A stretch of DNA of 64,000 nucleotides. Origin: Phycisphaerae bacterium. GTDB lineage: Bacteria; Planctomycetota; Phycisphaerae; UBA1845. Below are positions 1 through 64,000 of the stretch, piece by piece (position 1 is the first letter of the stretch; every line of letters begins with the position of its first letter). The stretch is from the NCBI GenBank assembly GCA_029260035.1, contig JAJDEA010000104.1, positions 1-64,000 on the forward strand, written 5' to 3'. Made by a program: the position numbers and the translations under genes. The notes beneath the pieces were generated by a model that worked only from the letters and a program-made list of their open reading frames with translations, made no database searches and was not told where the DNA came from.

Positions 1-8
1 GCGAAACT

Positions 9-980
9 TTGAAAATTGTGATCCCGGGTGGATCCGGTCAAGTTGGCTCAATTCTGGCACACGCATTTCGCGCTGATGGCCATGAGGTTGTCATCGTCGG
101 TCGTAACTCGCACACGTCCGATTCAACGTGGGATGGCAAGACAATTGGATCGTGGGCGAGCGAGATGGATGGAGCCGATGTTGTCATCAATCTTGCGGGG
201 CACACCGTCAATTGCCGCTACCACAAGAAAAACCGTGACCAAATAATGAACTCGCGTACGGAATCCACGAAGCTGATTGCTAAGGCAATTCGCGGTGCTC
301 GTCGTCCACCACGTGTTTGGCTGCAAGCAAGTACTGCCACGATCTACGCGGATTCTTATGACGCACCGAACGATGAATCGACTGGCGTCATTGGAGGATG
401 CGAGCCGAACGTACCCGCCAAATGGAGATTTAGCATAAGAGTCGCGACTGCATGGGAGCGTGCCCTGGACGAAGCCATCGTACCATACACACGAAAAATC
501 AAGCTTCGTTCAGCTATGACCATGAGCCCCGATCCCGGTGGCATATTCGATGTGTTGTTGGGCCTTGTCCGCCATGGCCTTGGTGGAAAATCTGGTGATG
601 GACGCCAATATGTATCGTGGGTGCATCACAAAGACTTTGTCCGAGCCATCTACTGGCTAATTGATCGCAACGAAGTCGCCGGCGTTGTCAATATCGCGGC
701 ACCTAACCCGCTGCCGAATTCTGATTTCATGCGGACTATACGGGAAGCCTGGGGAATTCGGTTGGGATTACCTGCCACAAAATGGCTGTTGGAAATCGGC
801 GCAATCTTCCTCCGAACTGAAACAGAACTAATTCTCAAGAGCCGTCGCGTCGTACCACATCTGTTAACACAAGGCGGGTTTGTTTTTCGTCATCCGACCT
901 GGCCCGAGGCTGCACGAAGCCTTTGCTGCGAATGGCGAGTCCGGCGCAACCATGCTTCAAAGCGTGTTTTTTTGGGATGA
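9..980 (+). CDS. TIGR01777-family NAD(P)-binding epimerase-like protein
   Basis: Short-chain-type Rossmann protein of the TIGR01777 (YfcH/SulA-like) family; its substrate is not established. The N-terminus MKIVIPGGSGQVGS carries the GxxGxxG dinucleotide loop and GADVVINLAG is the usual second landmark. The last ~50 residues (SRRVVPHLLTQGGFVFRHPT) match the DUF1731-type tail of this family, so the protein is full length at about 323 aa. The start is TTG at position 9. The frame is open to the window edge, so an upstream start cannot be excluded, although the glycine loop sits where a true N-terminus would put it. A DCC-family gene follows within about 10 bases, a common partnership for this family. 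Confidence 0.85.
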   Translation: MKIVIPGGSGQVGSILAHAFRADGHEVVIVGRNSHTSDSTWDGKTIGSWASEMDGADVVINLAGHTVNCRYHKKNRDQIMNSRTESTKLIAKAIRGARRPPRVWLQASTATIYADSYDAPNDESTGVIGGCEPNVPAKWRFSIRVATAWERALDEAIVPYTRKIKLRSAMTMSPDPGGIFDVLLGLVRHGLGGKSGDGRQYVSWVHHKDFVRAIYWLIDRNEVAGVVNIAAPNPLPNSDFMRTIREAWGIRLGLPATKWLLEIGAIFLRTETELILKSRRVVPHLLTQGGFVFRHPTWPEAARSLCCEWRVRRNHASKRVFLG

Positions 981-990
981 GATTTCTCTT

Positions 991-1422
991 GTGACAGAAC
1001 ACACGAAACTAACAGAATTCCAGGATCGCAAGAGCTGGCTGCTGTACGACGGCAACTGTCCCATTTGCAGAAGGCTGGCGGAACGCTTTGCGACCACCCT
1101 GCGTCGCCGTGGCTTCGATCTTGCCCCCTTGCAATCGCAGTGGGTTCACTCACGCCTTGGCTCACTGACGTGTGAGCCGCCGGACGAGATGCTCATACTT
1201 TCGTCAACAGGGAACATTCTCGGTGGAGCGGACGCCGTTGTCTTTCTTGCACGACGCATCTGGTGGGCATATCCACTCTACGCGATCGCAAGATTACCCG
1301 GTGTCATGTGGTTGCTTGGACATTTGTACCGCTGGGTGGCGAAAAACCGCGACTGTTTCGGTGGTGTTTGCGTTCGGTCGCAAGAGCAGAAAATCGGAGA
1401 TCGGAAGGAGTCGAAGCCGTGA
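991..1422 (+). CDS. DCC family (DUF393) thiol-disulfide oxidoreductase-like protein
   Basis: The DCC family is named for a motif near the N-terminus. Here LLYDGNCPICRR gives Asp followed by CPIC, a thioredoxin-like CxxC. Members are predicted thiol-disulfide oxidoreductases of unknown partner. The C-terminal half (ARRIWWAYPLYAIARLPGV...YRWVAKNR) matches the family's hydrophobic helix and YRxxAxNR signature. I chose GTG at 991, which lies just after the stop of the preceding gene at 980 and gives 143 aa, the normal size. In-frame ATGs at 952 and further upstream would overlap that gene. It probably forms an operon with its neighbours. Confidence 0.8.
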   Translation: MTEHTKLTEFQDRKSWLLYDGNCPICRRLAERFATTLRRRGFDLAPLQSQWVHSRLGSLTCEPPDEMLILSSTGNILGGADAVVFLARRIWWAYPLYAIARLPGVMWLLGHLYRWVAKNRDCFGGVCVRSQEQKIGDRKESKP

Positions 1423-1529
1423 CACATTACTTATTACCGGTTCTTACAGGGACTAGCGCCTAAAAATGCCAAAGAGTTAACGCAGAAGCAAGCAAAGTTG
1501 CTAATACTTGAATCATTGAAAGGAAGCGA

Positions 1530-2012
1530 ATGTATACAGAATGGACCTATTTAGTTTACCTTGCCGTTAGCGTGTCATTGACCATTTGGGTCGCTCGAAC
1601 ACTGTTCAAGAATGGTCGCGTGTTCCTGGTCGACGCATTCTCAGGCAACGAAACATTGGCAGACTCCGTTAATCATCTCCTGGTGGTAGGTTTCTATCTC
1701 ATTAACGTCGGCTTCGTTACGGTAGCACTCAAATATGGTGACAAGCCTGGGAACCTCGTCGGGGCAATCGAATTCGCAAGCATGAAGATCGGTCTTGTTC
1801 TCTTGGCGGTCGGGGCTATGCATTTCTTTAACCTGTACTTACTCGCGCAAGCGCGCAAACGGGGATTGGGAACGAGGCCAAGAAAGAGTGATCCGCCTCA
1901 CGATGACGAGGCATCAGTTTCCTCAACGCATGGTCCGGTGCACGGATCAGGCGATGATGCGTTCGCCCCGGCGAGAAATCCAAGGCCCTTCCAGAGGCCG
2001 TCTGATGACTAG
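1530..2012 (+). CDS. small integral membrane protein, function unknown
   Basis: A 160-aa protein with three apparent membrane segments: residues ~6-24 (YLVYLAVSVSLTIWVA), ~48-66 (LLVVGFYLINVGFVTVAL) and ~86-106 (IGLVLLAVGAMHFFNLYLLA). A polar, acidic and proline-rich cytoplasmic tail of about 50 residues follows. I do not recognise a named family. AAGGAAG lies 4 bases before the ATG. The last 8 bases overlap the ATG of the following SDR gene (ATGACTAG), so the two are likely translationally coupled. Its place after a DCC protein suggests a membrane redox or lipid role, but that is a guess. Confidence 0.7.
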   Translation: MYTEWTYLVYLAVSVSLTIWVARTLFKNGRVFLVDAFSGNETLADSVNHLLVVGFYLINVGFVTVALKYGDKPGNLVGAIEFASMKIGLVLLAVGAMHFFNLYLLAQARKRGLGTRPRKSDPPHDDEASVSSTHGPVHGSGDDAFAPARNPRPFQRPSDD

Positions 2013-2937
2013 CGAGAGTGCCGCTGTTGTAACAGGTGCCTTCGGGTATTCCGGTCGTTACATTACCCGCCGACTCCTCGACGCAGGCGTAGAAGTTCGT
2101 ACCTTAACGAACGCCCCGGCTTCGCAAAACCCGTTCGGGTCGCGAGTCAAGGCTATCCCGTTCGCGTTTGACGATCACGCTCGACTCGTCGAAGGGTTGA
2201 GGGGAGCCGCGGTCCTCTATAACACCTATTGGGTCAGGTTCAACCACCCCAAGTTCAAACAGGTGGATGCGGTAAGGAACACGCTAGCGTTGTTTCGAGC
2301 GGCCCGTGAAGCAGGCGTGCAGCGGGTCGTACATCTCAGCATCACGAACCCATCGGAGGATTCGCCGCTGGAGTATTTCCGCAGCAAGGCGACGCTCGAA
2401 AGAGCATTGATGGATTCCGGTTTGTCGTACGCGATCCTTCGACCAACAGTCTTGTTCGGCAGCGAAGATGTCCTCGTCAACAATATCGCCTGGCTGTTAC
2501 GAAGATTTCCGTTCTTCGGTGTCTTTGGCGACGGCTCCTACCGCCTTCAACCCATGTATGTGGACGACTTGGCCAAACTCGCGGTCGAGGAAGGCTTGCG
2601 AACCGAAAACCGCATCGTTGATGCCATCGGTCCGGAGACATTCACCTACCGAGAACTTGTCGCGCAGATAGGGCGGATCATCCAGCAGCCGAGGCCAACC
2701 CTGCCCGTCCCGCCTTGGGTAGGCCATCTCGTTGGCACAGCGGTTGGTAAGGTAGTCGGCGACGTCGTTATCACGCGCGAAGAGATAGCAGGGCTCATGG
2801 CCGGGCTTCTATGTACGAATTCCAAGCCGACAGGCGAAACCAGCCTGACCGAGTGGGCAACTGCCAACCGTGAGACGCTTGGTGTGCGCTACGCGAGTGA
2901 ACTCGGCAGGCGGAAAGGTCGAACAACGCGAACATAG
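2005..2937 (+). CDS. NAD(P)-binding atypical SDR (NmrA/NDUFA9-like)
   Basis: Rossmann-fold protein of the atypical SDR type that includes NmrA and the complex I NDUFA9-like proteins. VVTGAFGYSGRYITRRLL is the nucleotide loop. VVHLSITNPSEDSPLEYFRSK holds the Ser and YxxxK-like region, and LRPTVLFG follows as usual. At 310 aa from ATG 2005 the length is normal. A longer frame opens at 1795 but would lie wholly inside the preceding gene, so I reject it. The enzyme or binding role is unknown. Its overlap with the membrane-protein gene argues for joint expression. Confidence 0.75.
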   Translation: MTSESAAVVTGAFGYSGRYITRRLLDAGVEVRTLTNAPASQNPFGSRVKAIPFAFDDHARLVEGLRGAAVLYNTYWVRFNHPKFKQVDAVRNTLALFRAAREAGVQRVVHLSITNPSEDSPLEYFRSKATLERALMDSGLSYAILRPTVLFGSEDVLVNNIAWLLRRFPFFGVFGDGSYRLQPMYVDDLAKLAVEEGLRTENRIVDAIGPETFTYRELVAQIGRIIQQPRPTLPVPPWVGHLVGTAVGKVVGDVVITREEIAGLMAGLLCTNSKPTGETSLTEWATANRETLGVRYASELGRRKGRTTRT

Positions 2938-3140
2938 CCCCGCAACGCCCGCCACATAGAAGTCACGACTGCCAACTGCCAAAGAGACGCTGCCATAGTG
3001 ACCGACTCTCGTAGCCACAACAAAACACACTCTCATAACTCTTTATTTTTCAACCACTTACAGCTCATTGAGATTGTCGCCTGCGGTGGCACGCATGGTG
3101 CATTGGTGATTAGCGATCGACGTCGCATTCGATTGCGAAC

Positions 3141-3155
3141 GACCGACAGTCGGTC
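3141..3155. promoter_or_regulatory. perfect inverted repeat upstream of the Hsp20 genes
   Basis: GACCGAC-A-GTCGGTC is a 7-1-7 perfect palindrome about 45 bases before the first Hsp20 start codon. It is not CIRCE (TTAGCACTC-N9-GAGTGCTAA). It could be an operator for a heat-shock repressor or a small hairpin in the leader. The position upstream of two chaperone genes makes a regulatory role plausible. Confidence 0.4.
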
Positions 3156-3200
3156 TGAATAGATGAAGCTGGTAAACATTTATCGAAAGGAGGCCTCGAA

Positions 3201-3653
3201 ATGGTCCTAATTCAACGAATGGAAAACTTGATGCCGCTCAACAAACTGTGTGATGAGATGGACAGCTTCCTGGACGCGATTGTAAGCAAGTCGCCGTTCG
3301 ACTTGTCACTGCCTTCGGTCTGCAAACGCGCCTTCCCCGCTGTCAACGTATGGCAGGATGATAATCGCCTGATTATCGAAACCGAAGTTCCAGGCTTCGC
3401 GATGAGCGATATCGAAGTGCAGCTGATTGACAATACCTTGACAATCCAAGGCTGCCGAAGCGAATCGCAATCCGAAAACATCGACTACGTCCGTCGCGAG
3501 CGCGCCGTAGGAGGATTCAGTCGAGAACTTCGCCTTCCGGTAGAAGTAGATACCGAGAAAGTCGAGGCGTCGCTGAGCAACGGCGTATTGACGATTACAC
3601 TGCCAAAGGCTCCAAGCGTGATGCCGAAGAAAATCGAAATCAAGCGTTCATGA
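3201..3653 (+). CDS. Hsp20/alpha-crystallin small heat-shock protein (first of two)
   Basis: ATP-independent chaperone that binds unfolding proteins as large oligomers. The alpha-crystallin domain spans about residues 48-146. It opens with NVWQDDNRLIIETEVPGF, contains the VRRERAVGGFSRELRLP segment and ends with GVLTITLPK, the conserved A-x-x-x-n-GVL box, followed by a short tail with an IEI motif (KKIEIKRS) used for oligomerisation. A strong AAAGGAGG site lies 8 bases before the ATG. A second Hsp20 gene follows after about 60 bases, and a palindrome precedes the pair, so stress-induced co-expression is likely. Confidence 0.93.
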   Translation: MVLIQRMENLMPLNKLCDEMDSFLDAIVSKSPFDLSLPSVCKRAFPAVNVWQDDNRLIIETEVPGFAMSDIEVQLIDNTLTIQGCRSESQSENIDYVRRERAVGGFSRELRLPVEVDTEKVEASLSNGVLTITLPKAPSVMPKKIEIKRS

Positions 3654-3714
3654 CAAATTCAAGTCATTACGCATTATGCAAATTCCGTCGCACAAATGTT
3701 TAGGAGACAAGAAA

Positions 3715-4113
3715 ATGACAACACAAGTAATCGAAGAATCAAGAAATAATCGAGCCGCACCTGTGGTGTGCGACGAGAACCGGTCTGTTTTCACACCCTC
3801 TGTTGATGTAATGGAATCGGAAAATGAGTATATCGCTCATATAGACGTTCCCGGCGCTTCGGAGTGCGATATCAACGTCGAGTTTGACCAAGGAGTGCTG
3901 ACTGTACACGCAGGAGCCCAGGACCGCTCGTTTGCAGGCGCGAACCAATTGGTAAGCGAATACGAAATCGGCGATTTTCATCGCACGTTTCGGGTAGATG
4001 AGCAAATCGACGCCGGGAAAATCACCGCCAAATACACCGACGGTGTGTTGACGCTTCATTTGCCCAAGGTCGCCGCTACCGTTGCGCATAAGATTCCTGT
4101 GACGTCCAACTAA
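3715..4113 (+). CDS. Hsp20/alpha-crystallin small heat-shock protein (second of two)
   Basis: A 132-aa Hsp20 paralogue of the preceding gene, strongly diverged from it. TPSVDVMESENEYIAHIDVPG begins the alpha-crystallin domain, FHRTFRVDEQIDAGKITAKY is its centre and DGVLTLHLPKV the terminal box. I placed the start at ATG 3715, which has AGGAG 8 bases upstream; an in-frame ATG at 3676 has no such site. It lacks a clear IxI tail, ending AHKIPVTSN. Heterotypic oligomers of tandem Hsp20 proteins are known, so the two may work together. Confidence 0.92.
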   Translation: MTTQVIEESRNNRAAPVVCDENRSVFTPSVDVMESENEYIAHIDVPGASECDINVEFDQGVLTVHAGAQDRSFAGANQLVSEYEIGDFHRTFRVDEQIDAGKITAKYTDGVLTLHLPKVAATVAHKIPVTSN

Positions 4114-4129
4114 AAAGAATAATGATCTC

Positions 4130-4172
4130 GCTGCTGGTGATCGCCAAGGGTCTTTGAGCGGTTACCAGCAGC
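4130..4172 (+). terminator. long hairpin after the Hsp20 pair
   Basis: GCTGCTGGTGATCGC pairs with GCGGTTACCAGCAGC (15 positions including two G-T wobbles) around a 13-base loop, starting 17 bases after the second Hsp20 stop. The following bases (CAGGTTTAATC) contain only a short T run, so it may be a weak terminator or an RNA-stabilising stem. Confidence 0.5.
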
Positions 4173-4492
4173 CAGGTTTAATCAGAATGGGCCCCTGATA
4201 TTGCGATTTCCCGTATGCTCCCTCTTGTGGACTCCCCACGAAGCTGGCCGCATTGCCAGTGGAATGGCGTCTACCCTGTATTTCACGTTTACGCTCTGAG
4301 GCCCCCCCCTTCTCAACATATTCCGACATTTCAAATAGGCTCACCCGCCCTGTGAGCACTTCCCTTCCTACGACTTAATACAACTTAGCCCTTCGGCTGA
4401 CTGGCAGAACTGATAGAATGTTTCGTTAGTGAGACACCGTCGGCACGCACGACAACTCGCGAAAATGGGGAACAGGTGGTTATAGCAGAGGT
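4173..4492. other. gene-free stretch after the Hsp20 operon
   Basis: Beyond the hairpin I see nothing that looks coding. Open frames here are short, lack ribosome sites and resemble no family. A run of eight C lies near 4305. The stretch must hold the promoter of the next gene, but I see no convincing -35/-10 pair. Confidence 0.4.
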
Positions 4493-4504
4493 TTGACATT
4501 GGCC

Positions 4505-4951
4505 ATGGTTGGTACGTTGACAATCATCAACGAATCTTTCCGACGAAGAGGTCGGATTCCAGGAGCCAAAAAGCAAACCGTAGTTTGGATGATGCTTTTG
4601 ATCGGCACGACGTTAACTGCGATTCCTGCCTCTTCAGCGCTAAGTCATTTGTTCTTCGATTCACCAGAGTCCGTCAGCGCCGACCGAAGACAAGCGATCA
4701 TCGAATATGCCACATCAATTCAGTTTGCATTGATTGAAATCTACGACTCGCCGCTTGATCCCGATCGACTTCGTCAGGCTCAGTACCTGCTGAACAAACA
4801 GTTGGTTTTGTTCGAAGATGCCTACTCCGATTCTCGACCTATCGATGCAGTAGAAGCCGACGCACGCATGCTGCATGCGGAACTTCTTGAGCTGGCTGAT
4901 GGTCTGAACCTGAGCCTGCCCGCCTTTCCCAAACACACCGCTAGCCAATAA
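4505..4951 (+). CDS. small membrane-anchored protein, function unknown
   Basis: Unrecognised protein of about 148 aa. A basic N-terminus (SFRRRGRIPGAKK) is followed by one hydrophobic segment (TVVWMMLLIGTTLTAIPAS), then a soluble helical domain rich in Leu, Ala and acids (RRQAIIEYATSIQFALIEIY...). This reads as a single-span or signal-anchored periplasmic protein. The start is uncertain: AGAGG at 4487-4491 is too close to a TTG at 4493 and rather far from ATG 4505. No partner gene is evident; SppA follows about 190 bases later with its own leader. Confidence 0.5.
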   Translation: MVGTLTIINESFRRRGRIPGAKKQTVVWMMLLIGTTLTAIPASSALSHLFFDSPESVSADRRQAIIEYATSIQFALIEIYDSPLDPDRLRQAQYLLNKQLVLFEDAYSDSRPIDAVEADARMLHAELLELADGLNLSLPAFPKHTASQ

Positions 4952-5098
4952 CCTCAACACACCTTCTGGTTGTAACGCATGGGCGCAAAGGTTAATCCGC
5001 CGATTCAGCCGATATCTATAGCAGCGCACAGTCAAGCGCGGCGGCGAATCGCGCCTTTGAAATATAAGCAACGTTCTTTCTGATACAACAACTGAGTA

Positions 5099-5108
5099 GA
5101 GCTTGCTG
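5099..5108 (+). promoter_or_regulatory. GAGCTTGCTC-type element upstream of sppA-like gene
   Basis: GAGTAGAGCTTGCTG lies about 36 bases before the GTG of the next gene. It is one mismatch from GAGCTTGCTC, which recurs in front of five other genes in this window in the same orientation relative to the gene. Confidence 0.35.
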
Positions 5109-5143
5109 TAAACAGAATTATGTGAAACAAAGGGAGCCTGATC

Positions 5144-6148
5144 GTGCGGATGAGCAAGAAACTAAACACCAACTGCTTAACTATATTCTTCCTCACGCCA
5201 ATCGTTGCCTTGGTGGGGTGCGCACCGCCAAGCCTGCTCATCACTCCCGTTAGCAGTCAACGTGCATTGCAGGAGACGCTGCTCAGCCGAGATTCGTTTT
5301 TTGCCCACGACAAGATTGCCGTCATCGACGTTAGCGGCGTGATTCAAAACTCACCTCGCGCGCAATTGTTCGGATCGGGCGAACACCCGGTGAGCCTATT
5401 GCTCGAACAACTCCAGAAAGCGCGCAAAGACAGTGCGGTAAAGGCGGTCATTCTCCGAATCAACTCGCCAGGTGGCACGGTTGTCGCCAGTGAACTCATG
5501 CACGACGAAATCATGCATTTTCGAAAGAGCGGAAAGCCCATTGTCGCGGTGATGATGGATGTAGCTGCAAGTGGGGGCTATTACATCGCGTGCGCGTGCG
5601 ATGAAATCGTCGCTCAGCGATCCACAGTAACGGGAAGCATCGGCGTAGTCATGCAATTGTTCAATGTCTCGGGAACGATGGAGTTGATCGGCATCACGAG
5701 CGACGCCATCACGTCAGGAATAAACAAAGACACCGGCTCACCTTTTCGGAAAATGAAGCCCGAAGAACGCCAGATTTTCAAACAGATCGTGATGGACATG
5801 TACGAGCGATTCGTTGCAGTCGTCGTCGCTGGCAGAAAGAACATTGACGAACAAACGATTCGCAGGCTGGCAGATGGCCGGGTTTATTCTGCGGGGCAAG
5901 CGCTGGAAAATGGCTTGATCGATCGGATTGCAACAATGCGTGAGGTTATCGCGAGCACGAAAAAGCAAGTCGGCTCCGAAAAAATTCGCCTCGTCACTTA
6001 TCAACGCTCCGCCGAATACAAACCAAACTACTATGCTACCACGCCGTCACGACCGACAGGCGACGTCAATTTGTTTAATGTCAACCTACCCAGTGATTTA
6101 ACGTTCCCGCGAACACAGTTCATGTACCTTTGGTCGCCAGGTAAGTGA
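5144..6148 (+). CDS. sppA: signal peptide peptidase SppA-type S49 protease, lipoprotein
   Basis: Short (36K-type) SppA, a serine protease that degrades leftover signal peptides and membrane fragments. The N-terminus is a lipoprotein signal with lipobox LVGC (Cys26). IAVIDVSGVI starts the ClpP-like fold, LRINSPGG is the oxyanion segment and DVAASGGYY carries the predicted nucleophile Ser143. Lys195 in GINKDTGSPFR is the likely general base; the 52-residue spacing equals that of the Bacillus SppA dyad (Ser147/Lys199). GTG 5144 with GGGAG upstream fits, and ATG 5150 is an alternative. The lipid anchor would place it on the outer face of a membrane. Confidence 0.88.
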   Translation: MRMSKKLNTNCLTIFFLTPIVALVGCAPPSLLITPVSSQRALQETLLSRDSFFAHDKIAVIDVSGVIQNSPRAQLFGSGEHPVSLLLEQLQKARKDSAVKAVILRINSPGGTVVASELMHDEIMHFRKSGKPIVAVMMDVAASGGYYIACACDEIVAQRSTVTGSIGVVMQLFNVSGTMELIGITSDAITSGINKDTGSPFRKMKPEERQIFKQIVMDMYERFVAVVVAGRKNIDEQTIRRLADGRVYSAGQALENGLIDRIATMREVIASTKKQVGSEKIRLVTYQRSAEYKPNYYATTPSRPTGDVNLFNVNLPSDLTFPRTQFMYLWSPGK

Positions 6149-6236
6149 TAACACGCTGTTCTTGTCGCGTCGGTTTGCCCGTTTGGCTATGTGAGAAAAA
6201 CCCCCTCGAAAACGAAGAAGGCATAAAAAGCTCGAC

Positions 6237-6668
6237 CTACTCCTGGTACTGGTCGTGACACGCCGTGCAAACATCCTTGATCTGGCCAACCAAAGCGGTC
6301 AGCTTGCTTTCATCTGCTTTTGACTTCTTATGAGCTTCATTGGCAAGCTGCATCGCGATGTCGCGAACCTGCGTCGCCCATTGCCGATAGTCATCTTTCT
6401 CGGTGTTGAAACGATTCACGTTTGAGAGTTCCGCAAGCAACTCGGCTCGGAAATGAACACGCTTCATCCGCTTGTTCGTTTCCTTATCTTTGAGAAGCTC
6501 GTTGATTTTCTTAAACTGCTCACCCATCCCATGCATAAGGGAATCAACGGAAGCGGTTGGCTTAAAACCACTGGCTCCCGACGAGCCCGCGTCGGCTTGC
6601 GCAATCATCGTGACACAACAAAAACCAGCGACCAATAAGAATGCTGTCAGCATCGTCCTACGAACCAT
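6237..6668 (-). CDS. class II cytochrome c (c556/c'-like), secreted
   Basis: A 143-aa exported protein with a signal peptide (TMLTAFLLVAGFCCVTMIAQADA) and a single C-terminal haem site, CTACH at residues 134-138, four residues before the DQYQE end. A haem motif at the very C-terminus with a mostly helical body is diagnostic of the class II (c556/c') four-helix cytochromes. The Met residues near VDSLMHGMGEQF may supply the sixth ligand in the c556 manner. ATG 6668 has AGAGGA 8 bases upstream. It acts in periplasmic electron transfer; the partner is unknown. A GAGCTTGCTC element lies 22 bases upstream. Confidence 0.82.
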   Translation of the reverse strand: MVRRTMLTAFLLVAGFCCVTMIAQADAGSSGASGFKPTASVDSLMHGMGEQFKKINELLKDKETNKRMKRVHFRAELLAELSNVNRFNTEKDDYRQWATQVRDIAMQLANEAHKKSKADESKLTALVGQIKDVCTACHDQYQE

Positions 6669-6690
6669 AATTGCAATCCTCTCGTTCTCA

Positions 6691-6700
6691 GAGCAAGCTC
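6691..6700 (-). promoter_or_regulatory. GAGCTTGCTC element upstream of cytochrome c gene
   Basis: Exact GAGCTTGCTC on the coding strand, preceded by TTGAATA and located 22 bases before the ATG. The half sites GAGC and GCTC form an inverted repeat around TT. Confidence 0.4.
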
Positions 6701-6897
6701 TATTCAACAGCGTCGCTCGATACCATATCTATCATCTGCGCGCCCACGATTCCGCGCGCTACATCCGGCCGATCGGGCATTGACAGGTACCCTTCAAAGC
6801 AAGCACCTTCAAATCTCAAACCCAACAAAACACAGCTCGAATTATTGTATCGAATCGTGGCGCTGTCAAGGAGGAGGAGGTGTCATTCTCCAAGTGG

Positions 6898-7476
6898 CTA
6901 TTCGGGGCCACTGGTATGCGTAAGCACTCGGCTGCTGACACCTTGTGCATCACAATAATCAGCGAGCAATCGAACATATGACTTCTGGACCAGTTCTGAT
7001 TGGTCCAACGCGAGCTTACGCTGCGCATCGCGAATGCAGCCTTCGCTGGGCCCCTCAATTTCAACAAAGAAACCAATATGTGGCGGTTCGTCAAGTTCTA
7101 TCCGACAATCATCCAACAGCCAACTCTCACGGTTTTTTTCGTACTGCAAAATCGGAACAAAACCCATGGCTTTCACCATAGAAGTCAACGTCGCAAAATC
7201 ATCAACGGAAACCTCCAATTCCTCGCGGGACTTCACGACTCCCGGATCGCGAGGCCCTTTGTATGTAAACGTACATGCCACGGTTCCGTCATCCAGCGAA
7301 ACAGACTCTCGCACACGAAGGCCGCAACCTTTCTTGCGCAATGAGCCGTCGATATGATCGAAAATCACATTGGTCTCTCGAAACCGCCCGAGACATTTCG
7401 CACCCAAGGCGCTAAGCCGCTCCCTCGTCGGCTCGTGTCTATCCACTCGAAGTTTGATTTCAATCTCACGAGCCAC
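6898..7476 (-). CDS. CYTH domain protein (class IV adenylate cyclase/CyaB-like)
   Basis: CYTH-fold protein of the CyaB/thiamine-triphosphatase superfamily, which binds triphosphates through a tunnel of charged residues. The hallmark EIEIK (ExExK) is at the N-terminus, and LRKKGCGLRVRE, FTYKGP, EELEV and FVEIEGPSE are the other charged strands in family order. Length (about 192 aa) is normal for CyaB. Activity could be adenylate cyclase or inorganic tri-polyphosphatase; sequence alone does not decide. GTG 7476 is preferred because AGG stands about 11 bases upstream and the ExExK strand should be close to the N-terminus; GTG 7488 is the alternative. Confidence 0.8.
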   Translation of the reverse strand: MAREIEIKLRVDRHEPTRERLSALGAKCLGRFRETNVIFDHIDGSLRKKGCGLRVRESVSLDDGTVACTFTYKGPRDPGVVKSREELEVSVDDFATLTSMVKAMGFVPILQYEKNRESWLLDDCRIELDEPPHIGFFVEIEGPSEGCIRDAQRKLALDQSELVQKSYVRLLADYCDAQGVSSRVLTHTSGPE

Positions 7477-7565
7477 GCTAAAACACACCTACACAAGGGA
7501 AGAAATTTTCGTCTCTATTGCTTCTTGATGACCAGCACTTCAAGAAATCTACTGCCACAGAACCG

Positions 7566-10500
7566 TCAAGTTGCTACGACATTTACAAGCCTACCTTTAA
7601 CCACGATGACTTTCCGAATCGTCTTTCCTTGCAGTGCTTCTTTCACATGATCATCCGCAAGAGCAGCTAACTCAATCGCCTTTTCGTCCGCATCAGCCGC
7701 GACCGTAACGCGCGACTTGATCTTACCCAAAACCTGCACGGCAATCTCGATTTCATCATCACATGCCAAAGACTCGTCGTAACCTGGCCAAGGCTCAAAC
7801 GCAAGTGTTTTCTCGTGACCAAGCCTGGACCACAACTCCTCCGCCAAGTGAGGGGCGAATGGCGCCAACACCAACAAGAATGGCTCCATAACCGACCGCG
7901 GGCGTTCTTTCTTCGGCGTCATCGCATTAACGAAGTCAAAAATCGCTGCAATAGCGGTGTTGAACTTCATTTGTTCAAGATCAGTCGTCACGCGCTTGAC
8001 CATTTTGTGTAGCACACGTTGCGTCGGCGTGTCCGGCTCTTGATCCGTCAACGAAGCCGACAACTCATTCGTGGTTTCATCGACAATCAATCTCCAAATG
8101 CGTTGGCAAAGCTTGGACAACCCCGGCACATCCCGCGTATTCCAAGGCTTGGCAGCGTCCAAAGGCCCCATGTACATCTCATACAAACGGAATGTATCCG
8201 CGCCGTATTCGCCAATGATCTCATCCGGGTTGACAACATTCTTAAGCGCCTTGCTCATTTTGGCGACAATGCGTGCCACAGGCTCGCCGGTTGACTTCAT
8301 CACAAACTGATCGTCGCCACATTCCTTCACATGATCCGGACCAACAACCAAGCCCCGCTTATCACGGTAAGCGAAACTTTGAATCATACCCTGATTGAAT
8401 AGCTTCGCAAAAGGCTCACGCGTCGAAACAAATCCCAAATCGAACAACACTTTGTGCCAGAACCTTGCATAGAGAAGGTGAAGCACCGCGTGCTCAGCGC
8501 CGCCGACATACAAGTCAATCGGCATCCAATATTTTTCCGCTTCCGCATCGCAGAATCGTTCGTCATTGTGCGGGTCAATGAAACGCAGGTAATACCAACA
8601 CGAACCCGCCCACTGAGGCATCGTGTTCAGGTCACGACGGTACGACTTACCATCTTGCTCGACCCTCACCCATTCCTTCGCCCTTCCGAGCGGAGGCTCG
8701 GGCGGCGCAGCTGAGTCATCCGCAACCGGGGTTGGCTTGAAATTCTCCATAGGAGGAAGCACGACTGGCAAATCCTCGTCACAAACCGCAATCGTATCGC
8801 CGTCTTCATCATGCAATACGGGGAAAGGCTCGCCCCAATACTTCTGCCGGCTGAACACCCAATCTCGCAGTTTATAGTTGACAGCAGCACGCCCAACGCC
8901 GACTTGCTCCAACCAATCCGCCATTTTGGTCTTGGCGGCGGATGTCTCCAGGCCATTTAGCTCGCAGATTCCCCCCGGCACTTGTTCATTTTCCTCCTCG
9001 CTGGGAGAATTCACTGCCACACCTTCGCCGACAAACGCTTCTCCCCACGTCTTCGGATGCTTGATGAAATGCTCGCTCAACCGTTCAATTCCCACCCTAT
9101 CCGTCAGCACATTGAGTGTCTGTTTACCTAATTCGGCTGCGCTTTCGCGACGTGCATTTATTGTTTCTTTCAGTTCAGGAAACTCTTGCCCAAGCCCCTC
9201 CAAACCATCTGACGCCCTACCGTCAATCCCATCGAGCAACGCGTTCAGACGTTGCTCGATCCACTCTGTAGACGGCTTGACCACGGGTACAATTGGCAGG
9301 TCGAACTTGCAAGCAAATTCATAATCACGCGTGTCACCGCTAGGCACTGCCATAATTGCACCCGTGCCATATCCCGCCAGCACATAATCTGCCACCCAAA
9401 TCGGAATCCGACAACCATTGACTGGATTGATCGCATACGCCCCGGTGAATACGCCCGTTTTTTCTTTGGACTCTGATGTTCTTTCGAGGTCCGAACGGTT
9501 CCTGGCCGCAGACACATAATCCGCCACTTTTTCCTGATGTTCCGGCGTCGTAATTCTGTCAACCAGATCATGCTCCGGCGCGAGCACCATATACGTCGCC
9601 CCGAAAAGCGTATCATGCCTTGTCGTATAAATTCGAATCGCATTCGGAAAATTATCATAAGTGAACGAAGCGGGGCATGAGGCGCCATCATCCAGGCACT
9701 TCCACCGGCCATCTTCCAAGGCCCACTCTTTCGCCAAAGGAAATGCCACCAACGCCCCTTGGCTTTTGCCGACCCAGTTTCGCTGCATCAACTTGATCGG
9801 CTCTGGCCAATCAAGCTCATCCAAATCGCCAATCAAACGCTCTGCATATTTCGTGATACGCATCATCCACTGTTTGAGCGGTCTGCGATAGACCGGATGT
9901 CCACCTCGCTCACTTCGTCCCTGGTTGTCCACTTCTTCATTGGAGAGGACGGTGCCTAGCTCCGGGCACCAATTAACGGGAACTTCATCAAGGTATGCAA
10001 GGCGTTGATTGTTGATAACCTGCCTCTTGTCGAGCTTGGAAAGCTCGGACCATTCGACCCGATCCACATCATCTCGGTCGCGCACAATCTGCAAGGTAGC
10101 ATTCACGCCCCACCGCCCGGCCTGAAGCTCTTCTAGAAGTTCGCCAATGGGTCGAGCCTTGCCAACGACTTCCGTTCCGTTTGCGTCGATACCACGGCAC
10201 TGATCGTCGAACCAACTCTCGAACATGCGAGAGAAAGACCACTGCGTAAATTTGTAGTACGACGGGTCTGACGTCGCCAGCTCTCGACTCCAGTCATAAC
10301 TAAAGCCGAACATCTTGAGCTGCTTGCGGTACATGTCGAGGTTTTTCTTTGTGGTCACCTCAGGATGCACGCCTGTCTCGATCGCGTATTGCTCTGCCGG
10401 GAGGCCGAATGAATCAAACCCCATCGGATGAAGTACGTTAAAACCCCTCATCCGTTTGAAGCGAGCAATAATATCCGTCGCGCAATAACCGAGAGGATGG

Positions 10501-10709
10501 CCGACATGAAGCCCCGAACCACTAGGATAAGGAAACATGTCGAGAATATAAAATTTGGGCTGACTCGGGTCCGCACCTGGCTCACCCGGATTCAGCGTCC
10601 GAAAAACTTCATGATCCTGCCAGTATTTCTGCCATCGCTTCTCAATCACAGAAAAGTCGTATTTGCCCGGCTTATAGTCGCGATCCGTATCTACCAACGT
10701 CTGCTCCAA
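7566..10709 (-). CDS. leuS: leucyl-tRNA synthetase with extra insertions
   Basis: Charges tRNA-Leu. The class I signature is FPYPSGSGLHVGH (residues ~59-71) and the second is AKMSKALKNVVNPD, with Ala in place of the usual last Ser of KMSKS. The editing domain (GTGAIMAVPSGDTRDYEFA) and FTGAYAINPVNG are present. At 1047 aa it is about 180 residues longer than the usual bacterial enzyme. Two insertions account for much of this: about residues 170-232 between WFDDQ and AYLDEVPVNWCPE, and about 478-558 within the editing domain before FVGEGVAVNS. The start is TTG at 10709; no better-supported start is seen. It stands alone on this strand. Confidence 0.95.
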   Translation of the reverse strand: MEQTLVDTDRDYKPGKYDFSVIEKRWQKYWQDHEVFRTLNPGEPGADPSQPKFYILDMFPYPSGSGLHVGHPLGYCATDIIARFKRMRGFNVLHPMGFDSFGLPAEQYAIETGVHPEVTTKKNLDMYRKQLKMFGFSYDWSRELATSDPSYYKFTQWSFSRMFESWFDDQCRGIDANGTEVVGKARPIGELLEELQAGRWGVNATLQIVRDRDDVDRVEWSELSKLDKRQVINNQRLAYLDEVPVNWCPELGTVLSNEEVDNQGRSERGGHPVYRRPLKQWMMRITKYAERLIGDLDELDWPEPIKLMQRNWVGKSQGALVAFPLAKEWALEDGRWKCLDDGASCPASFTYDNFPNAIRIYTTRHDTLFGATYMVLAPEHDLVDRITTPEHQEKVADYVSAARNRSDLERTSESKEKTGVFTGAYAINPVNGCRIPIWVADYVLAGYGTGAIMAVPSGDTRDYEFACKFDLPIVPVVKPSTEWIEQRLNALLDGIDGRASDGLEGLGQEFPELKETINARRESAAELGKQTLNVLTDRVGIERLSEHFIKHPKTWGEAFVGEGVAVNSPSEEENEQVPGGICELNGLETSAAKTKMADWLEQVGVGRAAVNYKLRDWVFSRQKYWGEPFPVLHDEDGDTIAVCDEDLPVVLPPMENFKPTPVADDSAAPPEPPLGRAKEWVRVEQDGKSYRRDLNTMPQWAGSCWYYLRFIDPHNDERFCDAEAEKYWMPIDLYVGGAEHAVLHLLYARFWHKVLFDLGFVSTREPFAKLFNQGMIQSFAYRDKRGLVVGPDHVKECGDDQFVMKSTGEPVARIVAKMSKALKNVVNPDEIIGEYGADTFRLYEMYMGPLDAAKPWNTRDVPGLSKLCQRIWRLIVDETTNELSASLTDQEPDTPTQRVLHKMVKRVTTDLEQMKFNTAIAAIFDFVNAMTPKKERPRSVMEPFLLVLAPFAPHLAEELWSRLGHEKTLAFEPWPGYDESLACDDEIEIAVQVLGKIKSRVTVAADADEKAIELAALADDHVKEALQGKTIRKVIVVKGRLVNVVAT

Positions 10710-10799
10710 ACTTAGTTTCTGACCTTAATTGCCGCCACGCATCGTCGCGCAGGGCTGTATCGAGACGTTTTCCAGCAAGACGGCCACAACGGAGAATCG

Positions 10800-10809
10800 G
10801 AGCTTGCTC
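10800..10809 (+). promoter_or_regulatory. GAGCTTGCTC element in the leuS / zinc-ribbon intergenic region
   Basis: Exact GAGCTTGCTC preceded by GAGAATCG, co-directional with the gene starting at 10990 but 180 bases from it. It lies in the divergent region between leuS and that gene. Confidence 0.3.
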
Positions 10810-10989
10810 CAGCCTCGGAAAACGGACCCTCGTTATCGGGAGTGAGTCTAGCCTCGGGGAGAGGTCGAATCAATCAGGGGCGCGATAGTCCCTTAATCGA
10901 TGAATAAAGTCATTTACTGCTGTCGCCGGCATTTGTCCCGACTTCTAGTGCTGGCTAGAATCATCAGACAATAGGGAGCTAAAAGAACA

Positions 10990-11862
10990 GTGGAAGACAC
11001 TCAACCCAAAACGGTACCGCCGCAACCTGACGCCAACCAGGACGATCTCCCGCAGGGGGACCATCCGATCGAAATTGCCGCACGCGCCGGATTCGGCCCA
11101 ATGAGTCCGATTGGCAGCAAGACCTGGCACGGCGAGGCGATCCCCTGCGTGACTTGCGGCCAATTGGCCCGGCGCGATGCAGACGTCTGCCCTCAGTGCG
11201 AGCAAATCATCAGCCCGACAATGATTGAAAAAATGACCGCGAGCGCTGGCCCGTGGTATGTGCTCGAACACGTCAGACCATTTCCGGGCATTTCGCTCGC
11301 ACGACTGGCGAGGCAAATACGTCGCGGACTGATTACGGAAACATCCATCATCCGAGGACCAGCAACAAACCACCAATGGCGATTCGCAGTTGAGACGCCG
11401 GGGATCTGCCGATACTTCAATCGATGCTGGCAGTGCCACAATTCGGTCTCTCCTTCCGATCTGCATTGTCGGGCGTGTCGAGCGTTTCTTCTTTTCGATC
11501 AGACACACCTGGACCCAATTCCTCAGGCCGACTCACCTTCGTCTTCGACGTCTTCCGTTTTGGTCCATCAGCAGAGCCTGCATGAACTTAGTGAAGCTAT
11601 CCATGAGGCCAATCGGTCCCCTGCCCCTGCTCTCTGGGACGCGCCACCGCGCGTAGGCGGCATTTCCGCATCGTGGATCGTCGCGGGACTCCTTGCTATC
11701 GCGTTGATTGTGCTTCTTATTGTAACAAGTGCAAGAAGTGACACGATCAGGACATTGCCGGTCGAAATTCAGACATCCACAGACTCCACACCGGAGCAGG
11801 TGGCGCCAACACCTGACGTCATCCCGCCTGCCAAGCAGGGCGTGCCATCGAGTTCGCCTTAA
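10990..11862 (+). CDS. double zinc-ribbon membrane protein with a GYF_2-like middle
   Basis: A 290-aa protein with two treble-clef-like ribbons: Cys53/56/67/70 (CVTCG...CPQC) and Cys146/149/160/163 (CWQCH...CRAC). Between them residues ~88-142 (WYVLEHVRPFPGISLARLARQIRRG...TNHQWRF) resemble the GYF_2/DUF4339 domain, a protein-interaction module. A membrane span at ~223-245 is followed by a Pro/Thr/Ser-rich tail. The start is GTG with no strong site. Function is unknown; a membrane-tethered adaptor is likely. Its stop codon overlaps the aroB stop on the other strand in the single tetranucleotide TTAA. Confidence 0.75.
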   Translation: MEDTQPKTVPPQPDANQDDLPQGDHPIEIAARAGFGPMSPIGSKTWHGEAIPCVTCGQLARRDADVCPQCEQIISPTMIEKMTASAGPWYVLEHVRPFPGISLARLARQIRRGLITETSIIRGPATNHQWRFAVETPGICRYFNRCWQCHNSVSPSDLHCRACRAFLLFDQTHLDPIPQADSPSSSTSSVLVHQQSLHELSEAIHEANRSPAPALWDAPPRVGGISASWIVAGLLAIALIVLLIVTSARSDTIRTLPVEIQTSTDSTPEQVAPTPDVIPPAKQGVPSSSP

Positions 11863-12947
11863 CAAAGCGAGCAAAACGCATCACGTATTGCCGCATCGGT
11901 AACGTCCTGACGAATCACTAGATTGCCGATACCCTCAAGTAGTACGAACTGCGAGGCCCCGCCGACCGCCTTCTTGTCCTGTCGAATCACCTCGACAATT
12001 TGATCGGCATCTATCCGGAGTTCGAGCTTCGTGGGCAATCCAATTAATTGAAGGATCTGAACAACCCGATCCGTCACACGCCCATCAAGAATGTCCATCT
12101 TGTTCGACAACCTGCAGGCTGCGATCAGGCCCAGTGCCACACATTCTCCGTGCCGCAGCTCGTAGCTACAAAGGTTTTCAATCGCGTGTCCAATCGTATG
12201 GCCCAGGTTGAGTATAATACGCTCGCCCGTTCGCTCTCTCGCGTCGCGCGAGACGATCTCAGCCTTGATCTTCATGTTGCGGATAATAAGTTCTTCAATC
12301 GCCCCCTCTTGAAGTTCCATCACAGCTTGCACGTTGGCTTCGTGCCAGTTGAAAAACTCCTCGGACGTGATAAGCGCATGCTTCACCGACTCCGCAAGCC
12401 CCGCCCGGATATCACGCATATCGAGCGAATGCAGGCAGTGCGGATCAATACCGACATGAACAGGCTGATGAAACACGCCGACGAGGTTTTTTCCTGATGG
12501 TAGATTGACCCCTGTCTTGCCGCCGATGGATGCATCGATCGCCGCCTCAAGCGTTGTCGCACAAATCGCAAAGCGAACGCCCCGCTTCCACGTCGCCGCG
12601 ACAAAGCCCGCCACATCACTCACCACGCCGCCACCCAGCGCAACGACCAAGCCAGCGCGATCAAATCTTCGTGAAGCAAGCTCATCATAGAGGCGTTCAA
12701 CAACGCGCAAGCTTTTGGATTTTTCGCCGGGAGGAAACACTAGGCTCGACGAACGGAAGCCAGCGTCGGAGAGTGATTGCAGAATCTTGCCGCCGTAAAG
12801 TCCCGAGACCGTTTCGTCGGAAATGACAACGACTTCGGAAATGGGCGGTTTCAGCCCCAAGGATTGGACACCTTTCCCGAACACGCCGATCGGCTCAACC
12901 GCCACCGTCGTCCGCTCGTTGCCGAAGTCTATCGCGAATCGTTCCAT
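11859..12947 (-). CDS. aroB: 3-dehydroquinate synthase
   Basis: Second step of the shikimate pathway: converts DAHP to 3-dehydroquinate using NAD+ and a divalent metal. VVALGGGVVSDVAGFVAATW is the NAD-binding glycine segment, and ATTLEAAIDASIGGKTGVN the substrate/phosphate loop. Metal ligands are found in GLAESVKHALI (Glu), LNLGHTIGHAIE (His) and LRHGECVALG (His). Length from ATG 12947 is 362 aa, typical. An upstream frame to 13028 adds an unrelated N-terminus and would swallow the GAGCTTGCTC element, so I reject it. It ends tail to tail with the preceding ribbon-protein gene. Confidence 0.95.
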   Translation of the reverse strand: MERFAIDFGNERTTVAVEPIGVFGKGVQSLGLKPPISEVVVISDETVSGLYGGKILQSLSDAGFRSSSLVFPPGEKSKSLRVVERLYDELASRRFDRAGLVVALGGGVVSDVAGFVAATWKRGVRFAICATTLEAAIDASIGGKTGVNLPSGKNLVGVFHQPVHVGIDPHCLHSLDMRDIRAGLAESVKHALITSEEFFNWHEANVQAVMELQEGAIEELIIRNMKIKAEIVSRDARERTGERIILNLGHTIGHAIENLCSYELRHGECVALGLIAACRLSNKMDILDGRVTDRVVQILQLIGLPTKLELRIDADQIVEVIRQDKKAVGGASQFVLLEGIGNLVIRQDVTDAAIRDAFCSLC

Positions 12948-12960
12948 ATCGAGGATTCTA

Positions 12961-12970
12961 GAGCAAGCTC
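12961..12970 (-). promoter_or_regulatory. GAGCTTGCTC element upstream of aroB
   Basis: Exact GAGCTTGCTC on the aroB strand, 13 bases before the ATG and preceded by AGAATAACA. Same orientation to the gene as the other copies. Confidence 0.4.
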
Positions 12971-13365
12971 TGTTATTCTGTAGCAGTCTGATCTCGGTTT
13001 TATCCGAAAAACTGTCCCACCATAGCAATTGAACGAGGATGGCTTAAGGCCCCAACCGATCAAGCGTAGCAGTGAATCTCAAGCTTCCGCGATTGCAGCA
13101 TTCGTTTTCGCATCCACGAACGAGGTTGGTTCTTTATTGAACAAAAATTGCTTACGCGCACCACTACCCGCCGCACTCGAATGACATGCAAGACGTAGAA
13201 TACTTCAGGTGCAACAAACATGTGTGTCAAACTTGAAACAGAATGACCGCATCTAACTAGCTCCAGATTGCCGTGTAGGGTATAACTTGTTTGTTTACAG
13301 AAACTTATGACTCCGTCAGCGTCGCATCACAATGCTATCCAACTGCCGCCACGAAACCAGACGCG
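12971..13365. other. gene-free stretch between aroB and folC
   Basis: Divergent intergenic region of about 400 bases. No coding frame or RNA fold is evident. It is AT-richer than its surroundings in the middle (around 13140-13300). It should hold the aroB promoter; the folC promoter is at its right edge. Confidence 0.4.
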
Positions 13366-13394
13366 TTGACGAAGTCCGATTTTACCGTTAGAAT
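13366..13394 (+). promoter_or_regulatory. sigma70-type promoter of folC
   Basis: TTGACG (13366-13371), a 17-base spacer and TAGAAT (13389-13394). This is the best housekeeping-type promoter in the window. Initiation about 7 bases after the -10 would fall at ~13400-13402, immediately at the ATG at 13403, which implies a leaderless or nearly leaderless folC mRNA. Confidence 0.6.
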
Positions 13395-13402
13395 CATGCC
13401 GA

Positions 13403-14818
13403 ATGACAAAAGCCACCGCAGATAGAAAAAAACGCGTTATCCAAAGTCCGAAAACCAAACCTGCCGTTCGGCAGGTGCGCACGTTTCGTTCTTCAGTGAA
13501 ATATTTGAATTCTCTCACGAACCACGAGCGGTCGATTCGTACGCCTTATGATACGAACAACTTCGGGCTTGCCAGGACGACTCGGCTGTTGGCGGCGCTC
13601 GGCAACCCGCACAAGTCGTTCAAGAGCATTCACGTTGCCGGAACAAAGGGCAAAGGCAGCACCGTTGCAATGTTGGGTGCTATGCTCCAAGCATGTGGCT
13701 TGAAAACCGGGCTGTACACGTCCCCTCATGTCATGGACGTCCGTGAGCGCGCAACGGTAAATGGCGAGCTGATTTCGGAATCAGATTTCGCCAAAGCCAT
13801 CAACGCCGTAATTGGCGTCACTCAAAAAGCGCGCGTCCCGAGACCCACTTATTTTGAGGTTCTGACCGTAGCAGCTTTCCACTACTTTGCTGAGCAGGGC
13901 GTTGAGATAGCCGTCGTCGAAACCGGACTCGGTGGCAGGCTGGACGCAACCAATGTCATCTCGCCCGAGGCGGTCGCAATCACCAGCATCAGCTATGACC
14001 ATATGTCGCAACTAGGAACCGACCTCGGTGCAATCGCCTCTGAAAAGGCTGGCATCATCAAAGAAGGTGTCCCGGTCATCAGCGCCCCGCAAAAACCGCA
14101 AGCTCGAAAGGCGATCGAAGCGGCTGCCGAATCGGCGAATTCATCGATTCGGTTTTCGAATGAGGGCGTAGGCTTCAGCTATCGGTTTGAGTTTTCAAGG
14201 ACACATGGCCGACACGCGCGTATTTGCCTGACAACCGAGAATAGCCGATTTGAGCATCTGCTTGTTCCGCTTCACGGCGAACATCAGGCGATCAATTGCG
14301 GCGTTGCGCTCGGCATTCTCGACGTATTGAAAACAAGAGGTATTCAAGTCGACGATCAAGCAGCAACAGAAGGGTTGGCGAATGTCCGCCTCGATGGCAG
14401 GATGCAGGTCATCTCGGAATCACCGCGCATTCTCGTTGACGGAGCACACAACGCAGCCAGCATTGACGTCCTTATTCGGGCGATTGGGCAACACATTGCC
14501 TATGACTCGATGGTGGTCATTTTCGGCTGTAGCAAGGATAAAGACATTTCCGGAATGGTTCGTCAGATTCAATACGGAGCTGACAAGATAATTTTTACGG
14601 GCATCAATTCGCCGCGATCCGCAGATCCGTCGGAGCTTGCAGCCGAGTATTCTGAGCACACGGGCAAAATGGCGCAGGTAGCCGACACGTTGGAAGATGC
14701 TATGCAGATTGCAATGGGAGCCGTTACGCGTGATGACCTGATCTGCGTAACGGGATCGTTCTATCTGATTGCAGAAGCGATTCGAAAGTACTCTTCAGAA
14801 ACCACCGTTGCCGTCTAG
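13403..14818 (+). CDS. folC: bifunctional folylpolyglutamate / dihydrofolate synthase
   Basis: Adds glutamate to dihydropteroate or folates with ATP. Residues ~80-87 (GTKGKGST) form the Mur-ligase-type P-loop; TGLYTSPHVMDVRER and EVLTVAAFHYFAE follow in order, and AVVETGLGGRLDATNV and SYDHMSQLG carry the metal and substrate residues. ILVDGAHNAAS is the C-terminal domain signature. At 471 aa it is slightly long because of a basic ~30-residue N-terminal extension. A sigma70-type promoter ends only 9 bases before the ATG and no ribosome site is visible. folP, in the same pathway, lies 20 kb away. Confidence 0.93.
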   Translation: MTKATADRKKRVIQSPKTKPAVRQVRTFRSSVKYLNSLTNHERSIRTPYDTNNFGLARTTRLLAALGNPHKSFKSIHVAGTKGKGSTVAMLGAMLQACGLKTGLYTSPHVMDVRERATVNGELISESDFAKAINAVIGVTQKARVPRPTYFEVLTVAAFHYFAEQGVEIAVVETGLGGRLDATNVISPEAVAITSISYDHMSQLGTDLGAIASEKAGIIKEGVPVISAPQKPQARKAIEAAAESANSSIRFSNEGVGFSYRFEFSRTHGRHARICLTTENSRFEHLLVPLHGEHQAINCGVALGILDVLKTRGIQVDDQAATEGLANVRLDGRMQVISESPRILVDGAHNAASIDVLIRAIGQHIAYDSMVVIFGCSKDKDISGMVRQIQYGADKIIFTGINSPRSADPSELAAEYSEHTGKMAQVADTLEDAMQIAMGAVTRDDLICVTGSFYLIAEAIRKYSSETTVAV

Positions 14819-14918
14819 TTTGCTACCCCCGCACATCCATTGAATCGGGTCATTGCAGGGGTTTGGGGAAGCGCCAATCTGATCCTCGCATGGTCATTAT
14901 CTTCCTTTGGGATACCCA

Positions 14919-15491
14919 GTGAAGACTAAGCTGAACCATTCTTTTGACGCGGTGTACCGTGACGGGCAAGTCACACTGCGCGATGCCGTTGATTGGCCTG
15001 ACGGCACACCGGTCACGGTGACACCGACCCCCATGGCGCAATCTCCAATCTCCATCGAAGGCCATGTGATTATTGTCGGGTTTGGTTTAGCTGGTCGGTG
15101 CATCGCGGACCTCCTCGGAGGGGCAGGCATCCCCTATTCCATCGTCGAAAGGAATCCTGTCACCGTCGAGACACAACGCGCACTAGGTAGACGCATCATT
15201 CAAGGCTGCACGGCCAATGCAGAGACCTTGATCGAGGCAGGGCTAAACAGCGCTGCGATTCTCGCATTAACCATACCGGATGAAGACGCTGTTCTGGAAG
15301 CAACATCCCTCGCCAGGAGGCTTAGGCCTGACTTATTCATCATTGCGAGGACCAACTATTCGTCAAAAGGGATGCGAGCCACGCAACTGGGAGCAAATGA
15401 AGTCATCAAGGCAGAGCAGGCCGTGGCATTGCAGTTTTACGATAAACTCAGCGCACATATTACGAAACATTCCCAATCAAATTCGCAGTAA
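14919..15491 (+). CDS. TrkA-N (RCK) NAD-binding protein with an AF2212-like N-terminal segment
   Basis: Residues ~48-170 are a Rossmann domain of the TrkA-N/RCK type: VIIVGFGLAGR (GxGxxG at 54-59), an acidic residue ending strand 2 (SIVERNP) and the family phrases IIQGCTANAETL and ALTIPDEDAVLEAT. Such domains gate K+ channels and transporters in response to NAD(H) or nucleotides. There is no TrkA-C domain and no transporter next to it. The first ~38 residues (FDAVYRDGQVTL...WPDGTPVTVTP) resemble the short beta domain of AF2212-like antitoxins, an unusual pairing. GTG 14919 is chosen; a TTG at 14907 is also possible. Confidence 0.72.
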   Translation: MKTKLNHSFDAVYRDGQVTLRDAVDWPDGTPVTVTPTPMAQSPISIEGHVIIVGFGLAGRCIADLLGGAGIPYSIVERNPVTVETQRALGRRIIQGCTANAETLIEAGLNSAAILALTIPDEDAVLEATSLARRLRPDLFIIARTNYSSKGMRATQLGANEVIKAEQAVALQFYDKLSAHITKHSQSNSQ

Positions 15492-15539
15492 GTGTTGCGA
15501 CGTCAGTCGCAGACGACAGCCGTGCATCGTCCTTTCGGG

Positions 15540-16676
15540 CTATCCGCCCATCAACAATAGCGCCATGCCGCCGACATAAACTACGCCGATCAACACGGAA
15601 TCAAAGCCGAACCGTCGCAGCAGCTTGCGCTTGCTCTTGTAGGCCAGCCCCCCAACTGCGATGCCTGTTAGCAAAATCGCCAACAAACCGGTAAAGAGGT
15701 TCTGCGTCATGTCGAACTGGCCATCGCGAAACAGGATTGATTCTCCGCTGCAAAGTGAAATGACTTTAAGTATGGGCAATGCGAAAATATTGAACATGTT
15801 AGAGCCGAAGATATTCCCGAGCGCCATATCCAGCTTGCCAAGTTTTATCGCAGACAAGCTCGTGACAATCTCCGGAAGCGACGTGGAGAATGCCAGGAAA
15901 ACCGCACCAACAAACGTCGCACCGAGAGAACGGCCGATCATCTTGATTTCGTGAGCACTGAGCACATCGCCGATCTTCGCAAGCCACCATGCCGACGCAA
16001 CGAGCACCAGCCCCAACGCAGCCAAAGAAACATAAGGTGGTTTTTCTTTTAGTTGGCTTTCAACGGGCAAGATCGGCACCGTATTCCCGGCATTTTCAAA
16101 TCGGTACACTAGCCGCATGCAACCGATGTATCCCACAAAAATCATAACAGCCCAGGTCGCTTCCGAAACCTGCGCCGCAAGCTCACTCGTGGCAAATTTG
16201 TTCGCCATCACCAGCCAAAGCAAAGCGAGAATCATCAAAATCAACCCAAACGAACTCGTAAGCGTGTGGGACGAACTGACACTTCGGAGAATCGACCCTC
16301 CGCCAAGTGCGGCATTGAGAATAACAATGATCGTTATATTGAAACAACAGCTTCCGAGTATGCCTCCCAAAGCAAGATCGACGTTGCCCAACCGAATCGC
16401 CGTCCCTGCGGAGACTAGCTCCGGAAGACTTGTCGCTGTAGCTAGTAGAATCATACCAACCCAACCGCCGCCCAGGTTGAGACGCTCCGCAAGTTCATCG
16501 GCGCGACGGGTGAAACGCGAGCCAGCTAGAATCACCACACAACCCGCCGCGATCATTTCGACGACCAACGCCCATGTAGGGAGTTGGTCTGCGAATAGCC
16601 ATATGCTAATCAAGGTCAGTTCTTTCGATAAAGCGAATTCTTTGGAGACCCAAGCGAATCCGGCAAGCCATTCCAC
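15540..16676 (-). CDS. calcium/cation antiporter, CaCA family (YrbG-like)
   Basis: Integral membrane exchanger expected to move Ca2+ or Na+ against another cation. Both alpha repeats are present: ATSLPELVSAGTAIRLGN...GSCCFN in the N half and STSLPEIVTSLSAIKLGK...GSNMFN in the C half, with the paired acidic residues that bind the ion. About ten hydrophobic helices are visible; 378 aa is typical. The start is GTG 16676, two bases after a GAGCTTGCGC element, so any leader must be very short. In the first repeat SCCFN replaces the usual SNxFN. Neighbours offer no clue to the ion. Confidence 0.88.
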   Translation of the reverse strand: MEWLAGFAWVSKEFALSKELTLISIWLFADQLPTWALVVEMIAAGCVVILAGSRFTRRADELAERLNLGGGWVGMILLATATSLPELVSAGTAIRLGNVDLALGGILGSCCFNITIIVILNAALGGGSILRSVSSSHTLTSSFGLILMILALLWLVMANKFATSELAAQVSEATWAVMIFVGYIGCMRLVYRFENAGNTVPILPVESQLKEKPPYVSLAALGLVLVASAWWLAKIGDVLSAHEIKMIGRSLGATFVGAVFLAFSTSLPEIVTSLSAIKLGKLDMALGNIFGSNMFNIFALPILKVISLCSGESILFRDGQFDMTQNLFTGLLAILLTGIAVGGLAYKSKRKLLRRFGFDSVLIGVVYVGGMALLLMGG

Positions 16677-16678
16677 TA

Positions 16679-16688
16679 GCGCAAGCTC
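16679..16688 (-). promoter_or_regulatory. GAGCTTGCTC-type element upstream of the antiporter
   Basis: GAGCTTGCGC on the gene strand, one mismatch, directly preceded by TAGAATA. TAGAAT resembles a -10 box, which would put the transcript start inside this element. Confidence 0.35.
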
Positions 16689-16855
16689 TATTCTACTGCA
16701 GCGTTCATAATTACTTTTACTCTCAAGATAGAGCCATTCGCCGTCACACTTGACTGTTCGGTGCTATAATTTGCAGGGATTGTATCGAGCTTTGGGCGGC
16801 GCTTTCCATTAGAAGAAATGAGCCAAAATCTAATCGCACCGCGCCCGACAATCGA

Positions 16856-17110
16856 TCATTGCACGGAAAAGAATCTCGAATCCGTACCGCCTGTCCCTAC
16901 ACGAAGCATAACCGTCCGAAGACACTTCGGGCAACGGCCATGGTAGGCTGTTCCGTCTGCGTTTCGATACACGCGCGTATACACCCGACAGCAATCGAAC
17001 CGCAAGCCGATCCAAGGCTTGCCCTGCTTTGGTTCCGTTGACGGATTCCCTCCCGATAGCTTCTCTTTTTGGGGGCCTTCCGGCTTCAGTTCATCAAATG
17101 AATCGTTCAC
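16856..17110 (-). CDS. small Cys-containing protein, conserved-looking, function unknown
   Basis: An 84-aa protein with a polar, Pro/Lys-rich first third and a compact second half: RFDCCRVYTRVYRNADGTAYHGRCPKC, then a Gly-rich end (RVGTGGTDSRFF). The CC and CPKC pairs suggest one zinc ribbon. I believe I recall similar small proteins in planctomycete genomes, but I cannot check. The start at 17110 and the stop give a complete frame; no strong ribosome site was identified. It is followed on the same strand by nothing before the antiporter start. Confidence 0.55.
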   Translation of the reverse strand: MNDSFDELKPEGPQKEKLSGGNPSTEPKQGKPWIGLRFDCCRVYTRVYRNADGTAYHGRCPKCLRTVMLRVGTGGTDSRFFSVQ

Positions 17111-17168
17111 GTTCTATTATCGGAAAAAATGCGCGTCGCACTGCGCGAGAATCGCGTAAACTTTGGTT

Positions 17169-17783
17169 CTACGCCAGCTTGTTGCTCAGGCTCGCTTCTA
17201 TGGAATCCCGCAGGCGCTGTGCATGTAGGGAAATCTGAGCAATCTCCTGCTCAACGGTCTCTCGTCTCGATTCGTCCGCAAGTTCTGAAATGTTGACACG
17301 AACGCTGTATGCAGCCGCCCTAACCGTCGCCTCCGCAAGAACAGCAGCAACGCCTAGATCGCTTAGCAAATACTCGTTAGCCACGGATTTGAAGTCGTCC
17401 ATCGCTTTCAGTGCATCGGTCGCAAGCGCCGCAATTTGCATGGGCACACCTATCGCACATACAATGGAATCCTGGTAGGCGTTTGAATTCGAGTTGTCCT
17501 CCCTTGCTCGCTTTCGCGCAGCCACCATCGCCTGATACGCTTCTCCGTCAGCCTTGACAAGTTCTCTCATCATCAGGTCAGCTGATCGAAGCCGATGGGC
17601 TGTGTCGGTAACTTGTTGGTGGATAGTCTCGTCAGTCTTGCTGCTTATGGAATATACAGCGACCATTTGCGCCATTGCAGAAGCGAGCGACCCTGAGAAT
17701 GCCGCGACAGCGCCACCGCCCGGCGCCGGCCTACGCGCCGCCACTTCATCCAAGAATGCGCTCAATGTTGTTGAATCGATCAT
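17169..17783 (-). CDS. cyclodeaminase/cyclohydrolase family protein (FTCD_C)
   Basis: Homologue of formimidoyltetrahydrofolate cyclodeaminase and of FchA-type methenyltetrahydrofolate cyclohydrolase. The N-terminal FLDEVAARRPAPGGGAVAAFSGSLAS is the family's folate-binding glycine signature, and the rest is an all-helical bundle of the normal 200-aa size. It would interconvert one-carbon folates in the cytosol, which suits a genome that also has glycine cleavage and folate genes in this window. Its ATG overlaps the stop of the preceding glycosyltransferase gene by four bases, so the two are co-translated. Confidence 0.82.
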   Translation of the reverse strand: MIDSTTLSAFLDEVAARRPAPGGGAVAAFSGSLASAMAQMVAVYSISSKTDETIHQQVTDTAHRLRSADLMMRELVKADGEAYQAMVAARKRAREDNSNSNAYQDSIVCAIGVPMQIAALATDALKAMDDFKSVANEYLLSDLGVAAVLAEATVRAAAYSVRVNISELADESRRETVEQEIAQISLHAQRLRDSIEASLSNKLA

Positions 17784-18472
17784 TTGTCAACTTCGACGAG
17801 TAGGTTTTCAACAAAGCGAATCAACTCTGCCATCATCGGCTTTACTTTCGCTCGCAAACGATCGCGCGCGACCACCCTGGCAAAACGCCGGAGATCGTCT
17901 ACACGGTCCAGATCATACCAAGGTTCAAGTTCTGTCCAACTCAGGCCAAGCGTTTCTGCGCGCTGCCTCGTCTGTTCCGCCACCTGATCGCCACCCCAAT
18001 CGATCTGATCAAACAACTCGGCCACATCTTTGCGAAGCCCTAACAAATAGTACCCTCCGTCATCGCAAGGTCCCAAGACCATATCAAATAGGCTGGTCTG
18101 CCGGATTGCATTGGCAAGAATCTCTGTCGGCAGATCAGGGCTATCCGCTCCGAGGAGAATAACGGCCTCAGTACCACAGCCAATCTCACGAGAGACGGAT
18201 CGAGCAAGACGTTGTCCAAGGTTCCCAGGCCCTTGCGACTCAACCGTTCGCACACAGGAACCAGCCAAGTCGCGCATCTCATCGACTGAATCGTCTGGCG
18301 TCACAACCAGCGTCGTCGCGGCACCGGTCAAAGCGACCCTTTCACAAACCGCCAGAAGAGAATGCTCGTGCAAATCGGCCGCTTGGGCAAACGTCAACGG
18401 CGGCACCATGCGCGTCTTTACCGTGCCCGGCTTAGGATGTTTGGCAAAAATGAGAACGGTAGGAAGCGCCAC
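17780..18472 (-). CDS. TIGR04282/DUF2064 glycosyltransferase-like protein
   Basis: Belongs to the TIGR04282 family, whose annotation is arsenosugar-biosynthesis-associated glycosyltransferase (DUF2064). LIFAKHPKPGTVKTRMVPPL is the nucleotide-sugar-binding start seen in CofC/MobA-like folds, GADSPDLPTEIL carries the DxD-like acidic site, and LGPCDDGGYYLLG is the most conserved phrase. At 230 aa it is full length. Despite the family name there is no ArsS or ArsM gene nearby, so an arsenosugar role is unproven. It overlaps the cyclodeaminase gene by four bases. Confidence 0.82.
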   Translation of the reverse strand: MALPTVLIFAKHPKPGTVKTRMVPPLTFAQAADLHEHSLLAVCERVALTGAATTLVVTPDDSVDEMRDLAGSCVRTVESQGPGNLGQRLARSVSREIGCGTEAVILLGADSPDLPTEILANAIRQTSLFDMVLGPCDDGGYYLLGLRKDVAELFDQIDWGGDQVAEQTRQRAETLGLSWTELEPWYDLDRVDDLRRFARVVARDRLRAKVKPMMAELIRFVENLLVEVDK

Positions 18473-18816
18473 GGGGCAACGGTAGAAACTAGCGACGTGG
18501 TGTCAAGTGCGTCGGTTGGACAAGTCTCTGAAGGAATAAGCCCGCCCAGTCGAATCAAGTGCATCCTAAAGCCAAGTCAAAGGAGCTTACTACGGCGGGA
18601 ATCCAATCGGCCGTCAACAATTCCGATCATCTCAATACCCTGAAAATCGCTGTGCAATAGGAAAGCCGCTATATGATTGCGCGTATACAGAGTCAAACAC
18701 CGTTCTCCGGCATAGAGAATATGCTGTGATTTCCAACTACCACACATTCTCATCCACATGTTGCCGTGCAGTCATACGTCAAATCGTGCGAAAACACCTG
18801 CTTCACAACAACCATG
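18473..18816. other. gene-free stretch
   Basis: About 340 bases between the glycosyltransferase start and the end of the large Cys-rich gene. I see no supported gene, terminator or RNA fold. Short open frames on both strands have no family resemblance. Confidence 0.4.
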
Positions 18817-21800
18817 CTACGGACAAGGCATGCCGCAACTGGCTGCAGCATGATCAGAATAGGTCGCACCATTAAACGTATTGACCAATCGTAATACGTC
18901 AACGCCGTTTACCGAGAACTCCGGATCGCAGAATGTGTTAACCGGGCCACCTGCTACGTCGGCTGAAATCTTGGTTGAGCTTGGATCCGACCCAGGCGGG
19001 AGGTGAAATTCCAGCCGAAACGCCTGCACAACAAGCGCGATATCAATACCATTAAAGAAATCGTTCGGCTGAACATCACCCCACCTGCGCATCTGAATAG
19101 TAGCCGGTAGAGATAGCGCAGCGCACTCCGCTTGCACGTCATAGCGCGACGGGATCAATGCACCGTTCACAATCGCTGAAGTACTTGGTGCGATAGCCTC
19201 TCCCGACACATACACCTTGCCAAGTACGCACGTCTCTCCAGCAGCACAATCCAATGTGTCCGTGCAAGCAGTGAGGGAATTTGTGCATCGCTTAATAGGA
19301 ACGCAAAACTCACCGAGTGGACAGTCAATGTCGTCGGTGCACGCAGGTGACAGGTTGTTGCAGGCCTTGCCGCCCCATTGGACCGGCGTGAGTGCCCCCT
19401 TAAGCATTGGATCGTCTACAACGGTTGCAATCTGACCATCAATGGTACCATTCGCATCTAGATCAACCGCAGCGAAAGGCATGCCCACATACTTTCCGCC
19501 TTCCGGATTGGCTGACAGACAAGGCCAATCCAGCGGCGAACTTATCAGCAACCCCATCGGGCCTGTGAAATCTTCAGGCTGGGGCGAAATTCCGATGTAC
19601 TTGGTTCCGCTGGCCTCGATAACAGGAATTTGACAATCCGATCCACACCCAGTCCCTGAAATACAAACATCGGGCGGTGTACAAAGGTTATTGTTGGGAA
19701 TCCCATCACACCTTTTTAGTGTTTCATTGCAGAAATCATTCTCCGTGCATGCAATGCCATCGCTGGTGCAATCCGGGTCTGGCGCATCGACACAACCCAG
19801 CATTGTATCGCACTGCTCCACACCATCACAGAACAGTGTGTTGTCGCATGAGACATGATCGGGAATATTACTGCACACGTCTGACGCTTCGTCACAGGAA
19901 TCAACGGTACAGGGAATACTATCGGTACACGAATTCTGCTGCCCACCAGCACAAACGCCAGCTTGACAAGTCTCATTGATATTGCAGAACAGACCATCAA
20001 CGCACCCAGTCCCGTTTGGCATAGGGTTGGCATCGCACACGCCCGCCAGGCACGCATCCGCCTGATCGCATTGGTCGGTCGGCGTCCCGTTGCCACAGGG
20101 AGTTCCATTGACCACGCCTGAATAAACGCAAAACCTCGCCTGCGGGTTCGGGTTCGTGGGGCATGTACCCGTCGTACAGGGGTTTCCATCGTCGCAATGA
20201 ATGTCAGCTGAACAGTTAATGAAAACCGTGGCATCAAACAGTTCGTCGGTCAAATCGCTCGATCCACCAGGTCCAATCGGACCTGCGAATACACGCGAGC
20301 GCGTTCCCAGAGTTCCTACGCAGGCAGGCATCGTGACCTGCGTACCAGCCGAAGTCGTAGCCTTGAACGCTGTCAGATTGATCGTGGTCACATGGAGGCT
20401 ATTATTGGCCGTACTAAGAACGGCGACGCCGTTGCCTCCCGGCTGATTATCACCAGGAAGAATTCGGGCTTCGTAATGGGCATCGCCGTCAGCGAAGTTC
20501 AAGTTCAAGCCATCCGGATCGAAACTGCTCAAAAATCCCGATGCCGGCCAGTCGTAATTGAAAGTACAAAGGGGTGGATCCCCACCCAAGTCGCTCATAT
20601 TGGGACAAGTCGTAGCACCAAATCCACATCCAAACGAGCCCACGCCGTTGTCGCAGGGATCGACAGCTGTGATGGGCAATCCAAAAATGATCGGATCCCA
20701 AATCAGCGTCGATTCGACACTGATAATCTCCACCGACGAGGCGCCGGGATTCAACGTCAAGAATATTTCAACCGGGACAGTCTGCCCCGGCAAAAACGGA
20801 GTTGCCGTAGCTTCGAGCGAAAGATCGATCGTTCCGCCGGTAATGGGCGGGTCGCCGACGCAAACACCGGTCGACATCTCACACGCATCGTTACTCGTGC
20901 AGCCCGTCCCATCGCTACACGGACCCGCAACGAAACAAGTGTTGGTGACCTGGTCTTCGCAAAGAAACTGACAATCCAGCCCCAACGGATCGTCATCGCA
21001 CGGGCATGGCGTTTGGCTGTCACAGGCAACCGTCTGAGGCAGAACAAACTCGCACTGACCATTAGCAGGATTGCAGGTATTGATTCGACAAGGCTCGTTC
21101 ACTATATCCTGCGCGCAGAACACGGGCGTCCCAGCTATGCACTGCCCCGCAAAGCATACCTCTGGATTGCAGGGATCAGATTGATCACAATCCGGATCGG
21201 TAAAACAAGCAACGCAGGTATCCGTCGCTTCACTGCACGTCAGCATCTGCGCGGCGCACGGGTCGCCAGCCCCGGGCAAACAACCTCCCGTTGCGGGGTC
21301 ACAACTTTCGACACCATTGCAGAAAAAAGTGTCATCGCACGACGCACTGTCTTGAATCTCCGTGCATAAATGGCTAATGATGCTGCAACTACGGTCCAGA
21401 CAGCCAATATCAGGAGGGCAATTGTTGTCGTCGATGCAATTGCCGCAGACAAACCCCTGCCCATCCTCAAAGCAGAACGGAATGTTTCCGTCTGTACAGG
21501 GGTTGGCCCCGCCACAAACTCCAGCGGTGCAAGTATCATTTTGTGTGCAGTTCAGACCGTCGTTGCAGAGTGTGCCGTTAGGTTCGGGGGTTCCCCCCGT
21601 GCATACACCGGTGGCACACATTCCGCCAAGCGTACACAAACCCGGGAAGTTGCAAAACGATCCATCGCCGCCATGGTTATCCTGGCAAACTCCCATCCCA
21701 TCACAAGTATCCGGATTTGTACAATCCGTTTGAGCCGGATCACCGCATGGAACTGTCGCAGGAGTGTTTATGTGGGTTACCTGCCCATTTGAAGAATTGC

Positions 21801-22542
21801 AAAAATCATCGGTACATTCGATACCATCAGAAAGCGGCAGTGTGGCCCCGGTAGCCGGATCACAACAATGCGTTGAAAGGCTATAGTTAATCGGGTTTGA
21901 GCAAACACCGCTGGTACAAACGTCATCGGTGCACATGGTTCCGTCAACGCAGTCCGTCATTCCGGAAGTGCAAGGATTGATTGTAACTGAGGCGGTCGAA
22001 GTGACCGTTCCATTTACAAGAACGCCGCCGCAATCCAAAGACAACAGGTCGTCGTAAACCTCAGTATTTGAACCGCCTAAGGTAGCCAAGATGCTGACTT
22101 GAGGCGTACCAAGCATACCAGTAGACTGAAACTGCAGTGTTGTCAGTAACAAACCGGAAGGCGTCGCAGACGGTGGCGACGTGAGGCAAGGATTGGTACC
22201 TAACAGGCCAATGTTGGCTGTGTAAAAAGCATCGCCGTCAGACAGACTTGCATTGAGCCCACCACCGAAAAAGCCCGACGACCCCCACGTTGGGCTACCG
22301 GTATCGTCATTTCCAATAAGAGTGAGTCCACTCGTATCCCATTGCAAGACAACCGCCACAAAACCAACCGGCTCAGCAGGGTTTGCCACCGCATATAACT
22401 CCAGGTTGATAACTCCTTGGCCTGCGAACGCATTTTGCGTGGAGGGCCTTAACTCCAGGTTAACCATAGCCATCGAACGTGAGCTCGATGCCAACAAGAG
22501 TCCTAGCGCGAATAAGTATACAGCGTATGTAGACTTGCGCAT
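18817..22542 (-). CDS. very large secreted Cys-rich protein with two cohesin-like domains and a dockerin-like tail
   Basis: A 1241-aa exported protein. The signal peptide is KSTYAVYLFALGLLLASSSRSMA. Domain 1 (~25-185; begins VNLELRPSTQNAFAGQGVI) and domain 2 (~575-760; begins GTIDLSLEATATPFLPGQ) have the strand pattern of cohesin-like beta sandwiches. Each is followed by long arrays of short Cys repeats such as DGxxCTxxDxCxxGVC, like those of surface proteins in myxobacteria. The C-terminus (FSVNGVDVLRLVNTFNG) resembles planctomycete dockerin-like ends. ATG 22542 has GGAGGGG 5 bases upstream; the longer frame starts upstream of that site. Likely a disulfide-rigid surface protein, partner unknown. 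Confidence 0.7.
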   Translation of the reverse strand: MRKSTYAVYLFALGLLLASSSRSMAMVNLELRPSTQNAFAGQGVINLELYAVANPAEPVGFVAVVLQWDTSGLTLIGNDDTGSPTWGSSGFFGGGLNASLSDGDAFYTANIGLLGTNPCLTSPPSATPSGLLLTTLQFQSTGMLGTPQVSILATLGGSNTEVYDDLLSLDCGGVLVNGTVTSTASVTINPCTSGMTDCVDGTMCTDDVCTSGVCSNPINYSLSTHCCDPATGATLPLSDGIECTDDFCNSSNGQVTHINTPATVPCGDPAQTDCTNPDTCDGMGVCQDNHGGDGSFCNFPGLCTLGGMCATGVCTGGTPEPNGTLCNDGLNCTQNDTCTAGVCGGANPCTDGNIPFCFEDGQGFVCGNCIDDNNCPPDIGCLDRSCSIISHLCTEIQDSASCDDTFFCNGVESCDPATGGCLPGAGDPCAAQMLTCSEATDTCVACFTDPDCDQSDPCNPEVCFAGQCIAGTPVFCAQDIVNEPCRINTCNPANGQCEFVLPQTVACDSQTPCPCDDDPLGLDCQFLCEDQVTNTCFVAGPCSDGTGCTSNDACEMSTGVCVGDPPITGGTIDLSLEATATPFLPGQTVPVEIFLTLNPGASSVEIISVESTLIWDPIIFGLPITAVDPCDNGVGSFGCGFGATTCPNMSDLGGDPPLCTFNYDWPASGFLSSFDPDGLNLNFADGDAHYEARILPGDNQPGGNGVAVLSTANNSLHVTTINLTAFKATTSAGTQVTMPACVGTLGTRSRVFAGPIGPGGSSDLTDELFDATVFINCSADIHCDDGNPCTTGTCPTNPNPQARFCVYSGVVNGTPCGNGTPTDQCDQADACLAGVCDANPMPNGTGCVDGLFCNINETCQAGVCAGGQQNSCTDSIPCTVDSCDEASDVCSNIPDHVSCDNTLFCDGVEQCDTMLGCVDAPDPDCTSDGIACTENDFCNETLKRCDGIPNNNLCTPPDVCISGTGCGSDCQIPVIEASGTKYIGISPQPEDFTGPMGLLISSPLDWPCLSANPEGGKYVGMPFAAVDLDANGTIDGQIATVVDDPMLKGALTPVQWGGKACNNLSPACTDDIDCPLGEFCVPIKRCTNSLTACTDTLDCAAGETCVLGKVYVSGEAIAPSTSAIVNGALIPSRYDVQAECAALSLPATIQMRRWGDVQPNDFFNGIDIALVVQAFRLEFHLPPGSDPSSTKISADVAGGPVNTFCDPEFSVNGVDVLRLVNTFNGATYSDHAAASCGMPCP

Positions 22543-23236
22543 CCGTTCCCCTCCAATGTACACCTCAGAAATCCTTGACTTGTACTACAGCAACTTGGGC
22601 GTGATTGGCTCCTGTTCCCCTAATGCCACCAAACCCACTCCGGCGCTCGCCAAAACCCGCGCTTTGACGCGACACGAATCTGGCGAAACAAACTCCGGCA
22701 TTTATTGTTACGCACGCCAAACCGACCCTGTCAACCGCAACATGGGATTGGCCGATAACAAATTCAGTCTATCAACACCAACGCCAAAAAACAACTTAGT
22801 TATTACTAATTTGCATCGCCGCAAACCTATATGCATCAAAGAGATAGCAAGAAACAGCCATGAAGTACTCGCGGTTACAACGAACAGTTTCATATGCAAA
22901 TACACTGTAAAAAAAGTACTCACGTCCGATAGTCCGATGCACCGAAGAGCGTTCCAAGCTTCGCAGCGATTAGATTTCGCTAGACTTCTCCACCGTACGC
23001 TTGAATTCTACATAAGGTTTGTGTAATGTGGGATCTCGATATCCGTTGCCTCGCGTCATGACAAACGCAGCGAAATGCAGCCCTGTCAGTCGAGAGTCAG
23101 CCAAACTACTTGGCCATTTTCCATACCGTCGAGAAAACGGTGATGGCAGTGGGTATGATAGGGTAGCCGATTCGGGGGGATCGCAGTAATTCGCCCCCGG
23201 GCGGAGCCTGCGTGCAGGTTTGCAGGAGGGGGAAAC
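22543..23236. other. gene-free stretch of about 690 bases
   Basis: Divergent region between the Cys-rich gene and the PEP-CTERM gene. The middle (22700-22930) is AT-rich. A frame open on the plus strand across 22253-23026 is mostly antisense to the Cys-rich gene and is not convincing. Just before the next gene, CCTGC...GCAGG at about 23210-23228 can form a small stem next to the GGAGGGGG ribosome site. Confidence 0.4.
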
Positions 23237-23860
23237 ATGCTAAAGACAATAAAGCTGGCAGCGATTGCTGCGGTTCTCGCTCTTTGCTTGACGTCCCGGT
23301 CTGACGGTGCGACCGTGGACTTCGAGTCAGTAAGCTCGGGGGCAATGTACGGGCAATCAGTTCCCCATTCGCCCAATCAAGTCGTTCTAATTCAAGACGG
23401 AATTGAAATGTCGGTCGTAGAATTTGTTTTCGGGACGTTTACAGGTTTCTTTGATGCAGAAGTCGGGGGAATCTATGCAGACCAGTTCGCGACACAAGCG
23501 CTGCAGTTCAACAACCTTGGCGTTTCGTTTGACTTCAGCAATGTCGGGTTCTCGCCAGTCGATTTTGTTTCTTTTGAATTCAAGGAATTCGGCGGGGTCA
23601 ACAATTTTTCTGTCAATGGCGCGACACTCTTCGAGTTGGATTCTCTCAACGACATCCCGACCAACGTCGCGCCAAACGTAACAGCTGCAGTCACGCCCGG
23701 CCTGGTAACCCTTACCGGCGATATTCAGAGTTTTCGAGTTGGGGGCCAGGAACTTGCCATCGACAACGTAACCGTGCTGCCTGAGCCATCAACTATGCTA
23801 TTCATTGGGCTGGGTGCGGCGATTTGTCTGCGGCGAACAAGGCGAATTAAGCAAGCATGA
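23237..23860 (+). CDS. PEP-CTERM sorted surface protein
   Basis: A 207-aa exported protein with a signal peptide (KLAAIAAVLALCLTSRSDG) and a classic exosortase sorting tail: LPEPST, a hydrophobic helix (MLFIGLGAAICL) and a basic end (RRTRRIKQA). The body is a beta-rich domain of Phe/Gly/Asn-rich strands, like many PEP-CTERM exopolysaccharide-associated proteins. Exosortase would cut at PEP and hand the protein to the envelope; no exosortase gene is in the window. A strong GGAGGGGG ribosome site precedes the ATG. Confidence 0.88.
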   Translation: MLKTIKLAAIAAVLALCLTSRSDGATVDFESVSSGAMYGQSVPHSPNQVVLIQDGIEMSVVEFVFGTFTGFFDAEVGGIYADQFATQALQFNNLGVSFDFSNVGFSPVDFVSFEFKEFGGVNNFSVNGATLFELDSLNDIPTNVAPNVTAAVTPGLVTLTGDIQSFRVGGQELAIDNVTVLPEPSTMLFIGLGAAICLRRTRRIKQA

Positions 23861-23977
23861 GGCAACAGCCAGGAACCCACTTCCCGTGAACTCTTCGCAT
23901 GAACTTACGCTCTTGTCAGCGCGACATACTCGATGACACGACAACACTCGTCGTAAACACCTTTGATCCTTGGTTGA

Positions 23978-24316
23978 TTACACCAATTTCTGCTCGACTT
24001 CCTTCAAGTCCTGGCAAACATCAAACCAACGGTCGAGTTTTGTGATTTGCAGCACTTCCGCAACAAACGGTGATGGCGACACCAAGACGACCTGCCCGCC
24101 AGCAAGTCGTGAACGAGTCACCAGATTCATCAACGATGAAAGCCCCGTGGAATCGACCATCCCAACCTTGGATAAGTCGATGGCTAATCGAGCCCCATCA
24201 CCCGACGACACATCTTCGAGCTGCTCGGCAAACGGTTCAACCTCCGCGCCGCTCAATTCGCCCGTCACCTTGGCCACGGTAAACAACGAGTTTTTTTCGA
24301 TTTGAATATCCATCAT
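23978..24316 (-). CDS. STAS-domain anti-sigma factor antagonist (SpoIIAA/RsbV-like)
   Basis: A single STAS domain of 112 aa. KVGMVDSTGLSSLMNLVTRSR contains the phosphorylatable Ser in DSTGL, and the N-terminal VTGELSGAEVEPFAEQLE is the expected strand and helix. In the unphosphorylated state such proteins free a sigma factor from its anti-sigma kinase, in the cytosol. No kinase or sigma gene is adjacent. GGAG lies 5-8 bases before the two possible ATGs (24316, 24313). It follows a secreted-protein gene on the same strand by 63 bases. Confidence 0.88.
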   Translation of the reverse strand: MMDIQIEKNSLFTVAKVTGELSGAEVEPFAEQLEDVSSGDGARLAIDLSKVGMVDSTGLSSLMNLVTRSRLAGGQVVLVSPSPFVAEVLQITKLDRWFDVCQDLKEVEQKLV

Positions 24317-24379
24317 TGCTGCTCCAGTCAGCCATCGTCCTTCTTGTTTTCGACAACGCCGCCACGCAATCGTCCATGG

Positions 24380-25369
24380 TTACTTTGTCAGATTCCCCGT
24401 GTCGATTCGGCGCATAACCGAGCGGACAAGAATGTAGTTCTCGCCGTAAAAAGCCGACACTTCGCCGGAAACAATGAACACCAACCCGCCCGTCACGCCC
24501 TCAGCCGCTTCTACCATGAGTTCCAGGTTGCGACACGGGAATAGCTTCATAGGCAACTCAGGTTTTTCTTCATTGTCGGACTCGAATGCAAACGTCCACC
24601 AGTCGCGATCGCGCACAAGCCTACCAGGTCTGCGAACAATGGCTGCGCCGTCGGGAAGGAGCGGACCACCCGTCCTCAGATTGTCATCAACACGTTGGTC
24701 CGGCGCAGCTCCCGCAACAATTTTTCGATCCGGCGCCTGCTGCTGTAATACTCCAAGAACATCTTCCATCGGTGCGTCTGCTGCAACAGCGTTTTGCGTA
24801 GGCGTCACAATTGAACTCTTCAACACACGCGCCGTCGATCTTGTCGCAAAGCGAGGAACAAGATAGTTCTCATTCAGAAACACAGTGTATTCACCGGAGA
24901 GCAAAAACTCGATCGGCTTCGTCGAACCCTGACTCGATCTTGACATACCCTCAAGAACGGCGTTAGGCAACAATTTGGTCAACCCCGAAACACCTGCCTC
25001 ATTGAATTGAAATACCCACCAGGCACCTCGACGAACGAGACTTCCTGCCACACTCACTGTCCGCGTACCCTCGGCAATAAGCAACACATCTTCCGTAGCG
25101 CCTCCCGAAGACAACTGGTTGGCAGACGGAACCAACTCGCTGATAGGCCTGGCCTTGCGAAGCGCATCCAAAATGTCCTCAGCGGTGGCCTGCGCGGGAA
25201 CATCATCCTGGCCATTCTCAGTCGACACAGTAGAGCCTGGATTATCCTGGGCAGCGGAAGGAGACACTTGAAGCAACACAGCAGCCGCAAGCACCATTGA
25301 ATTTCCAAATAGTTGAAGTGCTTTTAACATCGAAGGTGCCATTCCATTGCAAGACATATGTTTCGACAT
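24380..25369 (-). CDS. secreted protein with an internal duplication, function unknown
   Basis: Unrecognised exported protein of up to 329 aa. A signal peptide (MVLAAAVLLQVSPSAAQ) is followed by a Ser/Asp-rich linker. Two halves repeat one pattern: RRGAWWVFQF ... LLPNAVLEGM ... FLLSGEYTVFLNENYLVPR and RDRDWWTFAF ... LFPCRNLELM ... FIVSGEVSAFYGENYILVR. Each unit is thus a beta domain with a paired WW, a Leu-Glu-Met strand and an SGE...NY end. Several in-frame Met codons (25369, 25357, 25330) make the start uncertain. It may be transcribed with the STAS gene. Confidence 0.65.
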   Translation of the reverse strand: MSKHMSCNGMAPSMLKALQLFGNSMVLAAAVLLQVSPSAAQDNPGSTVSTENGQDDVPAQATAEDILDALRKARPISELVPSANQLSSGGATEDVLLIAEGTRTVSVAGSLVRRGAWWVFQFNEAGVSGLTKLLPNAVLEGMSRSSQGSTKPIEFLLSGEYTVFLNENYLVPRFATRSTARVLKSSIVTPTQNAVAADAPMEDVLGVLQQQAPDRKIVAGAAPDQRVDDNLRTGGPLLPDGAAIVRRPGRLVRDRDWWTFAFESDNEEKPELPMKLFPCRNLELMVEAAEGVTGGLVFIVSGEVSAFYGENYILVRSVMRRIDTGNLTK

Positions 25370-25558
25370 CCGATCAAGTCAATCTAAAGCAGTATCGGCC
25401 GTCTGCCTTGTCGCGTCCAGCCTGCATGCTCAATCGACTTGTTCAAGCCATTACAAGCCTTTTTGCACGTCGATCAGATGAACCTTTTCTCTTTTGCGTT
25501 AACATGAGCCGATCCTGATTCGATCCAGCCATTAAGCACAGGCCTTGGTCGCATAGTT

Positions 25559-27775
25559 TCAGCGTGCAACAACATCTGCAAGCTGTTTCGCAAGCGCTTC
25601 CGGCTCGGTAACCGGAGATTTGCACCGATAGTTCTCACAAACATAGGCCGTTGACTTGCCGTCTCGCTTTGTCTTCCCTTTGAGCAGTGGATACGTCGTG
25701 CCAGGCTCAACATCCGGCGCATGAACCACGACCTTGTTCGGCAAGTATTGGTCATACACTGCCTGCAAGAGAGCCTGAGTCTGAGGCGACTTCAGATCGC
25801 CGATGATGGCAATTTCCTTCACCCCATCCCGAAAGAAATCCGCAGCACAGAGAAGTCGCTCAAACGCCCCGGGGGACCGTCCCGCTATGCCCGTATATGT
25901 ACGAAGGATTCCCTCTGCCTTTTCGCGCAAATCCTTCCTATCGTAGATAACCGCAAGCCGAAGCAGGTTGAGCGCGTGAACGGAATTTCCCGCCGGAATC
26001 GCCCCATCGTAAGGATGTTTCGACCGTGCCAAGAGCTTCTCACTGTCATCGGCAGTGTAGAAAAAGGCGCCTCCCTGGCTGTCGTGGTAGTGCGTGATCG
26101 AGGTCTCGGCCAATTCCAGCGCCGCCTTCAGCCATTTCCTATCAAACGTCGCTTCGTAGAGATTCAAAAGGCCTTCGATCAGGAACGCGTAATCGCTAAG
26201 ATACGAAGTCAATCTGGCGTCGCCTTTGCGATAGGTTCGCAACAGCCGACCATCTTTTCGCATTTTCGTAAGAATGAACTCAGCCGATCGACCCGCTGCC
26301 TCAGCAAAACGTGGCTCATTCAGCACACGAGCGGCTTTTGCCAAGCTCGCGATCATCAGCCCGTTCCATCCTGTCAAAATCTTGTCATCCAACGCAGGAT
26401 GGATCCTTTTTGCGCGAACTGAGAGCAGTTTCGCACGCCACTCGGAGAGCTTCTTTCGCAATTCAGCCATGTCAATCGACTTCATCTTCGCAAAAGTAGC
26501 AACAGGTTTTGTAATGTGAAGGATATTCTTCGCGCCGGGCGGCGCATGGCCTCGGTTTTCAAACCAGTTTCCTGTCGCCGTAACGTCATAGTACTCACAG
26601 AACAACTGGCCGTCAGCTTCTCCCAATAGCTCTTTGATTTGCTCGACCGTCCAGATATAGAACTTTCCTTCCATTCCATCACTGTCAGCGTCGCGACTGG
26701 AGTAGAACCCACCCTCGGGAGAGGTCAAATCGCTCAAGACATAGTTCAGAATGTCCGCAGCGGTTGCGGCATACAGCGGATCTTTGCCAGCCTGGTACGC
26801 ATCGAGATAAACCGAACTGACCATCGCCTGGTCGTACAACATCTTCTCGAAGTGAGGCACAAGCCACTGTGGATCGGTACTGTATCGACAAATGCCCCCA
26901 CCGAGATGGTCGTAAATCCCTCCTCTTGCCATGTTGTCCAGCGTCACTTTGACGGCATCAAAGAGCTGGCTTCGATTCGTTCGTCGATACACGCGAAGCA
27001 GAAGATCCATCGCCATACTCGGTGGAAATTTATTGCGACTGCTGTTCATGCCGCCAAGCGCTGTGTCGAAATACCCTGCAATTTGTGAGGCAGCCGAATC
27101 AATCGTTTGTCGCGCCAGGATGTCCGGCGCAGGCTGCGGACTCCGAGCCCAGCGTTCAAAATAGGCAGCCGCTTTGTCGGCGCCAGCTTGCAGGTTCTCG
27201 CGATCGCTTTCCCATGCATTCGAGATTCTGTTAAGCAACTGCATGAACTGGTTCTTGGGGAAATAGGTTCCCGCGAAAAAGGGCCTGCCATCAGGGAAAA
27301 GCCATACGCTCATAGGCCAGCCCCCATGACCGGTCGAGTGTTGCGTGAAGGCCATATAAATCTCGTCAATATCCGGTCTTTCCTCGCGGTCCACCTTTAT
27401 GCAGACAAAATTCTCGTTCAGCAAAGCCGCAACGTCTTCCTTCTCAAAACTCTCGTGCTCCATGACGTGACACCAGTGACAAGCCGCATAGCCAATGCTG
27501 AGAAAAATCGGCTTGTCCTCCTCACGGGCCTTTCGCAATGCCTCTTCGCCCCACTCGCTCCAATCGACGGGGTTGTGTGCGTGTTGGAGTAGGTACGGAC
27601 TGGTCGCGTGAATCAGTCGGTTTGTATGCTTTGGCTTGCCTTCGCTGTTCACTGGCGCAGTCTCCGTTCGATTCCGGTTTGGTTCAAAAGCGTTAAGCGT
27701 CGCAGGGACACAGCCAATCAAGGCTAGCCCCAGAATCAGGACAATGCGACGGTGTGCGAAGTATCTGCTTACCAT
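25559..27775 (-). CDS. DUF255 thioredoxin-domain protein (YyaL/SSP411-like), lipoprotein
   Basis: Large protein with an N-terminal thioredoxin-like DUF255 domain and an (alpha/alpha)6 barrel like those of mannose epimerases. [21 protein letters not shown] and the active-site phrase [17 protein letters not shown] (CxxC) are family signatures, as is [23 protein letters not shown] and [11 protein letters not shown] continue in order. At 738 aa it is the usual length plus a lipoprotein signal (LGLALIGC). The biochemical role is not established in bacteria. GGGGAAGGATGA precedes ATG 27775, a good ribosome site. Confidence 0.9.
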
Positions 27776-28038
27776 TCATCCTTCCCCAGGCCAGTTTTGA
27801 TCTCACAGTCTTTTCACAGAGAAGCCAATAAAACTGAATTGTAGTTTCCGTCACGAATAGCGTCAAAAACGTTGCGTAGACCTTTCCGGTTTCTCATGAC
27901 GCGACTCCCTGCCCGCCAATGTAGTGATGATTAAGTGTTCGCATCCATAGATTCGAAAAAGTCGCCCCGCCACTCTCTGTCGAAATCGCAGTCATAGGCT
28001 ACTTCTAAATGCGCCAAGCTTTCGATCGACGCTTGCCT
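27776..28038. other. gene-free stretch upstream of the YhaM-like gene
   Basis: Divergent region of roughly 340 bases up to 28119. No gene or RNA fold is evident. An open frame leading into the next gene from 28009 lacks a start signal. The only noted element is the GAGCTTGCTG sequence at its right end. Confidence 0.4.
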
Positions 28039-28048
28039 GAGCTTGCTG
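28039..28048 (+). promoter_or_regulatory. GAGCTTGCTC-type element upstream of yhaM-like gene
   Basis: GAGCTTGCTG, one mismatch, 71 bases before the preferred ATG and in the gene's direction. It lacks the GAATA prefix of the better copies, so it is the weakest member. Confidence 0.2.
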
Positions 28049-28119
28049 CCCCGTTTAATCTACAGCCTTGCAGGCGTGAGGCGCCTCATCGGTCAAACTT
28101 TTTCTCGTCGGAGCAATTC

Positions 28120-29109
28120 ATGGAGCGCCGGTCCATCTCTGATCTTCATGCGGGTGATCGGCTGGAAGACAATGTCTTCTTGGTGCGGGCCAAAGACCTG
28201 CGGACCACAACGCAGGGAGGTCTTTACATACACGCAGTTCTCGTCGACAAGACGGGCCAATTGGTCGCGCGGCAATGGCAGGCAACCGAGGAAGCCTATC
28301 AGTCCATTCCCGACGGTGGCTTCATGCGGTTCAAAGGGCGCGTTGAAAGCTACAAAGGAAACCTTCAGTTCATCATCGACGGGATGCGTCCAGCCGAAGA
28401 CGACTCGTTCGACCTGGCAGACTTCCTGGCTGTCACCAAGGGAAATCGGGAGGAGATGTGGACCCGCGTTCAGGATGTCCTGAAGAAAATTGAAAACGCG
28501 GATTTGCAGGCGTTGATGCAGAAGTTTCTCGATGACGAAGGCCTCATGGAACGATTTCGACGCGCCCCGGCTGCGGCAGTAATGCATCACGCGTATATCG
28601 GAGGCCTGTTGGAACACACGTTAAGCCTGCTCGAATTGGCCTTGGTGACTATTCCCCGGTATCCGGACCTGAGCCTGGACCTTGTCATAGCGGGGTTGTT
28701 CTTGCACGATATCGGCAAGGCAGACGAACTCAATTTTGAAACGGCGATCGGCTACACCGACGAAGGGCAGCTCGTTGGGCACATCGTTTTGGCAGCAACA
28801 TGGATTCGACAGAAGGCTGATGCGTTGTCTGCAGAACGGGGCAGTCCTTTCCCGGAACCGATCATTTGGGCGCTGCAGCACATTGTTCTCAGTCATCACG
28901 GTCGATACGAATTTGGAAGCCCAAAGCTCCCTGCCATTCCCGAGGCTGTCGTGATTCACTATTTGGATAACCTCGATGCGAAGGTCAATATGTTCGCGAC
29001 GCTGATCGAAAAAGATCAAAATGCGTCGAGCCATTGGACCAATTACAATCATGCTTTGGAAACTAAGATATTTAAATCGGATATTATGGGCACGAGATCA
29101 CAAGCCTGA
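28120..29109 (+). CDS. YhaM-like 3'-5' exoribonuclease (OB-fold + HD domain)
   Basis: A 329-aa protein with an N-terminal OB fold (residues ~1-95, VFLVRAKDLRTTTQGGLYIHAVL) and a C-terminal HD phosphohydrolase domain. Metal ligands are visible in MHHAYIGGLLEHTLS, LFLHDIGKADEL (the HD pair) and LSHHGRYEFGSP. This order is that of Bacillus YhaM, a nuclease acting on RNA and DNA 3' ends. ATG 28120 is preceded by GGAG at spacing 7; the longer frame from 28009 adds no conserved sequence. The next gene, gcvPA, starts about 140 bases later. Confidence 0.85.
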   Translation: MERRSISDLHAGDRLEDNVFLVRAKDLRTTTQGGLYIHAVLVDKTGQLVARQWQATEEAYQSIPDGGFMRFKGRVESYKGNLQFIIDGMRPAEDDSFDLADFLAVTKGNREEMWTRVQDVLKKIENADLQALMQKFLDDEGLMERFRRAPAAAVMHHAYIGGLLEHTLSLLELALVTIPRYPDLSLDLVIAGLFLHDIGKADELNFETAIGYTDEGQLVGHIVLAATWIRQKADALSAERGSPFPEPIIWALQHIVLSHHGRYEFGSPKLPAIPEAVVIHYLDNLDAKVNMFATLIEKDQNASSHWTNYNHALETKIFKSDIMGTRSQA

Positions 29110-29247
29110 CGTAACGACGCTGACAGCCGGTCACCAGGCACTAAAACTGACTTAACCCGCCCTCACAATCAAGCAGGGTTGCTCGGAACCGCGAGCCATC
29201 AAGACGAATCGGAAAAGCAGGATCGGAAAAAGAAAGTAGCTTCATCG

Positions 29248-30585
29248 ATGCGATACACACAGTTCACCAATCCGCAAGTTCAACAAATGCTCGATGTCAT
29301 CGGCGTCGATTCGATCGACGATCTCTTTTCGACAATTCCGCCTGCACTCCGATTTACGAAGCCTTTGGATATACCTGAAGGCATCAGCGAGCTGGAACTC
29401 CTTCGCGACGTAGGGTCACTTGCAGAAAAAAACACTTCCTGCGACAAGCTGACCTGCTTCCTGGGCGCTGGCGCGTATGATCATTTCATCCCAACGGTCG
29501 TCGATGGGTTGGCTTCTCAGACGGAATTCCTCACTGCCTATACGCCCTACCAGGCCGAGGCATCTCAAGGCATCCTGCAGCTGTTCTTTGAATTTCAGTC
29601 CATGGTGTGCCTGCTCACCGGCATGGAAGCAGCCAACGCGTCGCTGTATGAAGGTGCGAGCGCAGCAGCAGAAGCCATGTACATGGCAGCCGGGATCACG
29701 AGGCGAAATCGAATCGTTATTGCTGAATCGGCTCACCCGGATATTCGCCAAGTCATTCAGACCTATGCGAGAGAGCGAGGCGTGGAGATCGCCACCGTTC
29801 CGGCGCCAAACGGCACTGTCGATGAGACGGCCCTCGCCAAGGTAATCGACAAACAGACGGCGGCCGTTCTGATTCAATCGCCGAACTTATATGGATGCTT
29901 AGAACGATTGGATCGAATCATACCAGTCATTCACGAAGCTGGCGCACTGGCGATAGTCTCCACGGACCCACTCGCAGCCGGCATTCTCAAGCCTGTCGGC
30001 AACTTCGGTGCAGACATTGTTGTCGGCGAAGGCCAGGCTCTCGGCATCCCCATGCAATACGGCGGGCCATACCTCGGATTGCTGGCCGGCCGAAAGAAAT
30101 ACCTACGAAAAATGCCCGGTCGAGTCGTCGGCATGACCAAAGATGCAGACGGGCGACGTGGCTTCTGCCTATCCCTGCAAACACGCGAGCAGCACATTAA
30201 ACGCGAACGAGCGACCAGCAACGTTTGCACGAATCAAGGGCTGCTCGCGATTCGCGCATCAATTTACATGGCTTCGATGGGCAGGAATGGGATCCAACAA
30301 GTCGCCGGGCAATGCTTTGATAAAGCACATTACGCCGCCCAACAGATCACCCAATTAAAAAACTACGAGCTGCGGTTTGACGCTCCGTTCTTCAAGGAGT
30401 TTACAGTCCGTACGACACATAACGTGCAGGACGTCATTCAATCGTGCCGCGATAACGACATCTTGGCTGGTGTACCGCTTGCCCGGCTGGACGAGCGGTT
30501 TACCGATTCGATTCTCATTGCGGTCACGGAAAAACGTACAAGGGAGGAAATTGACCAGCTTGTCGCGGCGCTCGGAGCTGTCTAA
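29248..30585 (+). CDS. gcvPA: glycine dehydrogenase (decarboxylating) subunit 1
   Basis: N-terminal half of the split P protein of the glycine cleavage system, which decarboxylates glycine and passes aminomethyl to lipoyl-GcvH. RYTQFTNPQVQQMLDVIGV and CFLGAGAYDHFIP are typical openings, and FLTAYTPYQAEASQGILQ is the strongest family signature. ANASLYEGASAAAEA binds the cofactor region. From ATG 29248 it has 445 aa, the usual size; an upstream start at 29179 adds a polar stretch without support. Its TAA overlaps the ATG of the next gene (TAATG). Confidence 0.95.
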   Translation: MRYTQFTNPQVQQMLDVIGVDSIDDLFSTIPPALRFTKPLDIPEGISELELLRDVGSLAEKNTSCDKLTCFLGAGAYDHFIPTVVDGLASQTEFLTAYTPYQAEASQGILQLFFEFQSMVCLLTGMEAANASLYEGASAAAEAMYMAAGITRRNRIVIAESAHPDIRQVIQTYARERGVEIATVPAPNGTVDETALAKVIDKQTAAVLIQSPNLYGCLERLDRIIPVIHEAGALAIVSTDPLAAGILKPVGNFGADIVVGEGQALGIPMQYGGPYLGLLAGRKKYLRKMPGRVVGMTKDADGRRGFCLSLQTREQHIKRERATSNVCTNQGLLAIRASIYMASMGRNGIQQVAGQCFDKAHYAAQQITQLKNYELRFDAPFFKEFTVRTTHNVQDVIQSCRDNDILAGVPLARLDERFTDSILIAVTEKRTREEIDQLVAALGAV

Positions 30586-30899
30586 TGATCGATCCAATCG
30601 ACGTCGGCATCTGGCTTCTCGTCGTCCTCGTTGTTGGCTTGACGATGCTTGTCGTCCATTTGATCTGGCGAAACGGATATGTCCGGGGATGGCGAGCTTC
30701 TAGAAATCAGCCACCGATTTGCCCCGAGTGTGGCTACAATCTTTCGGGTCTTACACATTGCCGTTGCCCCGAATGCGGAACGGAGTACACATTGGACCAG
30801 CTGTGGCAGATGCCTGTCGCTCGATTTGAGACAGAAACTACTGGCGTCGGCCGGTTGAATCAGGAAAAACACAAAGCGGAGGCGACGCGAGAGAATTGA
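30585..30899 (+). CDS. small zinc-ribbon membrane protein inside the glycine cleavage operon
   Basis: A 104-aa protein: one membrane span (residues ~8-28, IWLLVVLVVGLTMLVVHLIW), then a ribbon CPECGYNLSGLTHCRCPECG with four cysteines in two CPEC pairs, and a charged tail. The ribbon pattern recurs in three other genes of the window. Its ATG shares the adenine of the gcvPA stop, so it is translated with gcvPA. Function is unknown; no link to glycine cleavage is established beyond position. Confidence 0.7.
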   Translation: MIDPIDVGIWLLVVLVVGLTMLVVHLIWRNGYVRGWRASRNQPPICPECGYNLSGLTHCRCPECGTEYTLDQLWQMPVARFETETTGVGRLNQEKHKAEATREN

Positions 30900-30975
30900 T
30901 GCCGAGAAAACCCAAGCGCAAGAACAATTACGATTGCGAGCCGAAATACATAAATAACGACGGATTCATTGCATA

Positions 30976-32445
30976 ATGCCGAACACCCCGAAACTTCAAC
31001 AACAAGACTTTCCCATCCTCTTCGAGTTGGGATCGCCCGGTCTCTGCGCCGTTTCGCTACCAAAGAGCGACGTTCCTCAGACCAATCTATCAGACTCCGT
31101 TCCCGGCGATTTAATTGCAGCGGAACCACCCAGCCTGCCGGAAATCGGCGAACTGGATGTCGTTCGACATTACAAAAAGTTGTCGAGGCGATGCTTCAGC
31201 GTCGACGGCAATTTTTATCCGCTTGGCAGTTGCACGATGAAATACAACCCTCGCATCAACGAGCGTGTCGCAGCGATGCCAGCGCTTGCAAATCTCCATC
31301 CATACCAAGACGAGCGAGACGTCCAGGGCCTACTGGAGATGATGCATCGACTCAAGCAATACCTTGCTCAAATCGCAGGGCTTGCCGACGTTTCTCTGCA
31401 GCCCGCTGCCGGGGCGCACGGCGAAATGACCGGCTTGATGATGATTAACGCCTACCATCGCAGCAACGGCGAGGAACGAAAAATCGTACTCACCCCCGAT
31501 AGCGCTCATGGCACGAACCCGGCATCATGCACCATTTGCGGCCGCGAGGCGGCGTCTGTGCGATCCAAAGCAGATGGACGCGTCGATCTCGACGACCTGC
31601 GCAGCAAAGTTGATGACAATACGGCGGCGTTGATGATTACCAATCCGAACACCGTAGGCGTTTTCGACGAACAAATAGCTGAGATCGCAGACATCCTTCA
31701 CGCTCGTGGTGCTCAATTATATCTTGACGGCGCCAACATGAACGCCATTCTCGGAAAAACCCGCCCCGGCGACTTCGGCGTTGATGTCATGCATTACAAC
31801 ACACACAAGACTTTCAGCACGCCTCACGGAGGCGGGGGCCCTGGCGCAGGACCTGTGGCCGTTGCAAAGCACCTTACGCCATTCCTTCCGATTCCACGCG
31901 TAATCCTAAAGGATGATGGCACGTTCGGCTGGGAATCAAACGAACCCCAAAGCATCGGAAAAATCCGGTCGTTCTTTGGGCAAACCGGCGTACTCGTGCG
32001 AGCTTATGCCTATATTCGGGCACTGGGCCACGACGGCCTGCGCGACGTAGCGGAGTGCGCCGTCTTGTCAGCAAACTACCTCGCAGCCCGTTTGAAAGAA
32101 CTTTACGACCTGCCTTTCCCGTCTCCTTACGCACACGAGTTCATTCTGGTGCCACGGGCTGCAAACCACGGTGCAACGGAGCTTGATATCGCAAAGCGTC
32201 TCATCGACCATGAAATCCACCCGCCAACGATGAGTTGGCCGGTTGCTCATTGTCTGATGATCGAGCCTACGGAAACAGAATCACTGGACACGCTCGACCA
32301 TTTTGTAGCCGCCATGACGGAAATTGCCGACGAGCTGGAGAATGATCCGGACGTCGTTCGATCGGCCCCGCATACGATGCCGGTTCGCCGGCTCGACGAG
32401 GTCGAGGCGAGCAGAAAGCCGATTGTTCGCTGGCCTGCTGACTAG
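30976..32445 (+). CDS. gcvPB: glycine dehydrogenase (decarboxylating) subunit 2
   Basis: C-terminal half of the split P protein. FYPLGSCTMKYNPRINE is the family signature and MHYNTHKTFSTPHGGGGPG carries the pyridoxal-phosphate lysine in THKTF. LQPAAGAHGEMTGLM and PDSAHGTNPASCTICG are further hallmarks. At 489 aa it is complete. It starts 76 bases after the ribbon protein, and with gcvPA forms the dimer of the decarboxylase. GcvH and GcvT are not in the window. Confidence 0.95.
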   Translation: MPNTPKLQQQDFPILFELGSPGLCAVSLPKSDVPQTNLSDSVPGDLIAAEPPSLPEIGELDVVRHYKKLSRRCFSVDGNFYPLGSCTMKYNPRINERVAAMPALANLHPYQDERDVQGLLEMMHRLKQYLAQIAGLADVSLQPAAGAHGEMTGLMMINAYHRSNGEERKIVLTPDSAHGTNPASCTICGREAASVRSKADGRVDLDDLRSKVDDNTAALMITNPNTVGVFDEQIAEIADILHARGAQLYLDGANMNAILGKTRPGDFGVDVMHYNTHKTFSTPHGGGGPGAGPVAVAKHLTPFLPIPRVILKDDGTFGWESNEPQSIGKIRSFFGQTGVLVRAYAYIRALGHDGLRDVAECAVLSANYLAARLKELYDLPFPSPYAHEFILVPRAANHGATELDIAKRLIDHEIHPPTMSWPVAHCLMIEPTETESLDTLDHFVAAMTEIADELENDPDVVRSAPHTMPVRRLDEVEASRKPIVRWPAD

Positions 32446-32551
32446 AAAAGCGAAGCAGCGAAATCACGCTTTTATACCGGGTAAGTCTTGACGTGGCCGG
32501 GATCATCTTCTCGCTTCGAGCCCTGAGGGCTTACACTGACGGAATCATAGC

Positions 32552-33304
32552 TTGGCATCAACACGAACCATTCGAACCATCATCGACCCCGCACTCTCCG
32601 GCGCAGCAAATATGGCACGAGATGAATCGCTGCTCTCAGGCGTGTCAGAGGGAGAATCACCGCCAACCCTTCGACTCTATCAGTGGGAATGCCCCACGAT
32701 TTCGCTAGGCTATTTCCAACGGTTCGCCGATTACCTGGCACTTGCCAAACCTGCGGGAGAGCTGCCCGTCGTACGTCGATTAACAGGTGGCGGTGCGATC
32801 CTGCACGACCTGGAACTGACCTACTCGCTCGCCATCCCAAATGAACACGAACTGCTCAGCAGTGGAGCCAATCGACTCTATGAATTGGCGCATGACGCCA
32901 TCATCGCATGTCTGAATCAAATGAACATTGAATCGAACCGGTGCGGAACAACCGATGACTCCACGCCGACACGCGGTCCTTTCTTTTGCTTTGAACGCAG
33001 GCATTGCTATGACGTGGTTACGGGCTTACAGAAAATCGCTGGCAGCGCGCAACGTCGAACACGTCAAGCGATGCTTCAGCATGGGTCAATTGTATTCGGC
33101 AATCGATTCGACCAGCACAAAGTAGCCGAGGTGGACAGGCCTTTTCTCGAAACGATTGAGCAAATCAGCCGGGAGTTTCCCAGCCAACTCGCAAACGTAA
33201 CGGGCGAGACGCTGGAAATCGGTAACTGGCTGGAAGCTGAGCTGGACGCCGCCGCGCAGCTCATCTCAAAATATGCGGGCGACGAATGGACCAAACGGAC
33301 GTAG
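32552..33304 (+). CDS. lipoate-protein ligase / octanoyltransferase (LplA/LipM family)
   Basis: Transfers an octanoyl or lipoyl group to carrier lysines such as that of GcvH. MARDESLL, SLGYFQRF and VVRRLTGGGAILH are family signatures, and GLQKIAGSAQRRTRQAMLQHGSI has the catalytic-pocket lysine. The CFERRHCYDV segment matches the region of the LipM nucleophilic cysteine, so an octanoyltransferase is my preferred reading over ATP-dependent LplA. The start is TTG at 32552, giving 250 aa. Location 107 bases after gcvPB supports a role in lipoylating the glycine cleavage complex. Confidence 0.85.
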   Translation: MASTRTIRTIIDPALSGAANMARDESLLSGVSEGESPPTLRLYQWECPTISLGYFQRFADYLALAKPAGELPVVRRLTGGGAILHDLELTYSLAIPNEHELLSSGANRLYELAHDAIIACLNQMNIESNRCGTTDDSTPTRGPFFCFERRHCYDVVTGLQKIAGSAQRRTRQAMLQHGSIVFGNRFDQHKVAEVDRPFLETIEQISREFPSQLANVTGETLEIGNWLEAELDAAAQLISKYAGDEWTKRT

Positions 33305-33368
33305 ACGCGCCCGCAATATCGCAAGACTCCCACTTCATGGGCTGACACATGGCGTGACCGTACCCACA

Positions 33369-34673
33369 CTACCCCATATGACGAATGATGGCATCGCCGA
33401 ATTCGCTGCATTTCAACAGCTTCACGTCCATGCCTTCCGCACGCATCAGCCTTTCAAAGTCGTAGGTCACTTCCCGCCCGCCAATCGCACCTTCTATCCC
33501 CTTGATAATCAGGTCGGCAGCCTCAGTCCATCCCATGTGGCGGAGCATCAACTCACCCGAGAGGATTTCGCTTCCCGGATTGACTTTGTCCTGATCGGCA
33601 TATTTCGGTGCGGTGCCGTGCGTTGCCTCGAAAATCGCATGACCTGTGGCATAGTTGATGTTGCCACCCGGGGCGATACCGATTCCGCCAACCTGGGCGG
33701 CAAGCGCATCGGAAAGATAGTCGCCGTTGAGATTGAGTGTCGCGATCACGTCAAATTCCTTCGGACGCGTCAGGACTTGTTGCAGTGCGATGTCGGCGAT
33801 GGCATCTTTGACCAAAATCTTACCCGCCGCAAGTTGCGATTCCTGCTCGGCATTGGCAGCTTCCTCGCCTTTTTCTTTTTTGGTGGCTTCCCAACGAGTC
33901 CAGGAATAAGTCTCGTTGGCGAATTCCTGGTCGGCTAGTTCATAGCCCCAATCACGGAAGGCGCCCTCCGTGAACTTCATGATGTTTCCCTTGTGTACAA
34001 GCGTAACACTCTTTCGCTTGTTCGCGATGGCGTACTGTATCGCTGCGCGGATGAGCCTTTGGCTGCCCTCGCTGCTCACGGGCTTAACCCCTAAGCCGCT
34101 CGTTTCCGGAAAACGAATGTTCTGCACACCCATCGCGTCCTGCAGGAATGCGATGACTTTCTTAACCTCGGGCGAGCCGGACTGCCATTCAATACCCGCA
34201 TAGATATCCTCTGTGTTCTCACGGAAGATAGCCATGTCGACAAGTTCTGGTCGTTTGACTGGCGAAGGCACGCCATCGAAGTGTCGAACGGGCCTTAGAC
34301 AAGTATAGAGATCGAGCTTCTGCCTAAGCGCGACGTTGAGCGAGCGAATACCGCCGCCGATGGGAGTCGTCAAAGGCCCTTTGATACCAATCAAGTACGC
34401 CTTGAATGCCTCAATTGTGTCATCTGGAAGCCAGCTGCCGTATTTGTCGTAGGACTTTTGGCCCGCGAACACTTCAAACCACGCAAGCTTGCGCTTGCCT
34501 CCGTAAGCCTTCTCAACCGCTGCATCAAACACGCGAGAAGCTGATCGCCAGATATCCCTGCCTATGCCGTCACCTTCGATAAAAGGAATGATCGGTTCAT
34601 CGGGCACGTTCAAGCCCTGGGCGGTCATCGTAATGGGAGCACCCTTTTCGGGTGGAGTCAGGTTTTGAAACAT
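33369..34673 (-). CDS. icd: isocitrate dehydrogenase (NADP-dependent type)
   Basis: Citric-acid-cycle enzyme oxidising isocitrate to 2-oxoglutarate. [14 protein letters not shown] is the N-terminal signature; [14 protein letters not shown] has the substrate Arg/Glu region and [26 protein letters not shown] is the metal and cofactor signature. The length (434 aa) and these motifs fit the NADP-dependent bacterial type. ATG 34673 has GGCGAGG 8 bases upstream; a GTG at 34682 falls on that site. It faces the lipoyl-transferase gene tail to tail. Confidence 0.94.
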
Positions 34674-34827
34674 CGCTTGCACCTCGCCTTTGCTAGCCGT
34701 ATGGATTGCTCATGCCGTAGGAGGGTCTCGACGAATAGCCGCCCTCACGAATCACGGCATCATCTTCGCGGGATGCTAGCCAATTTGTGCGAATGCGTCA
34801 ATCCGAACGCCCCATCGATCGAAAACG

Positions 34828-35706
34828 CTAATCAGCGTGGCTGTGTTGCGTGAGTACCGCCATGCACATTTTCACGGCCTGTACGGTTTCCGCGACGTCG
34901 TGAACTCGGAGGATGGAAGCTCCGTTCAAGGTAGCGACCACGGCGCAGGCGAGCGAGCCTGAGATTCGCGCAAGCGGGTCTTCCGCACCTGCCGGGTTGA
35001 TCTTGGCCAGTGATTTTCCAATGAACGATTTGCGCGAAGCGCCAATGAGGATCGGACATTCCTGTGCCGCAAATCTGGCAGATTCTCGCAGGATCATCAG
35101 ATTGTGCTCAACACGTTTACCGAACCCGATGCCCGGATCGAGGATGATCTTCGCGGTGGATATCCCGCAACTCGTGGCGAGTTGAATTTGTTGTTTGAAG
35201 AAACTTGCGATTTCGCCAATGACGTCATCGTATCGAGGCCCGCCATCTCGCTGCATCGTTTCAGACGTGCCTCGCCGATGCATGAGGACAACACTTACGC
35301 CTGACTCCGCGATCACGCCGGACATAGCGGGATCATCGCGTAATGCGGAGACATCGTTCACCATGCAGGCCCCCTCTCGGATGGCTGCTTTCGCAACGGA
35401 TGCCAACCTCGTGTCAATAGAAACAGGGATAGCCGGGTTTGCGCGTTTGATCCCTCGGATTATGGGGATCGCTCGCTCGATTTGTTGATCCGCTGGAACC
35501 TCGTTGGAACCGGGCCTGGTCGATTCCGGGCCAACATCGATGATGTCCGCCCCGCTATCGAACATCGAAATAGCTTGTTCTACGGCTTCGTCAATGTGGA
35601 TATACCTACCCGGATCGCTGAAGGAATCAGGGGTCACGTTCAGAATACCCATAACAAGCGGGCATCTGCGTGGGTCTTCGTAGCGATTGACGATTTCGAG
35701 AGCCAT
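34828..35706 (-). CDS. folP: dihydropteroate synthase
   Basis: Joins p-aminobenzoate to the pterin pyrophosphate in folate synthesis. Signatures are MGILNVTPDSFSD (phosphate and pterin site), DIIDVGPESTRPGS, VSIDTRLASVA, VNDVSALRDDP and ILDPGIGFGKRVEHN, in TIM-barrel order. The 292-aa length is normal. Position between icd and infA has no obvious functional meaning. Its product feeds folC, encoded elsewhere in this window. Confidence 0.95.
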   Translation of the reverse strand: MALEIVNRYEDPRRCPLVMGILNVTPDSFSDPGRYIHIDEAVEQAISMFDSGADIIDVGPESTRPGSNEVPADQQIERAIPIIRGIKRANPAIPVSIDTRLASVAKAAIREGACMVNDVSALRDDPAMSGVIAESGVSVVLMHRRGTSETMQRDGGPRYDDVIGEIASFFKQQIQLATSCGISTAKIILDPGIGFGKRVEHNLMILRESARFAAQECPILIGASRKSFIGKSLAKINPAGAEDPLARISGSLACAVVATLNGASILRVHDVAETVQAVKMCMAVLTQHSHAD

Positions 35707-35821
35707 CTCAATCGGTGATGGTATAAGGACACGATGCAGGAGTGCAAGAGATGAACGTCGAGCTGAGAGCTATTGGTCTTTCAGAACCGCCATCGAAAGA
35801 ATCAACCACTGGCGTGCAAAG

Positions 35822-36067
35822 CTATCTTGTACGGGGTTTTTTGTTGCCGCGATAGGTGATGCGACCTCTGCCTACGTCGTAGGGTGATATTTCGACGGTA
35901 ACGACATCGCCGGGAAGAATGCGGATATAGTACTTTCTCATTTTGCCGGAGATGGTAGCGAGAATCGTATGCTTCTCACCCTCCATGTCTATCTCGACAC
36001 GAAACATCGCGTTCGGCAGAGCCGCGGTGACCGTTCCTTCCGTTTCTATTGCTTCAACTTTTGCCAT
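35822..36067 (-). CDS. infA: translation initiation factor IF-1
   Basis: An 81-aa S1/OB-fold protein that occupies the ribosomal A site during initiation. [37 protein letters not shown] and the [13 protein letters not shown] end are diagnostic. Length is slightly above the usual 72 because of a KPRTR tail. It is transcribed toward folP, 115 bases away. No typical ribosomal-protein cluster surrounds it. Confidence 0.96.
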
Positions 36068-36469
36068 CTATGGTCACCACGTCCAAGCTTATGCTTTGCC
36101 CGTTTGTACAAGCGCGCCACCTTCAACATGAGGCGGGGCGGAGGTCAACGCGGAAGCGATCGACCGCCATAAAGCACATAAGAGGACTAGTATAGCTTGT
36201 TTCTGTTATGCCACAAGGCCCAACGGCCACGATATTCGATTGATTTCGCCCTTCGCTTGAACCATGGTCGGCTTATTGTCGCCGTCTCGACGCTCGTTCG
36301 AGAATCTGCGAGAATACGCTGGGACAAACTTGATACCGAATCGCGAGTACCATGAGAAGGATCGAGTGCCTTCAATGGCAAGAGCAGGCATTATTTTCGG
36401 AATTATGCAATTGCGTGCCTCAGTTTGCGTAGAGATTGCTCAATGAACCGAATCAATGGAGGCTGTATT
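36068..36469. other. gene-free stretch between infA and the M1-like peptidase
   Basis: About 400 bases. TCTCGA-N7-TCGAGA near 36287-36305 could form a short stem. Two overlapping minus-strand frames (36187-36391) have no family likeness and no ribosome site. I looked for tmRNA, RNase P and tRNA signatures and saw none. Confidence 0.35.
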
Positions 36470-38653
36470 GTGCAAAAAGTTCGGCTTGCGGTCATTCACC
36501 GCACTATCTTGACACGTTGCTTTGTTCTTCTGGCACTTGCGTATCCACTGTTGCAGGGTTGCGCAGTCAATGCTCCAAGACTTTCCATGCACGCCGACCG
36601 TTATGAGATCGAAGTAAAACTAGACCCCACAACCCACGAACTGATTGGGCGAACCAGCATAGACCTCACCCGCAGTCGTGACAGTCTTCCCCCCGCGGAA
36701 GGCCCGGTCGCCATCGAGGTCCTCCTTCACCCAGAACTCAAAATTCGCGACGCTTCGGCAAGTGGCGCCCAACTGAAACGAGTCGTTTCCCTGAAAAAAC
36801 CGAAAAAGGAGGATGCCCCATCCAAAGCGAGGCGTCACGTTCTCCTGCTCGACAAGCCCGTTGATACGCTCACGGTCCAACTGAGCTATAAGGGCCGAGT
36901 TTTTCAGGATATTTCCGCGGGCGAAAAAGTCGGCCAGATTCATAATTTCGCGATGAACGCCCATGTCGGGGAAGACGGTATCTATCTTGGCGGAGGGAAC
37001 TGGTATCCGACCCTGTCTTCGGAAAACGACAAGAGATCGACACTTTCCGACTATTCTCTATTAGCGCATCCCGTACCCGGCATGGTCATTCAAGCTGGCG
37101 CAGGTCGAGACAAGATTATGGAAGACCGCACGGGACTGCTCGCTTGGCGCAGCGCTTTTCCACTGGACTCGATGGTCTTGGTAGGCGGGAAACATGAGGT
37201 ACATGAAGGAAAACAAAGCCATGTGAAAATCAGCGTTCACCTTCGACCCGATCAAGTGCAGCATGCCGACATGCTCATTGAAGCGGCGAGTCAAAACATT
37301 GCGCGTTACGAGCCGCTCATTGGCCCCTATCCAACAAGCGAATTTGCCATTGTCGATAACTTTTTTAGCAGCGGCTTCGCGTTCCCAACATTCACTTTGC
37401 TGAGTTCGGCTGTCATCAATATGGGCGACCGACTGAAAAATTCTCACGGGTATCTGGATCACGAAATGTTGCATGGCTGGTGGGGAAACGGAATCCATGT
37501 CGACCAAACCGACGGCAACTGGTGCGAAGCGCTCGCCAGCTATGGCGCGAATTACTACGGCTATGTTCTCGACGGAAGACCCGATGAAGCAAGACGTAAG
37601 CGGCGCAATTACTGCCATTTTCTAAGCCGGATCAAACCGAAAAATGACAAGCCATTGGGCACCTACGGGCAGGAAGGCGGATGCGGCCGAGGCATCGCAT
37701 ATCAAAAAGGCGCAGCCGTCTTTCATATGCTTGCGCGAAAAATTGGGCAAGATCAGTTCTGGGAAGCGATGCGCCAGTTCACAAAGGAATATGTGGGTCG
37801 CTATGCATCCTGGAATGATATTCGTCGCTTGTGCGAAGAGGTCCATGGTCAACCATTGGAAGTGTTTTTTCGACAATGGGTGAGAAGCGGCGGAGCACCG
37901 TCATTGCGTATCGGCGAGGCAAGTTTTGACTCAGGAGAACAGAAACTTGTTTTCACTTTGGAACAAGGCGAACCGGCGTTTGAACTGGACGTGCCCATCC
38001 GTATAACCCACGCTTCGGGCACGCTGGACGTAACCGTACCTTTGTCGGCACCCTCCGAAACGATCTCGTTACCTGTAGACGTCATACCGATGTCAGTTGA
38101 AGCTGACCCGGATTTTCACATCTTCCGGAGAATTCCGAAGGACGAAATCATTCCGACGACAGCCAAGACTCGATCCGGCGATGCGTTCGTCGCAGTCCTC
38201 CCCTCAGGTGAAGCTCCTGACGAATATAAGTCACTAGCCTCGATTTTCGCTTCGAGTTTTGAAAAAGACGAAGCAACGGAGCTTTCCGTCGGCGAACTCG
38301 CCCAGGGATCGCTGGCGGACAAATGCGTTCTGGCGATGGGCAACTCCGTACGCGACGAATATGTGGCAGGCTTCTTGAGCGCTATCGATTTCCCCATCAA
38401 GTGGATTGAAGGAGGCTTCGAATTTGAAGGAGAGAAATACGTTGAATCGGATGACTCCGTGCTATGCACCGTGCGTCACCCAGGCGTCGAAGCTGGCGGC
38501 GTGACAGTGTTGTTCGCAAACTCGGAGGCGGGCATCCCCCGGGCTGGCGTGCTGCCGTTCTACGACCATAGCCTTGTCATCTTTAAGAACAAGAAACCCG
38601 TCGTCAGACGAGACTTTGAGCTTCGGAAAGCGGTACGGGTCGATCAATCGTAG
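36470..38653 (+). CDS. M1-like metallopeptidase lipoprotein
   Basis: Gluzincin of the aminopeptidase-N superfamily. The zinc site HEMLH is at residues 331-335, with the third ligand Glu353 in GNWCEALASY. The gap of 17 residues between HExxH and E is one shorter than in aminopeptidase N. The GGGNWYP (GxMxN-equivalent) motif is also seen. A beta-rich N-terminal domain precedes it and a C-terminal extension of about 200 residues (from ~530) follows. The signal ends in lipobox LLQGC. GTG 36470 has GGAGG at spacing 7; an upstream ATG at 36443 has none. It is likely periplasmic, anchored to a membrane. Confidence 0.85.
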   Translation: MQKVRLAVIHRTILTRCFVLLALAYPLLQGCAVNAPRLSMHADRYEIEVKLDPTTHELIGRTSIDLTRSRDSLPPAEGPVAIEVLLHPELKIRDASASGAQLKRVVSLKKPKKEDAPSKARRHVLLLDKPVDTLTVQLSYKGRVFQDISAGEKVGQIHNFAMNAHVGEDGIYLGGGNWYPTLSSENDKRSTLSDYSLLAHPVPGMVIQAGAGRDKIMEDRTGLLAWRSAFPLDSMVLVGGKHEVHEGKQSHVKISVHLRPDQVQHADMLIEAASQNIARYEPLIGPYPTSEFAIVDNFFSSGFAFPTFTLLSSAVINMGDRLKNSHGYLDHEMLHGWWGNGIHVDQTDGNWCEALASYGANYYGYVLDGRPDEARRKRRNYCHFLSRIKPKNDKPLGTYGQEGGCGRGIAYQKGAAVFHMLARKIGQDQFWEAMRQFTKEYVGRYASWNDIRRLCEEVHGQPLEVFFRQWVRSGGAPSLRIGEASFDSGEQKLVFTLEQGEPAFELDVPIRITHASGTLDVTVPLSAPSETISLPVDVIPMSVEADPDFHIFRRIPKDEIIPTTAKTRSGDAFVAVLPSGEAPDEYKSLASIFASSFEKDEATELSVGELAQGSLADKCVLAMGNSVRDEYVAGFLSAIDFPIKWIEGGFEFEGEKYVESDDSVLCTVRHPGVEAGGVTVLFANSEAGIPRAGVLPFYDHSLVIFKNKKPVVRRDFELRKAVRVDQS

Positions 38654-38748
38654 GATCATGGATACAAGTTGCAAACCCGCCTACATTAGTCGAGAGTGCC
38701 ACCATCGTGGATGATTCCGTGATACCCGTGACCCAGCAGGAACCAGGC

Positions 38749-39408
38749 ATGACGCAGTGCATTACAAGACTACCTTTGGCGATCCTCGCAACAATGGGAT
38801 TCACCTTGGTTCTGCTGTTGACCGGCTGTACAGGCATATCCGTTCAGCCATCCTGCCCGACAGAATTGGACGTGAGTGAGTCAGGCGCCGTTTCTGCCAA
38901 TGAACAGAACCCCGGCGCGATCGCCCGATACCAATGGGAAGCCATCCCCTCAAACATGGGCGCGTTCGACGACCCAACCGCACCCACAACAATATTTCGG
39001 CCCGACGCCACAGGCGATGTCGAGCTGAAGCTGACCGCCAGCGATGGAATTTATCAGGTCATCTCTTCTTGCGTAACCAAAATCATAGGGCCGCCTAACG
39101 TGTCGGTTTCTTTATCGGCTTCACCGCAAACGGCAGGCATTGACGAAGTCGTGACATTAACATGCCTCAGCACAGGCGACGTCGCAGCCACAATTCTGTC
39201 GGTCACGCAGGTTTCAGGGCCTGCCATTCGGATCAGCGACATCTCTCCGGGAGTGGTTACGATCCGCCCACTTGTGGAAGGAACAACGCGATTCCAATGC
39301 ATTGGAGAAAGTGGCGCTGGCGAATCGAGCAATCCTGTTGAAGTCACGATCACGGTATCCGCCGAACCGGATCCCGTCCCGCCGCCGCCTGGTGGTGGTC
39401 GTCGCTAG
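38749..39408 (+). CDS. lipoprotein with Ig/PKD-like beta domains, function unknown
   Basis: A 219-aa protein with a lipoprotein signal (MGFTLVLLLTGC). Two Ig-like strands sets follow: PGAIARYQWEAIPSNMGAFDDPTAPTTIFRPD with TGDVELKLTASDG is a PKD-type pattern, and ASPQTAGIDEVVTLTCLSTG an Ig-like one. It ends in a proline- and glycine-rich tail (DPVPPPPGGGRR). ATG 38749 gives a natural signal length; the frame also starts at GTG 38707. I cannot name a function. Surface or periplasmic binding is plausible. Confidence 0.65.
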   Translation: MTQCITRLPLAILATMGFTLVLLLTGCTGISVQPSCPTELDVSESGAVSANEQNPGAIARYQWEAIPSNMGAFDDPTAPTTIFRPDATGDVELKLTASDGIYQVISSCVTKIIGPPNVSVSLSASPQTAGIDEVVTLTCLSTGDVAATILSVTQVSGPAIRISDISPGVVTIRPLVEGTTRFQCIGESGAGESSNPVEVTITVSAEPDPVPPPPGGGRR

Positions 39409-39705
39409 GGGGCAATCCAGGTCCGTCCCGGCTGCGCCGCTAAACGCTGCGCCTTTCTATTGATCTGAATCCAGCCGATTTTTCAAGCACGAATTTGATA
39501 GACTAAGCCTCCTTGACTGCCTTACGCGCGGTCGCTAGTTTTGCATCGTAGTTAGAGATGTTGCTGGCAATTTAGGGGTTGCTTCACGGCTAATAGATGT
39601 GGTTGTGGCCCGCGACGCAGCGCGTGCTCCGATCGCCAAAGGCAATTTCGGTTTACACGGAAGCGAAAGACGAAATCCAAGAACATATATCAGGAGGAAT
39701 AACTC
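39409..39705. other. gene-free leader region of sod
   Basis: About 300 bases with no supported gene. It should contain the sod promoter, but I found no clear -35/-10 pair. AGGAGGAATAA stands directly before the ATG at 39706. Confidence 0.4.
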
Positions 39706-40317
39706 ATGGCTCACGAACTACAACCGCTACCCTACGCGTTCGATGCACTGGAACCTCACATTGACGCCAAAACGATGGAGATTCATCACGATAAGCACCA
39801 CGCCACATACGTTAACAAACTCAATGCAGCGCTCGCCGATCACGCTGACCTCCAATCAAAAACGCTGGACGAGCTGTTGACCGGTATCGGCTCGTTGCCC
39901 GATAGCGTTCGAGGAGCCGTCAACAATCATGGCGGTGGTCATTCAAACCACTCGATTTTCTGGAATAACATGAGCCCCAACGGCGGAGGAACTCCGTCTG
40001 GAGAATTGGCTGAGGCAATCAACGCGACTTTCAGTAGCTTCGATTCATTCAAAGAGAAATTTGCTGCAGCCGCCGCTGGACAATTTGGTAGTGGATGGGC
40101 TTGGCTTTGCGCCGACAAAGGCGGCAAGCTTCACATCAAAGCACTTCCAAATCAGAACAGTCCGATGACTGAGGGCTTCTCGCCGCTTCTCGGTATTGAT
40201 GTTTGGGAACACGCCTACTATCTCAACTATCAAAACCGTCGGCCTGATTACGTCTCGGCTTGGTGGAATGTTGTTAATTGGAGCGACGTTGCGGAGCGGT
40301 ATGGCAAGGCCAAGTAG
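39706..40317 (+). CDS. sod: superoxide dismutase, Mn/Fe type
   Basis: Dismutates superoxide using Mn or Fe. The four metal ligands fall in the expected segments: [14 protein letters not shown] (first His), [19 protein letters not shown] (second His) and [20 protein letters not shown] (Asp and His). [11 protein letters not shown] and [11 protein letters not shown] suggest the Mn-preferring kind, but this is not certain. There is no signal peptide, so it is cytosolic. A strong AGGAGG site lies 9 bases before the ATG, and a hairpin follows the stop. Confidence 0.94.
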
Positions 40318-40346
40318 GCAGGCAGTCGCGTTTTCCTTACAATTGC

Positions 40347-40382
40347 GGGCGGAAGTGGGTCTTTTGATCTGCTCCGCCCTTT
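40347..40382 (+). terminator. possible terminator after sod
   Basis: GGGCGGA and TCCGCCC form a 7-bp GC-rich stem with a 19-base loop, followed by TTT. It starts 30 bases after the sod stop. The short T run makes it moderate evidence for Rho-independent termination. Confidence 0.45.
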
Positions 40383-40430
40383 GGTTTGGAATAACAGTGA
40401 AGACTCCGAAACTTTGCCACAGCCAGAGCG

Positions 40431-41183
40431 ATGTCATCAATGTCCAAGAGCGATAAAGTTTGGGACGCAGATTTACTCGGCGCACCTCACAAGGCAAGTG
40501 ACAAGGCGCACAGGGTGCGAAGCATGTTCAACGCCATCGCCCCGCGGTATGAACTCGTAAATTCGGTATTCAGCGCAGGCCGAGATGGGTATTGGCGGCA
40601 AAAAGCGGTTGCGCTCGCCAAGGTACGAAAGGACGACGATGTTCTGGACGTCGCCTGCGGGACGGGCGATTTTTCGCGTGTGTTCGCCGCTGCTAAGCCT
40701 CGTTCCGTAATTGGCTGTGATTTCGCTCATGAGATGCTGGTTCGGGCGGTTTCACGGGAGGGCCCGCGCATCGAATGGTGCGAGGCCGACGCGCTTCGGC
40801 TGCCTTTCGATAACGGATCGTTCTCGATCGTTTCTTGCGCATTTGGCATTCGCAATCTGCAGAAACTTGAAGCAGGCCTTCGAGAATTCCATCGTATCCT
40901 TCGGCCCGGAGGCCGGGCTGTAGTCTTGGAGTTCAGCAGGCCTCGCAGAGGTATTATGCGAACGCTTTATGAATTCTACGCCAATCGACTGATGCCGTTC
41001 GGTGCGACAATGCTGAGCGGCGATCGAACGGGCGCCTATCGATACCTTCCCCGTTCTGTGGTATCTTTCCCGGACACGAGCCGACTCGTTGAAATGTTTC
41101 TCGAATCTGGTTTTTCGACGTGTAACGCCACGGTGCTGACAACAGGCGTCGTGACGGTTTATGTCGCCACGCGTGAATTATGA
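40431..41183 (+). CDS. ubiE: UbiE/MenG-type quinone C-methyltransferase
   Basis: Methylates the quinone ring in the last step of menaquinone (or ubiquinone) synthesis with S-adenosylmethionine. VRSMFNAIAPRYELVNSVFS is the N-terminal signature, VLDVACGTGDFSRV the SAM loop and SCAFGIRNLQKLEAGLREFHRIL and ILRPGGRAVVLEFSRP the family's later motifs. 250 aa is normal. It heads a run of four genes with overlapping ends; the stop overlaps the next ATG by four bases. With UbiX and UbiA downstream the cluster covers late quinone steps, probably of menaquinone. Confidence 0.93.
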   Translation: MSSMSKSDKVWDADLLGAPHKASDKAHRVRSMFNAIAPRYELVNSVFSAGRDGYWRQKAVALAKVRKDDDVLDVACGTGDFSRVFAAAKPRSVIGCDFAHEMLVRAVSREGPRIEWCEADALRLPFDNGSFSIVSCAFGIRNLQKLEAGLREFHRILRPGGRAVVLEFSRPRRGIMRTLYEFYANRLMPFGATMLSGDRTGAYRYLPRSVVSFPDTSRLVEMFLESGFSTCNATVLTTGVVTVYVATREL

Positions 41184-43090
41184 CTCAAGCCGCCTTGCAT
41201 TCAGCCGTTTCGTCAAAGACGCCGCAAACCAGCAGTCCGCAAGGCGCTGCTGAGCCAGCGATGCCTTTCAAGGACGTCTGGTCCAGATCGGGTTCCAAGT
41301 ACCGGGTGCGTGCGGTGGTTCTCTTGGCTATCAACGTACTGCTCTTCGCTGGCGTTGGAATGTTCGCATTTTGGATCCGAAGCGGTGTGATCGCACCGTC
41401 CACGGATAGCTATTGGGATTTCCTGGCGGCATCTTTTCGATTCGGCCAGCAATCCAGCGTCTCGCTCGGCTCGCTTCTCCTATCCCCCATCAATGTCCAA
41501 GAGGTTGGGATGCAGATATGGGTTCTGGGGCTCCTGATGGCGGCGCTGATTTCGATTCCAATATTGACATCCATTTTGTATCGGTTTTGGTCGGCGATTC
41601 CGTTTCTAGCCATCATCGCATTTCTCGCCGTCATGCCTTGGCTGGCCATTACGCTTCTGACATCCTGCATCATCGCCTCTGTTCCTCCGTTTCGATCCAA
41701 ATTCCGATTTATGTCTGCGCTCTTTGGCCTGGTTCCGGCTGTCATTTATTTGACATTGGCCTGGGGCGGAACCACCGACGTTGTGGCTGGCGTGGTCGAC
41801 CCGGTTGATCGGATCAAGTTCATTGCCCCCTGGGTCCTGGCGATCGTCGCCGCGGCAGTCGTCTTTGCCATCGTGTTGATTATCGCGAGATTCGTGGACT
41901 ATAGGCCTGGCGCCGTAACCCCACTCCTGGCGGTCATGTTCGCGTTGCCGGTTGGCTTGTTTGAGTACCATGTCGGTCGAGACGAGCTTTATTATCAATT
42001 GCTAAGCTCGCTCAATCAAACATATTTCACAGACATAGACGCGTCGGTTCCATTTCAACAGGCAGTGGAAGAGGCCTGGCAACAACACCCGCTTCCGCGT
42101 CCCAGCCTTGACACTATCCGCGCACGCAAGAGTATGGAATGGCATCTCGGGCTGATATCCGACATACCGTTTCACACATCACTCGCCAAGCATCAGGCGG
42201 AACTCGTCGATCAATGCGATTGGTTCTTAAAATACCTGCCCGACAGCAAGTATTCCATCAATGCGTTGTACATTCGTGCGCGTGCCCTGGATATGCGCGT
42301 CGATTCGAGCAGCTTCCGACAAAGCAAGTGGATTCGATTCTACGACGATTTTCCTAACGAAGCCTCGCGATACTCCTGGCGAAAAGTGGCTGAAAATGAC
42401 AAGACGTCGGACATGGCGTTCATTGCGTCACTTCGGCTTGCACAGCTTGATGCACGAGGTGGGCAGGTTCGTCGATCCATCGATCGCCTAAATGAACTGC
42501 TCGGGCGAGATAGCCATGAAATCAGAGCTATGAACCCACAAATTCCGGGCAACCCCCAATCGAACCAGCCCGAAACGAATACCCCCGATTCGCGTAGCCT
42601 GAACATCACCATCAACACCGCCATCCTGGAAGCAACCCGACTACGAGATTTTCTAATCAACAACGAGGACCCCATTTATGACTACGATCCGATTTGCCAC
42701 AATCAAGCGCGCCCCGGCCCGCTTTGGTATGGCCTCTTAGACCTCGAGCCAAGGCACGAGCAATATGGCCAAAACCTCCGCTCGCTCAAAGAGGCGTACC
42801 CCAACTGCCAGATCGAAGACAACATCGATCTCGAAATCGCCAAGACGACGAAACAACCCCAACTCAAAATCGAAGGGTTGGAAAGCTGTTTGCGAAAATT
42901 TCCACGGCGTGACTCCGCACCTGAAGCTTTGTATCGCCTTGCAGCTGCTCTGCGTGAAGTGGGCAGGGTTTCGGAGAGTGACGCCAGGCTAGCTTCTCTC
43001 GCTACCGAATACCCCAATTCGATTTGGGCGGAACGGGCGTCTCGCTTCCCGGGGACTAGAAATCAAGCTCATCCAGTGAGGTCACGCTGA
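41180..43090 (+). CDS. membrane protein with C-terminal TPR-like region, function unknown
   Basis: A 636-aa protein I do not recognise. The first ~265 residues hold about six membrane spans (for example VVLLAINVLLFAGVGMFAFWI, IWVLGLLMAALISIPILTSIL and FIAPWVLAIVAAAVVFAIVLIIA). The rest is soluble: repeats spaced like TPR, such as CDWFLKYLPDSKYSINALYIRARAL and LRKFPRRDSAPEALYRLAAALREVGR. The spacing resembles BamD-like outer-membrane assembly proteins, but no conclusion follows. It overlaps ubiE and ubiX by 1-4 bases, so it is surely part of this operon. Confidence 0.7.
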   Translation: MTQAALHSAVSSKTPQTSSPQGAAEPAMPFKDVWSRSGSKYRVRAVVLLAINVLLFAGVGMFAFWIRSGVIAPSTDSYWDFLAASFRFGQQSSVSLGSLLLSPINVQEVGMQIWVLGLLMAALISIPILTSILYRFWSAIPFLAIIAFLAVMPWLAITLLTSCIIASVPPFRSKFRFMSALFGLVPAVIYLTLAWGGTTDVVAGVVDPVDRIKFIAPWVLAIVAAAVVFAIVLIIARFVDYRPGAVTPLLAVMFALPVGLFEYHVGRDELYYQLLSSLNQTYFTDIDASVPFQQAVEEAWQQHPLPRPSLDTIRARKSMEWHLGLISDIPFHTSLAKHQAELVDQCDWFLKYLPDSKYSINALYIRARALDMRVDSSSFRQSKWIRFYDDFPNEASRYSWRKVAENDKTSDMAFIASLRLAQLDARGGQVRRSIDRLNELLGRDSHEIRAMNPQIPGNPQSNQPETNTPDSRSLNITINTAILEATRLRDFLINNEDPIYDYDPICHNQARPGPLWYGLLDLEPRHEQYGQNLRSLKEAYPNCQIEDNIDLEIAKTTKQPQLKIEGLESCLRKFPRRDSAPEALYRLAAALREVGRVSESDARLASLATEYPNSIWAERASRFPGTRNQAHPVRSR

Positions 43091-43728
43091 TGACACCTTC
43101 CAGCCGTCGAAAACAGATTATTGTTGGCGTTACAGGCGCTAGCGGCGCCGCCTATGCGCATAGACTCGTTGAATGTCTTTGTCAGAGCGATGTAGACGTA
43201 CATCTCATTATCACGCCCTTCGGAAGCCGACTGCTTCGAGACGAGCTAGGAATCTCAAAACCAACTGCGGAGAACCTTCTGAAAAATCCCAGCGCTCGAT
43301 TAACCATTTACGCATACCGGGATGTAGGATCGAAGCTCGGCAGCGGCAGTTTTTTAACTGATGGCATGATTATTTGCCCGTGCAGCAGCAATTCCCTGGC
43401 ATCTGTCGCGACAGGACTGGCGGGCAACCTGCTTGATCGTGCCGCCGCCGTGACCCTCAAGGAGAATCGTCGGCTCGTGATAGTTCCGCGTGAGATGCCT
43501 ATGAGCCGAATCGATCTGCAGAACTCGCTCAGACTAAGCGAAGCCGGGGCAATCATCTGTCCGGCTTCCCCCGGTTTCTATTTGCTTCCCCAATCCATTT
43601 CAGACCTGGTTGATTTCGTCGTCGGCAAGCTGTTAGACCTCGTCGGCGTGCCCCACGAACTCAACACCCGATGGGAAGGATTCCTGGACGATGCGAAGCA
43701 ACCCAAAAACGAAAGTCTTGAACGATGA
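43090..43728 (+). CDS. ubiX: UbiX-type flavin prenyltransferase
   Basis: Makes the prenylated FMN cofactor that UbiD-type decarboxylases need. IIVGVTGASGAAYAHRLVE is the Rossmann/flavin start and DGMIICPCSSNSLASVATGLAGNLLDRAAAVTLKENRRLVIVPREMP carries the family signature. About 212 aa with no signal, cytosolic. The ATG begins within the preceding stop (TGATG), and the UbiA gene overlaps its end. The matching UbiD decarboxylase is not in the window. In the futalosine route UbiX homologues act in late menaquinone synthesis. Confidence 0.93.
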   Translation: MTPSSRRKQIIVGVTGASGAAYAHRLVECLCQSDVDVHLIITPFGSRLLRDELGISKPTAENLLKNPSARLTIYAYRDVGSKLGSGSFLTDGMIICPCSSNSLASVATGLAGNLLDRAAAVTLKENRRLVIVPREMPMSRIDLQNSLRLSEAGAIICPASPGFYLLPQSISDLVDFVVGKLLDLVGVPHELNTRWEGFLDDAKQPKNESLER

Positions 43729-44636
43729 GCAAGGCAATCCAGAGCTTTCGTATTTGGGCTGACATGGTCAAGCTCGCGCATTCGGTCTTTGCACTTCCTT
43801 TCGCATTGATCGCAGCATTCCTGGCTGGCCAAAACATCGAAAATCGAGGCTATCCTTATTGGGGTCAACTGGGACTCGTCGTACTTTGTATGGTCGCAGG
43901 GCGAAGCGTAGCCATGACCTTCAACCGAATTGTCGATGCCCAGATTGATGCCCGAAATCCGCGAACTGCGATGCGTCCCATACCCGCTGGCGCGCTGTCC
44001 ATTCCGACTGCCTGGATGATGTTGGCACTGGCAGGCATTACCTTTGCGATGGGGTGCTTCAGTTTTTACATGTTCTATGACAACCCATGGCCGATGTTTC
44101 TCGGCGGACCCACCCTACTTTATCTTTGCGGCTACTCGTTAACGAAACGGTTTACAAAATGGAGCCACTACTACCTCGGCTCTGCCATTGCCTTGTCTCC
44201 AGTTGCCGCCTGGCTGGCCATTCACCCTGCCTCGCTTGGATGGGCGTCATTGATTCTCATGCTTGCAGTCACATTTTGGATCGCAGGGTTTGACGTCATT
44301 TATGCGTGCCAGGACATCGAATGTGACACGCAAGAAGGGCTGCATAGTTTGCCTTCTCGACTTGGCCCCCAGAAAGCACTATGGGTCGCGCGCGCGTCGC
44401 ACGGAATCACAATTGCAGCCTTGGTGGCATTGGGCGTAATAGCCGACTTCGGCCTCATCTATGCCGTCGGCGTCGGAATCGTCCTGGTCTTACTCGTTGT
44501 TGAAAACGCAATCGTCAAACCCGGAGACTACAGCAAAGTTAATCTTGCATTCTTTACGATTAACGGCATCGTGAGCATCGTCCTCGCGCTGGCCGCCATT
44601 GCAGACCTAATGTCAACTAGCGGAGGTCATTCCTAG
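43725..44636 (+). CDS. ubiA: UbiA-type prenyltransferase (4-hydroxybenzoate-like)
   Basis: Integral membrane prenyltransferase attaching the isoprenoid chain to an aromatic ring. The first aspartate motif is RIVDAQIDARNPRT (NxxxDxxxD) and the second DVIYACQDIECDTQEGLHSLPSRLG. About eight hydrophobic helices are visible and the 303-aa length is typical. The 4-bp ATGA overlap with ubiX ties them in one operon. MqnP of the futalosine pathway is such a UbiA homologue, so menaquinone is my favoured product, but a ubiquinone role cannot be excluded by sequence alone. Confidence 0.92.
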   Translation: MSKAIQSFRIWADMVKLAHSVFALPFALIAAFLAGQNIENRGYPYWGQLGLVVLCMVAGRSVAMTFNRIVDAQIDARNPRTAMRPIPAGALSIPTAWMMLALAGITFAMGCFSFYMFYDNPWPMFLGGPTLLYLCGYSLTKRFTKWSHYYLGSAIALSPVAAWLAIHPASLGWASLILMLAVTFWIAGFDVIYACQDIECDTQEGLHSLPSRLGPQKALWVARASHGITIAALVALGVIADFGLIYAVGVGIVLVLLVVENAIVKPGDYSKVNLAFFTINGIVSIVLALAAIADLMSTSGGHS

Positions 44637-44816
44637 CTGAACCCGCAAAACCCGTCACAACCGGTGTTCTTGACTTTTGAATTCCCTCGTCGCTATGCTT
44701 GTACGCAGTAAGACGCGAAAACGCTGTCGTTTTCCAATTGGAGCCTCTTGTTGAATGCGACGCGAAAACAGCCGACGAATTCTCTGAACTATGGGCACAT
44801 TCCAGGAACACGCATT

Positions 44817-46559
44817 ATGCGGTTAACGAAATGGAGCAGGTGGACAGCAGTTCTGGCCGCGCTTGCAATCATTAGCGGCTGTCAGCCGATCGTCTGGCAA
44901 CGCGAGTCAGCCAAGAAGCCGAAGCGCATTTCGAGCAACGAGTCGGCTCCCAGTGCAAGTGAAATTGCGTTCCGCAATTCAATCGGCGCGCAGTCCTACT
45001 ACGAAGGGATGCAACCGCTGGTTGTTCGAGGCTATGGGCTGGTTGTTGGGCTTGGCAAGAACGGTAGCCGAGAATGCCCCAAGCCGGTTTTCGAGAAGCT
45101 CGTTCGGAACATGTATCGCCACCGCCGTCCTCAAGGCAAGATGATCAACAATGATCAAACATCGCCGGAAAAGATGATTACGGATTTGGATACAGCGGTC
45201 GTAGTCGTACAAGGGCAGATTCCCGCCGCCGCAGTCACGGGAACCCATTTCGATGTCACTGTTTCGGCATTTCCCGGAACACGCACAAAATCGCTTCGCG
45301 GCGGCACGCTTCTCGTTTCGGAATTGGAAGTCTATCAACGAAACGCAGAAGGCAAAGCGCTTTCGAGCCGACCTTTGGCACGCGCCTTCGGGCCAGTATT
45401 TCTGAACCCTTTTTCATCCGAGGGAAGCGCGACAACCGCAAGCGAGCTGCGCGGTGCAATCCTGGGCGGAGGCATCGCCAAAGAAGACCGCAAAGTGCGA
45501 CTGGTCCTTACGCGCCCATCATACAAGGCCGCTCGGTCCATTCAGGAACGCATCAACAACTTCTTTCCCGGAGTTCGCAAAATAGCAGACGCCAAGTCCC
45601 CGTCATTTATACAATTGCATATCCCAAGCGAATATGCCCATGAAACGTCGCATTTTCTGGGCCTCGTCAGATCGATCTATATGTCACAAGATCCGACGTT
45701 TGCCGGCGCCAAAGCTCGACAGCTTGGCAAGGCTATGCTCGCACCGACTGCACCCCACCCCCAAATATCGCTTGCACTTGAGGGGCTGGGTCGAGACGCC
45801 CTGCCCGTGTTGGCGGAACTGTACAGTCACAATCAGGAATACGTCAGCTTCCACGCCGCCGTGGCAGGCCTCAGACTGAATGACTACATTGCAGGCGATA
45901 CAATGGCCATGATCGCAACAAGGTCGGAAAGTCTGTTTCGCTACCAGGCCATCCGCGCCTTAGGCCAAGCAAGTGGCATGGCTAATACGGCGATCGCGCT
46001 GCGACAATTGGTTTTCGATTCGGACCCGCGCATTCGGATTGCGGCATATGAAGCGCTTGCAAGCCGTAATGACCGATCCATCGTCCGAAGCAAACTCGCC
46101 GGCAACGCTTTTCAGATCGACCGTGTCGAGAGCGGCGAACCGAGTTTCGTATATGCAAAACGTACCGGACACCGCCGAATTGTCCTGTTCGGAAAAAACC
46201 TGCAGTGCGCACCGCCCGTCTTCTATCGATCAACTGATGGTTCGCTTACGATGACAGCCGAAAAGAATGCAGACTCGCTGACGCTGTTACGGCGCGTCAA
46301 TGAAACAGGCTCGGTATCACCTCCCGTTGAAGCGCCTTTCGATCTTCAGCCCTTGATTGAATTGCTCGGCAATAACGCCGACCTTGACCTTCAGGGACGC
46401 GTGACGGGTCTTGGCTTGGATTATGGAGCCGTAGTGCAAGCCATTTACGAATTGTGTAAATCGAACGGCAATCAGCTACAGTTCATTCTTGAACAACCAA
46501 ACGCCTCGGAATTATTCGGCCCGACCAGACCGACTGGGCGTCCCGAGTCGGAGCTATAG
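44817..46559 (+). CDS. FlgI-like lipoprotein with HEAT-like repeats
   Basis: A 580-aa exported protein. The signal ends at lipobox IISGC (Cys22). Residues ~60-260 resemble the flagellar P-ring protein FlgI: VVRGYGLVVGLGKNGSRE, the VQGQIPAAAVTGTHFDVTVSAFPG segment and LRGGTLLVSELEVYQR. Then comes a helical stretch of HEAT-like repeats (about 325-450) such as DALPVLAELYSHNQEYVSFHAAVAGL. The C-terminal ~100 residues are unassigned. There are no other flagellar genes nearby. ATG 44817 has AGGAA upstream; an earlier TTG at 44748 does not fit the signal peptide. Confidence 0.72.
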   Translation: MRLTKWSRWTAVLAALAIISGCQPIVWQRESAKKPKRISSNESAPSASEIAFRNSIGAQSYYEGMQPLVVRGYGLVVGLGKNGSRECPKPVFEKLVRNMYRHRRPQGKMINNDQTSPEKMITDLDTAVVVVQGQIPAAAVTGTHFDVTVSAFPGTRTKSLRGGTLLVSELEVYQRNAEGKALSSRPLARAFGPVFLNPFSSEGSATTASELRGAILGGGIAKEDRKVRLVLTRPSYKAARSIQERINNFFPGVRKIADAKSPSFIQLHIPSEYAHETSHFLGLVRSIYMSQDPTFAGAKARQLGKAMLAPTAPHPQISLALEGLGRDALPVLAELYSHNQEYVSFHAAVAGLRLNDYIAGDTMAMIATRSESLFRYQAIRALGQASGMANTAIALRQLVFDSDPRIRIAAYEALASRNDRSIVRSKLAGNAFQIDRVESGEPSFVYAKRTGHRRIVLFGKNLQCAPPVFYRSTDGSLTMTAEKNADSLTLLRRVNETGSVSPPVEAPFDLQPLIELLGNNADLDLQGRVTGLGLDYGAVVQAIYELCKSNGNQLQFILEQPNASELFGPTRPTGRPESEL

Positions 46560-46585
46560 CGAGCAATATCTCAGAAGGAACCGCT

Positions 46586-47476
46586 ATGACATTCTCTCTT
46601 CACTCAGCCTTATGTATTATTTTTTCGCTGGCTTTTTCAGCCGATACACTCGCGCAGCAGCTTATCGCCGACGAAACCGCAGCCAAATCTCGGGAAGACT
46701 TTTTGTGCAATCTGCCGGACTGGGAAGATGGCTTGGCGGAAATGTCAACCTATCGCGCGATGGACCAGCTTTACGGCAAGAAGCGCAGCTACACGCGCGT
46801 TCAGATTGTCAATCGGCAGTGGATGGACCCAAAGACCAAGGTCAAAGCGGAAAAAGAATCCGCAGGTGCCGTTCCTGTGTTCAAACTCAACATCGTGGAA
46901 GAAATCCCAACGGAGAATTACAACTACCGATACCAAACAACAGCTTTCCTCCATCGTCCGGACCTCACTCCGATGAAGATGGTCCTGTCCAGTCAGGAAT
47001 GGTGCGGCACGACTTTCAAATACATGGATTGGAATTCCGAGGCACTGAATTATCAAAGTTTTTCGTATTTCCCAAATGAGGGCAACCGTGATTGGCAGGT
47101 CGAGCCCGCCGCAGTGCCATATGAAGCTTTATACTTGATTGCCAGAGATGTGGCAGCCAGGATGCAGCCCAGGCAGTTGCGAGTTCTTCGCACCGTTCGA
47201 TCGAACCATCAAGTCAAACCAGACGTTCACTCCGCAAGACTGGTGCCCCAATCGACAGCTGCCATCACGACGAAAATGGGCACATTCCCTACGACGCGCG
47301 TGGACCTTGTTTGGGATGGCCCTTTGACCAGTTTTGTCGTGGAATCAAACGCTCCGTACAGACTCCTTCGATACAAGACAGGCCCGCTTCAAGGTGAGCT
47401 GATCCATATCGAAAAACGCGCTTACTGGAACCGCGATTGGCCGAGTTCTTTCTACAAGCCAAACGAAGCGCCGTAG
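46586..47476 (+). CDS. secreted protein, function unknown
   Basis: A 296-aa protein with a cleavable signal (SALCIIFSLAFSADTLAQ). The mature part is beta-rich with many aromatic and charged residues, including YRYQTTAFLHRPDLTP, EWCGTTFKYMDWNSEALNYQSF and NRDWQVEPAAVPYEALYLI. I cannot assign a family with confidence. AGAAGGAA precedes the ATG at a good distance. It begins 26 bases after the FlgI-like gene, so the two are probably co-transcribed. Confidence 0.65.
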   Translation: MTFSLHSALCIIFSLAFSADTLAQQLIADETAAKSREDFLCNLPDWEDGLAEMSTYRAMDQLYGKKRSYTRVQIVNRQWMDPKTKVKAEKESAGAVPVFKLNIVEEIPTENYNYRYQTTAFLHRPDLTPMKMVLSSQEWCGTTFKYMDWNSEALNYQSFSYFPNEGNRDWQVEPAAVPYEALYLIARDVAARMQPRQLRVLRTVRSNHQVKPDVHSARLVPQSTAAITTKMGTFPTTRVDLVWDGPLTSFVVESNAPYRLLRYKTGPLQGELIHIEKRAYWNRDWPSSFYKPNEAP

Positions 47477-47530
47477 GGGAGTTGCCGGAGTCGATCTGCC
47501 GTACATTTATCGTTGGTTCGGGGGATTTTC

Positions 47531-47629
47531 GTGTTACAAACGTGCATACAAGATGACACTTTGTGCATGCGCTGCCGCTACATCCTTCGAAGCTTGTCAG
47601 CCAACGGCCGCTGCCCGGAGTGCGGCGCG
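47531..47629 (+). repeat. left copy of a 99-bp direct repeat flanking acr3
   Basis: First of two co-directional copies; the other is 48752-48850. By hand alignment 86 of 99 bases are identical, with no gaps. Both begin at a GTG and end at GGCGC after the ribbon codons; the bases outside do not match. Confidence 0.8.
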
Positions 47630-47665
47630 TGGAAATTGCCGCTTGGAGTTGAGTACGAATCATGA
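47531..47665 (+). CDS. 44-aa zinc-ribbon ORF overlapping acr3
   Basis: GTG at 47531 to TGA at 47665. The first 33 codons match, at 87% nucleotide identity, the start of the larger ribbon protein at 48752. The protein reads [15 protein letters not shown], then [12 protein letters not shown], so all four ribbon cysteines are intact. A short unrelated tail ([11 protein letters not shown]) replaces the membrane domains of the longer paralogue. The TGA and the ATG of acr3 share ATGA, so it can be translationally coupled to acr3. It may be a genuine microprotein or a truncated remnant. Confidence 0.55.
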
Positions 47666-48744
47666 GCGATGGATGCCCGAAACGACTGTCCTTTCTCGAC
47701 CGCTTCCTGACGCTGTGGATTTTTCTGGCGATGGCGGTTGGCGTCGGGGGTGGGTACTTATTCTCCGACGTGGAACGGTTCATCAATCGCTTTCAGGTCG
47801 GCACGACGAACATTCCCATCGCCGTCGGGCTGATTCTGATGATGTACCCGCCGCTGGCCAAGGTGAAGTACGAAGAACTCGGCGATGTGTTTCGCAACTT
47901 CAGGGTTTTAACACTGTCGTTAGTTCAGAATTGGGTCATCGGGCCGGTTTTGATGTTCGCTCTGGCAGTCCTCTTCCTCGGCAGCTACCCCGAATACATG
48001 GTCGGCCTCATCATGATCGGGCTGGCACGCTGCATTGCGATGGTGATCGTCTGGAACGATCTGGCCGAGGGCGACGCGGAGTACGCCGCCGGACTGGTCG
48101 CGTTCAACTCCGTGTTCCAGGTGCTGTTTTTCTCGGTATACGCATGGCTGTTCATCACGGTGCTGCCGCCGATGCTCGGCCTCAAGGGCGCAGTTGTGGC
48201 GATCACAATCGGCGAGATCGCCAAAAGCGTGTTCATTTACCTCGGTATTCCCTTTTTGGCCGGAATGTTTACGCGATTCACGCTGCTCAAGCTCAAGGGC
48301 CGTCATTGGTACGAGGAGAAGTTCATCCCGAAGGTTTCTCCCATCACGCTCGTCGCGCTCTTGTTTACGATTTTGGTGATGTTCTCGCTCAAAGGCGAGC
48401 ATATCGTGCAGCTTCCGATGGATGTTGTTCGCATTGCGATTCCGCTCTGCATCTACTTCGTCGTCATGTTTCTCGTCTCGTTTTGGATGGGGAAGAGAAT
48501 CGGCGCGGGCTACGCCAAGACTACAACCATCGCCTTCACGGCAGCGAGCAACAACTTCGAGTTGGCCATTGCGGTGGCGGTGGCCGTGTTCGGCATCAAC
48601 TCCGCCGTGGCCTTCGCAGCGGTCATCGGGCCGCTGGTCGAAGTACCCGTATTGATCGGCCTCGTCCATGTAGCGTTCTGGTTTCGACGTCGGTACTTCG
48701 CTACGGAATCCCAAGATCCGCTGGCCACCGCAGAGGAACAGTGA
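47662..48744 (+). CDS. acr3: arsenite efflux transporter, ACR3 family
   Basis: Exports arsenite, and in some homologues antimonite, across the inner membrane. The conserved substrate cysteine lies in [16 protein letters not shown], the ACR3 signature, and the second key acidic residue in [18 protein letters not shown]. About ten hydrophobic helices and 360 aa are typical. It looks richer in G and C at third positions than its neighbours, suggesting later acquisition. No ArsR, ArsC or ArsM gene adjoins it, but it overlaps a small zinc-ribbon ORF that might serve as a metal-related partner. Confidence 0.93.
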
Positions 48745-48751
48745 GACAGGT

Positions 48752-48850
48752 GTGACACAAACGTGCATTCAAGATGACACTCTCTGTATGCGCTGCTGCT
48801 ACAACCTTCGAGGCTTGTCAGCAAACGGCAGATGCCCGGAGTGCGGCGCA
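48752..48850 (+). repeat. right copy of the 99-bp direct repeat flanking acr3
   Basis: Second copy of the 47531 repeat, 86 of 99 bases identical. It forms the first 33 codons of the ribbon membrane protein. Confidence 0.8.
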
Positions 48851-49651
48851 CCAATTAACGTATCCCTCCACGGCGATAACCTCGCTTACGCCAACCCGGA
48901 TTGGATCAAGCGCGTGCGCAAGGGATGCGCGGGAATTGGTTCGTCCATTTTTGCCTATTTTGGTGCGGGCGGGATCTCCAGTTTCTTGGCCGATTACATC
49001 GGCTCATCCATGTCAGTCACCATTCTAAAGGGTGTCGTTATTGCGGCGCTAGTCATCGGGATTTTGCGAGGAATATGGTTACTTACAACACGGGGCTGCA
49101 GAATAGTGGAATCCAACCCCTTTCGACTGCTTCGCGCTATTATTCGCTTCGCTATCATCACTTCCGTAATTACAATTGCATTAACTCCCGTTTGCCTGCA
49201 AATGCTTGGCACAAATCACACCTTTCTAATGCACGCCATCAGTGCGCCGGTAGGCCTTGTTGGTCTCGCAGGCGCAGTTGCGATGTGTCGCTATGTAACA
49301 GGATTGGCAAAAACGATACCCGAATCTTCTTCTCAATTACCACGCAGAGAAGCAAGAAAAGAACAGCGCCTCGACGATAACAAACCTCTGAAAATCGGTT
49401 TTATTGCTGAGCGCGCGAGATTGTATGCGTGGGGGCTTTACATAAGCTGGCCATTGGTCATTCCAAGCATTTTTGGCTTGCTTAGTGGCAAGACAGGATT
49501 CACTTGTTTTCTGGTGCTAGGCACACCCGGATTACTCGGTTTTGGCGTCCTCACGTTCGCACTACCAACGTACCTGGATGATTGGCTCGAAATGCACGAA
49601 GAAATCGCGAGAGAAAACTGGGCCGACGCAGAGACCTCGCGTAGACCTTGA
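48752..49651 (+). CDS. zinc-ribbon membrane protein, function unknown
   Basis: A 299-aa protein with an N-terminal ribbon ([21 protein letters not shown]) and then about five membrane spans, including SVTILKGVVIAALVIGILRGIWL, AIIRFAIITSVITIALTPVCL, GLVGLAGAVAMCRYVTGL, LYISWPLVIPSIFGLLSG and FLVLGTPGLLGFGVLTFALP. Starts at GTG 48752, seven bases after the acr3 stop, so it belongs to the acr3 transcript. Function is unknown; the ribbon may be a structural or metal-sensing module at the membrane. It meets pcm tail to tail. Confidence 0.72.
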   Translation: MTQTCIQDDTLCMRCCYNLRGLSANGRCPECGAPINVSLHGDNLAYANPDWIKRVRKGCAGIGSSIFAYFGAGGISSFLADYIGSSMSVTILKGVVIAALVIGILRGIWLLTTRGCRIVESNPFRLLRAIIRFAIITSVITIALTPVCLQMLGTNHTFLMHAISAPVGLVGLAGAVAMCRYVTGLAKTIPESSSQLPRREARKEQRLDDNKPLKIGFIAERARLYAWGLYISWPLVIPSIFGLLSGKTGFTCFLVLGTPGLLGFGVLTFALPTYLDDWLEMHEEIARENWADAETSRRP

Positions 49652-49680
49652 CCCACGATCGCGTCTCGCCGTCTCAAGGC

Positions 49681-50490
49681 CTACTTCTGCTGTATTTTTC
49701 CTGTCATCGGAGCGAAGCGCACGGGAATAATGGTCTTCTCCTGTCGCTTCCCATCATCCCCTTTCGTAACCACAACCAGTTGTTGCATCTGCGACGCTTC
49801 TCCAATTGGAATTACGATCCGCCCGCCGGGCTTGAGCTGCTCCCACAATGGCGGGGGAATCTCGTCCGCAGCACAGGTGACGATCATCGCATCAAACGGA
49901 GCTTCCTCTTTCCATGCATGATAACCGTCACCCGTTCGACACTTCACCTCCTTATATCCCTGCTCCCGCAACGTTTTTTTAGCCAGCTTCGCCAATGGTT
50001 TTACGATTTCGACGGTGTAAACATGAGGCGTCAGGTGGGCGAGCACAGCCGCCTGATAGCCACTCCCCGTACCGACCTCCAATACCTTTGACTTGGGTCG
50101 AAGCTCCAACAACTCGGTCATCAACGCGACAATGTAAGGCTGAGAAATCGTCTGGTCATAACCAATCGGCAACGGCATATCGAAATAAGCATTTGATTGC
50201 TGATCCGACGGGATAAAAACATGCCGAGGCACAACGAGCATCGCGTGAATAACCGCTGAATCGCGAATGGGTTCGCGCCCATCTCGTGGATGTTCGATCT
50301 GCCGTCGAACCATGCGCTCGCGTTCGCGAGAAAAATCGGCAGCACCCGGCGGATCGGGCCTGACATGAACAAGTCGCGACGTCGGACGGCTGTCACCGCC
50401 CGCGAAAGCCTTCGTGCAGTTTAGAGTCAACGCCCCCGGCAAAGCAAGGAAGAGAATGATAGCGATTCGACTTACTGACGTGGTACACAT
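49681..50490 (-). CDS. pcm: protein-L-isoaspartate O-methyltransferase, exported
   Basis: Repairs isoaspartyl residues by methylation from S-adenosylmethionine. VPRHVFIP, YDQTISQPYIVALMTELLEL and the SAM loop VLEVGTGSGYQAAVLA are family signatures, with VTCAADEIPPPLWEQLKPGGRIVIPIG after them. A hydrophobic N-terminus (IAIILFLALPGALTLNC) precedes it, so this version appears exported or anchored, unlike the cytosolic form. The 269-aa length fits a 210-aa core plus this leader. It stands alone, with a terminator of the preceding gene upstream. Confidence 0.9.
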   Translation of the reverse strand: MCTTSVSRIAIILFLALPGALTLNCTKAFAGGDSRPTSRLVHVRPDPPGAADFSRERERMVRRQIEHPRDGREPIRDSAVIHAMLVVPRHVFIPSDQQSNAYFDMPLPIGYDQTISQPYIVALMTELLELRPKSKVLEVGTGSGYQAAVLAHLTPHVYTVEIVKPLAKLAKKTLREQGYKEVKCRTGDGYHAWKEEAPFDAMIVTCAADEIPPPLWEQLKPGGRIVIPIGEASQMQQLVVVTKGDDGKRQEKTIIPVRFAPMTGKIQQK

Positions 50491-50540
50491 GCCTCAATTC
50501 TCCTGACAGGAATATGAAATCTGCGTCGCCTTCGACCATG

Positions 50541-50588
50541 AAAAAAGCCCTTACCGCGTGGGCAAGACACGCACGGGCAAGGGCTTCG
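50541..50588 (-). terminator. Rho-independent terminator after the DUF1579 gene
   Basis: On the minus strand, AAGCCCTT and AAGGGCTT form an 8-bp outer stem, extended by imperfect GC pairs, then TTTTTT. It lies 22 bases after the stop of the gene at 50610 and before the pcm gene. This is the clearest classic terminator in the window. Confidence 0.85.
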
Positions 50589-50609
50589 AAGTCGCAATAA
50601 ATGAAGCGA

Positions 50610-51227
50610 TCAGCCTTTGGTATAGACCACTTCCAAGCTCTTGTATTCCTTCATTCCGTCCGGCGTCTCAAACATCTCAAACACATGTTTATTGTTATTG
50701 ATGACTTTCATGATGGACCGTGTCTTCTTGTGCATACCCGAAAAGGGGTCGTCAAGCTCGCCATGAAAGGTAAACACCTTGCCGGACGCATCGCATGTGC
50801 CACTGTCAATCATCATCATGGTCGTCATTGAATCGACCCACACACTGGTGTACTGCTGCTTGCCCTTATCATAGCCGATAATCCCCACACCCTTGAAGGG
50901 CATTCCCATGGCAGAAGAAGTGAATGTTTCCTGCAGGTAGCGTCCACCCAAAATCATCTTCTTCTCACAGGTCCCCTCGCTAACCGAAGGTTCGCTTTCC
51001 GCCTGCATCCAATGCTTCGTCACTGTTTTCCAGTTTCCGGCGAGAGGCTTGAGGTGAGCATGAAATGCGACTGGTGCGCCCACCTTCATCATGGCTTCCA
51101 TCATCGCCTTCCCATCGTCGCCTTCGCCGTGCCCTTTCTTGTTCTCGTCGCCGGACATCGCACTTCCGGCAAACAGCCCTACGATACCAACGCAAAGCAA
51201 ACAACCAAAAACTCGATTCCTGTTCAT
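50610..51227 (-). CDS. DUF1579 family secreted protein
   Basis: A 205-aa exported protein of the DUF1579 family, which has no assigned role. The signal is FGCLLCVGIVGLFAGSAMS. PLAGNWKTVTKHW, LGGRYLQETF, GMPFKGVGIIGYDKGKQQYTSVWVDSM and MHKKTRSIMKVI follow the family pattern of a lipocalin-like beta barrel. Between the signal and the domain is a charged, Met-rich stretch. CAGGAGATACAGG sits before the ATG. A strong terminator ends the gene, so it is monocistronic. Confidence 0.8.
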   Translation of the reverse strand: MNRNRVFGCLLCVGIVGLFAGSAMSGDENKKGHGEGDDGKAMMEAMMKVGAPVAFHAHLKPLAGNWKTVTKHWMQAESEPSVSEGTCEKKMILGGRYLQETFTSSAMGMPFKGVGIIGYDKGKQQYTSVWVDSMTTMMMIDSGTCDASGKVFTFHGELDDPFSGMHKKTRSIMKVINNNKHVFEMFETPDGMKEYKSLEVVYTKG

Positions 51228-51576
51228 CCTGTATCTCCTGAGTAGTGGACCGCAACATAAATGTAGAGTGAAACCTAATCCAACGCAGTTCCAGTAGTTA
51301 CGAAATCAATGGCAAACAAGCCGGTGTCGCGCAGCTGCCTACAGACCCTGCTCGCACGAAGTATGACATTTTCCGCTTTCCCCCTGACGCAACATCATCC
51401 TACCACGCCGAATAGGAAAAAGTAACGATGAACACCCTTGTTTTTCAGAAGAATGGTCGGCTCTCGTCGCCAAGACGCAGCAGTGATTAGCGCCCAATAC
51501 CAGCGGTTTCAGGGATCGATGACACCATAATGAGAGGGAATTCCGGAGATCGTATCTCGTTTGCTCGACTTTCGCT
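51228..51576. other. gene-free stretch between DUF1579 and pseudo-subtilase genes
   Basis: About 350 bases, holding the promoter of the DUF1579 gene and the tail of the preceding unit. No convincing coding frame, hairpin or RNA gene was found. Confidence 0.4.
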
Positions 51577-53613
51577 CTACATTGGATCAAATAAACGCTG
51601 AAACTGCTGGGCGTCGATCAGGTCCACATCTCCATCCACGTCAAAATCGAAAACACCGCAAGACGCGGGATTGAACAAGACCGAAGGGCCACTCCAGCAA
51701 GTCGACACTTCCTGGTAGTCAGTGAGATCAATGCGACCATCCAGGTTGTAATCTCCTTGAGGTGCGGCACACGAAATCGCAAGAACTTGAAATTCGTCGA
51801 TAGCGGCCTCGGTAAGCGAGTCGGAGGGCGGGCCATCGCTTGTCGTAAACCGCACCCGGATTTGGTTTCCCACGACTTGCGGAAAATCGCTTAAGCGAAA
51901 ACGATGTCGCTCCCAGCCAGTGGTGCTGGTCACGGTTTCAACAACCGTCCAACTGCTACCGCCATCGCCGGACAACTCAACGATCAGTACATCTACAATC
52001 CCCGACTGCGTGAAAAACCAAACCGCGTAGCTGATTTCGGCATCGCTCGATGACACGGGAACAACCGGCGACACAAGCTGCACAGGTCCGCCATCAACAT
52101 CGGTCAACCCGATCGATCCGCCAAGATGCTGTCCCGTAACAAAACAGTTGGTCTTCGCATCGGGAGAGAAATCAAAATCCGGCTGGACGGGCGTAGCCAC
52201 ATTGAGAGACGTCCCCGCAGGCGAAACGCGCTCCCATAATCCAACGGCACCTCCACCACTACTCGTCGTCCAACCTCGATCAATCTCGAAGTCGTCGTCG
52301 AAAACAACTGACTCATTAACTGCGCGTACACTGTGCCATTGACTGGGCGCTGCAATCGGCTCAGTAACCAGTGCCCCGCCTAACGTATCCACGCTGAAGT
52401 AATATTCAATCGTCGATTCGCAGGAAACAGCAGGCATCGCAGCCGAATAAACATCGCCGCCAACCGAAGAGAGCGAAACAGAAGAAAAAGGTGACACACC
52501 GATTCGCCACCATAGCGTAGCCGTCCCCGGCATAGCGACATCCGCAACTTCTGCGATTCGGATCAAGAACGACGATGACTGACTCGGCGGAATCGTCGCG
52601 GGGTATAGATCGATGACTTCAAAACGGACGGGCGGTGCTGGCGCTGCAGTCAATAAGGCCGAAGCGTTTAGTCGGCCGTTTCCGTACAAACTATCAGGCC
52701 CGGCAGGCCCCAAATCCAAAGCCGACGCGTTCAAGAGTTGTCGAATCTCTACAGCGGAAAGGCTAGGCGAATATGACCGCAATAGCGCAGCAGCGCCTGC
52801 AACGTAGGCGGGAGGCGCCCACCACGCATCGCTTAATGTCGAGAAATTGTCACTTATCGACGTAGAAAGGATCGCCTTACCCGGCGCCGAAAGCTCAACT
52901 TCCACACCGGAATTAGAAAATGCCGTTACGCTATCCTGGCTGTCCGTTGCCGAAACCGCTATACAATCCGAATAAGCAGCCGGGTACGAGACTTCTGGAA
53001 TACCCAAATCCCCTGATGGCGCGATCACCAGGACATCGTTTGAAGCCGCATAAGCAACCGCAGCCGATAGCTCTGGCGATCCGTTTTCAAACTTGGCTGC
53101 GACAACAATGACATGAACATTTTGATCGACAGCCCATTCGATACCGCTGGCTACACTGGCCGTATTTCCAAGACAACCATCGAAAACGCGAACCGGAAGA
53201 AGCGTGACATGGTCTAACGCGCCAGCGATTCCAACTCCATTGTCGATAGCGGCGCCGATCAAACCAGCCACATGTGTCCCGACCGAACAGCCGTCTCTGG
53301 TATCGAACAAATCACCAACAAACGCACGCCCCTCCAGCAGTCGGCCTGCGTATTCAGAATGAGGTTCCACGCCAGAGCCAACAACAGCAACCACGATCGG
53401 GCGCGCACCGCGGTAGGTTTCCCAGGCACTTGCAATTCCGGTGTCCGCGCCCGGCGTACTCGCGAGGCCTTCGACCACCTGCCCCGTGTTCTGAAGCGCC
53501 CATTGCTGCGCAAAACTTGGGTCATTGGGATCGGCAGCAATTACAACTGATGACAAAACGGCAACAGTCACAATTCTGATAATCAATCCAGAAAAGTGCA
53601 ACGAACGTGGCAC
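51577..53613 (-). CDS. subtilisin-fold protein lacking the catalytic triad, secreted, dockerin-like tail
   Basis: A 678-aa protein with a signal (IIRIVTVAVLSSVVIAA) and an S8-type fold at ~30-310: AQQWALQNTGQ, VAVVGSGVEPH, VGTHVAGLIGA, VLVIAPSGDLG and APPAYVAGAAALL. All catalytic positions differ: Gly79 for Asp, Val111 for His, Trp265 for Ser and Asp202 for the oxyanion Asn. Two beta-rich domains follow (~325-430 and ~440-600, with FSDGG-type strands), then a dockerin-like pair (GDYNLDGRIDLTDYQ and FDFDVDGDVDLIDAQ). GTG 53613 is 7 bases after GGAGG. It is likely a binding or scaffold protein, not a protease. Confidence 0.82.
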   Translation of the reverse strand: MPRSLHFSGLIIRIVTVAVLSSVVIAADPNDPSFAQQWALQNTGQVVEGLASTPGADTGIASAWETYRGARPIVVAVVGSGVEPHSEYAGRLLEGRAFVGDLFDTRDGCSVGTHVAGLIGAAIDNGVGIAGALDHVTLLPVRVFDGCLGNTASVASGIEWAVDQNVHVIVVAAKFENGSPELSAAVAYAASNDVLVIAPSGDLGIPEVSYPAAYSDCIAVSATDSQDSVTAFSNSGVEVELSAPGKAILSTSISDNFSTLSDAWWAPPAYVAGAAALLRSYSPSLSAVEIRQLLNASALDLGPAGPDSLYGNGRLNASALLTAAPAPPVRFEVIDLYPATIPPSQSSSFLIRIAEVADVAMPGTATLWWRIGVSPFSSVSLSSVGGDVYSAAMPAVSCESTIEYYFSVDTLGGALVTEPIAAPSQWHSVRAVNESVVFDDDFEIDRGWTTSSGGGAVGLWERVSPAGTSLNVATPVQPDFDFSPDAKTNCFVTGQHLGGSIGLTDVDGGPVQLVSPVVPVSSSDAEISYAVWFFTQSGIVDVLIVELSGDGGSSWTVVETVTSTTGWERHRFRLSDFPQVVGNQIRVRFTTSDGPPSDSLTEAAIDEFQVLAISCAAPQGDYNLDGRIDLTDYQEVSTCWSGPSVLFNPASCGVFDFDVDGDVDLIDAQQFQRLFDPM

Positions 53614-53972
53614 TTCAATACCTCCGCAAGCTACCAACCAAAACGGAATACCAGGAGTACATCCGAAATCCGCTCCGCGACACCTTAAACGAATTCGGGC
53701 TGATCAACCCCTGCCAACTTAGCGTCTCAGACGCTAGCGGCAAGTGTACCAAGCCGACCTCATTGACTTCGCACAAACCGTTCAACCGTAAACCATTGCC
53801 AGTGAAGCAGTTACGGCATATGGGCGGAGCCAAACGGCTGAACGAATCGTCAAGGAACGCTCGAAAAAGAACTAAGAAGACCTATAGCCTGGAACGGCTA
53901 AAAGACAGGGCAAATCGCGGATATCCACGGAATGGACCGAGCACTCAGACGCAATTTTGAAGAAAGCAGGCT
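53614..53972. other. gene-free stretch
   Basis: About 360 bases. A plus-strand frame (53607-53960) is Arg/Lys/Pro-rich, overlaps the start of the pseudo-subtilase gene and lacks family likeness, so I do not call it. Nothing else is evident. Confidence 0.4.
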
Positions 53973-54554
53973 CTAATTCAGGGATTCTTCGGCCCACTCC
54001 GGAGCTCGACCTGGTACTAACGAAACCGCAGTAAGATTGATGGCAGCGCCAGCCTCGACGCCATAAGCATGGTAGGTAGATTCAGCGAATCGAACCGGGA
54101 GCAATTCATCCATTAGACCTACGGATCGACTGATCGCTGTAACCAGCGCACGAACCCCGAGCCATTGATCTACTGGGATCACGCCACCAGCTCCATCAGG
54201 AATCACCCGAATTCGAATCGTCTCCGACTTGTTGCCCACTAAGTCCTGACGTTCCCAATCCTTGCTTCGCGCAAGAGCGCAGGCCAAGTCAACCTGAAAA
54301 TGCCAATCATGGTTATCCGGCAGAGCCGCAAGCATCGCTCCGGCAGATGTGGGGGGGGATTCGACGAAGAGTTCAATGTTCAGCCATCGCGATTCGTCAA
54401 CTTGCACACCGCGAGAGACGATTCTCTCCGCATCTTCCAGGATATCCGCAAACGCGAGGGGCGAGGAAGAAACGTAGGTCGATGGACAGATCCACCCGAG
54501 AAACACACTGGTCCCCGTCATGGCCATAGCCAGGCAAACTAACGACTTAATCAT
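53973..54554 (-). CDS. secreted protein, function unknown
   Basis: A 193-aa protein with a signal-like start (IKSLVCLAMAMTGTSVFLGWI) and no family that I recognise. The mature part shows SRWLNIELFVESPP, NHDWHFQVDLACALARS, ETIRIRVIPDGAGGV and VEAGAAINLTAV. It is rather uniform in composition. ATG 54554 was chosen because the signal peptide begins there; the frame extends upstream to 54650 without signal character. It precedes the pseudo-subtilase on the same strand but 359 bases away, so co-transcription is uncertain. Confidence 0.6.
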   Translation of the reverse strand: MIKSLVCLAMAMTGTSVFLGWICPSTYVSSSPLAFADILEDAERIVSRGVQVDESRWLNIELFVESPPTSAGAMLAALPDNHDWHFQVDLACALARSKDWERQDLVGNKSETIRIRVIPDGAGGVIPVDQWLGVRALVTAISRSVGLMDELLPVRFAESTYHAYGVEAGAAINLTAVSLVPGRAPEWAEESLN

Positions 54555-54794
54555 GCGATTTCGGTTGTCCACGTGATCGCCTTGAAAAAGCGAATAGTAA
54601 CTGGGAAAAAGGCAAGACGAACCGCGCCAGCGTCTCGCCACTTTCTTCATCGGCTCAGTTTACGAAAATTCTTTCGAGATTCTCATAACGCAAACCGACT
54701 ACCTTCCTGTGACGACTCGGTGCCAAGACATCGACCCCGTCGCTGGCCAGTGCAATCTTAATTCGTCAGAAATGGCCTAACTGCTTCTCCCCTG

Positions 54795-54815
54795 AAAAAT
54801 AGCTCGAACAGCTAT
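54795..54815 (-). terminator. Rho-independent terminator of the gap-accD operon
   Basis: On the minus strand ATAGCT-GTTCG-AGCTAT is followed by TTTTT. It lies about 30 bases after the accD stop. The short loop and T run mark the end of the five-gene operon. Confidence 0.75.
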
Positions 54816-54844
54816 GCTCAGCAACGGAAACACAATAGGTCATT

Positions 54845-55651
54845 CTACTTGCCGCAATAATCGATCAACCGGGCAACTTCGCGCCGTAGGTCCGCCCGAT
54901 GAACGATTCGATCAACAAAGCCATGCTCCAGCATGAATTCTGCTGTCTGAAATCCTTCAGGCAACTCCGCATTGATCGTGTTGGCAATGACTCTTGGCCC
55001 TGCAAATCCCATCATCGCTTTTGGCTCCGCCATGATGACATCACCCAGGCTCGCGAAGCTAGCCGCCACACCGGCTGTGGTCGGGTCGGTCGCAACCACA
55101 ATATACAGCCCCCCGGCGTCATCTAACTTCGCAAGCGCTGCTGACGTCTTCGCCATTTGCATGAGAGACACCATCCCCTCTTGCATGCGAGCACCGCCCG
55201 ACGCCGTCACCACAACAAACGGTAGATTATCCTCGACCGCCCGCTCGATGGCCCTGGTTATCTTTTCGCCCACAACAGCACCCATCGATGCCATGATGAA
55301 GTGAGGGTTCATTACTGCCAGTACAATGGGGCGTCCACGAACGAACGCATGGCCGACGAGAACCGCCTCCAATTCGCCAGTCTTATCCTCTTCGCGGTTG
55401 AGCCTTTCTTTATACGGAAGCCGATCCTTAAACCCCAATGGATCCGTCGACCGCAAGTCCTTCGCAAATTCCTCGAATGTATCGGGGTCGACAAACTGCT
55501 TGACGCGCTTCCTCGCGCTGACTCGCCGATGGTGGTCGCATTCGGGACACACGAAAAGCGCCTCCTCGACCTCCTTCTCGTAAACCGTATGTCCACAGCT
55601 GTCGCAACGGCTCCAAAGCCCAGCGGGAATATCTACGCGATCATCTACCAT
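54845..55651 (-). CDS. accD: acetyl-CoA carboxylase carboxyltransferase subunit beta
   Basis: Transfers carboxyl from biotin to acetyl-CoA in fatty acid synthesis, together with AccA. The zinc ribbon CDSCG...CPECD is at the N-terminus. [36 protein letters not shown] is the carboxyltransferase signature, and [20 protein letters not shown] the second. ATG 55651 has GGAGTG 7 bases upstream; a TTG at 55669 has no support. 268 aa is normal. It is the last gene of a glycolytic operon, an unusual but understandable link between carbon flow and lipid synthesis. Confidence 0.95.
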
Positions 55652-55665
55652 ACAGTCACTCCGAC

Positions 55666-56349
55666 TCAAGGCTTTGACGGTGAAGTCATCTCACCATGCC
55701 TCCGGCCAATCGAACTCTGACCATCAGTCAACTCCCGGTCGCTCGGCCTGCGACCGGGTACTCCATCCAAAACGTCATACTTCAATGGTTCAGTATACAC
55801 CATCGAAAGCAATCGGGGCATGGGGACATCTTCAATTTGACATCGCAAAACGGCAAACGCCGTTGGGCCAACAACAATCGCAATATTCCTTCGACGCTTT
55901 CGATGAGCAACCCGGTCGAGCGTCGCGTGCAAGCGATCTGAAGCGCTAACGATTTCCTCCCCCTCCGGCGGACAAACCGCTGTGGGATCATCACACCAAC
56001 GCTTATAAATCTTCGGATAACGGCGGGCTAATTCCTCATGCGTCAAACCGTCCCACAGACCCGCATCGACTTCTGCAAGATCATCATCTTGCTTGCGTAC
56101 TGCGTCCAGCTTGTAAGCAAGAATGGCGGCTGTTTCTATAGACGCTTTTTCCGAACTGGAATAAATCTTCCGTAGACCCAGCGACGAAAGTGGCTGTGCC
56201 CAGGACGCAGCCATTTCCTTACCCCGTGAAGTTAAAGAGACGGGCGACCGGCCGATCATTCTGCCAGCTATCGTCCAATCCGTTTCCGGCCAAGGTATGA
56301 GCACCACTACTGACAAAGCCAATCGATCCAAATGAAACGAACCCGACAT
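55666..56349 (-). CDS. histidine phosphatase-fold protein without catalytic residues
   Basis: A 227-aa protein of the phosphoglycerate-mutase-like fold. The usual RHGE at the end of strand 1 is PWPE (residues 19-22 in [12 protein letters not shown]). The second His position is Gly161 ([10 protein letters not shown]). The phosphate-pocket Arg is Lys68 (IYSSSEKAS). The fold landmarks SLTSRG, TAAILA and [15 protein letters not shown] remain. It cannot work by the standard phospho-histidine mechanism. It lies between rpe and accD, 28 and 14 bases from each, and is co-transcribed with them. A binding or regulatory role is my inference. Confidence 0.75.
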
Positions 56350-56377
56350 GCAACAGCGAACACCGCATCGACTTTTG

Positions 56378-57100
56378 TCATACCGCCTCGCGTTGCGACG
56401 ACTCTCGCGCGACACGTTGAAGTTCCAACATCGCTCTTGGTGGGTCAGGTTGACCAAACACGGCTGTGCCGGCAACAAAAGTATCAACTCCCGCAGCAGC
56501 AGCATCGCCAATCGTGTTCATGTCTATTCCGCCATCGATCTCTAGTCGCTGATGAGGCTTCAGACGATCCCGCAACTCGCGGACTTTCGGCAGCACATCC
56601 ACAATAAATTTTTGGCCGCCAAACCCAGGCCAAACACTCATCACCAGAACAAGGTCCAAGTCATCCAGGATACTTTCAATGGAACTAGCTGGCGTTGTCG
56701 GATTCAACGAAACTCCTACAAACGCGCCCAAGTCGCGAATATGCCTGACAACAGCCGCAGGATCGTCAGTCACTTCAATATGAAACGTCACAAGATCACA
56801 ACCCGCCTTAACGAACGATTCTGCATATCGCACAGGCTCTTCTATCATCAAATGCACATCAAAGAACATTTTCGTCGTCTTGCGCAACGATGTGATGACA
56901 GGCGCGCCAAAACTCATGTTCGGAACAAAATGCCCATCCATCACGTCCAAATGGAGAACGGATGCGCCCGCTTCTTCAACAGCCCGCACTTGCTCATGAA
57001 GCTGAGAGAAATCGGCCGCCAGGAGAGAAGGTGCCACCCTTAAGGCAGGATCAGCCAGTGGAAAAACGGTGGATGCAGAGTCTTCGGTTGAGATCGCCAA
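56378..57100 (-). CDS. rpe: ribulose-phosphate 3-epimerase
   Basis: Interconverts ribulose 5-phosphate and xylulose 5-phosphate in the pentose phosphate pathway. TIM-barrel signatures are APSLLAADFSQL, LHLDVMDGHFVPNMSFG (metal and catalytic Asp), FFDVHLMIEEP, VMSVWPGFGGQKFI and EIDGGIDMNTI (second Asp). The 240-aa length is normal, apart from a short N-terminal addition (ATG 57100). It starts 11 bases after the pgk stop. Confidence 0.95.
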   Translation of the reverse strand: MAISTEDSASTVFPLADPALRVAPSLLAADFSQLHEQVRAVEEAGASVLHLDVMDGHFVPNMSFGAPVITSLRKTTKMFFDVHLMIEEPVRYAESFVKAGCDLVTFHIEVTDDPAAVVRHIRDLGAFVGVSLNPTTPASSIESILDDLDLVLVMSVWPGFGGQKFIVDVLPKVRELRDRLKPHQRLEIDGGIDMNTIGDAAAAGVDTFVAGTAVFGQPDPPRAMLELQRVARESSQREAV

Positions 57101-57111
57101 AACTCCAAAAG

Positions 57112-58344
57112 CTATGCGCGATCGAGAACGTCGATCGCTGCAAGATTCCTACCTTCTAAGAATTCAAGAGACGCACCGCCACCGGTCGAAACATGCGATA
57201 TTAGATCCGCAACGCCAGCCTGATCAATCGCAGCGGCACTATCGCCGCCACCGACGACGGACTCAGCTCCACTCGCGGTGGCATCTGCAATAGCTTTGGC
57301 CAAAGCCACCGTACCAGTGTCGAAAGGCTTTACTTCAAACACGCCCATCGGCCCGTTCCAAACGATCGTTCTGGCTTTTGCGACTTCGTGCGAAAAAAGC
57401 TCAATCGTCTTCGGCCCAATATCAAGCCCCATCAGGTCCGAAGCGACACCGTTGTCGCAAACACAAGAATCCACCCCTTCGCGAAGCTCCACCGCACCAA
57501 TCGAATCCACGGGCAGGACAATCTTCCCGTCTCCGCTTTCGAGCAAGTTTCGCGCGGTCACAAACAAGTCCGGCTCAACGAGACTCTTGCCCACCTCTTC
57601 GCCCTTCGCAGCAAGAAAAGTGTATGCCATCGCACCGCCGATCAAAATCTTGTCACATTTGCCTAGCAGCGATCGAATCACGCCTAGTTTGTCCGAAACT
57701 TTGGCGCCACCCAGAATGCAAACGAAAGGCTCAGCCGGGTTTGAAACCACCTTCCCCAGGAAAGCCAACTCTTTCTGCACCAGATAGCCGACAACGCGGG
57801 GCTTTCCGACCAACATCTCAGGAACCGTCAACATGCTGGCATTGTCTCGATGGCAAGTTCCGAACGCATCGTTCACATACACATCAGCCAGGTTAGCCAG
57901 CCCGCGTGCGAAATCGTCCTTCTTCGTACGAAGTGACGAATCTTCCGCCGCTTTATTGTCTTTAATGGTCTCCGCTTTATGAAACCGAAGGTTCTCCAAC
58001 ATGCAAACTTCGCCATCCGAGAGCGAATCCACCGCAGCTTCGATCTCCGAACCAATACAATCGGGCAATAAACGAACAGGCTGATCGATTAGCTTGGACA
58101 ATCGTTCCGCAACCGGAGCGAGAGAATATTTTTCGCGATCGCCGGGATTGTCTTTAGGACGCCCCAAATGACTCATCAAAATGACGCGCCCGCCACCCTG
58201 AATGATCCGACGCACGGTAGGCCTTGCAGCCACGATCCGCCGATCATCCACAATCCGACCATCGCCATCGATAGGCACATTGAGGTCAAGCCTGCAAAGC
58301 ACACGTTGGCCTCGAACATCCACATCTAAAATAGTCTTTTTCAC
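57112..58344 (-). CDS. pgk: phosphoglycerate kinase
   Basis: Makes ATP from 1,3-bisphosphoglycerate. RVLCRLDLNVPIDGDGRI is the N-terminal substrate segment with the conserved Asp and Arg. VILMSHLGRPKDN, CILGGAKVSDKLGVI, LIGGAMAYTFL and WNGPMGVFEVKPFDTGT are further signatures, and VVGGGDSAAAI binds the nucleotide. 410 aa is slightly longer than most. The preceding gap gene is 26 bases upstream. Confidence 0.96.
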   Translation of the reverse strand: MKKTILDVDVRGQRVLCRLDLNVPIDGDGRIVDDRRIVAARPTVRRIIQGGGRVILMSHLGRPKDNPGDREKYSLAPVAERLSKLIDQPVRLLPDCIGSEIEAAVDSLSDGEVCMLENLRFHKAETIKDNKAAEDSSLRTKKDDFARGLANLADVYVNDAFGTCHRDNASMLTVPEMLVGKPRVVGYLVQKELAFLGKVVSNPAEPFVCILGGAKVSDKLGVIRSLLGKCDKILIGGAMAYTFLAAKGEEVGKSLVEPDLFVTARNLLESGDGKIVLPVDSIGAVELREGVDSCVCDNGVASDLMGLDIGPKTIELFSHEVAKARTIVWNGPMGVFEVKPFDTGTVALAKAIADATASGAESVVGGGDSAAAIDQAGVADLISHVSTGGGASLEFLEGRNLAAIDVLDRA

Positions 58345-58370
58345 GGCGCGACGTCCCCCTTATAGCAAGG

Positions 58371-59396
58371 TTAAAATGCAGCAACCCGGGCAATAAGGTC
58401 CGCTGCTCGCGATGCATAACCCCACTCATTGTCGTACCAGGAAACGACTTTTACCATTTTTCCGCCATCGCCGGGCATAACCATCGTGCTGAGCGAGTCG
58501 ACAATTGAGCTGTGCGGATTTCCGACGATGTCACTGCTCACAAGCGGATCTTCGCTGTACTGCAGAATACCTCGCATCGGCCCCTCAGCGGCTGTCCTCA
58601 GCGCGGCATTGACATCCGCTACAGTGACCGATTTCCCAACCGTTGCAACCAGATCCACCAGCGACCCATCCGCAACGGGAACACGAACCGAAAAGCCATT
58701 GAGCTTTCCGTTAAGTTCGGGAAGCACCTTGCCGACCGCTTTAGCTGCGCCCGTGGTCGTGGGGATCATGTTGATCGCTGCAGCACGAGCACGCCTTGGG
58801 TCCGAGTGAAGCAGGTCAGCCACATTCTGATCGTTCGTATAGGCGTGTATGGTCGTCATCAAGCCTTCCACCAGGCCGAATGAATCCTGCAACACCTTCG
58901 CAACCGGCGCCAGGCAGTTGGTCGTACAACTGGCATTCGATGTGCAAATATGCTCCGCCGACAACAGGTCGTCATTAACGCCAAGCACAACGGTCAAGTC
59001 CGGCTCGTCCTTAGCGGGCGCGCTCAAGACCACCTTCTTCGCACCAGCTTTAAGATGATCTCCATACCCACCTTTTTCGCTGCTCCGTGAAGAAAACACG
59101 CCGGTAGACTCGAGCGCAACATCTACGCCCAGATCGCCCCACGGAAGTTTTGCAGGAGCGCGCTCAGCCATTACTTTGATTGTCTTACCGTTGACAATCA
59201 GCGCGTCATCCGTTGCCTCCACCGTCCCGGCGAATCGCCCGTGAACCGAATCGTATTTAAGCAACTGCTTGAGAGTCGCGGGGTTACTCAGATCATTAAT
59301 CGCAACGACTTCAAACTCGCTCGCGCGCGACGCCATGACACGAAAGGTAAGCCTACCGATTCGCCCAAAACCATTGATTGCCACTCGCACTGACAT
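58371..59396 (-). CDS. gap: glyceraldehyde-3-phosphate dehydrogenase
   Basis: Oxidises glyceraldehyde 3-phosphate with NAD+ and phosphate. [16 protein letters not shown] is the dinucleotide loop, [13 protein letters not shown] carries the catalytic Cys and [10 protein letters not shown] the catalytic His. [23 protein letters not shown] and [16 protein letters not shown] close the domain. 341 aa is typical. It heads the operon, behind a promoter-like sequence 75-100 bases upstream of its ATG. Confidence 0.96.
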
Positions 59397-59471
59397 AACT
59401 CAACTCCCTTTGGTGGGGTCCTTAAACCCCGAGCATGAACAGAACACCCGACGCCTCACATTTCAATGGCT

Positions 59472-59500
59472 ACAGTATGTTGTCGTTTCGGCAGGGTCAA
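59472..59500 (-). promoter_or_regulatory. promoter-like sequence upstream of gap
   Basis: On the minus strand TTGACC, a 17-base spacer and TACTGT. The -35 is good and the -10 is weak (three of six). Located 76-104 bases before the gap ATG, leaving room for a leader. Confidence 0.4.
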
Positions 59501-59562
59501 GATCGACGGGAACGGTTCTGCTTCGGAAAAACTACCGCCACGATTTCCGCAAATCGCCTTGC

Positions 59563-60309
59563 TCAATCTTCAATCACGGTACCGCATTCCGGGCACTTGC
59601 CGGAAACGTTGCCTGTGAGATTGTAGCTGCACTTCTGACAGGTCGGCACCGTTTCCTGCTCCGGCATTCGATAACCCCGCCAAATCGCACGGCCCGGCGC
59701 CATGGCCAGCAGGAGCATCGGCACCCAAAACGGAAAGCCAACATAGGTCGTACGCATCTTCGTTCCTTGACGCAACATCCATCCGAACGAAAACAACTTA
59801 TTAGAACACGGAACACCGAAACTGTTGTTTGACCCAAACATCGAATATCGATAATGGTGTCTGCATCTCGTGGGATTATGGCTTGTCTCATAAAAAAAAT
59901 CCCATGGTGCAGCACCAAACACTCCATTTGACACGCCAACGCCAACCTCACCTCTGTGAACAATTACATGCATGAGCATACTCGGCGGAAATTTTATTCC
60001 AGCTTTATGAGCCATTAAGTAGCTCCCGGCCCCGATGACGCCTACGCCCACAGCCAGAATCACACAAGCTACGCTTAATCTAGTCCACTGTGTCGCCCGA
60101 AGGAGCTTCCACATTCTCTTGAGGGCAGGCTGATAAAGAGGAAGCAAGTACAGCGCGAGCACCGGCGTGAGCAAGACAATACTCGCGACGAAAAAAGCAA
60201 ACGTCTCACTTTGACGAGTTCCAAGCCAAAGCCGACCGGCGGCGGTCAACGCCATCGCAGTAACAAGAATCGCTGCACAGGCCACTTTCCAATGGACGAC
60301 TTGCTTCAT
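59563..60309 (-). CDS. membrane protein with C-terminal zinc ribbon, function unknown
   Basis: A 248-aa protein with an N-terminal hydrophobic segment, two more near residues 30-110 (FAFFVASIVLLTPVLALYLLPLY and LSVACVILAVGVGVIGAGSYL) and a fourth near ~200 (FPFWVPMLLLAMAPG). The C-terminal ribbon is CQKCSYNLTGNVSGKCPECG. ATG 60309 overlaps the amrS stop (ATGA), so it is co-translated with amrS. Function is unknown. It is the fourth copy of this ribbon pattern in the window. Confidence 0.7.
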   Translation of the reverse strand: MKQVVHWKVACAAILVTAMALTAAGRLWLGTRQSETFAFFVASIVLLTPVLALYLLPLYQPALKRMWKLLRATQWTRLSVACVILAVGVGVIGAGSYLMAHKAGIKFPPSMLMHVIVHRGEVGVGVSNGVFGAAPWDFFYETSHNPTRCRHHYRYSMFGSNNSFGVPCSNKLFSFGWMLRQGTKMRTTYVGFPFWVPMLLLAMAPGRAIWRGYRMPEQETVPTCQKCSYNLTGNVSGKCPECGTVIED

Positions 60310-61439
60310 CCGCAAGGCCCTTCCGGCATCGAAAGCGGAAGCGGAATCCCCGCTCCGCCCGTCGAATCAGGCGGGTCGTCCTCCCAGACGCCGGCGATTG
60401 GCTCTTCGCAGAACGGACAGGTCGAGCCTTTCATCCTGTTTTCTTCGACGATAAAGCCCCGACGTCGAATGAGGAGTTTCTCACACGCAGGGCAATAGGT
60501 GTTTTCGCGCCTGCCGATGCCGTCTCGAACGTTTCCCGGATAGACAAACTTCAGCCCTGCTGCTTTGCCGATGTCGTACGCACGAATCAACGTTTCCACC
60601 GGCGTTCTCGGCGGATCGGTCATTTTGTATTCCGGATGAAACGCCGTCACATGCCAGGGAATATCCACAGAAACACCCGCGATAAAATCAGCCATTCGCT
60701 TCAGCTCGTCATCACTATCATTGAAGGTCGGTACGACGAGTGTCACGACCTCGACCCAAAAGTCCATTTGTTTCAGCCGCTTGATCGTATCGAGCACGTT
60801 TTCAAGAATACCGCCCAGCTTGCGATAATTACGATCGTCAAACGTCTTGAGATCGACCTTGTAGAGATCAACGTATGGTCGAATGAACGCCAACACCTCC
60901 GGCGTCGCATTGCCGTTGCTTATGAACCCGCAAACGATTCCTTCCGCACGCGCCAGCTTGAAAATCTCGACCGCCCAGTCAGCGGTAATCAGAGGTTCGT
61001 TGTATGTGCTCACAATGGCCGGCACCTTGTGTCGAAGGGCTGCCTCGATGAGCTTTTCCGGCTCAACAAAATTAGGTCTGGAAACGGCCGCATCATCGCG
61101 AAGCGCCTGACTCGTCACCCAGTTTTGACAATAGCTGCAATGCAGGTCGCACCCCAGCATCCCGAAGGACAGCGCGTCCCTCGCCGGGAAAGCATGGTAG
61201 AAAGGCTTCTTCGCGATGGGGTCGATTTGCAGGCCTGCAACATACCCCGCCGGCGCGCGCAGCTCGCCGTTCTCATTAAAGCGCACTCTGCAGACGCCGC
61301 CACGTCCCGGCTGAATCATGCATCGATGACCACACGCCAGGCAGCGAACCCGCACACCATCGCCATGTACGACCAGTTCAGGCGCGGAAGCCATCGTGTT
61401 CTCGAATAGTATTTCTTTCAGCTTCACGGATGCGGACAT
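60306..61439 (-). CDS. amrS: AmmeMemoRadiSam-system radical SAM protein (AmrS-like)
   Basis: Radical SAM enzyme related to pyruvate-formate-lyase activators. The [4Fe-4S] cysteines are Cys97, Cys101 and Cys104 (CDLHCSYC). A cysteine cluster precedes it (CLACGHRC...GGVC, residues 33-50) and STYNEPLITADWA, ISNGNATPEVL and VDLYKVDLKTFDD follow in family order. A further C-terminal ribbon (CPACEKL...CPFCEEP) is present. The AMMECR1- and Memo-like partners of this system are not in the window, and the true substrate is not established. A four-base overlap joins it to the membrane protein downstream. Confidence 0.88.
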   Translation of the reverse strand: MSASVKLKEILFENTMASAPELVVHGDGVRVRCLACGHRCMIQPGRGGVCRVRFNENGELRAPAGYVAGLQIDPIAKKPFYHAFPARDALSFGMLGCDLHCSYCQNWVTSQALRDDAAVSRPNFVEPEKLIEAALRHKVPAIVSTYNEPLITADWAVEIFKLARAEGIVCGFISNGNATPEVLAFIRPYVDLYKVDLKTFDDRNYRKLGGILENVLDTIKRLKQMDFWVEVVTLVVPTFNDSDDELKRMADFIAGVSVDIPWHVTAFHPEYKMTDPPRTPVETLIRAYDIGKAAGLKFVYPGNVRDGIGRRENTYCPACEKLLIRRRGFIVEENRMKGSTCPFCEEPIAGVWEDDPPDSTGGAGIPLPLSMPEGPCG

Positions 61440-61877
61440 GAAATCCCTCCCACGGGTTTGGGCTTACGCAATACCTGATAGCGAATTATATCCCGCTTGC
61501 GACGCTCTTCCTATCCAATCGTAGAATCCGCAGTATTCAAGTGATTCGGGCCAAACCGTCATGACGACTGGAATTGGCAACCCGAGCATAAAATCTGATT
61601 CAGCGCATCCTGCAATCGCCACTGAAAACAAGGAAACGCAATTTGTCGATAGAGATTACGAAGATGACAACCTTCAACGCTGACAATATCTTCGCGGGGT
61701 GATAACATCTTCGAGCTTAGTGAGGCAAGCCGTCTCGGCATCACGGAACGACGGAATCACGGTGGTTCCGAGATTGAATGGAAGACAATTAGGAGTACTG
61801 TCACGAAAGCGATTAGCGAATTCAATCCAAACGACTCCTCAGGGACGATATGTCAACGTCAGCTCAGGAAGTCCCGC
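61440..61877. other. gene-free stretch before the sulfatase-TPR gene
   Basis: About 440 bases upstream of both divergent genes. A minus-strand frame at 61559-61744 has several Cys but no recognisable family and no ribosome site. No RNA fold is evident. Confidence 0.4.
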
Positions 61878-64000
61878 ATGAGATTCCCGGAAAAGCGGAT
61901 TTGGTCAACCCAAGGTCTCGCCGTTTTGGGCCTGATCTTGCTGTCTCTCTTAACGTCGTGCCGTCGTGAAAAATCGGTTCAGGATCAGACGAAAAAACCG
62001 AGTCGGCCCAATTTGCTGCTCGTCACCTTCGATACAACCCGTGCGGACTATATCGGATGCTATGGGCGTTCAGCCGCTTCGACTCCTAACATCGACAGCA
62101 TAGCCAAACGCGGCGTTCGATTTAGTTCCTGCCGTGCGACGGCACCGCTCACGCTCCCCTCGCATGCGTCGATGCTCACAGGCCTATACCCATTCAATCA
62201 CGGGTTGCGTGACAATCGAATGGGACCTCTGGACGACGCCGTTGTCACGCTGACAGAAACCCTCAAAGAAGAAGGCTACAAGACCGGCGCGGTCATCGCA
62301 GCCTATGTACTGCATTCCAAGTTCGGCTTAGCACAGGGTTTCGATCATTACGAGGAAGACTTCGGGGAAAACGCCCACGACGAGGATGATGATCACACAC
62401 AGCGAAACGCCGAGGCAGTAACCGATGCGGCCCTTACGGTCCTCGATGCCATAAACGATGGCCCGTTTTTTCTCTGGGCACATTACTTTGACCCGCATAA
62501 CCCCTACTCCGCACCGGGGTACAAACCAACCGGCGACATGCGGGAAGCCTATGCAGCCGAGATTCACTATGCAGATCGCCAACTTGGAAGGCTTCTGGAC
62601 CGTGTTCGAAAGATGGACGAGGAGCGCAACACGGAGACGATTATTGCCTTCGTAGCGGATCACGGAGAGGCACTCGGAGACCACGGAGAATTGACACATG
62701 CTCTCTTCATTTATGAAGAAACGATCCATGTGCCCTTTATAATCGAACGACCAACTCATCCGTCAGAGCACGGCCAAGTTGTTGATCAACTCGTATCCAT
62801 AACAGACCTGTTTCCGACAGTTCTTGATTGGCTCAACTTGCCTTTGCCTTATGAAATCGACGGTGAGTTGCTGCCCTGGCCGGATGGTAGCTCGGCACGG
62901 CAGAAAGAGAGCAGAGAGAATTGCTACTTTGAAACTCAAATGCCCCTCAGCGTTCATGGGTGGAGCCCACTTGAATCAGTTATCGTCGGCGATGACAAAT
63001 ATATCCTTGCGCCTAGACCCGAGCTCTACAATCTCCGAACGGATCCGGCTGAAGCGATAAACCTGGCCTCATCGAATCCAACACGGATACAACAACTCCA
63101 TGCAACACTTGAAGAAATCAAGACTCGCAAAAGCAATCGGCCAGAGTTCAAACTTGGCCGACGTCTGAATGACTCTGAAACCATTAAGAAACTAGGGGAC
63201 CTCGGCTATGCATCGGGAGTCGCCAACAATCGCGTTGATGACTTACCGGACGCCAAGGACTTAGTCGCATGGCACATCAAGGTATCCAGGCACTTGATGA
63301 TGGCTGGGAAGGAGCGTCTTGAATTCGGCGTCGAGACCATCGAAGGGTTACTTCAGGTCGACCCGCAAAATCGTTGGGCGGCTGCAACTTTCGGCAGTTC
63401 GATCTTACATCCGAAATACCAACAGCGTTTGATGGCCGCAGTCTCGCAAGCCGCTCAAAAACTGTTTGAAGAAGGAAAAGGACAAGATTTTGTCACGATG
63501 TACGCTGAGCTTCTTGACTCAAAAAGCCTGCTGAAATTCGGGAAAGAGCTACTCGAGCAGACTATCGTTAAATTCCCCGATGCTTCAAGAATCAATCAGT
63601 TGCTTGGCATTGCTTACCTGGAGAGTGGAGATTTCGAAAAATCGGTCACACAATTCGAGCAAACGCTGCTTGTCAATCCAACAAATATTCGAGTCCTCAT
63701 TGGCAAAGGACGAGCGCTCATCGGGCAGGGCGCGTTTCAGGAAGCCGAGAAAACCCTTCGATTGGCACTTCGTGAAGATAAGGATAATGATAACGCCGAG
63801 ATTCATTTCGAACTGGGCAATGTCTTGTCCAAGCTGAACCGCATAGAGGAAGCCGCCACTTCCTACCGGAAAGCCATAGACCTGAACGAGAAACAACCTG
63901 ACTATTGTGTCAAACTGGCGGGCTTGTTGAACGCCAGCGGTCGCACACAGGAAGCAATGGAATATATGGAGACGGCAATAGGACTGTACAAAGAGGAACT
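61878..64000 (+). CDS. sulfatase/alkaline-phosphatase-superfamily lipoprotein with C-terminal TPRs (3' end outside window)
   Basis: The frame is open to the window edge, about 707 codons long. The signal ends at lipobox LLTSC (Cys28). NLLLVTFDTTRADYIGCYG has the metal-binding Asp, and IAFVADHGEALGDHGELTHALF the second metal set. In the nucleophile position APLTLPSHASMLTG replaces the sulfatase CxPxR with TxPxH, so formylglycine is impossible and Thr92 is the candidate nucleophile, as in phosphoglycerol-transferase-like relatives. TPR-like repeats begin at ~540 (INQLLGIAYLESGDFEKSVTQFEQTLL) and continue past the edge. AGGAAG precedes ATG 61878. Confidence 0.85.
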   Translation, partial: MRFPEKRIWSTQGLAVLGLILLSLLTSCRREKSVQDQTKKPSRPNLLLVTFDTTRADYIGCYGRSAASTPNIDSIAKRGVRFSSCRATAPLTLPSHASMLTGLYPFNHGLRDNRMGPLDDAVVTLTETLKEEGYKTGAVIAAYVLHSKFGLAQGFDHYEEDFGENAHDEDDDHTQRNAEAVTDAALTVLDAINDGPFFLWAHYFDPHNPYSAPGYKPTGDMREAYAAEIHYADRQLGRLLDRVRKMDEERNTETIIAFVADHGEALGDHGELTHALFIYEETIHVPFIIERPTHPSEHGQVVDQLVSITDLFPTVLDWLNLPLPYEIDGELLPWPDGSSARQKESRENCYFETQMPLSVHGWSPLESVIVGDDKYILAPRPELYNLRTDPAEAINLASSNPTRIQQLHATLEEIKTRKSNRPEFKLGRRLNDSETIKKLGDLGYASGVANNRVDDLPDAKDLVAWHIKVSRHLMMAGKERLEFGVETIEGLLQVDPQNRWAAATFGSSILHPKYQQRLMAAVSQAAQKLFEEGKGQDFVTMYAELLDSKSLLKFGKELLEQTIVKFPDASRINQLLGIAYLESGDFEKSVTQFEQTLLVNPTNIRVLIGKGRALIGQGAFQEAEKTLRLALREDKDNDNAEIHFELGNVLSKLNRIEEAATSYRKAIDLNEKQPDYCVKLAGLLNASGRTQEAMEYMETAIGLYKEE

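Follow-up and report, generated by a model that had tools for sequence, protein, structure and literature searches.

A subtilisin-like protein without catalytic residues in a Phycisphaerae bacterium, very probably maintained as a pseudoprotease

What is a secreted subtilisin-like protein kept for once the residues of its active site have been replaced? This question is raised by a gene of the window, i.e., the whole stretch of 64,000 nucleotides from a Phycisphaerae bacterium analysed here (contig JAJDEA010000104.1), in which a sequence-only reading had recognized an S8-type protein preceded by a strong ribosome site. Both observations were borne out, as positions 51577-53613 fit an open frame of 678 aa on the minus strand, with a GTG start at 53613 and a stop at 51577, and a GGAGG motif lies 7 nt before the GTG. 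A second possible start, a TTG, is found upstream of the GTG, while a promoter scan returned no promoter. The gene and the parts of the encoded protein are as follows:

51577..53613, minus strand: whole coding sequence, GTG start, 678 aa, its open frame kept in orthologs
53621..53625, minus strand: ribosome site GGAGG, 7 nt ahead of the GTG start (from sequence)
53533..53613, minus strand: signal peptide, residues 1-27 (from sequence)
52630..53532, minus strand: S8 (subtilisin-like) domain without catalytic residues, residues 28-328 (PF00082, 2.9e-31; TM 0.89-0.92 against subtilisins)
52318..52629, minus strand: Ig-like beta domain, residues 329-432 (model mb25f47781ab8, pLDDT ~90; Foldseek match to the PPAD enzyme, 105 columns)
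51766..52317, minus strand: jelly-roll beta-sandwich of MAM / CBM4-22 / choice-of-anchor J type, residues 433-616 (structure model, Foldseek, NCBIfam)
51580..51765, minus strand: dockerin-like EF-hand pair, residues 617-678 (PF00404, 22.6 bits on the protein, 27.4 bits in the genome scan)

By descent, the window protein belongs to the S8 peptidases, as indicated by its match to Peptidase_S8 (PF00082 in Pfam, 2.9e-31) together with its subtilisin fold. The same profile is matched by all 12 members of a set (A1) drawn from its clade of orthologs, which is referred to below as the dead clade. Savinase is the best match among solved structures (2.2e-35), and the phmmer alignment to this enzyme confirms the residue numbers previously assigned to the replaced positions, which are also supported by the alignment of the clade:

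53377..53379, minus strand: Gly79 in place of the catalytic Asp32
53281..53283, minus strand: Val111 in place of the catalytic His64
53008..53010, minus strand: Asp202 in place of the oxyanion Asn155
52819..52821, minus strand: Trp265 in place of the catalytic Ser221

The window protein thus lacks the Asp-His-Ser triad and the oxyanion Asn of an active peptidase. These had been described together as four catalytic positions, and all four are indeed replaced, although three of them form the triad and the fourth is the oxyanion Asn. Besides these four residues, the GTSMAxP motif is lost in its entirety, as are Ser125 (S1 site) and the prodomain. The fold segments, in turn, had been considered well kept, and the structure model agrees: in the AlphaFold2 model of the protein (mean pLDDT 72), the S8 core mostly reaches 80-95, and Foldseek aligns the model to subtilisins and thermitase with TM scores of 0.89-0.92, so the S8 fold is predicted to be complete. 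The best NCBIfam match, the T7SS mycosin TIGR03921, scores 148.5 bits against a cut-off of 278.75 and no type VII context was seen, and membership in this family was rejected; the likeness to mycosins is confined to the S8 domain.

The genome containing the window (G000) comprises 4.9 Mb in 271 contigs and is 94.6% complete, while the genomes of its relatives are mostly fragmented drafts. A search of these relatives for homologues, as the sequence-only reading had proposed, yielded full-length orthologs at 44-52% identity and, counting partial ones, orthologs in 20 of 51 genomes and 13 of 32 genera of one bacterial family. No ortholog of comparable score was found outside the family in a search of the order (114 genomes). 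In a tree of the S8 domain built without the catalytic columns, the 18 usable dead sequences are split off by a branch supported at 100/100, on a stem of 1.01 changes per column that joins the active paralogs at an open fork. Orthology is further supported by the shared gene neighbourhood, since the same neighbours on the glycolysis/accD side adjoin the gene in five genomes. The neighbours retained in this comparison are:

50610..51227, minus strand: DUF1579 protein, downstream neighbour, adjacency kept in five genomes
53973..54650, minus strand: exported-looking protein with no Pfam match, upstream neighbour, adjacency kept in four genomes (G000, G031, G030, G009)
54845..55669, minus strand: accD-like carboxyltransferase, at which the conserved upstream neighbourhood begins

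Eight S8 matches are present in the window genome, including the gene described here. The other seven proteins read as intact, five by motif pattern and two (L006, L008) by alignment. In the ortholog of G061 (L107, G061:C298:1-6000), an in-frame TGA follows the S8 domain within the Ig-like part, which may be a genuine truncation or an error in this genome, which is 76% complete. Internal TGA codons with a second fragment downstream are also listed for several S8 matches of G060, the places concerned lying in G060:C1 (several) and G031:C3.

Across the dead clade, the old active site has become strikingly variable. The Asp32 column holds Gly, Ser, or Ala, with Asp in two members (G012, G069), while the His64 column holds Val, Thr, Gln, Ser, Gly, Lys, Ile, or Asn, with His in seven. 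Asp, His, Ser, Pro, Ala, or Arg occupy the Asn155 column, where Asn persists in five members, and the Ser221 column is mostly Ala, with Trp in G000 and G015 only, Leu in one member, and Gln in two. Ser is found at this last column in three members (G011, G009, G067), all of them without Asp and His; conversely, the G012 ortholog keeps Asp and His but has Ala at Ser221. Hence, the alignment of the clade shows a full triad in no member. A restoration of the catalytic residues by realignment was also considered and rejected: the motifs around the Asp and His sites are gapless, and although the length of the Ser221 loop varies, the Ser-bearing members lack Asp and His. The G069 ortholog, L112 (G069:C160, frame + from 4636), also keeps Asp and His, although close to the end of the contig its frame no longer follows that of the family, so that the Ser region is unreadable.

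A lineage with conserved Gly, Val, and Trp had been predicted, and this expectation failed. The replacements vary both between and within genera (in genus g10, Lys, Ile, and Thr take the place of His in three genomes), and Trp265 is common to G015 only. Similarly, the 'simultaneous loss' proposed from the single sequence is real as a loss, but since the replacements vary across the clade, it is better read as a single ancestral event that freed the protein from catalysis, after which the old site drifted. The state shared by the clade, judging from these alignments, appears to be the loss of a site and not the gain of a new one.

This drift is set in an otherwise well-preserved domain. Among 27 active relatives, 57 columns are conserved at 90% or more, and 37 of these reach the same level in the dead clade. 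Nine of the 57 are kept in under half of the dead clade, namely Asp32, His64, Ser125, Asn155, Gly219, Thr220, Ser221, Pro225, and a Trp at 134, where Ser125, Gly219, Thr220, and Pro225 carry the subtilisin numbers that we take to be theirs from known subtilisin motifs. The losses thus appear concentrated on function, i.e., on the catalytic site and the cleft, plus one Trp. Newly fixed or nearly so in the dead clade are Ala269 (for Pro225), Pro199, located in the strand preceding the former oxyanion residue, and Asp101. Moreover, two Cys residues covary in the clade:

53287..53289, minus strand: Cys109, probable disulfide partner of Cys147 (covariation in the dead clade)
53173..53175, minus strand: Cys147, probable disulfide partner of Cys109 (covariation in the dead clade)

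Both residues are present in 12 of the 18 members and neither in six, with no mixed case, a pattern that probably reflects a disulfide in a folded, exported protein. Outside the dead clade, loss of the active site was seen elsewhere among S8 proteins. In L089 (G012:C30:2800-7000, frame + from 925), all four positions are lost (Asp to Asn, His to Phe, Asn to Gln, and Ser to Gly, in GTGMASAH); the main pseudoprotease is encoded in this genome as well. L140 (G067:C7, frame - from 862) retains an intact GTSFASPH, with Gly at the place of the catalytic Asp and HET for HGT, and is perhaps a partly decayed third case.

The selection acting on the dead S8 domain alone was compared with that on whole active S8 paralogs in the same genome pairs. 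The NG86 dN/dS ratios for the dead domain and the active paralogs were 0.224 and 0.205 (G031/G060), 0.142 and 0.149 (G009/G068), and 0.127 and 0.131 (G009/G067), respectively, the ratios of g10 pairs being approximate since dS exceeds 1 in them. Purifying selection on the dead domain (0.13-0.22), as estimated from these sequences, appears equal to that on the active paralogs. The catalytic residues have thus been lost, while open frame, fold, and purifying selection persist across species. The occurrence of orthologs in 13 genera, their grouping in one clade, dN/dS values like those of active paralogs, and the kept fold jointly argue that the window protein is, with high confidence, a maintained pseudoprotease and not a pseudogene. 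The same evidence supports the earlier proposal of a retained non-proteolytic role. The possibility that this copy is a lone sequencing variant, which had been named as the case that would overturn that proposal, is ruled out by the orthologs and the dN/dS values.

The loss is not restricted to the active site. In subtilisins, the prodomain acts as a chaperone for folding and is then removed by self-cleavage. The window protein has no such segment of I9 type, as its signal peptide directly abuts the mature-type start 'PNDPSFAQQW', and it departs in this from extracellular peptidases with a prodomain between signal peptide and mature enzyme. All orthologs with a readable start show the same arrangement, with a signal peptide followed directly by the mature-type start and no I9-type prodomain (the start is uncertain in G015 and G070, whose open frames reach farther upstream). 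The active S8 paralogs (e.g., L001, L024, L091) resemble the dead clade in the mature start 'PNDxxF..QW', in the fold and, in many cases, in the Cys pair, and L023 to L025 also have the C-terminal module. However, they differ in their intact triad, in their separate place in the tree, and in about 150 aa of prodomain region before the mature-type start. This difference indicates that the prodomain is gone from the dead clade, as far as sequence can tell.

The closest known analogues are CspC and CspA of Clostridioides difficile, bacterial proteins in which the subtilisin fold is likewise kept and the catalytic residues are lost, and whose relatives include active paralogs. In CspC, however, Asp105 and an uncleaved prodomain are retained and a jelly roll interrupts the S8 domain (PMC6636752), whereas in the dead clade the prodomain is missing, most members have lost Asp, His, Asn155, Ser, and the Ser motif, and the protein is probably exported. 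Its jelly roll is C-terminal instead of inserted, and it is accompanied by C-terminal Ig-like and dockerin-like parts. By its lack of a prodomain and the position of its jelly roll, the window protein thus falls outside the Csp architecture (prodomain, inserted jelly roll, spore germination).

For the C-terminal half, a separate model (pLDDT 81) was built, in which a jelly roll and an Ig-like domain are recognized from its Foldseek matches: the MAM domains of meprin, the CBM4 and CBM22 domains, and a 105-column match to the PPAD enzyme. NCBIfam adds a sub-threshold match of the window protein to choice-of-anchor J. In this bacterial family, the same Ig-like/jelly-roll module also occurs on proteins that, from their sequence motifs, resemble M36 and M14 peptidases and others. 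The dockerin-like EF-hand end noticed in the sequence-only reading was recovered as a borderline match: Dockerin_1 (PF00404) scores 22.6 bits on the protein, just under the cut-off of 22.9, and 27.4 bits, over the cut-off, in the genome scan, and it is matched by five of 12 dead-clade members at E 0.01. Mean column identity amounts to 0.65 in the S8 domain, 0.64 in the jelly roll, and 0.53 in the dockerin-like segment.

Partners for such a tail may be present in the same genomes. Cohesin matches occur in 33 of the 51 genomes, namely in 19 of the 20 with the dead subtilisin and 14 of the 31 without it (Fisher p = 2.4e-4, kinship not controlled). Their scores are low, at 20-47 bits in the genome scan and 55 bits for a single whole protein. 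The one bearing genome with no cohesin match, G023, is 67% complete. In the window genome, one protein has cohesin, HYR, and dockerin domains, and another has two cohesins. The former, L155 (G000:C33:32500-36500, 872-3496 +), which by eye also has a von Willebrand A-like domain, resembles the adaptor proposed for the 'planctosome', a hypothetical cohesin-dockerin complex for polypeptide degradation suggested for freshwater Phycisphaerae, in which an adaptor with dockerin, HYR, and cohesin is placed at the outer membrane (PMC6461901). The window protein parallels this proposal in that it is secreted with a dockerin-like tail and that its planctomycete-type genome encodes an adaptor-like protein of cohesin-HYR-dockerin type. 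The planctosome, however, holds active M12B and M14 peptidases, and a dead peptidase is not described in the available part of that source (PMC6461901).

The cohesins, the cohesin-HYR-dockerin protein, and the planctosome proposal are the basis of the docking part of the following explanation. The ancestor would have been a secreted subtilisin that already had the Ig-like/jelly-roll module as an accessory and ended in a dockerin-like tail; its prodomain and its catalytic function were lost a single time, where the clade arose within one planctomycete-type family. Since then, as the sequence comparison shows, the old active site has drifted while fold and tail stayed under purifying selection. 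The protein would be exported and fold without autoprocessing. Its EF-hand pair may bind, with calcium, a cohesin on a surface or extracellular scaffold, where the dead S8 domain and the jelly roll could serve as a non-catalytic binding or structural subunit beside active dockerin-tagged peptidases in a planctosome-like assembly. Catalytic-residue loss, single origin, selection, likely export, the dockerin-like tail, and the cohesins of the genome can be read from the sequences, and from there we infer the docking, the location, and the binding target of the dead domain. As a whole, including cohesin docking, this explanation of a single-origin secreted pseudoprotease is tentative, although quite possible. 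The binding-scaffold idea of the earlier reading is thus plausible and gains weight from the cohesins in the same genomes, while it remains inferential. Its most specific form, a fixed dockerin-borne subunit of a cohesin-based extracellular peptidase complex that captures or presents polypeptide for docked peptidases, is judged unlikely as it stands.

A role as a regulatory pseudoprotease of the CspC/CspA kind, which would pair with an active subtilisin paralog or sense a ligand and thereby control paralog activity, has its precedent in C. difficile (PMC6636752), and candidate partners abound, with 7 to 31 S8 matches in every genome examined. Nevertheless, this role seems rather doubtful, as no S8 gene adjoins the dead gene in the loci examined, CspC keeps its prodomain and Asp while the dead clade lacks the former and retains the latter in only two members, and genus g10 and G023 have the dead protein without the close paralog type of other genomes. 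A close dependence on an active paralog is thus not universal. The protein might instead be a surface adhesin whose jelly roll does the work of binding carbohydrates or proteins, the dead subtilisin acting only as a spacer or a platform for folding. The resemblance of the jelly roll to MAM and CBM4/22 domains and its conservation, on a par with that of the S8 domain (0.64 vs. 0.65), speak for such a function. However, the S8 domain is under selection no weaker than that on active enzymes, and the module also occurs on apparently active M36 and M14 peptidases and is thus not specific to adhesins, so this possibility is not a likely one either.

As inhibitors of subtilisins attach to the active-site cleft and its surroundings, the kept subtilisin shape (TM 0.89-0.92) could also act as a decoy or shield that binds environmental protease inhibitors or substrates and protects active peptidases. 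Inhibitor binding would need a conserved cleft, however, and the cleft is precisely what drifts (S1-site Ser125, Asn155, and the Ser221 loop, with insertions there), which makes this role improbable. It is more improbable still that the protein acts as an enzyme through another catalytic set, located in the cleft or close to it. Asp101 and Pro199, newly fixed or nearly so in the clade, might hint at one, but among Ser, Cys, and Thr residues there is no new fixation shared by every member (one has lost Cys217), the few that are fixed are also common in active relatives, and cleft residues vary even within one genus; it is conservation, and not the geometry of the model, that makes such a set unlikely. 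Finally, decay of a subtilisin on its way out, suggested by the in-frame TGA of the G061 copy and by the unconstrained old active-site residues, is close to refuted for the window copy and scarcely credible overall, given that other full-length orthologs keep open frames across the 13 genera, that dN/dS (0.13-0.22) equals that of active paralogs, and that structural positions are kept.

The dead subtilisin is, in summary, probably a binding or docking part and not an enzyme. A biological role has been demonstrated for few pseudo-subtilisins of bacteria, and a literature search yielded mainly CspC and CspA. In the family described here, a whole clade has lost both prodomain and active site, and the drift of the former site is visible while the fold is kept. 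The clade thus offers a natural series, from Asp and His in one member to nothing left in others, for asking what the subtilisin fold does without catalysis. If docking holds, the protein would provide a handle on the planctosome idea, and the dead subunit would show that such assemblies contain non-enzymatic parts. If the capturing or presenting role were true, this subunit would be the protein-degrading counterpart of the carbohydrate-binding subunits of cellulosomes.
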